From Desulfuromonadaceae bacterium (GTDB lineage: Bacteria; Desulfobacterota; Desulfuromonadia; Geobacterales; Pseudopelobacteraceae), in contig JAQUIG010000021.1 in NCBI GenBank assembly GCA_028683435.1, positions 1-44,701 of the forward strand: a DNA stretch of 44,701 bases. Direction: 5' to 3'. Below, one piece after another: positions 1 through 44,701 of the stretch. How positions within the stretch are numbered: the stretch's first letter is position 1; every line of letters begins with the position of its first letter. A model generated the notes under the pieces. That model had not been told where the DNA came from. It did no database searches and saw nothing but the letters and a program-made list of their open reading frames with translations. A program made the position numbers and the translations under genes.

Positions 1-25
1 CTCCTCTTGTTTCAACTCGTTGTTG

Positions 26-57
26 ACCGGTTCACGCGAGTGCGCGCGTGAACCGGT
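26..57. repeat. 13-bp perfect inverted repeat (hairpin)
   Basis: Bases 26-38 and 45-57 are exact reverse complements around a 6-nt GC-rich loop. The hairpin sits about 10 bp outside the first copy of the 187-bp direct repeat. There is no T-run after it, so it is not a classical terminator. It could be a mobile-element end or the 3' hairpin of a gene beyond the window. Confidence 0.6.
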
Positions 58-67
58 GATCTACCCA

Positions 68-254
68 AACGGAACATTTATCACGTTATTTTTCTATCAG
101 CCTGTCTCCGGCAGACCCGCTCTTCGCTACCAAAACATCCAGCACTATCTATGTTTCTGTCGTTTTGATGACCTCGGCGGGCGAAAACGGTATAGCACGT
201 AATGCCTGTATTGACACTCACTATTAAGATTCGGTTATAACTCACCTTTTAGCC
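68..254. repeat. 187-bp direct repeat, copy 1
   Basis: This segment aligns without gaps to 3158-3344, with about 28 differences by hand count (roughly 85% identity). Most differences cluster in the middle, around 158-178. Read on the minus strand, the repeat begins with the last codons and TAA stop of a gene (RLKGEL-stop here, WLKDEL-stop in copy 2) followed by its 3' flank. The gene body is absent from this copy, where a long palindrome lies next to the break. Confidence 0.8.
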
Positions 255-266
255 GCACACATATCT

Positions 267-313
267 GGGGTCACGTCTACAAATAACAATTTGTTATTTG
301 TAGACGTGACCCC
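267..313. repeat. 47-nt perfect palindrome, REP/MITE-like
   Basis: Two 23-bp arms (267-289 and 291-313) are exact reverse complements around a single central T. The outer part is GC-rich and begins GGGGTCACG; the core is A/T-rich. Perfect palindromes of this kind resemble the stem-loops mobilised by IS200-like/RAYT (Y1) transposases, but no transposase is present here. The sequence just after it shares a 14-mer with 2554-2567. The function is unknown, and it may also act as a terminator for minus-strand transcripts such as the TetR gene. Confidence 0.7.
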
Positions 314-398
314 TTCTGTCTTTCCCTTCTTTTTAGTCCCTCTCAAAGCGATTGGGTGGAACTTTAATCAGACTTGAATGCAGATATGAGTTCCTGTG

Positions 399-998
399 CT
401 ATTTTGTAAGAATCTCACCTGCCAGGTATGGTTGTAAAACGGTTCGCAGCACATTGTTGCCACGTCGAAGAGTGGATTCGTTGACCTCTTCACCGCCAAC
501 TTCAAGATAATTCAGCCAAAACAGAGCCACCAGCCAGATTGCATCTACAAAACTTCCTTTTTCTGTGTCATTCATGGCCTTGATGCTTCCATTGGCAATA
601 CCGCTATCAATTGTGTAACGGATCATGTCCAGCATCTGACGGTTAGTATCATGAAAACACTCTTTCAGCTGTGGATCGTTCATTATCAGCGCAGTTAATT
701 CACGTTTGAAGAAACGATAGCGCCAGTTGTACTCCTGAATCATGATAAAGGTTTGCTCCATAGCCTCTATCGATCCTGGCTGATACTCATTGAGGATGAT
801 TTGGTACTGTTCAAGACCATATGCGTCCATCTGTTTGAAAATGGCGCGTATGATGTCTTCCTTGTTGCGGAAATGGTAGTAAAGGTTACCGGGACTGATG
901 CCAATGGCGGTGGCAATATGATTGGTCGAAACTGCCCTGGTCCCCTGTTCGTTAAAGAGCTGAATAGCAGTATGTATAATTTTATCACGTGTTTTCAT
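399..998 (-). CDS. TetR/AcrR family transcriptional regulator
   Basis: This is a 199-aa one-domain-plus-ligand-domain repressor. Residues 1-50 carry the TetR helix-turn-helix: a DKIIHTAIQLFNEQG helix, the turn VSTNHIATAIGIS, and the GNLYYHFRNKEDI recognition helix. Residues 60-199 are the all-helical ligand/dimer region, with the YRFFKREL segment typical of the PF13972-like subgroup. The gene lies 90 bp downstream of the radical SAM gene on the same strand, so the two are probably co-transcribed. The perfect palindrome at 2463-2505 upstream of that operon is its most likely operator (inference). The ligand is unknown. The length is normal for the family and no frame damage is seen. Confidence 0.9.
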   Translation of the reverse strand: MKTRDKIIHTAIQLFNEQGTRAVSTNHIATAIGISPGNLYYHFRNKEDIIRAIFKQMDAYGLEQYQIILNEYQPGSIEAMEQTFIMIQEYNWRYRFFKRELTALIMNDPQLKECFHDTNRQMLDMIRYTIDSGIANGSIKAMNDTEKGSFVDAIWLVALFWLNYLEVGGEEVNESTLRRGNNVLRTVLQPYLAGEILTK

Positions 999-1088
999 GT
1001 CTGAAATTACCTTTGATGACCATGACGACTAACAGTCCTGCCACCGCGATAATGCTGAAACTTTCCCCTCACTTCACAGCGCATATCG

Positions 1089-2447
1089 TCAGTAATCAAG
1101 ATGCATCGTCTTGAATTTTTCCAGAACCCGCCTGAATATTTTTATACGGATCAGCATCCCATGCAGACCAAAGCGAAAAAGTGTCGGCACCACCCGGTAA
1201 AACGGTACGGCCTTGATCCAGAGGTTGGCAAACTCCTTGTAAAAGTCCTGTATTGGCAACGTCGTAGGGAACAGGGTGTGCAGCATGTCATATAATTCAG
1301 GTTTACGAGACAACAGCTCATCTTCCCTTGTGTCATGAAGTTCAGTGCCAGGAAGAGGTGTCATGACGGTAAATGTTGCGTATGTGTGTTTCATCTTTCG
1401 GACGTACGCCAGCAAGGTGCTGAAGTCTTCTTTAGTATAAGCCGGATCAACCATGTAGGAGGCGTACATCATTATCCCGAGGCTATCAAGGATTTTGACC
1501 GCCTCTGCCTGTTGCGCCGTGCTGATCCCTTTCTTCATGGCTTTGAGCCGTGCATCCGAGAAGTCCTCCATCCCTACAAATACCTGTGCAAGGCCAATTT
1601 TAGACCATTTGGCGAAGAGTTCGGGGTGATTCACAATGGTGTCCACTCGGCCATAGAGAAAGTACTTTTTGCGGATACCGGCTGCGGCAATCAAGTCGGC
1701 CAACTTGTCCATCCGCGTTACATCACACATGGATTCGTCGTCACAGAAAAAGACATTAGGCTCCGCCACGGTGAGCAACTCCTCGACAACCTGCTCGGGG
1801 GCTCGGCGCAGGTATTTCCCTTCAGTGATCTTCCAGAGTGCACAGAAGGTGCAGCGCGCCGTGCAGCCAAGCGAAGTGCGTACCGAGGCCAGCGGCGTGA
1901 ACCACTCGCTGAAGTACTGCTTCCGGTAACTAGCCGTGAGAGTGCGGTCAGGAAACGGCAGTTCGTTAAGATCCGTGTAAGGTCGCGGTTTACTGAATAT
2001 CATTCCATCTACGTGGGGGATGCCAATGCCGCTAATGGGTGAGAAGCTGCTTGCTGTTTCCAGCGCGCGGAGGATTTCCCGTAGAGTGAAAACCCCTTCA
2101 CCAATAACCACTACGTCAATCCGGGCATCATTGAAATCTTTTGGTTGTACCGTGGCATGGTGGCCACCAACAATAATCAGGACTTTGGGAGAGATGGCTT
2201 TCAGGCGTTCCGCTATTTTTTTAATGATATTGACATGGCTGGTAAAGCCGGTCAGTCCCACCGCATCAGGTTGAAACCGGCAGTATATGCTTTCGTAATC
2301 AGCTTCAATCCTGGCATCAAGCAACTGAACATCGTGGCCATCTTTCTTCAAACCTGCCCCGAGGTATTCAAGGGCCAATGGCTCAAAAAGGAAAATCTTA
2401 TCTATCAATGGATCACAACTAGGGGGTTGAATGAGAAGTACTTTCAT
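1089..2447 (-). CDS. cobalamin-binding radical SAM enzyme (class B type)
   Basis: This 452-aa protein has an N-terminal B12-binding Rossmann-like domain (about residues 1-140: MKVLLIQPP start, GAGLKKDGHDVQLLD, VGGHHATV, VIGEG). A radical SAM core follows, with C195-x3-C199-x2-C202 for the [4Fe-4S] cluster that cleaves S-adenosylmethionine. The classic DxHxxG cobalamin-ligand motif is absent, as in many class B radical SAM proteins. The family includes methyltransferases (including HpnR-type hopanoid methylases) and cyclases such as BchE; the substrate cannot be read from the sequence. An AGGAAGA ribosome binding site precedes the ATG. The gene is first in a likely two-gene operon with the TetR regulator. 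The neighbouring thioesterase and acyl-ligase remnants hint at lipid or acyl chemistry, which is inference only. Confidence 0.9.
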   Translation of the reverse strand: MKVLLIQPPSCDPLIDKIFLFEPLALEYLGAGLKKDGHDVQLLDARIEADYESIYCRFQPDAVGLTGFTSHVNIIKKIAERLKAISPKVLIIVGGHHATVQPKDFNDARIDVVVIGEGVFTLREILRALETASSFSPISGIGIPHVDGMIFSKPRPYTDLNELPFPDRTLTASYRKQYFSEWFTPLASVRTSLGCTARCTFCALWKITEGKYLRRAPEQVVEELLTVAEPNVFFCDDESMCDVTRMDKLADLIAAAGIRKKYFLYGRVDTIVNHPELFAKWSKIGLAQVFVGMEDFSDARLKAMKKGISTAQQAEAVKILDSLGIMMYASYMVDPAYTKEDFSTLLAYVRKMKHTYATFTVMTPLPGTELHDTREDELLSRKPELYDMLHTLFPTTLPIQDFYKEFANLWIKAVPFYRVVPTLFRFGLHGMLIRIKIFRRVLEKFKTMHLDY

Positions 2448-2462
2448 CTTTTCTCTTCCTTT

Positions 2463-2505
2463 GCATTAGAGTATTTATTCTAAAATAGAATAAATACTCT
2501 AATGC
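2463..2505. promoter_or_regulatory. 20-bp-arm perfect palindrome, candidate TetR operator
   Basis: Arms 2463-2482 and 2486-2505 are exact reverse complements around AAA. The palindrome is A/T-rich and ends 15 nt before the radical SAM start codon, so it covers the place where promoter and leader should be. TetR dimers bind such palindromes, and a TetR gene is in the same operon. It has no T-run or coding function. Autoregulation of the radical SAM-TetR pair is the simplest reading. Confidence 0.65.
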
Positions 2506-2508
2506 GGC

Positions 2509-2575
2509 AAGATGAAAGTTCGGGGCGTTCCCTAAATTTAGTTACACACATAACCCTTCTGTCTTTCTTCTTTTC
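2509..2575. repeat. possible mobile-element remnant sharing a motif with the first palindrome flank
   Basis: The 14-mer at 2554-2567 (CCCTTCTGTCTTTC) is identical to 311-324, next to the 47-nt palindrome, and both are followed by C/T-rich tracts. Upstream in this stretch is a small CTAAATTTAG palindrome. It looks like the flank of the same kind of small element with its hairpin lost. The evidence is a short match only. Confidence 0.35.
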
Positions 2576-2607
2576 AAGCAACTTCTTTTGCCATTATCAA
2601 TATTTTG

Positions 2608-3088
2608 TTAGCTCTCACTCTTCGGGTCCATATTTTCTGGCATCATAACCGCAACCACTTGTCCTTTCGCGCATGCTCTTCCATCTGCAGATAAGGATAT
2701 ATCGACAATGACCTTTCGTTCTTTAAATTTCAATGATAACTCCGCGAAGCTCTAATTCAACTCCTAGAGGGGTCGGTGCAAGGTAGACCACTTTGAGAGT
2801 GCCAGTAACAAATCGAAGGTTCGGTTTCGTGCCCATTTCTATACCAGCAGCTCGGCATGCAGCTGCTGAAGCACTGGCGGTTCCGTGGCAGTCGATTAAA
2901 GAAGCAATAAGGCCACCATAAACAAAGCCAGGAATCGCTATATGGTATGATTCGGGCAAGAAATGAGCGATTGTTTCATCACCATCCCAGTAGCTCTTCA
3001 GCTGGTGCCCTTCTGTATTATTCTTGCCGCATCCATAACAGTGACTTAGCTCTTCTGGGTAGCAGTCTTGGAACGCTTTCTTGCCCAC
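2608..3088 (-). pseudogene. PaaI-type hot-dog thioesterase, frameshifted
   Basis: The start is the GTG at 3088, preceded by AAGGAG six bases upstream; the longer open frame beyond it only reads into the direct repeat. Residues 1-121 give the hot-dog fold start: SHCYGCGKNN, GFVYGGLIASLIDCHGTAS and a C-terminal GTLKVVYLAPTPLGVELELRG strand. The frame stops at 2723 after RGVIIEI. Removing one T from the ATTTAAA run near 2725 restores IKERKVIVDISLSADGRACAKG and ends at a TAA at 2608, the normal thioesterase C-terminus. The total of 481 nt is 160 codons plus one base, exactly a +1 insertion. The family hydrolyses acyl-CoA thioesters; this copy is probably inactive, unless the shift is a sequencing error or is bypassed. 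Confidence 0.8.
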
Positions 3089-3157
3089 TGGAAACTCCTT
3101 GTTTTGTGATAATTGACACGCCTTGGAATAAACGAAATACCTATCGTATTGGCAGCT

Positions 3158-3344
3158 AACGGGACATTTATCCCGTGACTTTTCTAGTCGCCCGTCTCCG
3201 GCAGTCCCGCTCTTCGCTACCAAAACATCCAGCACGATCCTGATTTTGCCGTTTTTAATCACATCGGCGGGCGAAAACGGTATAGCACATAATGCCTGTA
3301 TTAACACCCACTATTAAGATTCGGTTATAACTCATCTTTAAGCC
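3158..3344. repeat. 187-bp direct repeat, copy 2
   Basis: This copy pairs ungapped with 68-254 at about 85% identity. Its high-coordinate end contains the last codons of the acyl-ligase remnant on the minus strand. Its low-coordinate end has an extra short hairpin (CGGGACATTTATCCCG). It occupies the gap between the thioesterase and the acyl-ligase remnant, so the thioesterase start must lie below it. Confidence 0.8.
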
Positions 3345-3585
3345 ACATCAGCCATCCATAGCCGCCAGACGCAATCTCCTTGATCCCCTTCAAAACCAGC
3401 TTGCCGGTCCCAAGAATAGGCAGGCATTCCACCTCACGCGCCGGCGTATGGTCAAGAAATACGTGCTGCTGACGGGCGGAAAGAGTGCTTCGTAACTGCT
3501 CTCGAAGCCTTTCTGTGAAGAGCAGAAGCAATGTTCGAAGTTTTCTCGCTGGAGTTTTTTGAAAATATATATTGACGAGAGCCAC
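3325..3585 (-). pseudogene. C-terminal remnant of an acyl-CoA/acyl-ACP synthetase
   Basis: An 86-codon open frame ends in LPILGTGKLVLKGIKEIA. This matches the A10 motif of adenylate-forming acyl ligases, with the catalytic lysine of GTGK, and most resembles Aas-like acyl-ACP synthetases. The family normally needs more than 500 residues, and neither the AMP-binding P-loop nor the A8 hinge is present. Upstream of about 3558 the frame loses resemblance. Its last codons lie inside direct repeat copy 2. I read it as the broken 3' end of a lost gene. The assignment rests on one motif. Confidence 0.5.
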
Positions 3586-3731
3586 GGTTTGTTGTATCTA
3601 CTTCGGACATTTTCGGAGCCGCCAACTTCGGGTCATGCGGATGCCTTTTTACAAAAATACGCACAATTTACACAGATTTCTGTTGCTAAGCGCGTATCGG
3701 TATTCGTAGGTAGTTAAAATGTTCAATGTTT

Positions 3732-3807
3732 GGGGGTTTAGCTCAGCTGGGAGAGCGCGTCGCTGGCAGCGACGAGGTCATCGGTTCGATCCCGTTAACC
3801 TCCACCA
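3732..3807 (+). tRNA. tRNA-Ala (anticodon GGC)
   Basis: This is a 76-nt cloverleaf including an encoded CCA. The acceptor GGGGGTT pairs with AACCTCC and contains the G3:U70 wobble that identifies alanine tRNAs. The D stem is GCTC/GAGC, the anticodon stem CGTCG/CGACG with loop CTGGCAG gives anticodon GGC, and the T loop is TTCGATC. The T stem has one T-T mismatch. A terminator follows directly, so this is a single-gene unit. Confidence 0.93.
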
Positions 3808-3818
3808 AAAAAACAAGT

Positions 3819-3859
3819 AAGCTTCCTATATGACTGATATAGGAAGCTTTTTGTTTTTT
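3819..3859 (+). terminator. Rho-independent terminator after tRNA-Ala
   Basis: Thirteen-bp perfect arms (3819-3831 and 3837-3849) surround loop GACTG and are followed by a T-rich tract. Confidence 0.9.
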
Positions 3860-3962
3860 ATCCGGAGTCATATCACAAGGATGAAAATGATCAGTTGCGC
3901 GAAAAAATGAGGCCGGACCGTCGCTTCTGTATTGCGCCGTCCAGTTCATCAAGGTGCGATTT

Positions 3963-4035
3963 ATAAAAAAAGACGCAAAGCACTCTGGAAACACCGGCTG
4001 AATAAGCCCCCGGTTTCCTTTGTAACCCTGCGTCT
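3963..4035 (-). terminator. nested-hairpin terminator of the peroxiredoxin gene
   Basis: Read on the minus strand, the outer arms (4029-4035 with 3971-3977) enclose an inner GGAAACC/GGTTTCC-type stem (4010-4018 with 3987-3997). A T-run follows at 3970-3965. It lies about 30 bp past the peroxiredoxin stop codon. Confidence 0.7.
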
Positions 4036-4066
4036 TTGTGTTAAAGAAACGCTATTAGCATCAAAA

Positions 4067-4777
4067 TCAGAATGCCATCTCAGGCTTCCACTCTTTCCAG
4101 ACATTGCCAGCCAGATCCGGGCCCGGTTTGAGGGTCGGTTTACCTGGCACCCAACCGGCGGGTGTCACTTCCCCGGTTGCACGTACATGCTGGAATGCCT
4201 TGATTTGGCGGATCAGTTCATTGACATTGCGGCCAACTTCCGGTGTCATTACTTCCATGGCTCTGATATTGAAATCGGGATCAATGAGGAATCTACCGCG
4301 GATATCAACGCCTGCGGCCGGTTCAAAGACACCGTAGGCCTGGCCAATCAGGCCACTTGCATCGGCAATCATCGGGAACTGCACCCCGCCGGGTATCATC
4401 TTGGAAAGTTCTTCTGCCTGCCATATTTTGTGGACAAAGCGGCTATCCGTACTTGCTGAGAATACTTCTACACCCAGCTCCTTCAATTCTGCATGCTTGA
4501 CGGCGACCGCCGTCAGTTCAGTCGGTCAAACAAAGGTGAAATCGCCCGGATAGAAACAGAGGACAATCCACTTTCCTTTTGAATCAGAGAGTTTCATGGT
4601 TTCGAAGCCGCCGTTCAGATAGACGTTGGCCTCAAAATCCGGGGCAGGATGCCCGACGCGTGCGACTGTCATAATTCGCTCCTCCTTTGGTGGTTGTGCT
4701 GAAGTTGATGAATCCGGCATGTTGCCTGCTGTCAATGGACCTGCTGCCGTTGCAACGCAACCCTGACTAGTTTCCAT
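4067..4777 (-). CDS. selenocysteine-containing peroxiredoxin (AhpC/Prx1 type), UGA read through
   Basis: Two open frames in the same phase (4843-4526 and 4486-4067) join into one 236-aa peroxiredoxin if the TGA at 4528-4526 is read as selenocysteine (residue 84). The motif [14 protein letters not shown] carries Sec exactly where the peroxidatic Cys sits. Supporting motifs are [44 protein letters not shown] and [14 protein letters not shown]-like hairpin lies just downstream of the UGA. The start at 4777 is chosen because AAGGAG is 7 nt upstream; an internal ATG at residue 36 also has a GGAGGAG site, so a shorter form is possible. The usual resolving Cys near the C-terminus (EVCPAGW) is Thr here (EVTPAGW). 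The enzyme reduces H2O2 or organic peroxides. It is monocistronic, with its own terminator. Confidence 0.92.
4498..4515 (-). promoter_or_regulatory. SECIS-like hairpin downstream of the UGA codon
   Basis: Ten bases after the UGA the minus strand reads TGACGGC-GGTC-GCCGTCA, a perfect 7-bp stem with a GGTC loop. The apical loop starts 18 nt after the UGA, within the spacing known for bacterial SECIS elements. The GGU(C) loop resembles the E. coli fdhF element that SelB binds. The hairpin lies inside the coding sequence, as bacterial SECIS elements do. Confidence 0.75.
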
Positions 4778-5063
4778 ACGCATTCTCCTTTTTCCTGAAA
4801 TAGTGCTGCCGACGAGTAGTTGTGACGCAGGTCGCCATGCCACAGATAAAAGTTTAGCACAACCTTATCATGATACAAGCAGCGTAGAGGTTTTTTTGCG
4901 ATTACAGGTGTCGTGTATTTTACGCTGTCAGAGACTTCAGTTCTCTGCTATATAACCGGGCAAAACCAAGTAACGGTTGGGTAGTATCTGATGGATTGAA
5001 CCAACTGTATCAATTTTATTCTTGTCGCCACGTCGTTTCTATTTCCAATTACCGGTGCGAGTT

Positions 5064-5891
5064 ATGAGTTCTGACCACAAACTGTTTTTGACGCCCCGTG
5101 AGGCGGCCCATGCGATCACGATAAACGGTCGCCGCGTTCTTGACCAAAATATCGGGCGCACCCTGGTTCTCAGTCTGCTGGCCGGATTTTACATCGCATT
5201 CGGCGCTCAGTTGTCAACAATTGTCATGCAGGATGCCGCCCAGTTTGTCGGCTTCGGAATCGCCCGGTTTCTGGGCGGAAGCCTCTTCTCGGTCGGCTTG
5301 ATGTTGGTCGTCGTCTGCGGCGCCGAGCTGTTTACCGGAAACAGTCTGCTGGCCGGGGCGGCCCTCCATGGGGAAATATCGTGGCGTAACCTTGCCAAAA
5401 ACTGGACAATTGTGCTGGTCGGCAATTTTGTCGGTGCTCTGTTCTTCGCGTGGCTGCTGTTTGAAACGCGTCTCTGGGAACAGGGGAGCGTTGCTGAAAA
5501 CGCTATTCGCATCGCAACTGTCAAATGCCAACTATCTTTTACGACCGCTTTTGTTCGGGGAATCCTCTGTAACTGGCTCGTCTGCCTTGCTGTGTTTATG
5601 GCCACAGCCGCCCGTGATATCACCGGAAAATTGCTTGCGTGCTATGTGCCTATCATGACCTTCGTTGCGAGTGGATTTGAGCACTCAATTGCCAATATGT
5701 ATTACATTCCAACTGGTCTGTTTATTGCCGGCAAAAACGCGACCGCAGATCCTGCACTAAACTGGTATAATTTTTTCGTTGCTAATCTGCTGCCGGTTAC
5801 TCTTGGTAATATAGTCGGTGGCGTTATTTTTGTCGCCGGTGCCTATTGGTACGCCTACGGCGCAATAGATGCACCGGAACGGCCGCTATAG
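5064..5891 (+). CDS. formate/nitrite transporter family channel
   Basis: This 275-aa FocA/NirC-family membrane protein has six predicted transmembrane segments. Seen motifs are FYIAFGAQLSTIV (helix 1), CGAELFTGN, the helix 3 segment VGNFVGALFFAWL, GILCNWLVCLAVFMA (broken helix 5) and GFEHSIANMYYIP with the conserved central histidine. The family forms pentameric channels for small monovalent anions (formate, nitrite, hydrosulfide); which one cannot be told. The frame is open to a TTG at 5022, but the ATG at 5064 fits the normal N-terminus better; its ribosome binding site is weak. It stands alone between the divergent peroxiredoxin and ispG. Confidence 0.9.
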   Translation: MSSDHKLFLTPREAAHAITINGRRVLDQNIGRTLVLSLLAGFYIAFGAQLSTIVMQDAAQFVGFGIARFLGGSLFSVGLMLVVVCGAELFTGNSLLAGAALHGEISWRNLAKNWTIVLVGNFVGALFFAWLLFETRLWEQGSVAENAIRIATVKCQLSFTTAFVRGILCNWLVCLAVFMATAARDITGKLLACYVPIMTFVASGFEHSIANMYYIPTGLFIAGKNATADPALNWYNFFVANLLPVTLGNIVGGVIFVAGAYWYAYGAIDAPERPL

Positions 5892-5973
5892 CATAATCCA
5901 TCTGAGTTGATGCATCACTGAAACTACGCGCCGTTCTTGACTTTCCCGCCCGCCTTTGGCACTATGCACATCC

Positions 5974-7020
5974 ATGAAAAAAATTACCCGGCAAATTTAT
6001 ATCGGCTCTATACCGATCGGCGGTGATGCTCCCTGTTCGGTACAGTCGATGTGCAACACCGATACACGTGATATATCCGCTACAATCGCCCAAATTAAAG
6101 AGCTTGCCGAAGTCGGTTGCGAAATCGTCCGTTGTGCGGTCCCTGATCTGGAGGCTGCCGTCGCCTTGGCGCAGATCAAGCAGATGAGTCCCATTCCGGT
6201 TGTCGCCGACATCCATTTTGACTATAAGCTGGCGCTGCAGGTACTTGAGGGAGGTATTGACGGCCTGCGCCTCAATCCCGGTAATATCGGCGAGAGGTGG
6301 AAGGTTGCCGAAATTGTTGCGTCTGCCGCCGAGCGTAAGATCCCGATCAGGATAGGGGTCAATGCCGGTTCGCTTGAAAAAGAACTGCTGCAGCGCTATG
6401 GACACCCGTCAGCCGAGGCGATGGTTGAATCGGCTATGGGCCACATTCGCATCCTCGAGGATTTAAATTATCGGGAAATAAAGATTTCTCTTAAAGCATC
6501 CGATGTCATGAAGACTGTCGACGCATACCGTCTTTTTTCGGCGCAGTCCGATTACCCTCTGCATATTGGTGTTACCGAAGCCGGCACACTTTTCTCCGGG
6601 ACGATTAAATCGTCGGTCGGACTTGGCATTCTTCTGGCCGAAGGGCTCGGCGATACGATGAGGGTTTCTTTGACCGGAGCGCCGAGAGATGAGGTGCGGG
6701 TTGGTTATGACATCCTTAAAGCCGTCGGATTACGCCAGCGCGGGGTAAACTTTGTCTCCTGTCCGACCTGCGGGCGGTGTCAGATTGATCTGGTCCGCGT
6801 TGCTGAAGATGTTGAGAAGCGGTTGCAGGGTGTCGACAAGAAGATTACCGTTGCCATCATGGGATGCGCAGTTAATGGCCCGGGTGAAGCACGTGAAGCT
6901 GATGTAGGGATCGCCGGCGGACATGGCGAAGGGCTGGTATTCCGCCATGGTGAAATTGTGCGTAAGGTGCCTGAAGGCATGCTCGCTGATGCATTGATGG
7001 AAGAAATATCCAAATTATAG
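5974..7020 (+). CDS. ispG: 4-hydroxy-3-methylbut-2-en-1-yl diphosphate synthase (flavodoxin/ferredoxin), IspG
   Basis: This 348-aa enzyme carries out the penultimate step of the MEP isoprenoid pathway, converting MEcPP to HMBPP with a [4Fe-4S] cluster. The TIM-barrel part opens with TRQIYIGSIPIGGDAPCSVQSM and continues with DIHFDYKLAL and LRLNPGN. The C-terminal cluster domain holds C263-x2-C266, C298 (MGCAVNGPGE) and E305, the four expected ligands. The ATG at 5974 is preferred over the upstream TTG at 5956 because MKKITRQ matches the family start; no strong ribosome binding site is visible. The next gene, proS, is 84 bp downstream, so co-transcription is likely. Confidence 0.97.
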   Translation: MKKITRQIYIGSIPIGGDAPCSVQSMCNTDTRDISATIAQIKELAEVGCEIVRCAVPDLEAAVALAQIKQMSPIPVVADIHFDYKLALQVLEGGIDGLRLNPGNIGERWKVAEIVASAAERKIPIRIGVNAGSLEKELLQRYGHPSAEAMVESAMGHIRILEDLNYREIKISLKASDVMKTVDAYRLFSAQSDYPLHIGVTEAGTLFSGTIKSSVGLGILLAEGLGDTMRVSLTGAPRDEVRVGYDILKAVGLRQRGVNFVSCPTCGRCQIDLVRVAEDVEKRLQGVDKKITVAIMGCAVNGPGEAREADVGIAGGHGEGLVFRHGEIVRKVPEGMLADALMEEISKL

Positions 7021-7104
7021 GGTCTTTTAATTACCCTTTTCACCCTTTCGTAAAGGCAGTTTTAAAATCATCTTGGTATGGAAATACCACTCTGGGGATG
7101 CTTA

Positions 7105-8835
7105 ATGTTGTATTCACGCTATTTCATACCGACAATCAAGGAAACCCCGTCTGACGCCGAGGTGATCTCACACCAGTTGATGCTGAGGGCAGGCATGATC
7201 CGCAAGCTTGCTTCAGGAATCTATAACTACCTGCCACTTGGGCTCCGCTCGATTCGCAAGTTTGAGAGCATTGTTCGCGAAGAGATGAACAAAGCCGATG
7301 CTATCGAGATGCTGATGCCGAGTGTCCAGCCGGCCGAACTGTGGCAGGAATCCGGGCGCTGGGCTTTTTATGGTAAGGAGCTGTTGCGCTTCAAAGACCG
7401 TAAAGATGCCGAATTCTGTATGGGACCGACCCACGAAGAGGTCATCACCGACATGGTGCGGCGCGAAATAAAAAGCTATCGGCAGATGCCGCTTAACTTC
7501 TATCAGATCCAGACCAAGTTCCGCGACGAGATTCGCCCCCGGTTTGGCTTGATGCGCGGTCGTGAGTTCATTATGAAGGATGCCTATTCATTCGATGTAG
7601 ACAGCTCTGCTGCTGATCTCTCCTACGAGAAGATGTTTAATGCATATATGCGTATTTTTGAGCGATGCGGCCTCAATTTCAGAGCGGTAGAAGCCGACAC
7701 CGGTAGTATCGGCGGATCTTCCTCACATGAGTTCATGGTGCTGGCGGATTCCGGCGAAGATGCCATTGTTTCCTGCGATGCATGCCGATACGCCGCTAAT
7801 GTTGAAAAAGCAGAATCTTCATTGTTTACAGCAGTATGCGGTACGGTAGCGGAACCTCTACAGAAAGTTTCAACGCCTGAGATGAAAACTATTGCCGAAG
7901 TTGCCGCATTTCTGAATGTTACCGCTGATAAAACCATAAAAACCCTTGTGTACGCCTCCGATGCTGGTGATTTGGTGATGGCGCTGCTGCGCGGCGATCA
8001 TGAGCTCAACGAACTTAAACTCAAGAATTATCTGGGATGGGACGAAATCCAGATGGCGAGCGAAGAGCAGATTCTTGCCTGCACCGGTTCTCCTGTCGGC
8101 TTTCTCGGGCCGATCGGCCTTAAACAGGACGTACCGGTCATTGCCGACAGGGTAATTCAGGGTATGACCAATGTTGTTTTAGGTGCGAACGAAAAGGATC
8201 AGCACTACATCAATGCTAATCGTGGCCGGGATTTTGAAGTTTCCGGATTTGTCGATATCCGTGCCGTCGAGGCTGGTGATGCTTGTCCGCGCTGCCAATC
8301 CGGAAAGCTCGAGATGTGGCGCGGGATCGAAGTCGGGCATGTTTTCAAGCTTGGAACAAAATATTCCAAAGCGCTTAATGCCACCTACCTTGATGCCAAT
8401 GGCAGAGAGCAGGTTATTTTTATGGGGTGTTACGGCATCGGCATCGGCCGTACCGTTGCAGCGGCGATCGAGCAGAACCATGATGAAAACGGTATCATAT
8501 TTCCTGTCCCGATCGCTCCCTTTCACTGCTCGGTAGTCGCCGTCAACACCAAGGACGCCGGAGTCATGGCTGCTGCCGAAGAGATTTATTTTTGTCTCGA
8601 AAAACTCGGTGTTGAGGTGCTTTTCGACGATCGTGACGAACGCCCTGGCGTTAAGTTCAAAGATAACGACCTCATCGGAATACCGCTTCGGATCGTCGTT
8701 GGTAGTAAAGGGTTGGCTGAAGGGAAGGTTGAGCTGAAGATCCGCTCGACCGGTGAAGTACTGCCGCTTTTGCTGGATGATGTGGCGACTACCGTTAAGC
8801 AGTTGATAGATGCTGCATTGGCACATAAACTATAA
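7105..8835 (+). CDS. proS: prolyl-tRNA synthetase (bacterial type)
   Basis: This 576-aa class II synthetase charges tRNA-Pro. Motif 1 ([15 protein letters not shown]), the [11 protein letters not shown] segment, motif 2 ([25 protein letters not shown]) and motif 3 ([17 protein letters not shown]) are all seen. An INS/YbaK-like editing insertion lies between motifs 2 and 3 (around residues 225-390, with [11 protein letters not shown] and [14 protein letters not shown]). A C-terminal anticodon-binding domain follows. [10 protein letters not shown] at 7105 is the standard bacterial start; the frame extends nine codons upstream without support. It is followed 28 bp later by the phenylacetate-CoA-ligase-like gene. 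Confidence 0.97.
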
Positions 8836-8863
8836 ACAACAACGCCGGCGCGAGGGTTTTTAC

Positions 8864-10174
8864 ATGCAGTCAAGCCAGATATGGGAATCTCAGCACGAAT
8901 GTATGCCTCGTGAAGAACTTGAACAGCTGCAGCTGGAGCGTCTTCAGGCAACATTAAACCGCGTGTATAAAAATGTACCCTGTTACCGTAACAAGTTTAA
9001 TGATCTAGGGATCGTTCCTGAAGATGTCGCTTCACTGTCCGATCTTTCGAAGCTCCCCTTTACGACCAAGGAAGATCTGCGACTCAATTATCCGTACGGG
9101 ATGTTTGCGGTGCCACTGCGCGAGGTTGTCCGGATCCATTCCTCTTCAGGTACAACCGGAAAGCCGACCGTTGTCGGATATACCAAAAATGATCTCAAAA
9201 TGTGGTCCAACCTGGTCGCGCGAATCATGACAGCGGCCGGCGTTACTCACGATGATGTCGTGCAGATTGCATTCGGTTACGGCATGTTTACCGGGGGCTT
9301 CGGTATGCATTATGGGTCCGAGACCATCGGAGCGGCGGTTATTCCGATGAGCGGAGGAAACAGCGACAAGCAGATCATGATCATGCAGGATTATAAATCT
9401 ACTGCGCTTGTCTGCACCCCGAGTTATGCGGTCACGCTTGCGGACCTGATTGAAAAACGGGGGATAGATCCGCAGACGCTCTCTCTCAAGGTTGGTCTTT
9501 TTGGCGGTGAGCCCTGGTCTGAAGCTATGCGGGTTGAAATTGAATCACGCTTGATGATCAGCGCAACTGATAATTATGGACTTTCTGAAATTATCGGACC
9601 TGGTGTCGCGGGAGAATGTCTTTATAAAAACGGCATGCATATCGCCGAAGATGCGTTCATCGCCGAGATAATTGATCCGGAAACCTGTCAGGTACTCCCA
9701 CCAGGATCTGTTGGTGAACTGGTGTTGACGACGATCAGCAAGGAAGCCTTCCCGATGATCCGTTATCGTACGCGGGATATAACCACTCTCGATCATTCTG
9801 TCTGTTTATGCGGTCGTACCATGGCCAGAATGAAAAAAACCATGGGTCGCTCTGACGATATGCTGATTATCAAGGGAGTTAACGTCTTCCCTTCCCAAAT
9901 CGAGGAGGTACTGGTTGCTATAGAAGGGTGTGAACCGCACTATCAGCTGGTTGTCGATCGTAAAGGTGCACTCGATGTGCTGGAAGTCTGTATCGAGGTA
10001 AGGGAGAACATCTTCTTTGACGAAATGAAAAAACAGCGCGCCTTTCTCGATATGGTGGGAAAGAGGATTGACTCTGTTCTCGGTGTCGGCGTGACGGTAA
10101 AGCTGGTAGAACCGAACAGTATCCCGCGTCATGAAGGGAAGGCCCAGAGAGTTATCGATAAACGGGTGGTTTGA
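8864..10174 (+). CDS. paaK: phenylacetate-CoA ligase family protein
   Basis: This 436-aa AMP-forming ligase would activate an aryl or other carboxylic acid to its CoA thioester in the cytoplasm. The N-terminal helix-rich segment [25 protein letters not shown] is typical of PaaK. The nucleotide loop [15 protein letters not shown] is at about residues 92-106, followed by FGGEPW, the [17 protein letters not shown] motif and a C-terminal domain with [20 protein letters not shown]. The ATG at 8864 follows a GAGGG site. The specificity could be phenylacetate, but the family also serves indolepyruvate-pathway products in anaerobes. A strong hairpin terminator follows. Confidence 0.92.
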
Positions 10175-10206
10175 TGCCTGCCGTTTTATACCATTCACAG
10201 GTAACG

Positions 10207-10243
10207 CCGCTCACCAGCAGTGATGCTGTCGAGCGGTTTTTTT
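10207..10243 (+). terminator. Rho-independent terminator
   Basis: Nested stems CCGCTC/GAGCGG (10207-10212, 10231-10236) and CAGCA/TGCTG are followed by seven T. It ends the proS-paaK transcript. Confidence 0.88.
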
Positions 10244-10310
10244 CTGAAAAGATTTAAAAAACGATCGTTTATACTAGAGCGAAATAACCCGCAGAAAAAG
10301 AAGGAAACAA

Positions 10311-10772
10311 ATGACCACCAGAATACTATCGGCAGGTGACATTATTGAGTCCCGTTGTACCAAGTGTCGCGAAGTGTTGAATCACAGAATCGTTGCCATG
10401 GTAGAAGGAAAAGTTGTGCGGGTAGAATGTAATACCTGCAATGGGGTACACAACTATTACCCACCTCCAGCTGCAAAAGTAGCCAAAGCCCCCAAAAAAG
10501 CGGCTGCAAGCAAACCCCGGTCAACCAGTGCTACTCCGCGTGCATCGAGGAGGGATCCTGCTGAAGTCGAGCGTGAAGAGTGGGCATCACTCTCGCCGAC
10601 GTTCGATCTTGAAAAAGCGATTCCGTACGATATGAACAGCAGGTTCCTGACCAAGCGTCTGATAGATCACCCTGTATTCGGTATTGGCGTTGTTAAGACG
10701 GTCACTGTCCCGAATAAGATGCAGGTCCTTTTTAAAGACGGGATCAAGCTGCTTCGTTGTCAGTATATGTAG
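10311..10772 (+). CDS. zinc-ribbon-like conserved hypothetical protein
   Basis: This 153-aa protein is of unknown function. The N-terminus has two CxxC pairs (C16/C19 and C40/C43), which would form a small zinc ribbon. Residues 55-80 are a Lys/Ala/Ser/Pro-rich basic linker. The C-terminal 45 residues contain HPVFGIGVVKTV...MQVLFKDGIKLLRC, which resembles the small SH3-like beta motif seen in nucleic-acid-associated proteins (CarD/UvrD C-terminal-like 'FG.G.V' strands). This suggests a nucleic-acid or polymerase partner, as inference only. A good AAGGAA site precedes the ATG. It stands alone between terminator and fumarase. Confidence 0.75.
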   Translation: MTTRILSAGDIIESRCTKCREVLNHRIVAMVEGKVVRVECNTCNGVHNYYPPPAAKVAKAPKKAAASKPRSTSATPRASRRDPAEVEREEWASLSPTFDLEKAIPYDMNSRFLTKRLIDHPVFGIGVVKTVTVPNKMQVLFKDGIKLLRCQYM

Positions 10773-10893
10773 AGTAACAATTTAAGCCTTGATTTATAAA
10801 GCGGTTTGCATTAATAAACTACTTTCATAACTGTATACACTATTTTGTTCTGTACAGCAGAACGAAAAGCCACCATCTGAAAGGAGAGTACCG

Positions 10894-12519
10894 ATGTCTG
10901 TCAAACCGTTTGTTTATCAGGAGCCGTTTCCGCTTTCAAAGGATCATACCGCGTATCGTAAGATCGAAGGATCCGAAAAGTATATCGCTGTGGAGAAGTT
11001 CGGTGATCAGGAAGTCATCCGCGTCTGCCCCGAGGCGTTGTCCATCCTGTCAAACGAGGCAATGCGTGATGTCGCCTTTACCCTGCGTCCTGAACATAAT
11101 GAGATGGTGGCCAAGATTCTGACCGATCCGGAGGCTTCGCAAAATGATAAAGGGGTCGCCGTGGCCTTCCTGCGTAACGCCGAGATCTCCGCCAACTTTG
11201 AGCTGCCGTTCTGCCAGGATACCGGCACAGCGATAATCGTGGGTAAAAAAGGACAGCAGGTCTGGACCGGTGTGACTGACGAAGAGTGGTTGTCAAAAGG
11301 GGTCTACAAGACTTACACGGAAGAGAATCTGCGTTATTCCCAAACCGTTGCGCTCGATATGTACAAAGAAGTTAATACTGGTACCAACCTGCCTGCCCAG
11401 ATCGATCTCTACGCTACTCCGGGGATGGAATATAAATTCCTTTTTGTTGCCAAAGGGGGCGGTTCTGCAAATAAAACCTATCTGTATCAGGAAACCAAGG
11501 CACTCCTGACGCCGGAGAATCTGTTTAATTTCCTGGTAGAAAAGATGAAAACCCTTGGAACAGCTGCCTGTCCGCCGTATCACATAGCTTTTGTTATCGG
11601 CGGCACGAGCGCCGAGGCATGCCTGAAACACGTAAAACTGGCTTCAGCCAAATATTATGATGGTCTGCCGACCGCAGGCAATGAGCACGGCCAGGCCTTC
11701 CGCGATATCGAGCTGGAGAATAAACTTCTGGAAGCTGCGCAGAAACTCGGTATCGGTGCCCAGTTTGGTGGCAAATATTTTGCCCATGACGTGCGCATCA
11801 TCCGCCTGCCGCGCCACGGTGCCTCTTGTCCGGTCGGCATGGGTGTCTCCTGCTCAGCAGACCGCAACATCAAGGCCAAGATCACCAGAGAAGGCCTGTT
11901 CGTAGAGGAGATGGACCGCAATCCGGGGCGTCTGATACCCGATCAGTACCGTGGCAAACATGGTCATGGCGTCAAGATCAATCTTAACCAGCCGATGAAG
12001 GATATTTTGGCCGAACTGACCAAACACCCGGTCTCCACACCGTTGCTCCTGTCCGGGACGATTGTTGTCGGTCGCGATATTGCCCATGCAAAATTCAAGG
12101 AAATTCTTGACAGTGGCAAACCGCTCCCCGACTATCTCAAAAATCACCCGATATATTACGCCGGTCCGGCCAAAACACCCGCCGGCAAGCCTTCCGGTTC
12201 TTTTGGTCCTACCACCGCCGGTCGCATGGATTCCTATGTTGGCTTGCTCCAGGAAAATGGAGGATCCATGGTTATGATTGCCAAGGGAAATCGAAGCCAG
12301 CAGGTGACAGATGCCTGCAAGAAAAACGGTGGATTCTATCTCGGCTCCATAGGTGGCCCGGCCGCACTCCTGGCTGAGGAAAACATCAAGAAGGTTGAAT
12401 GTATTGACTTTCCGGAGTTGGGGATGGAAGCGGTGTGGAAGATTGAGGTGGAAGACTTCCCCGCCTTTATCCTGGTTGATGACAAGGGTAATGATTTCTT
12501 TAAACAGCTCGGTTTGTAG
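10894..12519 (+). CDS. class I (Fe-S) fumarate hydratase
   Basis: This 541-aa oxygen-sensitive fumarase interconverts fumarate and malate in the TCA cycle. The N-terminal alpha domain has PFCQDTGTA (C107) and GTAACPPYH (C226), and [13 protein letters not shown] supplies C320. The spacings 119 and 94 equal those of the three cluster cysteines of the characterised Leishmania class I enzyme (from memory). The beta domain begins around residue 365 with [16 protein letters not shown] and includes [12 protein letters not shown] strong AAAGGAGAG site precedes the ATG. Alpha and beta parts are fused, as in FumA/FumB. Convergent recC follows across a shared terminator. Confidence 0.96.
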
Positions 12520-12532
12520 GGTATAAAATAAT

Positions 12533-12575
12533 CACAAACTAACGCCCCGCGTACAACGCGGGGCGTTAGTTTGTG
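12533..12575. terminator. bidirectional hairpin between fumarase and recC
   Basis: Nineteen-bp perfect arms (12533-12551 and 12557-12575) surround loop TACAA. T-richness follows on either strand but there is no long T-run. The right arm covers the stop codon and last codons of recC. Confidence 0.75.
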
Positions 12576-15500
12576 TATTTCATAACAGCAATAAGCGGTC
12601 CGTATATCCGCTCAGCCAGCACGCTAAACTCTCCCCCCCACGGTTCCTCGCTGCCAAAACAGAGGGCCACCGCCTGATTGTCACATTCTCCCGGTACCCC
12701 TCTTCGTTTATCGCCCCTCCAGCTGGTTTCCGCCTTCTGCTTACCATCTTTCTGAAAGAGCCAGGACGTCTCTGGAAAAAACCGGAGCGGCCGCTTCATC
12801 CCCTCGCCGTACAGATGGAGCAGATCGGACAGAATTCCGGCCGCATTTTCAAGCGGCGGCAGTTCCAGTGTCATATCAGATGCTATCATCTTGCTCTGCA
12901 ACGGGTAACCCTCCGCTCTGGCGATGTTAAGAAGCAGGTGCTCAAGCCAGAGTGCCAGACGATCCTTACCCTTCATTCCTGCACAGCGCCAGCGCAGGTG
13001 AGTGCCGCTCCGGCAGTTTTCAAGAACCGCGTGCAACTGCACCTTGTCGCCGATAAACCTGATCGTAAGTGGTTCGAGAGGCGCACCTAGCAGCGGTTCA
13101 AGAGTCGCTGCAAAGTGCCGGCTCCTCTCCCAGACGGCATCAAATGCCGCCTTGCCGGCTGAAAGGGGCGGCAGAGTCCCACGTGATCGTGCCGCTGACA
13201 GGCATTCGTTGTACTGCTCCCCTTTCAATATTTGACCTACAAGCTCCTGTGAAAGTGTGTAGCGTGAAAGTGCATCCAAGGCAAACGGTTCGGAGTCATC
13301 CGGCTCTTCAGCAGGGTTGAATGGAGTGACCCGCAGGCGCTGTTCAAGAAAAGCTGCAGCCGGATTTGCCATAAAACGCCTTAACTGTTGCAGATCTATC
13401 TGTTGGACCGATGCGCTGTCTGGCGGCAGCGGTTCACCTGTAAACACGCGACGTGATGGCCCCGACAGCCGCCCGGCTTCAACTGCCCGGCAGGTTTCGC
13501 GGTCGTAACTGAAAAAGTGTGCCGGGTCTGAATTGTCAAAGTAGAGGGGGCTGAACGCTTGAAGACGGTGCCGGATGAGAACTGATGCCGGTGTTATGCC
13601 GTCTGGCCCGATAAATCCGTTTGTGACATAATCAATCAACTCGGCTACCAGAACCGACGGCGGCATACTGCTGTTGTCACGACTATTCTGACCGTTGTAG
13701 CTGATGCAGAAGCGCTCCTCTGCCGCCATGAGCGCCTCCAGGAACAGGTAGCGATCTTCATCTCGCAACGAACGGTCTCCGCGTTGCCTGGTGCCGTTCA
13801 TCATGCTGAATCCGGGAGGTCTCTCTGTCCGCGGAAACTGTCCGTCATTCATTCCCGCCAGCCAGAGTACCCGCATTGGAATGCTTCGCATCGGCAGCAT
13901 GGCGCAAAAGGTAATCGAGCCGCCGATAAAACCGTATCCGCCGCCACTTTTGGCCAGTATCTCAGTCAGGTGATCCCGCACGGCATCGAGTGCTATTGTC
14001 TGTTTAAAACCATGCAGTGATGAAGCCTCACGGAGTGAATTGAGAGCTTTGGCGACAACAGCAGGACCGGTTGAATCGTTTGTGTCAGCCAGCAGCATTT
14101 GAGTGATGGTTGCAGTGAAAATATCAGCCCATTCGGGAAGTGTGTGGGGTGAGCTCAAACGGGTGCTGGTTTCCCGGGCAATTGTGATGAACTCAGCCAG
14201 TTTACCCAGCGCCTCCGCCTGGCGTCCCGAGCAGGAGGGGTAGGGGAGTATTCCGCTGAATGTTGATGAATCATCCGGCGCCATCGCGTAGCCGAGAAAC
14301 AGCTTGTCAAGACCGGCCTGCCAACTGAAATCCGCATAGCGCGGGAAGCCGAGATCGGCACGATGATCGGCGTCAAGTCCCCAGCGGACGTTACAGTCCG
14401 AAAGCCATGTCCTGATGTCCATAAGTTCATCTTCATCGATATCAAAACGGCTCATAATGACGGGCGTTTCCAATAAATTCAATATTTCATGGAGGGCAAA
14501 ACGGCTCGACCCGATGGCAAGAATCTTGAGAAAAGCATCGACAAAAAGATTCTCCCGTCGGACACTCCGGTCGGCTATTGTAAAGGGGAGAGGCGGCCGC
14601 CCTTGTGATCTGCTGCCGAAAACGGAGCTTATATAGGGTGCGTAGGATTCAATGTCCGGAATCATTACGACAATGTGGCGCGGTTCCAGATCGGAAAGTT
14701 CGTCAAACGCCCCCAAAAGGTTGTCGTAAAGGACTTCCATCTCGCGCAATGCTCCGTGGCATGAGTGGATCTGCAGTGAACGGTCCTCTGCCGAAACGGT
14801 CTCTCTTGTCCCGCCAGCCGGGCGGTCACAGAGGGTGAGTATGTCGTTTTGAATGGAGGAGAGAATAGACCGGGTCTTTTTATCACCGCCTTGAAGCGTG
14901 ATTTCTGGTACAGTGTCAAGCTCTTCCGCTTCGAAACCGTATTCCAGAAGTGTCTCGAAAAATTCCTGACCCAATGTGCCGAGTGAAGAAAGGAGCGGGT
15001 TGCCTGTTTCGTAATATTCCTGTGCTTCCGCAGGAAGTGTGGAGTGCAGTGCCAGGCTTGACTTCTTCTTCTCGGAAATGATTGTCCCCCAGTACTCCCC
15101 GCAGGGATTAAGCAGGTAACAGGTGACGTCGCAGTATGCCGAAAGCAGGCGGAGCGCTTCCAGGTGGAACGGGGGAAGGTAGGATATTCCAAACAGGCTG
15201 ACACGGCTCGGCAATCTGCCGTTAGGCGGAGCGCCGCTGACAACGTGATTCTGTAACGATTTCAGCAGCGCCGCCCGGTGACTGCCCTGGCATTTGTTGC
15301 TGATTGCGCGCCACAATTGCGCTTGCCAATCAGTGCCGTCACCACTATCCCAGGCAAGAATCATTTCAGGACGGAATATGGTGTATTGGTCAAAGCAGTC
15401 GGCCACGGATCGGGAAATCTGCAGCAGGCGTCGATCGTCAAGGCCATCTCCCAGGTAGGCGGCTATCTGTTCAAAACCGGCACGTTGTGAAAGATCAGGC

Positions 15501-15799
15501 AACTGCGAAGCGATGCGCCAGGTCAGCGAAGTATGGGTAAACGGGAGCGAAGAATGGGATTCAGGAAGTATCGACTTGAAGCTCTGATCGAGCAGATCAT
15601 TGGGAAAACAGAACTCAAGTCCGGCAGATACCCCGAGACGAGCGGCAAGTTCCATGGATATCCAACGGCTCATACCATTGCTGAGGATAACAATACTCTC
15701 TTTTTCCAAAGGTGGCAGCGGCGAGTAGCAGATGTTGCCGGCAAACGCCTCAAGCAGGCGTAGTTGCGAGCAGCTGGTTATAAGTCTTAGTATCGGCAT
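12566..15799 (-). CDS. recC: exodeoxyribonuclease V gamma subunit (RecC)
   Basis: This 1077-aa protein matches RecC, the chi-scanning subunit of the RecBCD helicase-nuclease for double-strand break repair. The N-terminal motor-like domain shows ILSNGMSRWISMELAARLG, FCFPNDLL and LFGISYLPPFHLEALRLLS. A middle helicase-2-like region contains ADRSVRRENLFVDAFLKIL and LLETPVIMSRFDID, then MLPMRSIPMRVLWLAGMNDGQFPR and DRYLFLEALMAAEERFCISYNGQN. The length fits the family (about 1050-1150). It is the only gene in its unit: yicC diverges from its 5' end and fumarase converges on its 3' end. recB and recD are not in the window. Confidence 0.94.
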   Translation of the reverse strand: MPILRLITSCSQLRLLEAFAGNICYSPLPPLEKESIVILSNGMSRWISMELAARLGVSAGLEFCFPNDLLDQSFKSILPESHSSLPFTHTSLTWRIASQLPDLSQRAGFEQIAAYLGDGLDDRRLLQISRSVADCFDQYTIFRPEMILAWDSGDGTDWQAQLWRAISNKCQGSHRAALLKSLQNHVVSGAPPNGRLPSRVSLFGISYLPPFHLEALRLLSAYCDVTCYLLNPCGEYWGTIISEKKKSSLALHSTLPAEAQEYYETGNPLLSSLGTLGQEFFETLLEYGFEAEELDTVPEITLQGGDKKTRSILSSIQNDILTLCDRPAGGTRETVSAEDRSLQIHSCHGALREMEVLYDNLLGAFDELSDLEPRHIVVMIPDIESYAPYISSVFGSRSQGRPPLPFTIADRSVRRENLFVDAFLKILAIGSSRFALHEILNLLETPVIMSRFDIDEDELMDIRTWLSDCNVRWGLDADHRADLGFPRYADFSWQAGLDKLFLGYAMAPDDSSTFSGILPYPSCSGRQAEALGKLAEFITIARETSTRLSSPHTLPEWADIFTATITQMLLADTNDSTGPAVVAKALNSLREASSLHGFKQTIALDAVRDHLTEILAKSGGGYGFIGGSITFCAMLPMRSIPMRVLWLAGMNDGQFPRTERPPGFSMMNGTRQRGDRSLRDEDRYLFLEALMAAEERFCISYNGQNSRDNSSMPPSVLVAELIDYVTNGFIGPDGITPASVLIRHRLQAFSPLYFDNSDPAHFFSYDRETCRAVEAGRLSGPSRRVFTGEPLPPDSASVQQIDLQQLRRFMANPAAAFLEQRLRVTPFNPAEEPDDSEPFALDALSRYTLSQELVGQILKGEQYNECLSAARSRGTLPPLSAGKAAFDAVWERSRHFAATLEPLLGAPLEPLTIRFIGDKVQLHAVLENCRSGTHLRWRCAGMKGKDRLALWLEHLLLNIARAEGYPLQSKMIASDMTLELPPLENAAGILSDLLHLYGEGMKRPLRFFPETSWLFQKDGKQKAETSWRGDKRRGVPGECDNQAVALCFGSEEPWGGEFSVLAERIYGPLIAVMKYTN

Positions 15800-15881
15800 G
15801 GTCGGAACTATACCGGAATTGGCTGGACAAACAAGCAGGAATTACGGTATGTGAACGTAAAATATACGGAGGTATGTTAAA

Positions 15882-16760
15882 GTGCTCAAAAGCATGACAG
15901 GATATGGTAAAGGGGAAGCAACGGCTCAAAGCGGCAACTTTTTGGTAGAGATTCGTTCCGTCAATCATCGTTACGGTGAAATTTCAGTGCGGCTGCCGCG
16001 ATCGTTTTATGCGCTGGAAAACGAAGTGAAGAAAGTTGCAGCATCACTCCTCAAGCGGGGTAAAATCGATATTTCCGTGCAGTGGGATGAGGCTACTGCC
16101 GCCAATACGGCACCTCAACTGGATATGGCTGTTGCGCGGGGATATTATGACGCCTATACCCGTTTGTCAAAAGAGCTGAATCTGCCGCAGGATGCGCCAC
16201 TTTCTCTCATTATGTCTCAAAAGGGTGTGATGAAAGAGGTCGCCGCCTCTGTTGATGAAACTGAATTACAGCCGCATCTTCTGGCTGCCGTGGAGAATGC
16301 TGTTATTGCGCTGGAAGGCATGCGACTCCGGGAGGGCGAAGCATTGGCTGAAGATCTGCAAGCCAGACGAAAGCAGGTTGCCGAGTGGTCTGCCCAGATA
16401 GGGGATCGGATGCCGCAGATGGTGACGGAATACCGCCAGAAACTGAAGGCGCGGCTGGATCAGCTGCTTGAAGGATCCGAGATGGATGAAAGCCGTCTGG
16501 CGCAGGAAGTAGCGTTGTTGGCCGATCGCTCTGATATAACGGAGGAGTTGGTTCGACTTTCGAGCCATTTCAATCAGTTTGATGAGGCTCTTGGCAGTTC
16601 CGAGCCGGTAGGGCGTAAACTTGATTTTCTGATGCAGGAGATGAATCGGGAGGTCAACACGATCGGCTCGAAATCAAATGATGCCGGTATTACGAATCTG
16701 GTTATCCAGATCAAGGCAGAGATGGAGAAAATGAGGGAACAGGTTCAGAATGTGGAATAA
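15882..16760 (+). CDS. YicC family endoribonuclease-like protein
   Basis: This 292-aa protein starts at a GTG placed 9 nt after a GGAGG site. LKSMTGYGKGEA and RSVNHRYGEISVRLPRSFYALENEVK are the family's N-terminal signature. The C-terminal DUF1732 part contains ALLADRSDITEELVRLSSHFNQF, GRKLDFLMQEMNREVNTIGSKS and IVIQIK-like residues. E. coli YicC has been reported as an RNase that targets small RNAs. It comes first in the run yicC-gmk-rpoZ; the 59-bp gap to gmk has no DUF370/remA gene, which often sits there in other bacteria. Confidence 0.93.
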   Translation: MLKSMTGYGKGEATAQSGNFLVEIRSVNHRYGEISVRLPRSFYALENEVKKVAASLLKRGKIDISVQWDEATAANTAPQLDMAVARGYYDAYTRLSKELNLPQDAPLSLIMSQKGVMKEVAASVDETELQPHLLAAVENAVIALEGMRLREGEALAEDLQARRKQVAEWSAQIGDRMPQMVTEYRQKLKARLDQLLEGSEMDESRLAQEVALLADRSDITEELVRLSSHFNQFDEALGSSEPVGRKLDFLMQEMNREVNTIGSKSNDAGITNLVIQIKAEMEKMREQVQNVE

Positions 16761-16819
16761 TCTCTGCGGCACATTGTGCAGAGCAGAAGTTTACAGCAAT
16801 CTCTTAAGAGGCATATCTG

Positions 16820-17428
16820 ATGAAACGTGAAGGCTTGATTCTGATTCTTTCGGCCCCGTCCGGCGCCGGTAAAACGTCCCTTTGCCGGGAATTATTTAAA
16901 ATTTTCCCCGATATGAAAGAGTCCGTCAGCTATACAACCCGCGCGCCGAGGGCAGGGGAGGTAGAGGGTGAAGCGTACCATTTTGTTACCCATGAGGTCT
17001 TTGACGGCATGGTTGAAGAAGATGCCTTTGCCGAGTGGGCGGAAGTTCATGGCAACAAATACGGCACGGCACTGCGTACTCTTGAAGAGGCCCGAAAAAA
17101 CGGGATTGATCTGGTCCTTGATATCGACTGCCAGGGTGCGCTGAGGCTGAAGGAGCAGTTCGAGGGGGGGGTGTATGTGTTTATCATGCCTCCCAGCATG
17201 GAAGAGCTCCGCCGCCGCCTTGAGGGGCGTTCGTCTGATGCCCAGGAGGTTATCGAGCGCCGCATTGCCAGGGCTGCCGACGAAATCAGGGAAGCGCGCT
17301 GGTATGACTACATAATTTTTAACGATGATTTTGAAGTTGCGTGCCGGGAGTTGGCGGCAATCGTGATTGCCCATCGCCGGAAAACCTTTAGAATGATGGA
17401 AAAAGTCGTGAAATTGTTTGATATATGA
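16820..17428 (+). CDS. gmk: guanylate kinase
   Basis: This 202-aa kinase phosphorylates GMP to GDP with ATP. The P-loop SAPSGAGKTSLCREL lies near residues 9-23. The GMP-binding part reads SVSYTTRAPRAGEVEGEAYHFV, and LVLDIDCQGALRLK and RRLEGRSSDAQEVIERRI follow. The length is normal. It sits between yicC and rpoZ, feeding the guanine pool that the downstream Rel/SpoT enzyme uses. A G8 run occurs at 17164-17171. Confidence 0.97.
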   Translation: MKREGLILILSAPSGAGKTSLCRELFKIFPDMKESVSYTTRAPRAGEVEGEAYHFVTHEVFDGMVEEDAFAEWAEVHGNKYGTALRTLEEARKNGIDLVLDIDCQGALRLKEQFEGGVYVFIMPPSMEELRRRLEGRSSDAQEVIERRIARAADEIREARWYDYIIFNDDFEVACRELAAIVIAHRRKTFRMMEKVVKLFDI

Positions 17429-17483
17429 ATTGAATTAGCGTACAAAAGTCAATCATCTAAAGTTTTTTGCAAGGAGTAAATCT

Positions 17484-17687
17484 ATGGCTCGAGTTACCGT
17501 TGAAGATTGTCTGGAAAAAGTAGAAAACAGATTCCAACTCGTAATACTGGCTGCAAAGCGTGTAAAGCAGCTCTATAAAGGGGCGCAGCCGTTGGTTGAC
17601 TCAAAGAATCGTCAGGTTGTCACCGCTCTTCGTGAAATTGCTGCCGGTAAAATCAGTTACGAAGTTTCTAAAAAACAGCGCGTATAA
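17484..17687 (+). CDS. rpoZ: RNA polymerase omega subunit
   Basis: This 67-aa protein starts [30 protein letters not shown], the omega signature that wraps the beta' C-terminus and helps assemble RNA polymerase. AAGGAG lies 8 nt before the ATG. In proteobacteria omega also contributes to a ppGpp binding site, which suits its place just before spoT. A strong terminator follows the gene. Confidence 0.96.
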
Positions 17688-17699
17688 CTTGCCACTCAT

Positions 17700-17737
17700 G
17701 GTGAAGCTGGAATATTTCCGGTTTCACCCTTTTTTTA
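17700..17737 (+). terminator. Rho-independent terminator between rpoZ and spoT
   Basis: Stem GGTGAA/TTCACC (17700-17705, 17723-17728) extends inward through CTGGAA/TTCCGG and is followed by seven T. It should separate, at least partly, rpoZ from spoT transcription. Confidence 0.85.
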
Positions 17738-17787
17738 TCCACTCCTCGTACAATCCCAATTTATCTAACACTGGCGACTAATAACGT

Positions 17788-19938
17788 ATGATCCGTCTTA
17801 ATGACATTCTTGATAAGGTTTCGGCGTATAATCCGACTGCTGACCATAATCTGATTCGCAAGGCGTACGTGTACTGTGCCAAGGTGCATCAGGGACAGAC
17901 TCGGCTGTCGGGCGAACCATATATCATCCATCCGATGGAAGTGGCTGGACTTCTGGCTGACCTGAAGCTGGATGTCCCCAGTATTGTGACCGGTTTTCTG
18001 CACGACACGATCGAAGACACTCTGGCAACATCTGAAGATATCTCCGCTATGTTCGGAGAAGAGGTTGCTGCCCTGGTAGATGGCGTTACCAAGATCAGCA
18101 AGATCAACTTTAAAACCAAGGAAGAGAGCCAGGCGGAAAACTTTCGCAAGATGTTGCTGGCAATGGCCATTGATATTCGCGTTATTCTTGTCAAGTTGGC
18201 AGACCGTCTTCATAACATGCGGACCCTGGAGTTTCAGGATGAAGTGAAACAGCGGCGCATTGCCCGTGAAACGATGGATATTTACGCCCCTATCGCCAAT
18301 CGGCTCGGAATTTCATGGGTAAAGGTAGAACTCGAAGATCTTTCCTTTCGCTATTTACATCCTGAACTATACTTTGACCTGGTAAAAAAAATATCCCAAA
18401 AAAAGAAGGAACGTGAAGCGTTTGTTGAAGAAGCCAAGGCTATCATCTCTGAAAAACTGGCTTTTTATGGCATACATGGTGAACTTTCAGGCCGGAGCAA
18501 ACACCTCTATTCTATCTATCGAAAGATGGAAAAGCGTAATGTCGAGTTCGAAGAAATTTACGATCTGATAGCGGTAAGAATCCTCGTTGATAGCGTCCGG
18601 GAATGTTATGAGGTTCTTGGTGTTATCCATTCAGCGTGGAAACCTATCCCGGGGCGTTTCAAAGATTACATCGCCATGCCCAAGGGGAATATGTATCAAT
18701 CCCTGCATACGACTGTCATTGGACCTCAGGGTGATCGGATGGAGGTTCAGATCCGGACGCACGAGATGCACAGTGTCGCCGATGCCGGAATTGCGGCGCA
18801 TTGGAAGTACAAGGAGGGCAAGGGGTATGACGAGAAGGAGGTAAAACGTTTTGCCTGGCTGCGTCAACTCCTCGAATGGCAGCAGGATCTGCAGGATTCC
18901 AAAGAGTTTATGGATTCAGTCAAGGTCGAACTGTTTACAGAAGAAGTCTATGTTTTTACTCCTAAAGGAGATGTGAAGGGGTATCCCAAGGGGTCCACGC
19001 CGATAGATTTTGCCTACAGCGTTCATACCGATATCGGGCATCGCTGCGTTGGAGCAAAAGTCAACGGCAAGCTGGTACCGCTCAAATACGAACTGAAGAA
19101 TGGTGATATTGTCGAGGTCATAACCTCGCCGCACCACACTCCCAGCAAAGATTGGCTCAAGATAGTAAAAAGTTCCCGGGCACGCAATAAGATCAGAGCC
19201 TGGATTAAAATCGAAGAGCGCAAACGGAGTATTGTGCTGGGACGTGAAATATGTGAAAAAGACCTGCGCAGGTACTCCATCAATCTTCAAAAAATACAAA
19301 AAAGCGGTGAATTCAAGAAAATCGCCGCCGAATTCGGTTATGCAGCAGACGAAGACCTGATGGCGGCAGTTGGCTACGGGAAAATATCCAGCAGCCAGAT
19401 TGTGGCCAAGCTTCTTCCCGAAGAAAAGCTGAAAGAGCGTGCCGAGCATAAGGAATCAAAGCTTGAGTCGGTCATCAACAAGCTGAAGGGAAAATCAAGC
19501 AGTGCGGTGGAAATCGGCGGACTGGACGACGTGCTGGTACGTTTTGGCAAGTGCTGCAATCCGGTGCCGGGTGATGAAATTATTGGCTTTATAACACGAG
19601 GTAAAGGTGTAACGGTGCATACCGCAGATTGCCAGTTTGCTCTGGAAAGCGATCCTGAACGGCGTGTTGATGTGACCTGGAGCAAGTTTAAAACGGCTGT
19701 GCTGCCGGTTAAAATCAGGGTGCTGTGCCATGACGTCAAGGGGATTCTGGCGACAATCTCTCTGGCGATCACGAATTGCGAGGCTAATATTGCCAGTGCC
19801 CAGATTCAGAGCACAATTGACCAGCGCGGCGAAAATATCTTCGAGGTCAATGTTACTGATCTGGCCCATCTTCAGAAGGTCATGAATTCACTCATGAAAA
19901 TAAAGGGCGTTATTAAAGTGGAAAGGATAAGACAATGA
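17788..19938 (+). CDS. spoT: bifunctional (p)ppGpp synthetase/hydrolase (Rel/SpoT)
   Basis: This 716-aa long RSH protein controls the stringent response. The hydrolase HD domain is intact (YIIHPMEV, H72-D73 in FLHDTIED, VKLADRLHNMRTL). The synthetase domain follows (about 235-350: GRSKHLYSIYRKM, YDLIAVRILVDS, GNMYQSLHTTVIGPQG). Then come TGS (about 385-445, VYVFTPKGDVKGYPKGSTPIDFAYSVHTDIGH), a helical/zinc-finger region with GKCCNPVPGDEIIGFITRGKG, and a C-terminal ACT domain (about 640-716). Both activities therefore look possible, and no other RSH gene is in the window. The ribosome binding site is weak. The stop codon overlaps the ridA start, indicating translational coupling. Confidence 0.96.
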   Translation: MIRLNDILDKVSAYNPTADHNLIRKAYVYCAKVHQGQTRLSGEPYIIHPMEVAGLLADLKLDVPSIVTGFLHDTIEDTLATSEDISAMFGEEVAALVDGVTKISKINFKTKEESQAENFRKMLLAMAIDIRVILVKLADRLHNMRTLEFQDEVKQRRIARETMDIYAPIANRLGISWVKVELEDLSFRYLHPELYFDLVKKISQKKKEREAFVEEAKAIISEKLAFYGIHGELSGRSKHLYSIYRKMEKRNVEFEEIYDLIAVRILVDSVRECYEVLGVIHSAWKPIPGRFKDYIAMPKGNMYQSLHTTVIGPQGDRMEVQIRTHEMHSVADAGIAAHWKYKEGKGYDEKEVKRFAWLRQLLEWQQDLQDSKEFMDSVKVELFTEEVYVFTPKGDVKGYPKGSTPIDFAYSVHTDIGHRCVGAKVNGKLVPLKYELKNGDIVEVITSPHHTPSKDWLKIVKSSRARNKIRAWIKIEERKRSIVLGREICEKDLRRYSINLQKIQKSGEFKKIAAEFGYAADEDLMAAVGYGKISSSQIVAKLLPEEKLKERAEHKESKLESVINKLKGKSSSAVEIGGLDDVLVRFGKCCNPVPGDEIIGFITRGKGVTVHTADCQFALESDPERRVDVTWSKFKTAVLPVKIRVLCHDVKGILATISLAITNCEANIASAQIQSTIDQRGENIFEVNVTDLAHLQKVMNSLMKIKGVIKVERIRQ

Positions 19939-20333
19939 ATGAGCATCAAGCAATGAAACTGGAAATTCTGTCTACCGACAAAGCGCCAGCAGCAATTGGG
20001 CCATATTCGCAGGCGGTGAAATGCGGCGGCATGCTGTATTGTTCGGGCCAGATCCCTCTTGTTCCTGAAACAGGAGAGATCGTGACGGGTGATATATCCC
20101 GGCAGGCCGAGCGGGTGATGGATAATATCGCTGCTGTGTTGTCAGCTGCAGGTATCGGCTTTGATGATGTTGTAAAAACCACCATTTATCTCGTCGATAT
20201 GGCTGATTTTGCTGCAGTTAATGAAGTGTACGGCAATCGTTTTCCAGGTCATAAGCCGGCCCGTTCGACAGTTGCCGTTAAATCTTTGCCACGCGATGTA
20301 CTGCTGGAGATTGAAGTAATCGCCGCTCTGTAA
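19935..20333 (+). CDS. ridA: RidA family enamine/imine deaminase
   Basis: This 132-aa protein hydrolyses reactive 2-aminoacrylate and related enamines. The signature is seen in full: APAAIGPYSQAVKCGGMLYCSGQIPL, TIYLVDMADFAAVNEVYGNRF, PARSTVAVKSLPRDVLLEIEVIA, including the conserved Arg of PARST. The ATG overlaps the spoT stop by four bases; an alternative ATG is at 19953, which would match the shorter usual N-terminus. It is the last gene of the spoT unit. Confidence 0.95.
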   Translation: MNEHQAMKLEILSTDKAPAAIGPYSQAVKCGGMLYCSGQIPLVPETGEIVTGDISRQAERVMDNIAAVLSAAGIGFDDVVKTTIYLVDMADFAAVNEVYGNRFPGHKPARSTVAVKSLPRDVLLEIEVIAAL

Positions 20334-20345
20334 AATCATGTTGAC

Positions 20346-20379
20346 TAAAAAAAGCCGCATCCCCCGAGAGGGTGCGGCT
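20346..20379 (-). terminator. terminator of rpmB
   Basis: On the minus strand AGCCGCACCC pairs with GGGATGCGGCT (one bulge) and is followed by seven T. It also lies just after ridA on the plus strand, where the hairpin may still help. Confidence 0.8.
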
Positions 20380-20406
20380 GGATGAGCGAAACCGATCTGA
20401 AACTTC

Positions 20407-20601
20407 CTATAGGGATTTTGTAACGAACCCCGAACGGATACAGCGGGTGCAAACTTTAACGGTAGAGATGCTACCGTTGCTTTTGACAGCTTTGATTTTC
20501 TGAAGATTCGGATACCATACTGTCCGGGTTTTATTGTTCGCATGGCTGACATTGTTTCCGAAACTTGGGCCTTTACCGCAGATCTCACATTTTCTAGACA
20601 T
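20407..20601 (-). CDS. rpmB: 50S ribosomal protein L28, zinc-binding form
   Basis: This 64-aa ribosomal protein starts [21 protein letters not shown], with C5/C8 and a second pair C51/C54 (VCTRCIRSG). It is thus the 'C+' paralogue type that binds zinc; bacteria with two forms often use the Cys-free one under zinc limitation. RTVWYPNLQ is the usual rRNA-contact segment. It is transcribed alone on the minus strand with its own terminator. Confidence 0.96.
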
Positions 20602-20681
20602 ATTGTTGTCCTCCGTTGATTACTGAAAAAAATCTTATAGCAGACTGATCGTGTTGTTGCAAGAAAAATATGGGATAAGCT

Positions 20682-21293
20682 ATGAATATGATCAAGGCAT
20701 TCGTCACCTTATGTATTATCAGTTCTGTTGTTATAACGGCACTTTTTATAGATTTCACCTATAAAACGTTTTCTTATCGGCAGAGTACGCAGAAAGCAGA
20801 TGCAATAGTAGTTCTGGCAGGCGGCAAGGGACGCGTAGAAGAGGGTGTTCGACTTTTCCGTGAGTCTCGTGCGGAATTCTTGTTTTTTGTAGGGGTTGAC
20901 CCTTCCGTTAGGAAAAGTGATCTGTATCGTCCGAGGCGTGGCGATCCTTCTACCAATAATGTTATTCTAGAAAAGTCATCCCGCAATACTCTTGAAAATT
21001 CAATCTTCGGGCGTGACATAATCGTACGTAGTGGTGTTCGCTCGGTGCTTCTGATCACATCGCGCTATCATCTCAAACGTGCTTCCATCCTGTTTCGTAA
21101 TTCGCTTCCCAAAGAGATAACGATAATTTCGTATCCTGTCGATTCTGTCAATCTGAAGGAATCCTGGTGGAATCATGGCGGCAGTTTTCAACTGTTGTTT
21201 AGTGAATTTTACAAATACTGCATGTTCCGAGCGTTTTTTATGCTTGCGCCTGAGGAGCTGCGGGAAAGCGTGATGCCTGTCACGGGAGGGTGA
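20682..21293 (+). CDS. DUF218/YdcF-like membrane-anchored protein
   Basis: This 203-aa protein has one N-terminal membrane helix (about residues 4-26) and a DUF218 domain outside it. Motifs are ADAIVVLAGGKGRVEEGVRLF, RNTLENSIFGRDII and LLITSRYHLKRASILFR. The family includes YdcF, SanA and ElyC, linked to envelope or peptidoglycan functions; the biochemical activity is unsettled. The TSRYHLKRA segment matches the family's conserved His/Arg region. No strong ribosome binding site is visible (GGGATAAGCT). It is followed 69 bp later by thrC, which has its own leader. Confidence 0.85.
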   Translation: MNMIKAFVTLCIISSVVITALFIDFTYKTFSYRQSTQKADAIVVLAGGKGRVEEGVRLFRESRAEFLFFVGVDPSVRKSDLYRPRRGDPSTNNVILEKSSRNTLENSIFGRDIIVRSGVRSVLLITSRYHLKRASILFRNSLPKEITIISYPVDSVNLKESWWNHGGSFQLLFSEFYKYCMFRAFFMLAPEELRESVMPVTGG

Positions 21294-21362
21294 CAACTCT
21301 TCCATGTTTAATTGTTATCTGTTACAGTGAGGGCCAAATTTTACGAGTGAAAGGTTTTAATC

Positions 21363-22748
21363 ATGCGTTATATCAGTACCCGTGGCGGTATCAACCCCAT
21401 CCCCTTCAAAGATGCCGTTATGATGGGTTTGGCCTCGGATGGAGGCCTGCTTCTGCCGCAATCCTATCCAGCTGTTACCCGAGAGCAGCTTGAGTCATGG
21501 CGTGGACTCAGCTACCAGGAGTTGGCCTTTGAAGTCATCTCACGTTATGCCGACGATATTCCTGGCGGTGACTTGAAAAGCTTGATCAACCGTTCGTATG
21601 CCACCTTTGCCCACCCTGAGATCACGCCGCTCGTCAGAAAAAACGGCGTCTATATACTCGAACTGTTTCACGGGGTAACTCTGGCCTTCAAGGATGTCGC
21701 GCTGCAGTTTCTGGGTAACCTGTTCGAATACATACTGGCGGAACGCAATCAGACATTGAACATCATCGGCGCTACTTCGGGTGATACCGGCAGTGCTGCT
21801 ATACACGGTGTACGCGGGAAAAAAGGAATTTCAATATTCATCCTCCATCCGCTTGGCAAAACCTCCGCAGTCCAGGCATTGCAGATGACTTCCGTCACTG
21901 ACACCAATGTTCATAATATTGCGGTACGTGGCACCTTTGACGATTGCCAGAAAATGGTAAAGGAGCTCTTCGGTGATCTGGAATTCAAAGAGAAATATTC
22001 TCTTGGTGCGGTAAATTCAATAAACTGGGCACGTGTACTGGCGCAGGTTGTCTATTATTTTTACGCTTGGCTGCGCGTCACTGATGAAACAGACGCACCG
22101 GTTAATTTTTCAGTCCCTACCGGAAACTTTGGTGATATTTTTGCCGGGTATGTCGCGAAGAGAATGGGTTTGCCTGTCGATAAGCTTTTATTGGCCACCA
22201 ATGAAAACAATATACTGACACGTTTCATCAATAAGTCTGATTATTCTCTGGGAGAGGTCGTTCCGACCGTATCTCCTTCGATGGATATCCAGATCGCTTC
22301 CAATTTTGAGCGATACCTGTTTCATCTGTTTGCTGAGAACCCGGTTCGAGTCAAAGAAGCGTTTGCTGAACTGGAAGAGCATGGCCGCATTTCATGCAGC
22401 TCAGATGAAATGACACTGGTTCGGAATGACTTTTGCTCGATTTCTGTTAATCAGGGAGCTACGCTTCAGACAATACGTGAGTTCTATGCAGATACCGGCT
22501 ACCTGCTCGACCCTCATACTGCAGTCGGTGTCATAGCTGCTCTTGACCTGTTGCCTTCTGATTCTGCCAGGATCTGCCTTGCCACGGCTCACCCGGCAAA
22601 ATTCAGCGAAACCGTGGAACAGTCACTCGGATTTCAGGTGCCAGCGCCTGAATCAGTCAAGGAATTATATGGGAAACCGACCAGATGCGAGATTATGGAT
22701 GCCGATCTAGGCACAGTTCGTAAATTTCTCATTGAGCATATAGGGTAA
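21363..22748 (+). CDS. thrC: threonine synthase
   Basis: This 461-aa PLP enzyme makes threonine from O-phosphohomoserine. The N-terminus MRYISTRGGINPIPFKDAVMMGLASDGGLLLP is typical of the E. coli-like subgroup. The PLP lysine is in LFHGVTLAFKDVALQ, and the phosphate-binding segment is GATSGDTGSAAIHGVRGKKG. VPTGNFGDIFAGYVAKRMGLP and the C-terminal LATAHPAKFSETVE follow. The length fits. Only 12 bp separate it from murJ, so the two are probably one transcript. Confidence 0.97.
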   Translation: MRYISTRGGINPIPFKDAVMMGLASDGGLLLPQSYPAVTREQLESWRGLSYQELAFEVISRYADDIPGGDLKSLINRSYATFAHPEITPLVRKNGVYILELFHGVTLAFKDVALQFLGNLFEYILAERNQTLNIIGATSGDTGSAAIHGVRGKKGISIFILHPLGKTSAVQALQMTSVTDTNVHNIAVRGTFDDCQKMVKELFGDLEFKEKYSLGAVNSINWARVLAQVVYYFYAWLRVTDETDAPVNFSVPTGNFGDIFAGYVAKRMGLPVDKLLLATNENNILTRFINKSDYSLGEVVPTVSPSMDIQIASNFERYLFHLFAENPVRVKEAFAELEEHGRISCSSDEMTLVRNDFCSISVNQGATLQTIREFYADTGYLLDPHTAVGVIAALDLLPSDSARICLATAHPAKFSETVEQSLGFQVPAPESVKELYGKPTRCEIMDADLGTVRKFLIEHIG

Positions 22749-22760
22749 ATAACCCGCGCT

Positions 22761-24329
22761 ATGTCAGAAAAACGAAATATAGCCCGTGCAGCCGGCATTC
22801 TTGGCAGCGCCACGATGTTGTCGCGGGTCATGGGCATGGTTCGGGATATGGTCGTATCGCGCCTTTTTGGCGCCGGTCTGGCAACCGATGCTTTTTTTGC
22901 CGCTTTTCAAATACCCAATATGCTGCGGCGCTTTTTTGCTGAAGGAGCGCTGACGGCAGCTTTTGTTCCGACCTTTTCATCGACTCTCGCCAGGCGTGGG
23001 GAGGATAAGGCCCGCGAGCTTGCCAACACCTGCTTCACCCTTCTTACCATTGTCATGGCGGCCATTACTCTGGCAGGAATTCTACTTTCCCCAGTCATTG
23101 TCGGTCTGATGTTCCCGGGTTTCAAGGCCGAGCCGGGGAAATTCGAACTAGCGGTTCTGCTCAACCGCCTGATGTTCCCCTATATCTTTTTTATCAGCCT
23201 GGTAGCCCTCTGTATGGGGGTGCTTAATACGCTGCGGCACTTCTTCACCCCTGCCATATCGACAGTATTCCTTAATATTTCCATGATTTTGGCTGCTCTC
23301 TGTCTGCGTGGTTTCTTTGAAGCCCCTATCACCGCTCTGGCGGTCGGAGTGTTGATCGGCGGCTGTATCCAGCTGATCATGCAGCTGCCGGTTCTCTGGA
23401 ACAAAGGGTTTCCGCTTAAGCCCAATTTCAACTTCAGCTCTCCCGAAGTCCGCAGTATAGGCCTACTGATGCTGCCGTCCGTCTTCGGGGTCGGGGTCTA
23501 CTATCTGAACATAACCGTCAGTGCTATCCTGGCCTCCCTGCTGCATCAGGGGAGTATTTCATATCTCTATTATGCACAGCGACTGTTTGAATTCCCTCAG
23601 GGTGTTTTTACGGCGTCTGTAGCGCAGGCGGTTCTGCCGTCGATGAGCCGGCAGGCAGCAGCAGGTGATATTGCCGGGATGAAGGAGACCCTCTCTTTTG
23701 GCGTGCGTTTGATGCTCTTTATCACCATCCCTGCCATGGCGGGTTTGATGGTCTGCTCAACGCCGATCTTCAGTCTGATATTCATGGGGGGGGCTTTCGA
23801 TTATGAAACTGCTGTCAACTCCTCCCTGGCGTTGATGTACTATTCCACAGGGCTCTCGTTTGTTGCCTTGACTCGAGTACTGGCGCCGGTATTTTATGCG
23901 TTAAAGGATACAAAAACCCCGGTATTTACGGCATTTATAGCATTTATCATCAACCTGTGCTTGAGCCTTGCGTTGATGGGACCGCTTAAACATGGCGGCT
24001 TGGCTCTTGCAACGTCACTTTCAGCGCTCTGTAATATGCTGCTGCTTCTCTGGTTTCTGAGGCGCAAGATTGGCTCGTATGGCGGGAACCGCATCATTCT
24101 GACCGCATTGAAATCGAGTGCGGCATCGATTCCGATGGCGGCGGCGGTCTGGTACGGCTGTTCGTTCATCGATTGGTCAGAAGCAGGACACAAAGCATTG
24201 AAAGGAACTTTTCTCGGAGGTTCCATTCTCTGCGGAATCACCATATATATGCTGGCAGTGAAGCTGCTGCGCTCTGAAGAGGCGACTGAAGCGGTATCTC
24301 TGCTGCGCAGAAAGCTGAAGAAGGGGTAA
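22761..24329 (+). CDS. murJ: lipid II flippase MurJ
   Basis: This 522-aa inner-membrane protein of the MOP superfamily has about 14 transmembrane helices and flips lipid II for peptidoglycan synthesis. The N-terminal signature is complete: SATMLSRVMGMVRDMVVSRLFGAG, ATDAFFAAFQIPNMLRRFFAEGALTAAFVP. YYAQRLFEFPQGVFTASVAQAVLPSMSRQAA is the central family motif. A G8 run lies at 23786-23793. It is in the thrC-murJ-ogt cluster with 12-bp and 3-bp gaps. Confidence 0.96.
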   Translation: MSEKRNIARAAGILGSATMLSRVMGMVRDMVVSRLFGAGLATDAFFAAFQIPNMLRRFFAEGALTAAFVPTFSSTLARRGEDKARELANTCFTLLTIVMAAITLAGILLSPVIVGLMFPGFKAEPGKFELAVLLNRLMFPYIFFISLVALCMGVLNTLRHFFTPAISTVFLNISMILAALCLRGFFEAPITALAVGVLIGGCIQLIMQLPVLWNKGFPLKPNFNFSSPEVRSIGLLMLPSVFGVGVYYLNITVSAILASLLHQGSISYLYYAQRLFEFPQGVFTASVAQAVLPSMSRQAAAGDIAGMKETLSFGVRLMLFITIPAMAGLMVCSTPIFSLIFMGGAFDYETAVNSSLALMYYSTGLSFVALTRVLAPVFYALKDTKTPVFTAFIAFIINLCLSLALMGPLKHGGLALATSLSALCNMLLLLWFLRRKIGSYGGNRIILTALKSSAASIPMAAAVWYGCSFIDWSEAGHKALKGTFLGGSILCGITIYMLAVKLLRSEEATEAVSLLRRKLKKG

Positions 24330-24332
24330 ATA

Positions 24333-24887
24333 ATGATGTACTGCTCGTCTTTTTTGACAGTTTACGGACCTGGAATTGTGTATGCCACTGAATGGGGGGT
24401 GGTAAAAGTCGAAATTCCGGATCTAAGCCGGAGCAACAATACTGTTCATAAAATGCTTCCCGACTTTGAGCCATCTGGCATAACCGTCCACGCCGCGCAG
24501 ATGCTGCAGAGATACTTTCAAGGTGAACGGATTGATTTTAGAGATATTCCGCTGGTACTTGACACTTTGACCCAGTTTCAGTGCAAAGTTCTGAATGTAA
24601 TTCGGAATAACCTGTTCTATGGTGAAATCTGCAGCTATGGACAGGTTGCAGAGCTGTGCGGTTCTCCGGGGGCGGCCAGGGCAGTTGGGGGGGCGCTGGC
24701 TTCCAATCCGGTTCCAATCATCATTCCCTGTCATCGGGTTGTCGCATCCGATGGGCGCCTGACCGGATTTTCAGCTCCAGGGGGTGAAAATACGAAAATA
24801 GCGCTTCTGAAGATGGAGGGTGTTATCTTTAAGGGGTTGTTGGTGGTTAAAAAACAGCTGTTTATACAGAGGATTCCGCAGTGCTAA
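24333..24887 (+). CDS. ogt: methylated-DNA-[protein]-cysteine S-methyltransferase
   Basis: This 184-aa suicide repair protein removes alkyl groups from O6-alkylguanine. The active-site motif NPVPIIIPCHRVV places the acceptor at C133. The helix-turn-helix and arginine-finger region reads GEICSYGQVAELCGSPGAARAVGGALASNP, where GAARAVG matches the conserved RAVG. GRLTGFSAPGGENTKIALLKMEG closes the domain. An AGAAGGGG site precedes two tandem ATG codons. The last 18 residues extend past the usual end. It is the last gene of the thrC-murJ cluster. Confidence 0.94.
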   Translation: MMYCSSFLTVYGPGIVYATEWGVVKVEIPDLSRSNNTVHKMLPDFEPSGITVHAAQMLQRYFQGERIDFRDIPLVLDTLTQFQCKVLNVIRNNLFYGEICSYGQVAELCGSPGAARAVGGALASNPVPIIIPCHRVVASDGRLTGFSAPGGENTKIALLKMEGVIFKGLLVVKKQLFIQRIPQC

Positions 24888-25050
24888 AAACAATATTTTA
24901 ATTGGGAAAAGAGCTTGACAGCTTAAACCCTTATTTTTGCTGTACTTACTTGTAAGTGGTTGAAATTACATAAAAATAACTCTGTATAAAAAAGCGGCAT
25001 TTCAGACGAAACACCTGCATAAATATCACTTTTTAATATCGTCAACAATG

Positions 25051-25084
25051 TTCTCCACAAGTTATCCACAATTTTTGTGGATAA
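25051..25084. promoter_or_regulatory. cluster of DnaA boxes
   Basis: Two perfect consensus boxes TTATCCACA face each other (25062-25070 plus strand, 25076-25084 minus strand), 5 bp apart. A third, one-mismatch site TTCTCCACA lies at 25051-25059. They sit in a strongly AT-rich 238-bp gap (24888-25125) between ogt and mazG, with no gene in it. Paired DnaA boxes can mark an origin, a DnaA-titrating site or a DnaA-controlled promoter. dnaA, dnaN and gyrB are not nearby. Confidence 0.6.
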
Positions 25085-25125
25085 GAAAAACAATCCTGTA
25101 AAAACAGTTACTTCACAGTTATTAA

Positions 25126-25920
25126 TTAAAATTTGTTATCACGTTCGGCGCATTTTGCCCTTTCCCATAACTCGTTCATCTCTTCAAGAGAAGCCTTTTG
25201 CATCATGACTCCCTGACGGAGTAATTCGCTTTCGACGTAACTGAAACGCTTTTGAAAGCGACCAATAGTTTTTCGAAGCGCTTCTTCCGGGTTCAGATTT
25301 AAAAACCGTCCCAGATTTGCGATGGAAAAGAGCAGATCCCCCATCTCTTCTTCCATTCGTGTCGGATCCCCCCCCGCCCACGCCTCTTCAAATTCATGCA
25401 ACTCCTCCATTACCTTGGCAAAAACCTGGTCGGCGTGCTCCCAGTCAAAGCCGACGCGCGAAGCCTTTTCACTTATCTTATGAGCCTTCATCAGTGCCGG
25501 AAGTTGGTCGGGAACGCCTGAAAGGGCCGATGGCCGTTCATCCCCCTTCTCCAGTTTCTTGATTTTTTCCCAGTTTTCAATCTGTGCATCGCTGTCCTTG
25601 ATCTCAAGGTCGCCAAAAACATGGGGATGGCGGCGAATCAGTTTCTGGCAGAGTGTGCTGATGATATCGTCTATCGTGAAGTCACCCGACTCCTCGGCAA
25701 TAGCAGCGTGGAATATCGGTTGAAGAAGTAAATCGCCCAGCTCTTCCTTAATATGTTGCGGAGATTTTTCGTCGATAGCTTCCATAACTTCGTAGGTTTC
25801 CTCCAGCAGATAGCGGGTAAGGCTCTCATGAGTCTGTTCCGCATCCCATGGACACCCGCCGGGGGCGCGGAGTTTGCGCATGATGGCTACCAGTTGTTCA
25901 AATGTGTACTGTTGGTTCAT
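25126..25920 (-). CDS. mazG: nucleoside triphosphate pyrophosphohydrolase MazG
   Basis: This 264-aa all-alpha NTP pyrophosphatase converts NTPs and dNTPs to monophosphates, and in E. coli lowers ppGpp-linked stress signalling. It has two MazG repeats. The first shows LRAPGGCPWDAEQTHESLTRYLLEETYEVMEAIDE and EELGDLLLQPIFHA, carrying the metal-binding ExxE and ExxD. The second shows EELHEFEEAWAGGDPTRMEEEMGDLLFSIANLGRF. AAAGGAA lies 6 nt before the ATG. It stands alone on the minus strand, divergent from recG. Confidence 0.96.
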   Translation of the reverse strand: MNQQYTFEQLVAIMRKLRAPGGCPWDAEQTHESLTRYLLEETYEVMEAIDEKSPQHIKEELGDLLLQPIFHAAIAEESGDFTIDDIISTLCQKLIRRHPHVFGDLEIKDSDAQIENWEKIKKLEKGDERPSALSGVPDQLPALMKAHKISEKASRVGFDWEHADQVFAKVMEELHEFEEAWAGGDPTRMEEEMGDLLFSIANLGRFLNLNPEEALRKTIGRFQKRFSYVESELLRQGVMMQKASLEEMNELWERAKCAERDNKF

Positions 25921-26123
25921 GACGATTCCTTTTTGAAAAAATTATGTTGCCGGCATTGATTTTTGTTGTAATCAGATATGCCTGCTCTGCGAGTTCTTGT
26001 CAACCAGACCGGGCGAATTTTTGCTGCCCCGGGGTGAAGCAGGGGGAATTATGTGGACAATAGATGGCAAGAATATTATGTTTACCAGCTGAAAACCAAC
26101 TCTGTCTCGGCGCAGGAAGTTGA

Positions 26124-28442
26124 ATGTCCACAGTCAAGCTTACCGAAAATAATTCCATCGACATTCCTCCCGAAATACTGAAAAAGCTCGGCCTTGCACC
26201 AGGGGATACGCTTGCCGCAGAAGCGGTGAACGGTGAACTTGTATTCCGTCCGGTTCGTCCTGTTGTCCCACCATTCGGAAAACCGGCCCCAGCAGCCGGC
26301 AAAAGCCTTAAAGAAGCAATCTCACGTAAAAATCTGGAAACCGGCATAAAGTATATTAAAGGAATTGGCCCGAAGCTGGCTGCGCTCCTCGAAAAACGGG
26401 AGATCCGCACGGTTGAGGACTTGCTCTATCTGTTGCCGCTCCGCTATGAGGATCGTCGTCAGTTACAGTCTGTATCTTCATTACAGCCAGGTCAGAACGC
26501 TGTTTTTTCCGGGACGGTTTCATCTGCGGATGCGACGACGACCAAGAGTGGTCGGAAGGTGTTCGAAGCGGTGGTGCGTGATGAGAGCGGCACGATCACC
26601 TGCAAGTGGTTTCATGCCAATGCACTCTGGATGAAGCGAACCTGGAAGGTCGGGCGGGTCGGCGTTTTCAGCGGCGAGGTAAACCAGTTCGGCTACCAGC
26701 GTGAAGTGCATCATCCCGATGTGGAGTGGCTCCCTGAAGGGAAGGACGTTACGTCGCTGCTGGCGGCAGATCCGGCTAATTTCGGGCGAATTGTCCCTGT
26801 CTATCCGCTCTCGGAGGGGATACATCAGAAAACCATGCGCCGGGTTATGCGCGAAGTCGTAGATGGCTTCCTGTCAAATATAGATGGTGTTGTGCCGGTC
26901 CGGCTCTGCCCCGCAGGATTTCCCCCTCTCCGGGAGGCGCTGTGGCAGGTACATTCACCCCCACCTGAAGCTGACCTTGCCGACCTGAACCTCGGAGCCA
27001 CACCGGCACATCAAGCCTTGGCGTTTGACGAATTCTTTTTCTGGGAATTGGGACTTGCTCTCAAGAAACGCGGAGTGCTGAAGGAGGAGGGAATTGCCTT
27101 TCAGGTGAGCCACCGCTATACCAAGGAGTTGGTGCGACTGCTTCCGTTTGAGCTGACAGCCGCCCAGCGGAGAGTGCTGGCGGAAATCAAGGCCGATATG
27201 ATGGCGCCCTATCCGATGCACCGTCTGGTTCAGGGTGATGTGGGAAGCGGCAAGACCCTGGTGGCGCTGATGGCGGCACTGATTGCCGTTGAGAATGATT
27301 ATCAGGTGGCCATCATGGCGCCAACCGAAATTCTGGCTGAACAGCATTGGCATACCATTCACCGCTGGTGCTCCCAGATGGGGATTGAGGTGACTCTCAT
27401 AACGGCCGGGCTGAAGGGTAAAGCCAAAAAAGAGGCTCTTGAGCGGGTAGCCGACGGCAGCGCCCGGGTCGTAATCGGTACCCACGCAGTCATTCAGGAA
27501 AAAGTTGAATTTGCCAGGCTTGGCCTGGGAGTGATTGATGAGCAGCATCGTTTCGGTGTGCTGCAGCGCGGCATCCTGAAAAAGAAGGGGACTAACCCTG
27601 ATATTCTTGTCATGACCGCTACTCCGATCCCCCGTACTCTGGCGATGACGCTGTTCGGAGACCTCGACCTGTCGGTAATTGATGAAATGCCGCCCGGGAG
27701 GATTCCGGTTGAGACCAGAATCTTTTTTGAATCACGCCGCGCACAACTCTATGATATGATCCGCCGCGAAGTTGGCTTTGGACATCAGGTCTACGTCATT
27801 TATCCACTTGTCGAGGAAACTGAAAAAAGCGATTTGAAGGCTGCGAGTCAGATGGCAGAGCATCTCCAAACGGAAATTTTTCCCTGCTTGCGGGTCGGCT
27901 TGCTGCATGGCAGGTTGAACCCGGTGGAAAAAGAGGCGGTCATGAGCAGCTTTACGAACCGTGAATTTGATATTCTGGTATCGACTACCGTTATCGAAGT
28001 TGGTATTGACGTGCCGAACGCTACCTTGATGGTGATAGAGCATGCCGAGCGTTTTGGACTTTCACAGCTGCATCAGTTGCGTGGCAGGGTAGGGCGCGGC
28101 AAAGACAAGTCATACTGCATTTTGATGACAAACGGTAAAATGTCCGAAGATGGTGAAAAACGTCTGCGGGTGATGGAGTCAACGTGCGACGGTTTCCGGA
28201 TTGCCGAAGCCGACCTCGAGATCAGAGGACCGGGCGATTTTCTCGGCACCCGCCAGGCCGGAATGCCGGACTTTCGTGTTGCCAATATACTGCGGGACGG
28301 TACTCTGCTGGAAAAAGCGCGCCAGGCGGCCTTTGATCTGCTGGAACAAGGCCCGGAACTGGCTGGCCCGGCATATGTTCCGATGCACGATGAACTGCTG
28401 CGGCGGTGGGGTAAACGGCTGGAACTTGCAACTATAGGATAG
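26124..28442 (+). CDS. recG: ATP-dependent DNA helicase RecG with AbrB-like N-terminal extension
   Basis: This 772-aa branch-migration helicase rescues stalled forks. Residues 1-45 (KLTENNSIDIPPEILKKLGL, then APGDTLAAE and GELVFRPV) look like an AbrB/MazE/SpoVT swapped-hairpin DNA-binding domain, followed by a Pro/Ala linker. The RecG part starts near residue 75 with YIKGIGPKLAALLEKREIRTVEDL (helix-hairpin-helix-like) and then the OB-fold wedge. Helicase motifs follow: GDVGSGKT near 370, DEQHRFGV near 471, MTATPIPRTLA, and QLRGRVGRGKDKSYC with the RecG C-terminal hook. The ATG at 26124 has an AGGAAG site, and no good internal start exists between the two parts. First gene of a five-gene operon. 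Confidence 0.95.
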   Translation: MSTVKLTENNSIDIPPEILKKLGLAPGDTLAAEAVNGELVFRPVRPVVPPFGKPAPAAGKSLKEAISRKNLETGIKYIKGIGPKLAALLEKREIRTVEDLLYLLPLRYEDRRQLQSVSSLQPGQNAVFSGTVSSADATTTKSGRKVFEAVVRDESGTITCKWFHANALWMKRTWKVGRVGVFSGEVNQFGYQREVHHPDVEWLPEGKDVTSLLAADPANFGRIVPVYPLSEGIHQKTMRRVMREVVDGFLSNIDGVVPVRLCPAGFPPLREALWQVHSPPPEADLADLNLGATPAHQALAFDEFFFWELGLALKKRGVLKEEGIAFQVSHRYTKELVRLLPFELTAAQRRVLAEIKADMMAPYPMHRLVQGDVGSGKTLVALMAALIAVENDYQVAIMAPTEILAEQHWHTIHRWCSQMGIEVTLITAGLKGKAKKEALERVADGSARVVIGTHAVIQEKVEFARLGLGVIDEQHRFGVLQRGILKKKGTNPDILVMTATPIPRTLAMTLFGDLDLSVIDEMPPGRIPVETRIFFESRRAQLYDMIRREVGFGHQVYVIYPLVEETEKSDLKAASQMAEHLQTEIFPCLRVGLLHGRLNPVEKEAVMSSFTNREFDILVSTTVIEVGIDVPNATLMVIEHAERFGLSQLHQLRGRVGRGKDKSYCILMTNGKMSEDGEKRLRVMESTCDGFRIAEADLEIRGPGDFLGTRQAGMPDFRVANILRDGTLLEKARQAAFDLLEQGPELAGPAYVPMHDELLRRWGKRLELATIG

Positions 28443-28450
28443 GGACTGAG

Positions 28451-29425
28451 ATGCAGATTGTAACAGGTATGAATATCTATGATAAAATTCTTGATGCTTC
28501 GGTTGTCACCATTGGCAATTTTGATGGCGTCCATCGCGGCCATGCGGCTATTTTTGCCCACCTGAAGAAAAAAAGCGTTGATCTTGGCATCCCTTCAGTT
28601 GCAGTCACCTTTGAACCGCACCCCTTGAAAATACTCGCACCTGATTCAGCTCCCTTGCTGATTACAACGTTCGAACAAAAGTCGGCACTTATTGCGGAAT
28701 TCGGCATCGACTTTCTGGTCGCCGTACCTTTTTCCAAAGAATTTTCCCAACTGGCGGCGAATGATTTTGTACTCAAAATTCTCTCTGCTCCTCTCGGCAT
28801 GCGGCATATTATTATCGGGCATGATTACGCATTTGGCAGGGGGAGAGAAGGAAATTTCAGGACATTGGAAATCCTGGGTGCCCGGAACGGATTTACCCTT
28901 GAAGATCTCCCCCCTGTCGGAGAGGGTGGGATCATCTTCAGCAGCAGCCTGGTGAGGTCCGCAGTTACTGATGGAGATATGGCGGCAGCGTCACGGATGC
29001 TCGGGCGCTATTACCAGATTGACGGTACTGTCGTTCATGGCCGGGAGATCGGTAAAACTCTCGGATTTCCGACAGCTAATATAGCGACACCCAACGAACT
29101 GCTCCCTTCTGATGGTGTGTATGCGGTAATGGCTAAGGTGGATGGTACGTTCGTCAAGGGAGCCTGCAATATCGGAATCAATCCAACCTTTAGCGGGAGC
29201 ACGCGCACGATCGAAGTATTCCTGCTTGATTTTTCCGGTCACATTTATGATCACGAGATTTCTGTTTATTTCGTGCAGAGGTTAAGATCGGTGCAGAGAT
29301 TCCCGGATGCCGCCGCGCTGAAGAGTGCCATCGGCCAGGATGTGGCTGATACTCTTGTCATACTGGATGGCCTGAATACAACGTATTTGAAAGTCAACGG
29401 TAGATCGGAGCACTGTGCGCACTGA
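28451..29425 (+). CDS. ribF: bifunctional riboflavin kinase/FAD synthetase
   Basis: This 324-aa enzyme makes FMN and then FAD. The N-terminal nucleotidyltransferase half has VTIGNFDGVHRGHAAIF, VTFEPHPLKIL and IIGHDYAFGRGREGN, then SSSLVRSAVTDGDM. The C-terminal kinase half has GTVVHGREIGKTLGFPTANI, DGVYAVMAKV, ACNIGINPTF and EVFLLDFSGHIYD. The usual length is about 310. It begins 8 bp after recG, and its end overlaps the next gene by 11 bp. Confidence 0.97.
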   Translation: MQIVTGMNIYDKILDASVVTIGNFDGVHRGHAAIFAHLKKKSVDLGIPSVAVTFEPHPLKILAPDSAPLLITTFEQKSALIAEFGIDFLVAVPFSKEFSQLAANDFVLKILSAPLGMRHIIIGHDYAFGRGREGNFRTLEILGARNGFTLEDLPPVGEGGIIFSSSLVRSAVTDGDMAAASRMLGRYYQIDGTVVHGREIGKTLGFPTANIATPNELLPSDGVYAVMAKVDGTFVKGACNIGINPTFSGSTRTIEVFLLDFSGHIYDHEISVYFVQRLRSVQRFPDAAALKSAIGQDVADTLVILDGLNTTYLKVNGRSEHCAH

Positions 29426-30416
29426 CACTGGTCTTAAATTCTGGCTCGGAATCGCCGTGAGTCTCTGTTTTATGGTTTTTCTGCTCAATAAAATCGATTT
29501 CAGCTCTTTAGGCAGCGCTCTTCGCTCTGCTGATTATCGTTATGTATTTCTGGCGGTCTGCGCCACTTTTTTCAGTTATTTTCTGCGCGCGGTGCGCTGG
29601 CGTTATCTGCTCATCTCCGAGAAGTCCATCCCGCTTTCGTCACTCTATCCGGCTACAATTATCGGCTATATGGCCAATAACCTGCTTCCGGCGCGTCTGG
29701 GAGAGTTTGTCCGGGCGTACACGCTCGCAAAAAAAGAACAGCTCGCGACGCCGGCGGTGTTTGCTTCACTGGTGATTGATCGGTTATTTGACGGATTTAC
29801 GGTGCTGTTACTGCTTCTGCTCACACTGTTTACCGTGCGGCTCCCCTCCGGAATGGAAGATGCCGCCCTGGCACTAAGGGGGGGCGGAGTGCTCATGTTT
29901 CTCCTTTATTGCGGTGTCGTCCTGTTTCTTTATCTGCTGAAACGGCAAACCATACGAACGCTTGCGGCTGTCGGATATATTTTGAAACCATTTCCCACCC
30001 GCCTTTCTGACCATATAATCCCGCTTCTCGGCTCTTTCATCGGGGGGATCAGGCTGTCATCACGCGGGCGGCATATTGCCGTAATTGTGGCCACATCAGC
30101 CGGGATCTGGTTGATGTGCCTGCTGTCGATAGACATGACGCTGAGATCGTTCAATGTTCATCTGCCGGTAGCGGCTTCGATGTTCATTTTGATTATGCTG
30201 GTTTTTGCGGTTATGGTGCCCGCTTCTCCCGGTTTTATCGGTACGTACCATTATGCCTGCTACAAGGGGCTCACTGTTTTCGGCATCCCGGAAACCACCT
30301 CCGTCAGTGTCGCTCTGGTTATGCACGGCACAGGTTTTTTCCCGGTTATCATCGCCGGCTTCTATTATCTCTGGAAAAACAAGCTCTCTCTCAAGGAACT
30401 TCAATGGGCGGAATAA
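29415..30416 (+). CDS. lysylphosphatidylglycerol synthase/YbhN-type flippase-like membrane protein
   Basis: This 333-aa integral membrane protein has about 8 hydrophobic helices. The family signature (PF03706/TIGR00374) is seen: FFSYFLRAVRWRYLL, YMANNLLPARLGEFVRAYTLA, ASLVIDRLFDGFTVLLLL and PASPGFIGTYHYACYKGL. It lacks the MprF synthase domain, so only a lipid-flipping or lipid-carrier role is plausible; the substrate is unknown. The GTG start follows CGGAG by four bases and lies within the 3' end of ribF. The end overlaps the DUF2723 gene by 13 bp, which suggests the two work together. Confidence 0.88.
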   Translation: MRTDTGLKFWLGIAVSLCFMVFLLNKIDFSSLGSALRSADYRYVFLAVCATFFSYFLRAVRWRYLLISEKSIPLSSLYPATIIGYMANNLLPARLGEFVRAYTLAKKEQLATPAVFASLVIDRLFDGFTVLLLLLLTLFTVRLPSGMEDAALALRGGGVLMFLLYCGVVLFLYLLKRQTIRTLAAVGYILKPFPTRLSDHIIPLLGSFIGGIRLSSRGRHIAVIVATSAGIWLMCLLSIDMTLRSFNVHLPVAASMFILIMLVFAVMVPASPGFIGTYHYACYKGLTVFGIPETTSVSVALVMHGTGFFPVIIAGFYYLWKNKLSLKELQWAE

Positions 30417-32290
30417 GCCGGATAAGCTTACCAGGATTCAAAAAAATACAATTGAATCCATTTCTTATCCTTTCATTTATACTCCCGTTTGCTCTGTACA
30501 TGGTCACTTTGGCGCCCTCGGTAACTTTTTTTGACAGCGGGGAGTTTTTGACCGCAACCGCGTGTCTCGGATCAGCGCACTCTCCCGGCTATCCACTTTT
30601 TTTAATGTATGCCAAACCTTTTACCTGGCTGCCGCTCGGCAATATCGCCTTTCGAATCAATGTCGCAACGGCGTTTTCTTCTTCTTTGGCCTGCCTGGTT
30701 GTATATCTCCTGACAACTTCGCTGCTCAAAAGGGAAATATTACTCCATGATGAGCGCTTTAATCGTGTTGCTGTTAAATTCGCCGGACTGGCTGCTGCGA
30801 TCTCTTTTGCCGTCACGCCCCGTTTGTGGTTGCAGTCAAACCATGACAAACCCTACCCGTTGCTGGCGTTTATTGCCGCGATTATTTTTTATCTGCTGCT
30901 GAAGTGGCAGGAACAGTACCGGGAGGGGAGTGAACTTCCTTCATATGTTTACGTCTGCACGTTTCTGGCCGGTCTGGCGATGGCGGTGCATCAGACCATT
31001 GTGCTACTGCTGCCGGCCTGGTTTTTGTTGATAGTCCTGACCGATTGGCGAATGTTGACACGAATAAAGGAACTGCTCCTGGCAACGGCTTTTGCACTGA
31101 TCGGGTTTTCGGTCCACCTTTATCTGCCGCTTCGGGCGCTGAGTAATCCACTGCTTAATTGGGGTGATGCCAAAACAGCAGATCAGTTTTTGTGGCATTT
31201 TCTCCGCAGGGGATACCCCTCCGAGCCCCCTTTCCGTGATATGGCGCTACTGTGGGCACAGCTCCGGGCGTTTAACGTGCCGCGGGAGTTTACCTGGCTC
31301 GGTGCGGCATTGACGGTACTCGGTCTTGTCTTTCTCTGGAGCAGGAACCGGTCCGTTGTTGTTGCCTATCTTGTGTCAGTCGCAACCTTTCTGCTCGTGA
31401 TTGCCGGCTATTTTAATACACCGATGGAAATGATCTTTCTTACAGAAGAATTCTTTACGCCGCTTTATCTGCTGAGCGCCGTCATGATCGGCATCGGACT
31501 CTTCACTCTGCTTGCCTATGCGATTCGCAAAGCACAGCTCCCTGATCGTGTCGGGTCCCCCGTATACGGAGTTGTTGCGGTGCTGTTCTTTACCCTTCCT
31601 TCAGCATTGTGTGCCGTTAATTATTTTGAAAACGATCAGCACAATAATTACATCGCCTTTGATTATGCTGCAAATTCACTGCGCTCGTTGCCGCAGAATG
31701 CCATCATGTTTACCTGGGGTGACAGCGGGGCATTTCCGCTATGGTACCTGCAGGGGGTGGAGCGGATGCGCGAAGATATTGATCTGCCTCATACCCCTCA
31801 TCTCGTGTTTAATTGGTATCTTGACTCAATGCCGCGCATCTTTAAAGGCAGTAACCTCAGAACGTTCGATACCTCCTCTTTTGGTCCCGAAACGGCCTTG
31901 CGTATTGCGATAACTGAAAACCTGGGATTAAGGCCGGTTTACATCGATTTTTCAACCCGATATTCAATTGAATTCAAAGATTACCTGCCTGTTCAGCGGG
32001 GAATTGTGTACCGCGTGCGGAAAATAAATGAACCGTCCGGAATACCTGATGTTTCCGTGTGGGATAATTATAACAATCGTGGCATCATGGCAAAACAGTC
32101 TTTTCTCGATCTTGATACCGGAAAAGCGATCTTGATATATGCAAACAGCTACTTGGAAGCCGGTGAGTTTCTCGCCGGAATCAACAGACAACAGGAGGCG
32201 ATCATGATGTTGGGAAAAGCCGAACAGATTACACCGGAGATGCGGGCTGCTGTCGATCAGGTCCGCTTGCGTTATGGCCTGCGCCGCTAA
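30404..32290 (+). CDS. DUF2723 membrane protein, candidate lipid-linked glycosyltransferase
   Basis: This is a 628-aa protein starting at the ATG at 30404, which has an AAGGA site; an open frame runs further upstream but is a shadow of the previous gene. The N-terminal half is a multi-pass membrane region with the DUF2723 signature TLAPSVTFFDSGEFLTATACLGSAHSPGYPLF. The acidic pair after the first helix resembles the catalytic acid of GT-C/PMT-like mannosyltransferases. The C-terminal about 200 residues are soluble (TWGDSGAFPLWYLQGVERMREDIDL). The family may glycosylate proteins or lipids using polyprenyl-linked sugars. It overlaps its neighbours on both sides (13 and 17 bp). Confidence 0.85.
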   Translation: MGGISRISLPGFKKIQLNPFLILSFILPFALYMVTLAPSVTFFDSGEFLTATACLGSAHSPGYPLFLMYAKPFTWLPLGNIAFRINVATAFSSSLACLVVYLLTTSLLKREILLHDERFNRVAVKFAGLAAAISFAVTPRLWLQSNHDKPYPLLAFIAAIIFYLLLKWQEQYREGSELPSYVYVCTFLAGLAMAVHQTIVLLLPAWFLLIVLTDWRMLTRIKELLLATAFALIGFSVHLYLPLRALSNPLLNWGDAKTADQFLWHFLRRGYPSEPPFRDMALLWAQLRAFNVPREFTWLGAALTVLGLVFLWSRNRSVVVAYLVSVATFLLVIAGYFNTPMEMIFLTEEFFTPLYLLSAVMIGIGLFTLLAYAIRKAQLPDRVGSPVYGVVAVLFFTLPSALCAVNYFENDQHNNYIAFDYAANSLRSLPQNAIMFTWGDSGAFPLWYLQGVERMREDIDLPHTPHLVFNWYLDSMPRIFKGSNLRTFDTSSFGPETALRIAITENLGLRPVYIDFSTRYSIEFKDYLPVQRGIVYRVRKINEPSGIPDVSVWDNYNNRGIMAKQSFLDLDTGKAILIYANSYLEAGEFLAGINRQQEAIMMLGKAEQITPEMRAAVDQVRLRYGLRR

Positions 32291-33146
32291 GCGGATGTCG
32301 GCGGCGGTGAATGGAAAAACTCGTGTTGTCTGTATCATCGGGGATCCGGTTCGGCACTCGCTTTCGCCGATTATGCAGAACGCCGCGTTTGCCGCCAGTC
32401 GCCTCGATTACGTCTATGTTCCCTTTACCGTTTCCCCTGATAATCTGGGGCAGGCGGTGGCCGGACTGAAGGCTCTGGGTGCGTGCGGTTTTAATGTCAC
32501 CATTCCCCACAAAACGGCCATAATCCCGTTTCTGGACCGGCTGGATGAAAGCGCCCTCGCTGCCGGAGCTGTCAATACCGTACAGCTGCTCGGGACCTCC
32601 TTGGTCGGTTATAATACCGATGGCGACGGCTTGGTGGATTCGCTACTGGCCGATCTGGATTTTTCTCCCGGTACGGGACAGATTCTGGTGGTAGGAGCGG
32701 GCGGTGCTGCCCGGGGAGCGATAGCAGCGTTCTGCCGTTCCGGCGCGAAGAAGATACTGGTCTGCAATCGTTCGCTGGAGAACGCTATAGCCGTCATGCA
32801 GGATATGAACATCCGCTATCCCGAAACAGTTATTAACGTGGTCGGCCAGAATCAGCTCTGCCGAGAGCATCTCCGCCCGACCGCGCTGCTCCTTAATACC
32901 ACTTCACTCGGTATGAACGGTGAGAGGATTGAAGGCATTAATCTTTCCCATCTGCCGGCAGATGCTAAAGTTTATGACATGGTGTATTCATGCTCCGGGT
33001 CACCGCTGCTGCAGGAAGCGTCTGCTTCCGGTTTACAGGCCGTAAATGGTTTGGGTATGCTTGTCGCGCAGGGTGAACGCGCTTTTGAAATATGGACCGG
33101 ACAGAAAGCTCCAGAAGGTGTGATGCGGCATGCCTTAGTAAGTTAG
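32274..33146 (+). CDS. aroE: shikimate dehydrogenase
   Basis: This up-to-290-aa NADP-dependent enzyme reduces 3-dehydroshikimate in aromatic amino acid synthesis. The substrate domain has VVCIIGDPVRHSLSPIMQNAAF, FNVTIPHK with the catalytic lysine, AGAVNTV and YNTDGDG. The nucleotide fold has VVGAGGAARGAIAAF and CNRS. C-terminal VNGLGMLVAQGERAFEIWTG is typical. The start is uncertain: ATG at 32274 overlaps the previous gene by 17 bp, ATG at 32295 follows its stop, and neither has a clear ribosome binding site. Last gene of the recG operon. Confidence 0.96.
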   Translation: MACAAKRMSAAVNGKTRVVCIIGDPVRHSLSPIMQNAAFAASRLDYVYVPFTVSPDNLGQAVAGLKALGACGFNVTIPHKTAIIPFLDRLDESALAAGAVNTVQLLGTSLVGYNTDGDGLVDSLLADLDFSPGTGQILVVGAGGAARGAIAAFCRSGAKKILVCNRSLENAIAVMQDMNIRYPETVINVVGQNQLCREHLRPTALLLNTTSLGMNGERIEGINLSHLPADAKVYDMVYSCSGSPLLQEASASGLQAVNGLGMLVAQGERAFEIWTGQKAPEGVMRHALVS

Positions 33147-33242
33147 ACGTTATTTCTGCGGTTTTTAGCCGGGATAATTTCGTGCCGTTACTTATGCTGC
33201 TTTAAGGGCTGAACCGTATTTGATGATCTTAACTGCAACCGC

Positions 33243-33271
33243 TTGACAATAACCGGCATTCTCCCTAGTAT
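33243..33271 (+). promoter_or_regulatory. sigma70-like promoter of the pil operon
   Basis: TTGACA (33243-33248), a 17-bp spacer and TAGTAT (33266-33271) precede pilB by 29 bp. The -35 is perfect and the -10 matches four of six positions. No sigma54 -24/-12 pattern was seen here. Confidence 0.6.
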
Positions 33272-33300
33272 GGCGCTTCAGACACGTAAACGGAGAAATC

Positions 33301-35007
33301 ATGCAGTCAAACAGACTCGGAGAAATCCTAGTAAAAAATAATCTGATTAACCGTGATCAGTTGGCCATGGCATTAGAAGAACAGAAGCTTTCCGGTGGAC
33401 AACTCCGGCTCGGCTCGATTCTTATCAATATGAAACTTCTTACGGAGGAACAGCTAACCTCGTTTTTATCCAAGCAGTATGGTGTGCCGAGTGTCAATCT
33501 TGCCGATTATGAAATAGATCCGTCGGTCATAAAAATAATTCCACCTGAAGTCGTCCAAAAATATCAGTTGTTGCCGGTTAACAGGGCTGGTGCGACTCTG
33601 GTTATCGCAGTGAGCGATCCTTCCAATCTGTTTGCAATCGAAGATATAAAATTTATGACCGGCTACAACATTGAAATGGTTGTAGCATCAGAGCGCGACA
33701 TTAAGGTCTCGATAGACAAGTATTATGATCAGTCAGCCTCGCTGGCAGACGTCATGAGCGACATGGATGTCGAGGATTTTGAAATTGTTGACGATAATGA
33801 GCAGATCGACGTCGGTTCTCTTGAGCGGGCGACAGAGGATGCTCCGGTAGTCAAGATGGTCAACGCCATTTTGCAGGATGCAATCCGTAAAAAAGCCAGT
33901 GATATTCACGTAGAACCGTACGAAAAGCTGTTCAGGGTGCGCTTCCGGATTGATGGCGTTCTCTACGAAGTAATGAAGCCTCCGCTCAAGCTTAAGAATG
34001 CGATCACTTCGCGCATCAAAATTATGGCGGAACTTGATATCGCCGAGCGTCGGCTCCCGCAGGACGGCCGCATTAAAATCAAACTGGGGGGGGGCAAGGA
34101 CATGGACTTCCGTGTTTCGTGCCTTCCGACACTGTTTGGCGAGAAAATCGTCCTGCGCCTTCTTGATAAGGGCAACCTGCAAACGGATTTAACCAAGCTG
34201 GGGTATGAGCCCGAGGCGTTAGCACATTTCATGCACGAAATACATAAACCGTTTGGTATGGTACTCGTTACCGGACCAACCGGAAGCGGCAAAACGGTAT
34301 CCCTGTATTCAGCCATAGCAGAACTGAATAAAGTCTCGGAGAATATCTCCACGGCAGAAGATCCGGTCGAATTTAACTTTGCCGGGATAAACCAGGTTCA
34401 GATGCACGAGGACATCGGTCTCAATTTTTCGGCGGCGTTACGTTCATTTCTGCGCCAGGATCCGGATATTATCATGATCGGCGAAATACGCGATTTCGAA
34501 ACCGCTGAAATTGCCATAAAGGCGGCCTTAACCGGCCATATGGTTCTATCAACGCTGCATACCAATGACGCACCGGCCACTATTAATCGTCTGCTTAACA
34601 TGGGGATCGAGCCGTTTCTGGTCGCTTCAGCCGTGAATCTGATCACCGCCCAGCGTTTGGCCCGTCGTGTCTGCGGTGAGTGCAAGCAGCCGGAGGATAT
34701 CCCGGTACAGGCTTTGATCGATGCCGGAGTGTCGCCAGATGAAGCATCGTCATACGTATGCATGCGCGGCAAAGGGTGCCCGGCCTGCAACAACACCGGG
34801 TATAAGGGACGTGTCGGTTTCTATCAGGTTATGCCGATGCGTGAAGAAATCAAGGAACTGATTTTGAATGGGGCCAATACCGCTGAAATCAAACGTGAAT
34901 CGATGCGAATCGGTATCAAAACAATGCGTCAGTCCGGCTTAACAAAACTTAAGGAGGGGGTAACCTCCTTTGAAGAAGTGTTAAGAATAACCGTTTCTGA
35001 TGACTAA
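33301..35007 (+). CDS. pilB: type IV pilus assembly ATPase PilB
   Basis: This 568-aa hexameric ATPase powers pilus extension at the inner membrane. Residues 1-150 form the MshEN/T2SSE N-terminal domain (GEILVKNNLINRDQLAMAL, GVPSVNLADYEID). The motor has Walker A GPTGSGKT near residue 325, the Asp box AEDPVEF, Walker B-like IIMIGEIRDFETAEIA and the His box TLHTNDAPATINR. The zinc tetracysteine VCGECKQP / GKGCPACNNTGYKGR begins near 458. A run of nine G at 34086-34094 codes Gly-Gly within the motor. First gene of pilB-pilT-pilC-pilS; its own promoter is visible. Confidence 0.97.
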   Translation: MQSNRLGEILVKNNLINRDQLAMALEEQKLSGGQLRLGSILINMKLLTEEQLTSFLSKQYGVPSVNLADYEIDPSVIKIIPPEVVQKYQLLPVNRAGATLVIAVSDPSNLFAIEDIKFMTGYNIEMVVASERDIKVSIDKYYDQSASLADVMSDMDVEDFEIVDDNEQIDVGSLERATEDAPVVKMVNAILQDAIRKKASDIHVEPYEKLFRVRFRIDGVLYEVMKPPLKLKNAITSRIKIMAELDIAERRLPQDGRIKIKLGGGKDMDFRVSCLPTLFGEKIVLRLLDKGNLQTDLTKLGYEPEALAHFMHEIHKPFGMVLVTGPTGSGKTVSLYSAIAELNKVSENISTAEDPVEFNFAGINQVQMHEDIGLNFSAALRSFLRQDPDIIMIGEIRDFETAEIAIKAALTGHMVLSTLHTNDAPATINRLLNMGIEPFLVASAVNLITAQRLARRVCGECKQPEDIPVQALIDAGVSPDEASSYVCMRGKGCPACNNTGYKGRVGFYQVMPMREEIKELILNGANTAEIKRESMRIGIKTMRQSGLTKLKEGVTSFEEVLRITVSDD

Positions 35008-35022
35008 CCAGGGGGGGTAGTG

Positions 35023-36120
35023 ATGCTTAACCTTCATCTGTTACTGAAGGTACTTGTGGAAGCTAATGGTTCTGACCTCCACATTACCACCAATTCCCCG
35101 CCGCAGATGCGTGTTGATGGTCACCTGATTCCGATGGATTTTCCCCCTATGAACCAGGTTGAAACCAAGCAGCTCTGTTATAGTGTGCTGACGGATGCAC
35201 AAAAGCACAAGTTTGAAGAGGAAAACGAGCTTGATCTTTCCTTCGGGGTGAAGGGCCTTTCGCGCTTCAGGGGAAATATGTTTATTCAGCGGGGTGCTGT
35301 TGCGGGTGTTTTCAGGGTTATCCCCTATAAGATCATGTCGTTCGAAGAATTAAGCTTGCCGCCGATTGTGCCTGAGCTGGCCGCGCGGCCGCGCGGCCTT
35401 ATTCTGGTTACCGGTCCCACCGGAAGCGGCAAGTCCACTACTCTGGCGTCAATCGTTGATTACATCAACATCAATCGTCGCGAACATATCGTTACCATTG
35501 AGGATCCTATTGAATACCTCCACCCCCACAAAGGGTGTCTTGTAAATCAGCGTGAAGTAGGTGCTGATACTAAAGGCTTCAAAAACGCCTTAAAATACGT
35601 GCTGCGACAAGATCCTGATGTGGTACTGATCGGTGAGCTGCGTGACTTGGAAACCATTGAGGCGGCGCTCACCCTGGCAGAAACAGGCCACCTCTGTCTT
35701 GCAACACTTCATACCAACTCATGTGCTCAAACCATAAACAGGATTGTTGACGTATTTCCCCCCTATCAGCAGACGCAGATCAGAGCGCAGCTTTCTTTTG
35801 TGCTGGAAGGGGTGTTATCACAAACATTAATCCCTCGAATGGGAACAAAAGGTCGTGCCCTGGCTCTCGAAATTATGGTGCCAAATGCTGCGATCCGGAA
35901 TCTGATTCGAGAAGACAAGGTTCATCAGATATATTCACAGATGCAGATCGGACAGGAAAAATTCGGCATGCAGACGATGAATCAATCACTTTTTATTCTC
36001 TTTCAGAAGCGTATGATTTCGCTTGAAGAGGCGCTTGGCCGTTCGCAGGATCCGGAAGAGCTCAAACAAATGATCAGCAACCCTGCGGCAGGTATGCATC
36101 GCCGCCCCCAGATGCACTGA
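35023..36120 (+). CDS. pilT: type IV pilus retraction ATPase PilT (PilT4 type)
   Basis: This 365-aa hexameric ATPase disassembles the pilus and drives twitching. It has an N-terminal PAS-like part (GSDLHITTNSPPQMRVDG), Walker A GPTGSGKST near residue 130, EDPIEYLHPHK, Walker B VVLIGELRDLETIEAAL, His box LATLHTNSCAQTINRI and the PilT-specific AIRNLIREDKVHQIYSQMQIG. The neighbouring position, 12-15 bp after pilB, is that of PilT4 in Geobacter. ATG at 35023 is chosen over the adjacent GTG at 35020. The ribosome binding site is an unusual seven-G run at 35011-35017. Confidence 0.96.
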   Translation: MLNLHLLLKVLVEANGSDLHITTNSPPQMRVDGHLIPMDFPPMNQVETKQLCYSVLTDAQKHKFEEENELDLSFGVKGLSRFRGNMFIQRGAVAGVFRVIPYKIMSFEELSLPPIVPELAARPRGLILVTGPTGSGKSTTLASIVDYININRREHIVTIEDPIEYLHPHKGCLVNQREVGADTKGFKNALKYVLRQDPDVVLIGELRDLETIEAALTLAETGHLCLATLHTNSCAQTINRIVDVFPPYQQTQIRAQLSFVLEGVLSQTLIPRMGTKGRALALEIMVPNAAIRNLIREDKVHQIYSQMQIGQEKFGMQTMNQSLFILFQKRMISLEEALGRSQDPEELKQMISNPAAGMHRRPQMH

Positions 36121-36140
36121 ATCCATGAAGGAGAACCGTA

Positions 36141-37358
36141 ATGCCGAAATTTAACTGGGAAGCTCGCACGAGAACCGGTGGCTCACAAAAAGGTGTTATT
36201 GAAGCGGCGACTGTTGATGTAGTTGAAGCACAGTTAAAAAAATATGGCTTCAGTAACATAAAAATAAAGGCGGAAGCCAAAGGTCTGAGCTTTAAGTTAC
36301 CGAAATTCGGCGGCGGCGGAAAGGTAAACGAAAAAGACCTTGTTATTTTCACCCGGCAATTCTCGACCATGATTGACTCTGGGCTGCCACTTGTCCAATG
36401 TCTTGAAATACTGGCAAAGCAGCAGGAAAACAAGGCTTTTCAGGAAATATTGTACAAGGTCAAAGAGAGTGTTGAGAGCGGTTCTACTTTTGCCGATGCA
36501 CTGGGCAAGCATCCGAGAGCTTTTGATCAGCTGTTCGTGAACCTTGTCGCTGCGGGTGAAATCGGCGGTATTCTCGATACGATTTTAACGCGTCTGGCCG
36601 CATACATTGAAAAGTCAATGAAGTTGAAAAAACAGATCAAAGGAGCAATGGTCTACCCGATCACGATTATGTCGATTGCTGTCGTGGTTGTCGGCGTGAT
36701 TCTTGTTTTTGTTATCCCTACCTTTGCTAAAATGTTCGCTGAGTTCGGTGGGGAACTTCCTGCTCCGACCAAATTCGTCATTGCACTCAGCAACTTTCTT
36801 ACCAAGTATTTGATTGTAATAATCGCCGGCTTCTATGCGCTGATGTGGGGCATAAAAAAATATTATGCTACGCCGAACGGGCAGAAAATTATCGACCGCA
36901 TGGCCCTCAAGGCTCCTATTGCCGGTCCGCTGATCAGAAAGGTTGCCGTTGCTAAGTTCACCAGAACATTGGGAACGATGGTAAGTTCCGGCGTTCCGAT
37001 CATGGATGGTCTCGAAATTGTTGCCAAAACAGCCGGCAACAAAATTGTCGAAGAGGCGATCTACTCCGTTCGCCAGGCAATCTCTGAAGGCAAGACCATG
37101 GCGGAACCGCTGGCTGCCTGCGGAGTTTTTCCGCCGATGGTGGTGCAGATGATCTCCGTTGGTGAAGCGACCGGGGCTATGGATGCCATGCTGAACAAAA
37201 TAGCCGATTTTTATGATGATGAGGTTGATGACGCCGTAGGTGCCATGACAGCAATGATGGAACCGTTATTGATGGTTTTTCTCGGTACTGCCGTTGGCGG
37301 CCTGGTTGTTGCCATGTATCTGCCGATATTTAAGCTGGCGGGAACCGTCGGCGGTTAA
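36141..37358 (+). CDS. pilC: type IV pilus inner-membrane platform protein PilC
   Basis: This 405-aa membrane protein couples PilB/PilT to the growing pilus. It has two T2SSF repeats: FTRQFSTMIDSGLPLVQCLEILAKQ with VNLVAAGEIGGILDTIL, and FTRTLGTMVSSGVPIMDGLEIVAKTAGN with VVQMISVGEATGAMDAMLNKIADFYDDEVD. Three membrane helices lie near residues 170-200, 220-245 and 370-395. GAGAA lies upstream of the ATG. It is 20 bp after pilT and 2 bp before pilS. Confidence 0.96.
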   Translation: MPKFNWEARTRTGGSQKGVIEAATVDVVEAQLKKYGFSNIKIKAEAKGLSFKLPKFGGGGKVNEKDLVIFTRQFSTMIDSGLPLVQCLEILAKQQENKAFQEILYKVKESVESGSTFADALGKHPRAFDQLFVNLVAAGEIGGILDTILTRLAAYIEKSMKLKKQIKGAMVYPITIMSIAVVVVGVILVFVIPTFAKMFAEFGGELPAPTKFVIALSNFLTKYLIVIIAGFYALMWGIKKYYATPNGQKIIDRMALKAPIAGPLIRKVAVAKFTRTLGTMVSSGVPIMDGLEIVAKTAGNKIVEEAIYSVRQAISEGKTMAEPLAACGVFPPMVVQMISVGEATGAMDAMLNKIADFYDDEVDDAVGAMTAMMEPLLMVFLGTAVGGLVVAMYLPIFKLAGTVGG

Positions 37359-37360
37359 TT

Positions 37361-38968
37361 ATGGGTTCTGAACGAAGGCTCAGACTCTTCATCTATGCAA
37401 GAATAATTGTTTCCTTTCTGTTCCTGGCGTCAACTCTTCTTTTAAAACTTCAGGATACTTCCGGAGAAATAGAACGTTTTCAACCAGGGATAATCAGGTT
37501 GATGGCGTTTTCTTTTTTATTCTCGCTTGCCTCACTGCAAGTACTCAAAAGGCAGCGATTTACCCCCTTCCTCACATACTTACAGGTTATTTGGGATCTG
37601 CTGTTTGTAACCGTTTTGCTGCTGTTTACCGGCGGTATTCTAAGCCCCTATTCGTTTCTGTATCTCCTCTCGATCATGACAGCAGGTATGCTCCTCGGGC
37701 GTCGTCAGGCGCTGTATACCGCTTCTCTCTGTGGAATCTTCTATGGTACGATTCTTGATTTTCAGTACTACGGCTATCTTGCCTCCATCGGTTTAAACCA
37801 GGAGGATGCCCTTCAGGTCGGAGCCTTACGGCTGTTTTATACTATATCATTCAACCTGATTGCCTTCGGATTCAGCGCATTTATTACCGGATTATTGGCA
37901 GAACGTGCCCGCTTGAGTGAAGAGGCCCTCCAACGCACTTCCATTGATTACTCCGAACTGACCCAGTTGAATTCTGCCATAGTGACCCATAGCGAAAGCG
38001 GGCTTTTGACAACAACTGTGACAGGACGAATCCGGGTTTTTAACCCGTATGCCGAAGCCGTTACCGGACTCAGCCAGTCTGAAGCCTATGACAAGGATAT
38101 CGAATCGGTATTTCCGCAGTTGCGCGGGTTTTATAAACCGAACGGCAGCTCAATTAAGCGGGAGTTTGAATACCAGTCTGCTGGCGGTACTGTCATGATT
38201 TTAGGGTATAGTGTCGCCTGCTTTAACGACAGTAAGGGAATCCTGACCGGTTATATACTGAATTTCAGGGATATTACCCATTTCCGTCATATGGAAGCTG
38301 CACTGCAAAAGGCGGATCGACTTGCGGCGTTGGGTGAACTCTCAGCCCGCATGGCGCATGAGATACGCAATCCGCTTGCAGCGTTGTGCGGGTCGGTTCA
38401 GCTGCTCTCCAGTGCCACAGATATTCAGGATCACGATGCACGCCTTCTGGCAATTGTTACCCGGGAAGCTGCGCGACTCGACAGGTTGATATCAGAGTTC
38501 TTGTTATATGCACGTCCTGCGCTGCCACAACTTGAACAGATAAAGCTGCATTCTTATGTTGAAGAGGAGTTCATTTTCCTGAATAAAGACCCTCATTTTG
38601 CATCCATAGCGCTGCAGAATCTTGTGCCGGAATCGACCGTAGTAACTGCTGACCCAAACCAGCTTCACCAGGTCATCATCAATCTGTTGCAAAATGCCGC
38701 CGATGCAATGCCGGATGGTGGTGAAATCCGGATCGAATGCAGCGTCACTCCTGTCGCCGTCTGTATCGCTATCACCGATAACGGCTCAGGAATGGCGGAA
38801 GATGCCCGGCAACACCTTTTTGAACCATTCTGGACAACAAAGCCTGCCGGGACCGGACTTGGTTTGGCAATCAGCTATCGCATAATTGAAGCACATCGTG
38901 GGACTCTCTCCGTTGAATCACCTCCTGCCGGAGGCTGCAGCTTCGTTATCAAGTTGCCTCTGCTCTAA
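37361..38968 (+). CDS. pilS: PilS-type sensor histidine kinase
   Basis: This 535-aa kinase has six N-terminal membrane helices (about residues 8-180), a PAS domain (about 200-315: GLLTTTVTGRIRVFNPYAEAVTGL) and a HisKA/HATPase core. The phosphorylated residue is H333 in MAHEIRNPLAALCGSVQLL; the N box is NLLQNAADAMPDGGE and the G boxes are DNGSG and GTGLGLAISYRIIEAHRG. In Geobacter and Pseudomonas PilS phosphorylates PilR, which with sigma54 drives pilA. No pilR follows here: an ABC permease begins 3 bp after the stop. It lies 2 bp after pilC. Confidence 0.94.
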   Translation: MGSERRLRLFIYARIIVSFLFLASTLLLKLQDTSGEIERFQPGIIRLMAFSFLFSLASLQVLKRQRFTPFLTYLQVIWDLLFVTVLLLFTGGILSPYSFLYLLSIMTAGMLLGRRQALYTASLCGIFYGTILDFQYYGYLASIGLNQEDALQVGALRLFYTISFNLIAFGFSAFITGLLAERARLSEEALQRTSIDYSELTQLNSAIVTHSESGLLTTTVTGRIRVFNPYAEAVTGLSQSEAYDKDIESVFPQLRGFYKPNGSSIKREFEYQSAGGTVMILGYSVACFNDSKGILTGYILNFRDITHFRHMEAALQKADRLAALGELSARMAHEIRNPLAALCGSVQLLSSATDIQDHDARLLAIVTREAARLDRLISEFLLYARPALPQLEQIKLHSYVEEEFIFLNKDPHFASIALQNLVPESTVVTADPNQLHQVIINLLQNAADAMPDGGEIRIECSVTPVAVCIAITDNGSGMAEDARQHLFEPFWTTKPAGTGLGLAISYRIIEAHRGTLSVESPPAGGCSFVIKLPLL

Positions 38969-38971
38969 TCC

Positions 38972-40138
38972 ATGTCTATTCCGATCTTATACAGCCTCCG
39001 TAATCTCTCCACTCGCAGATTAACAACCTTTTTAACCGCTTCCGGAATGGCACTGGTGGTGTTTGTCTTTGCCTCAATCCTGATGTTGTCGGCAGGATTG
39101 GAAAAAACACTGATTGAAACCGGTTCAGACGATAATGTGATAATTACCCGTAAAGCCGCGAATTCCGAGGTGCAAAGCGGTGTCGAGCGCAGCCAGGCTG
39201 CCATCATCGAGAGCCTGCCCGATATTGCAACCGGCAGTCAGGGGGAAGCGCTGCTGGCCAAGGAGCTGGTGGTGCTTATCAGCCTTCCGAAAAGGGATAG
39301 TGACAAGCCGGCCAATGTTGTCATACGCGGTATACAGAGCGCCTCGCTGCAACTCAGGCCTCAAGTTGTGTTACGTGAAGGGCGGATGCCCAGGGCCGGT
39401 TCAGCTGAAATCATGGCCGGCAGCAGTATTGCTGCTCGATTCAAAGGTGGAGGAATTGGTGAAACCCTTCGCTTCGGTATGCGTGACTGGACAGTGGTCG
39501 GCATTTTTGATGCCGGTGCGACCGGCTTCAGTTCCGAAATATGGGGGGATGCAACCCAGTTGATGCAGGCGTTTCGTCGTCCTGTATACTCTTCGCTGAC
39601 ATTTCGCTTGCGTGACAGCGCTGAATTTCCAGAGGTCAAGGCCAGGCTGGATGCAGATCCGCGCCTCACGGTTGATGTGCGCCGCGAAACCCGGTATTAC
39701 CGTGATCAGTCCGAAGTCATGGCAAAGTTTCTCCGGATTCTTGGTCTGTCGCTGACGGTTATCTTTTCAATCGGTGCGATCATCGGCGCCATGATAACCA
39801 TGTACGCCGCCGTAGCCAACAGGGTAGGGGAGATCGGCACACTTCGGGCGCTCGGCTTTCAAAGCTCAAGCGTGCTGGCGGCATTTCTGCTGGAATCCTT
39901 GCTTTTAGGACTAATCGGGGGCATTACCGGGCTGATCTGTGCGTCATTTATGCAGCTTATTACCATCTCAACCATGAACTGGCAGACCTTTTCGGAGCTC
40001 GCATTCTCCTTTACGCTTACATTTGACATTGCATGGAAATCGTTGCTGTTTTCAATCATAATGGGTTTCATCGGCGGCGTCATTCCGGCCATCCGGGCCA
40101 GCAGGCTCAAAATTGTTGATGCACTCAGAGAACATTAA
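38972..40138 (+). CDS. ABC transporter permease, FtsX/MacB family
   Basis: This 388-aa membrane protein has one N-terminal helix (about 20-42, TASGMALVVFVFASILMLSAGL), a periplasmic MacB_PCD-like domain (about 45-245) and a C-terminal FtsX domain with three helices. The last part reads AAVANRVGEIGTLRALGFQSSSVLAAFLLESLLLGLIGG and ends IRASRLKIVDALREH. Such permeases (LolC, MacB, DevC type) move lipoproteins or drive periplasmic partners using an ATPase. No ATPase or membrane-fusion gene is in the window. It is 3 bp after pilS and therefore probably in the pil transcript; a role in pilus function is only suggested by position. Confidence 0.9.
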   Translation: MSIPILYSLRNLSTRRLTTFLTASGMALVVFVFASILMLSAGLEKTLIETGSDDNVIITRKAANSEVQSGVERSQAAIIESLPDIATGSQGEALLAKELVVLISLPKRDSDKPANVVIRGIQSASLQLRPQVVLREGRMPRAGSAEIMAGSSIAARFKGGGIGETLRFGMRDWTVVGIFDAGATGFSSEIWGDATQLMQAFRRPVYSSLTFRLRDSAEFPEVKARLDADPRLTVDVRRETRYYRDQSEVMAKFLRILGLSLTVIFSIGAIIGAMITMYAAVANRVGEIGTLRALGFQSSSVLAAFLLESLLLGLIGGITGLICASFMQLITISTMNWQTFSELAFSFTLTFDIAWKSLLFSIIMGFIGGVIPAIRASRLKIVDALREH

Positions 40139-40214
40139 TTCACCAGATCCGTCTGTGTAACGGTTTGGTGTAGATTCGGAGCGCGTTGTTACCTCAGCTT
40201 TTATCAGCATTCCC

Positions 40215-40243
40215 TTGACAGCAACCGCCGGCTCTGGTAATCA
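40215..40243 (+). promoter_or_regulatory. candidate promoter of tRNA-Val
   Basis: TTGACA (40215-40220) and a poor -10, TAATCA (40238-40243), are 17 bp apart. The predicted start would fall about 6 nt before the mature tRNA. Confidence 0.45.
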
Positions 40244-40255
40244 AATAGGCATAAT

Positions 40256-40330
40256 GCGCGCTTAGCTCAGCGGGAGAGCACTGCCTTCACACGGCAGGGG
40301 TCGCTGGTTCGAACCCAGCAGTGCGTACCA
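40256..40330 (+). tRNA. tRNA-Val (anticodon CAC)
   Basis: This is a 75-nt cloverleaf with encoded CCA. The acceptor GCGCGCT pairs with AGTGCGT (two G-T wobbles, including pair 1:72). The D stem is GCTC/GAGC, the anticodon stem CTGCC/GGCAG with loop TTCACAC gives CAC, and the T arm is GCTGG-TTCGAAC-CCAGC. It reads the GTG codon. A terminator follows. Confidence 0.93.
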
Positions 40331-40340
40331 TGAATAAATC

Positions 40341-40370
40341 AGGGCCGGATCAGTGATCCGGCCCTTTATT
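40341..40370 (+). terminator. Rho-independent terminator after tRNA-Val
   Basis: Arms AGGGCCGGAT (40341-40350) and ATCCGGCCCT (40356-40365) surround CAGTG and are followed by TTATT. Confidence 0.85.
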
Positions 40371-40790
40371 ATAGAGGGTTATATGTTTTGCCCTTGCCAG
40401 TTCATCAAGAGAAAGGGGTTCGTGTGTAAAGCGGTGATGACTTTCACGGTTGGCAGTGGCGGTTTGCAGGTCACACGGCGGAATAGACCATGTTTTCTGA
40501 TTGGGTACGGAATTATTCTGCTATTTGGTGGAGTTGGCTTCTGAACAGGTGATTGCTGTAATCCCTATTTCTTGTCTCCGACGCACAGTACCAAAGGAGG
40601 TAGACAGGCTGCCAGCTTGTTCTTCACGCTAATGCTCTCACAATTGCCCGCCAGCGTTTCAATGTTGGGTGGTGCATCAGGTTTATAATCCCAAACGACG
40701 AAAAAAAGCCACATGTATCTGCTGGTAAGTTGCAGCAGGACAAGATAAAATACAACAAAATGGGTTTGAGCCCAATTAATAGAGGATACT
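40371..40790. other. intergenic stretch without recognisable gene
   Basis: Short open frames on both strands here (for example 40353-40544 plus, and the 5' half of 40565-40945 minus) have no ribosome binding site or recognisable motif. The only structure seen is a small TGGGTTTGAGCCCA repeat just before the flavin-reductase gene. Confidence 0.5.
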
Positions 40791-41363
40791 ATGAAAAAAT
40801 CTGTCGGAGCAAAGACGCTGCTGTTTCCTAATCCGGTTTTGATGGTCGGAACGTATGACCAGGCAGGGAAACCAAACCTGATGACTGCTGCCTGGGGCGG
40901 AATCTGCTGTTCCCAACCACCTTGCATAGCAATTTCACTGCGCAAGGCACGCTATTCGTATGATTGTATCGTAGAGCGTAAAGCCTTTACCGTCGGAATC
41001 GCGTGCGAAGACAAGATGGCAGAGGCCGATTATGTCGGCATTGCCTCTGGACGTGACGTTGACAAGTTTGATGTCTGCGGGCTGACAGCTGTCAAAAGTG
41101 ACTTGGTAGATGCACCCTATGCAGAGGAATTCCCGGTAGTTCTGGAGTGCCGCCTGCTGCACACCATAGAAATCGGCGTGCACACCCAGTTCATCGGAGA
41201 AATTATCGATGTGAAGGGCGATATAGAGGTCTTCAGCGACGATGGTCTCCTCGACATCATGAAGATCAAGCCACTCATCTATGACGCATCCCACAAGGGA
41301 TATCACAGTGTCACTCCCTGCATCGGTATGGCGTATACCGTAGGCAAAGAACTGCTGAAATGA
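40791..41363 (+). CDS. flavin reductase-like (FMN-binding split barrel) protein
   Basis: This 190-aa protein belongs to the flavoredoxin/flavin reductase-like group (PF01613). [43 protein letters not shown] is the typical flavin-contact N-terminus, followed by [18 protein letters not shown] and [18 protein letters not shown]. In anaerobes such proteins bind FMN and move electrons between flavins, ferredoxins or NAD(P)H. The CCSQPPC cluster of cysteines is more than usual. A GAGGA site precedes the ATG. The stop overlaps the next gene's ATG (ATGA), so translation is coupled. Confidence 0.9.
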
Positions 41364-41554
41364 GTGCAACTGACACTACCTCACTTGATCGGGCGCTGGC
41401 AAAGATTTGTGAGCTGTGCCCTGCATGTCTCCATGCCCGCTACCACCAGCAGGGAGTCGTATATAACTTCGTGAAGAATGTCGAAGGAGACATCTGTCCC
41501 TTCTGCAAGGCTTATGAGCGCGTACATGGCAAGAAAGCCCACGAGAAACGGTAG
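41360..41554 (+). CDS. small Cys-rich protein coupled to the flavin reductase
   Basis: This 64-aa protein of unknown function has five cysteines: C17-x2-C20-x2-C23 and C46-x2-C49, a layout suited to binding zinc or an iron-sulfur centre. The C-terminus is basic (KKAHEKR). Its ATG overlaps the flavin-reductase stop by four bases, the usual sign of a coupled operon partner. The next gene starts 86 bp later. I do not recognise the family. Confidence 0.75.
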
Positions 41555-41640
41555 TAAGTATGATAGACAAAACCATGCCAGAAGTTACCGTCGTCGACGC
41601 GTTCGTTGCCAAATAAAAACTCATTATAATCGAGAGGTTA

Positions 41641-42552
41641 ATGAATCTGTCCATAGAAAAAATAGCCATTATCGGTGCCGGGGCACTCGGGGCAACCTAC
41701 GGCAGCATCCTCCATGAAATGGACCCCGCGTCTGTTTGCTTCATTGCAAGTGGCGGACGCTACGAAAAATTAAAAAGCGATGGCGTCGTCGTAAACGGCA
41801 CACACTACGCGATTTCTGTGGTTAGGCCTGAGGAGGCAACTCCTGTTGACCTGCTTATAGTTGCCGTCAAGCATCATCATCTCGACCAGGCCATTGGCGA
41901 AATGGTGGAGGTCGTTGGATCTCACACAATAATTCTCTCTGTCATGAACGGAATCAACAGCGAGGAACGTATCGGTACTGTCTACGGGATGGACAAAGTC
42001 GTCTATGGGCTGGCGCTGGGCATAGATGCAGTAAGGGAAGAAAAGTCCGTTAACTATCAAAATCAGGGTCGTATCCTTTTCGGTGAGGAGAAAAACACCG
42101 TAGTGACAGAGCGTATCCGGCGCATAAGGGCTCTTTTCGACAGGGGAGGGATCGCGTATACGATACCACCCGATATGATCCGCAGCCTCTGGTTCAAGTT
42201 TATGATCAATGTGGGCGCCAACCAGACTTCAGCCGTTCTTAGGTCAAGCTACGGCACGTTGCGCTCTTCTACTGATGCAAGAGAACTCATGGATTCTGCC
42301 ATGCTGGAAGTCATTGCAATTGCCAGGGCCATGAAGGTTGACCTTTCTGAAAAGGATATCAAAGAGTGGTACAGAGTACTTGGATCTTTGAACCCGGCAG
42401 GAAAGACATCCATGCTCCAGGATGTTGAGGCGGGCCGCAAGACTGAGGTGGAGATGCTGGCAGGAGTGGTGATCGAACTGGGGAGATGTCATGGAGTCCC
42501 TACACCTGTTAATCAGAAGCTGTTTGATGAATTAAAGCGGCTAGAGGGGTAG
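41641..42552 (+). CDS. panE: 2-dehydropantoate 2-reductase family protein
   Basis: This 303-aa protein of the ApbA/PanE family uses NADPH to reduce ketopantoate to pantoate for coenzyme A synthesis. The Rossmann fingerprint is IAIIGAGALGATYGSIL. LLIVAVKHHHLDQAI and VMNGINSEERIG follow, and the C-terminal helical domain has LWFKFMINVGANQTSAVLRSSYGTL and GKTSMLQDVEAGRKTEVEMLAGVVIELG, a typical active-site helix. Divergent family members act on other 2-keto acids, so the substrate is not certain. GAGAGG precedes the ATG. The HAD gene starts 2 bp after it. Confidence 0.9.
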   Translation: MNLSIEKIAIIGAGALGATYGSILHEMDPASVCFIASGGRYEKLKSDGVVVNGTHYAISVVRPEEATPVDLLIVAVKHHHLDQAIGEMVEVVGSHTIILSVMNGINSEERIGTVYGMDKVVYGLALGIDAVREEKSVNYQNQGRILFGEEKNTVVTERIRRIRALFDRGGIAYTIPPDMIRSLWFKFMINVGANQTSAVLRSSYGTLRSSTDARELMDSAMLEVIAIARAMKVDLSEKDIKEWYRVLGSLNPAGKTSMLQDVEAGRKTEVEMLAGVVIELGRCHGVPTPVNQKLFDELKRLEG

Positions 42553-42554
42553 TT

Positions 42555-43205
42555 TTGAACGAAATTACAGACATGACCGACCTGCTGAAAAGCCGAAACT
42601 CCTGGGTCTTCGACCTGGATGGCACCCTGACCCTGCCGATGCATGACTTTGCCTTTATCCGCCGTGAGCTTGCAATACCTGATGGATCAGATATTCTGGA
42701 ACATCTGGCCACGCTCTTGCCTGAAGAGGCCGCGTTGCGCCACCTGCGACTGAGCGATATTGAACGCGAACTAGCCGTCTGTGCCGTGGCAGCGCCAGGT
42801 GCATCAGGTCTGCTTGCTTTACTGGATAGTACAGGTGCTCGTCTGGGCATCCTTACCCGCAACAGCCGCGATATCGCTCTGCTGACTCTAGACGCTATAG
42901 GTGTCCGGCACTATTTTGACGACAATCATGTTATAGGCAGGGAAGAAGTCTCCCCTAAGCCTGATCCAGCAGGTATTCTGCACCTTCTCTCCCAGTGGCA
43001 AACTGAATCAGACGATGTTGTTATGGTTGGTGATTACCTTTTTGACCTTCAAGCCGGGAGAGCTGCCGGAGCAATCACAATCCATGTGGCACGTCCCGAT
43101 TGTCTGCGCTGGCCGGATGTTAGTGACATCATAGTTGATACTCTGGGTGAGCTGACTGAAATGCTGAACACAGGGCATGATTCCAGTCATACAACCGTTT
43201 CTTGA
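42555..43205 (+). CDS. HAD-superfamily hydrolase (phosphatase)
   Basis: This 216-aa phosphoglycolate-phosphatase-like enzyme has motif I D20-x-D22-GT (VFDLDGTLTLP), motif II in GILTRNS, the lysine of VSPKPDPAGI and motif IV VVMVGDYLFDLQAG. It has a C1 cap of moderate size. The start is the TTG at 42555, because GAGGGG lies 6-8 nt upstream and the next ATG (42573) has none. Its substrate cannot be assigned. It directly follows panE with a 2-bp gap. Confidence 0.9.
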   Translation: MNEITDMTDLLKSRNSWVFDLDGTLTLPMHDFAFIRRELAIPDGSDILEHLATLLPEEAALRHLRLSDIERELAVCAVAAPGASGLLALLDSTGARLGILTRNSRDIALLTLDAIGVRHYFDDNHVIGREEVSPKPDPAGILHLLSQWQTESDDVVMVGDYLFDLQAGRAAGAITIHVARPDCLRWPDVSDIIVDTLGELTEMLNTGHDSSHTTVS

Positions 43206-43388
43206 TTTTTATTTCAGCAGACAGTTATGGGAATCGCCATAAAAATCAGGCGAATACTGGCAAGCTGAGCTCACCCCAATGCTGCGGGGTATCAGAGAGG
43301 CGTCGAAATGAAGCAGCATTCAATAAACTACTGCAGACGATAAGCCTAAATGCGTTGCAAATTAATGACGACACCACTAAAATGCTGC

Positions 43389-43421
43389 GCCGGTATCGGA
43401 ACCGGCCTCTTTTACTCTTTT
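43389..43421 (+). terminator. probable terminator after the HAD gene
   Basis: GCCGGT (43389-43394) and ACCGGC (43401-43406) form a short stem followed by CTCTTTTACTCTTTT. It lies in the 273-bp gap 43206-43478, which otherwise holds no recognisable gene. Confidence 0.55.
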
Positions 43422-43478
43422 AATCTCATAATCGGCTAACACGCTTAAAAATATAGCATCAGGCACTTAGGAGCAGTT

Positions 43479-44701
43479 ATGACCGAACCCATGCTGATCG
43501 CCAAGAACGCCACCACAGATCTCTTCCTGCTGCCGCAGATGGCAAACCGCCACGGCCTCATTACCGGCGCCACCGGCACCGGCAAAACGGTTACCCTCCA
43601 GATGCTTGCCGAGCATTTCTCCTCCCTCGGTGTTCCCTGCTTCATGTCCGACGTGAAGGGTGACCTGGCCGGTGTGTCACAGCCAGGCGGCGGCAACGCC
43701 AAGGTGGCCGAGCGGGTCGAGGCGCTCAAGCTTGAAGGTTTTGCCCACCGTGGTTATCCGGTTACGCTGTGGGATCCGTTCGGCACCAGCGGGCACCCGG
43801 TGCGCGCCACTATTTCCGATATGGGACCGCTGCTGCTTGGGCGCATGCTGGATCTGAACGAAACCCAGAACGGCGTGTTGAACCTGGTGTTCAGGGTGGC
43901 GGATGACAACGGGCTGTTGCTGCTGGACCTGAAAGATCTGCGCGCGATGCTCGCTTTTGTCGGCGAAAACGCCAAGCAATTCACCACCGATTATGGCAAT
44001 GTGTCGTCGGCCTCCATCGGCGCCATCCAGCGCGGGCTGTTGACGCTGGAAGCACAGGGGGGCGAACAGATCTTCGGCGAGCCGATGCTCAATATCAACG
44101 ACCTGCTCCAGACCGACCGCGGGCTCGGCGTCATCAACATCCTGTCATCCGAAAAGCTGATGCAGTCGCCGAAGCTTTACGCTACGTTGTTGCTCTGGCT
44201 GCTGGCAGAATTATTCGAAAACCTGCCCGAAGTCGGCGACCTTGACAAACCGAAACTGGTGTTCTTTTTCGACGAAGCGCACCTGCTGTTTGCCGACGCG
44301 TCGGCTGCACTGGTGGAAAAAATCGAGCAGGTTGTGCGGTTGATCCGTTCGAAGGGGGTTGGTGTCTATTTCGTCACCCAGAACCCCGCCGATGTGCCGG
44401 ACAAGATTCTGTCCCAGCTCGGCAACCGGGTACAGCATGCACTGCGCGCCTTTTCCGCGCGCGACCAGAAAGGTGTCAAGGCCGCCGCAGACACCATGCG
44501 CGACAACCCGGACCTGGACGAAGTTGCCACAATTACCGAACTGGGTGTGGGGGAAGCGCTGGTCTCCTGCCTCGACGAGAAGGGGCGCCCCGGTGTCGTC
44601 GAACGTGCCTATATCGTGCCGCCGCAGGGACAGATCGGCCCGATCACCGATGCCCAGCGTCTTCAGTTGATACACACTTCGCTTGTTGCCGGTGTCTACG
44701 A
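43479..44701 (+). CDS. DUF853/HerA-like ATPase, partial (runs off the window)
   Basis: At least 407 residues are seen; the 3' end is beyond the window. The start [10 protein letters not shown] has an AGGAG site 5 nt upstream. Walker [13 protein letters not shown] is at residues 30-37 and Walker [13 protein letters not shown] near 265. [22 protein letters not shown] and [22 protein letters not shown] are typical of DUF853 (E. coli YjgR). The family is related to HerA/VirB4-type nucleic-acid translocases, but its physiological role is not known. Confidence 0.9.

Follow-up and report, generated by a model that had tools for sequence, protein, structure and literature searches.

We report that the window, by which we mean the whole 44,701-nucleotide stretch of Desulfuromonadaceae DNA analysed here, encodes a peroxiredoxin, PrxU, in which the peroxidatic residue is very probably selenocysteine (Sec) and the arrangement of the remaining cysteines departs from that of typical 2-Cys enzymes. 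Taken as a whole, the evidence makes it likely that prxU is a Sec peroxiredoxin gene with, probably, two translation starts, and a cysteine in an N-terminal motif (Cys7) may be the resolving residue. An earlier interpretation of the letters alone (the sequence-only reading) had noticed neither the loss of the C-terminal resolving Cys nor the N-terminal motif with its Cys, and it had not remarked on a second start.

The minus-strand frame 4777-4070 is interrupted solely by a TGA at 4528-4526, which splits it into two open stretches (Table 1). The sequence-only reading had proposed that these stretches form one 236-aa peroxiredoxin if the TGA is decoded, and that the TGA falls on the catalytic Cys. 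Both proposals were borne out: the read-through translation matched the PrxU model NF040737 with 370.3 bits against a cut-off of 270, covering model positions 2-233 of 233, and the TGA aligned with the peroxidatic Cys in 2-Cys peroxiredoxins of known structure. Pfam domains PF00578 (AhpC-TSA) and PF10417 (1-cysPrx_C) were found in the product, both above cut-off, and its residues P77-x3-T81-F-V-U84 conform to the PxxxTxxU pattern. Structure comparison of the predicted model showed a fold close to that of 7kj1 (probability 1.00, TMt 0.85, 41% identity); the AF2 model of the 236-aa product has a mean pLDDT of 78, with residues 81-83 beside the Sec below 50. The window gene is prxU, encoding a Prx1/AhpC-type peroxiredoxin, and in this respect nothing sets it apart from the rest of a selenoprotein family already described.

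Table 1. Features of prxU and its predicted signals in the window.
Feature	Position	Strand	Basis or remark
prxU coding sequence, long form, 236 aa	4070..4777	(-)	TGA read as U; stop codon TGA 4069-4067
Shine-Dalgarno AAGGAG of long form, 7 nt before ATG 4777	4785..4790	(-)	Shine-Dalgarno conservation
N-terminal motif GCVxxAxGP, residues 5-14 (Cys7 at 4759-4757)	4736..4765	(-)	Conservation of Cys7 and Gly13
Internal Shine-Dalgarno AAGGAGG, 8 nt before internal ATG	4681..4687	(-)	Conservation of Shine-Dalgarno and in-frame start
Internal ATG (Met36), at which a 201-aa short form lacking Cys7 is predicted to start	4670..4672	(-)	Conserved signals
Cys74, ten residues before Sec84	4556..4558	(-)	Invariant in 80/80 aligned rows
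In-frame UGA at the peroxidatic position (residue 84, predicted selenocysteine)	4526..4528	(-)	Conserved TGA; Sec machinery in own genome
Bacterial SECIS hairpin, 7-bp stem UGACGGC/GCCGUCA, loop GGUC	4498..4515	(-)	Covariation; absent from Cys homologues
Thr205, in place of C-terminal resolving Cys	4163..4165	(-)	T 67, M 11, L 1, A 1, Cys 0 (80 rows)

prxU is the only gene between a divergently oriented formate/nitrite transporter gene and a tRNA-Ala. The transporter gene (5022-5891, plus strand) matched TIGR00790 above cut-off; in many Sec-using organisms, Sec goes into formate dehydrogenase. Between prxU and the tRNA-Ala, a 13-bp inverted repeat with T runs on both strands (3819-3849) resembles a bidirectional terminator, although such matches are about as common in shuffled sequence (2 versus a mean of 1.7). 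No conserved neighbours of prxU were found among 71 loci, where the commonest ORF cluster occurred in 7 loci only; one cluster, in 5 of the 71, is presumably rubrerythrin.

Sec is almost certainly inserted at the UGA by SelB and tRNA-Sec, steered by a covarying downstream hairpin. Absence of the Sec machinery was among the things that the sequence-only reading had named as overturning its proposal. All four components are present above cut-off in the source genome, an assembly of 3.17 Mb in 97 contigs with a completeness of 99.9%: tRNA-Sec (79.6 bits against a gathering threshold of 47), SelB and SelA lie on one contig (C13), and SelD on another (C45). Only matches above cut-off were counted, because weak ones are common in control genomes: among 14 such genomes, any match at all was obtained for tRNA-Sec in 14, SelA in 4, SelB in 14 and SelD in 14, and matches above cut-off in 5, 1, 2 and 2, respectively.

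The comparison with Sec and Cys homologues that the sequence-only reading had called for agreed with decoding. Copies of prxU at 83-100% identity occur in 10 of 76 genomes of the family (its own included), each with exactly one TGA, and the nine closest orthologues (83-99% identity) all keep it at the peroxidatic codon. Matches above the prxU cut-off were found in 12 of 141 genomes of the order and in 130 of 395 genomes of the phylum sample. A scan of a collection of named genomes gave 186 loci, the best 80 of which were kept; by title they include Trichlorobacter thiogenes, Geobacter spp., Desulfocarbo indianensis and many Anaerolineae. Eight of these 80 (L051-L058) apparently duplicate family-level loci. 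When the collection-scan relatives, L104 among them, were combined with the window and two order loci (L131 and L132), the peroxidatic codon was TGA in 83 of 83 loci, the window's own gene being counted in the family set as well. In one genome (G277), two prxU genes lie about 5 kb apart on a single contig (C46, 53697 and 59039) with one TGA inside each. Five other TGA-bearing peroxiredoxin matches were fetched; codon counts cover four of them (G056, locus L148, was left out), and these were rejected as Sec proteins, their active-site codons being TGC (G036, G010) and TGT (G032, G058).

The hairpin described by the sequence-only reading, a perfect 7-bp stem with a GGUC loop starting 10 nt past the UGA, was found as stated (UGACGGC 4515-4509, GGUC 4508-4505, GCCGUCA 4504-4498), except that the distance from UGA to loop, given as 18 nt, is 17 nt. 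Bacterial SECIS elements are described, in passages of PMC12013277 and PMC1794560, as hairpins that closely follow the UGA and carry a G in their apical loop, a pattern that the prxU hairpin shares. The fold energy of the hairpin was not significant (z-scores of -1.0, -1.7 and -0.4, with competing folds), and an Rfam search of the hairpin stretch returned one match only, at chance level. When both strands of the window were scanned for TGA triplets, 145 of 1737 proved to have a hairpin of at least six pairs (G-U allowed) in similar geometry, and two have all eight pairs in the exact register, that of prxU and one at 39406. The hairpin alone is thus not beyond chance, and its weight rests on comparison.

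In 80 distinct sequences, pairs 18-27 and 21-24, which join third codon positions on both sides (wobble to wobble), were paired in every one, while synonymous shuffles gave means of 64.9 and 65.5 and maxima of 71 and 74. The letters at 18-27 were GC 59, AU 18, UA 2 and GU 1, and those at 21-24, which spans the loop, GC 58, AU 20 and GU 2; pair 15-30 was paired in 70 of 80 (shuffles: mean 58.1, maximum 65). Cells changed on both sides numbered 64, compared with 17.5 for shuffled sequences, and sliding the stem never gave more than 26. Other measures went against the stem: pairs with a both-side change (4 versus 3.8 in shuffles), pair types (13 versus 15 when slid by +3), and paired cells (90.2% versus 87.1% when slid by -3). 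Of the outer pairs, 14-31 holds in 51 of 80 sequences and 16-29 in 58. RNAalifold retained the four inner pairs only, with a small covariation term. Of 143 distinct Sec sequences, 138 have the inner four pairs together with the loop pair and the GU, as do 0 of 14 Cys sequences, three of which keep the inner four pairs without the loop; this is partly a protein-sequence contrast, since the Cys sequences encode other residues there. The apical loop was GGUC or AGUU in 136 of the 143 Sec sequences. It is therefore covariation and the Sec/Cys contrast, not energy, that support the SECIS-like nature proposed from the sequence. Three Sec forms (L181, L188 and L191) have a GAUA apical loop and an inner-stem mismatch in the same register, perhaps reflecting another SECIS shape.

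The conserved signals further suggest that translation of prxU probably begins at either of two starts in the same frame, each of them preceding the UGA, which would give forms of 236 and 201 aa. A conserved Shine-Dalgarno sequence and start codon were found at each site, the internal pair lying in frame between the N-terminal motif and the peroxiredoxin domain. A Shine-Dalgarno match (at least 6 nt) before an in-frame start, -60 to -40 codons from the Sec, occurred in 103 of 118 members bearing the N-terminal motif; a synonymous-codon null that ignores kinship gave a mean of 28.3 (sd 4.5, maximum 38, 100 redraws). When 117 distinct members were examined along the gene, 104 had such a site at -90 to -70 codons (the long start, which itself has a Shine-Dalgarno of at least 6 nt in 103) and 102 at -60 to -40, with 0, 0, 0, 2, 8, 2, 0 and 0 in eight other intervals around the Sec. 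The internal start codons were ATG in 87, GTG in 14 and TTG in 1, and the spacing to the internal Shine-Dalgarno was 7-8 nt in 67 of 102 and 4 nt in 18. Among the 98 members with the corresponding peptide pattern, the Glu codon within the internal Shine-Dalgarno was GAG in 94 and GAA in 4, compared with 666 GAG and 766 GAA elsewhere in the same comparison. Three Cys homologues (L031, L143 and L144) also possess an internal Shine-Dalgarno and start. An internal Shine-Dalgarno is likewise present in the TGA-bearing prxU of Trichlorobacter thiogenes ATCC BAA-34 (L057).

Two alternatives bear on how this frame is read. If the TGA were a true stop, prxU would be two independent genes or the halves of a decaying pseudogene, in keeping with mechanical ORF calling, which divides the frame there; the sequence-only reading's warning that automatic annotation would miss or split the gene holds to that extent, although an NCBIfam equivalog model exists. 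We give a true stop practically no chance, given that the TGA occupies the same codon throughout the 83 loci, the hairpin covaries, the genome encodes the Sec machinery, and both halves align as a single peroxiredoxin. In seven comparisons (against L052-L058), dN was 0.040-0.054 and dS 0.80-1.13 downstream of the TGA, and in the upstream 45 codons dN was 0.034-0.094 and dS 0.45-1.04; synonymous change predominates on both sides, which indicates purifying selection on both halves. One sequencing error common to ten genomes is not credible. The main rival to two protein forms is that only the long start is used, the internal AAGGAGG-ATG being a relic left over from a shorter ancestor of the gene, or else a pausing site. 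The site may indeed be inherited, as 35 of 41 members without the N-terminal motif have a Shine-Dalgarno (at least 6 nt) and start at the internal place; synonymous drift should have eroded a relic, yet the motif-bearing members keep the site far above the 28 expected, with the preference for GAG and the 7-8 nt spacing described above, and we regard this rival as unlikely.

The C-terminal resolving Cys of typical 2-Cys peroxiredoxins, in the context GEVCPAxW, was not found in the prxU product, Thr205 standing in its place. In an alignment of 80 rows (the window and 79 loci, with L104, L131 and L132 left out), Cys7 and Gly13 were invariant in all 79 rows possessing an N-terminus, and the linker behind the motif varied in letters and length. 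The comparison was then widened to 161 members (164 parsed loci minus three outgroup loci); the 80 phylum loci consist of 20 top matches and 60 hand-picked among the matches listed, 43 of these 60 having been chosen for a missing N-terminus or stop or a low score, so the shares that follow are no census. Among 118 motif-bearing members (117 Sec and one Cys, L173), 117 have no C-terminal Cys, L222 alone having both cysteines. Among 43 motif-less members, the C-terminal Cys is present in 19 and absent from 24; two of these 24 (L126 and L216) have a broken N-terminus and were left out of the tree reading. On the tree, the motif needs 3 changes only, with 2 independent pairs on starred branches, so that no significance is possible; L174 and L175, which have the C-terminal Cys and no motif, fall inside a starred set of 30 rows, 24 of them motif-bearing. 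A statistical case for exchange of the N- and C-terminal Cys thus failed for want of independent changes, and the pattern of an N-terminal Cys replacing the C-terminal one across the family is suggestive. In AF2 models of the window product and of L085 (62 rows), block 11-20 has pLDDT values of 57 and 73 and contains a two-residue strand, and the motif rises above the low-confidence tail in both, residues 9-16 and 7-18 lying outside the segments below 50; Cys7 itself is below 50 in the first model.

From these comparisons, Cys7 rather than a C-terminal Cys is plausibly the residue that resolves oxidised Sec84 in the long form, a proposal we hold tentatively. A one-Sec mechanism is also plausible, if somewhat doubtful: there would be no resolver, thioredoxin, glutaredoxin or a small thiol would itself reduce the Sec84 selenenic acid, and Cys7 would serve partner binding, metal binding or localisation. 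A selenenic acid reacts readily with thiols, according to a passage of PMC8533274, and 22 members have neither Cys (L126 and L216 set aside; six of the 22 bear a shifted Cys, PCGW), which implies that a resolver is not indispensable. Against a one-Sec mechanism stand the invariance of Cys7 ahead of a variable linker and the presence of a C-terminal Cys in 19 of 41 truly motif-less members versus 1 of 118 motif-bearing ones, a contrast weakened by kinship. That Cys74 resolves Sec84 in place of Cys7 is improbable; it is present in 117 of the 118 motif-bearing members as well as in every row of the alignment, and yet it falls within a strand that the model places at 70-77, ahead of the active site, and is also found in Cys homologues with a normal C-terminal resolving Cys (L031, L143 and L144).

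Several groups at the edge of the family differ in their cysteines. A PrxU-like side branch (L204, L209 and L211-L214) has Cys at neither place and reads PCGW for CPxxW, possibly a shifted resolver. A nested group (L183, L193, L197 and L200) lacks the N-terminal motif, Cys74 and the C-terminal Cys, making its members candidate pure one-Sec peroxidases; in L193, L197 and L200 the active site reads YGGDYTFV-U-ATE. A Cys peroxiredoxin with 42-46% identity to PrxU (L031, L143, L144 and L152) has an N-terminal Cys in the sequence MACD or MGCD, and a partial copy of it is present in the source genome (C39); in L031, L143 and L144 this Cys is accompanied by a normal C-terminal Cys and an internal Shine-Dalgarno with its ATG, which lies 50 codons upstream of the peroxidatic Cys.

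By analogy with the family, Sec84 would be oxidised by peroxide to a selenenic acid, which a thiol would then reduce. With Cys7 as resolver, the long form would respond by attack of Cys7 on the oxidised Sec to give a selenenylsulfide, to be opened by a thioredoxin-like reductant. The short form, more speculatively, would be a one-Sec peroxidase in its own right, or the two forms would assemble into a shared oligomer. It is conceivable, though we think it unlikely, that in many bacterial phyla one prxU yields a long self-resolving form and a short one-Sec form, and that mixed oligomers tune, through initiation, the balance between self-resolution and the passing of oxidised Sec to other thiols, as a relay or sensor.

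Soehling et al. (2001) are said to have described a selenocysteine peroxiredoxin of Eubacterium acidaminophilum, an anaerobe, which is reportedly about 203 aa long with Sec at position 47; at that size it would have no N-terminal extension, like the predicted short form. The sequence-only reading was right that Sec peroxiredoxins are an established class, as NCBIfam NF040737 and selenoproteome surveys attest. NF040737 ("thioredoxin-dependent peroxiredoxin") has the same Sec at the peroxidatic site, and we found no difference between the window gene and this model, whose record as printed is silent on a second start and on a role for the N-terminal Cys. Passages of the surveys (PMC1088965, PMC13188914 and PMC1794560) give a peroxiredoxin family with a TxxU motif, shared with the window prxU, and list a peroxiredoxin selenoprotein for Geobacter metallireducens, Syntrophus and Syntrophobacter; of the family's sequence, these passages give the site motif only. 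Elsewhere, a Sec peroxiredoxin gene of Desulfococcus multivorans appears under two locus tags (excerpt of PMC5109826), and PrxU is up-regulated in Sulfobacillus thermotolerans grown on ore (excerpt of PMC7409299). The word "resolving" does not occur in PMC1088965 or PMC1794560, and the available portions of these two and of PMC13188914, PMC5109826, PMC7409299, PMC9312934 and PMC12013277 make no mention of an N-terminal resolving Cys or of two starts in the Sec peroxiredoxin family, in a literature search that was not aimed at internal initiation. Typical 2-Cys peroxiredoxins (human Prx2 and bacterial AhpC) share the fold and active-site sequence of the prxU product, which differs from them in having Sec for Cys, Thr205 for the C-terminal resolving Cys, and an N-terminal extension with Cys7.

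The Sec site of the window is one more species in an established selenoprotein family, and the new part would be the architecture revealed by comparison. If true, the resolving Cys would have left the C-terminus for a mobile motif at the other end of the protein, and that motif would be made optional by a further conserved ribosome-binding site. Start calls for prxU genes may then err either way. If right, the proposed architecture would explain a strongly conserved peptide ahead of an otherwise normal peroxiredoxin and would supply a simple example, open to testing, of a bacterial antioxidant enzyme made in two forms.
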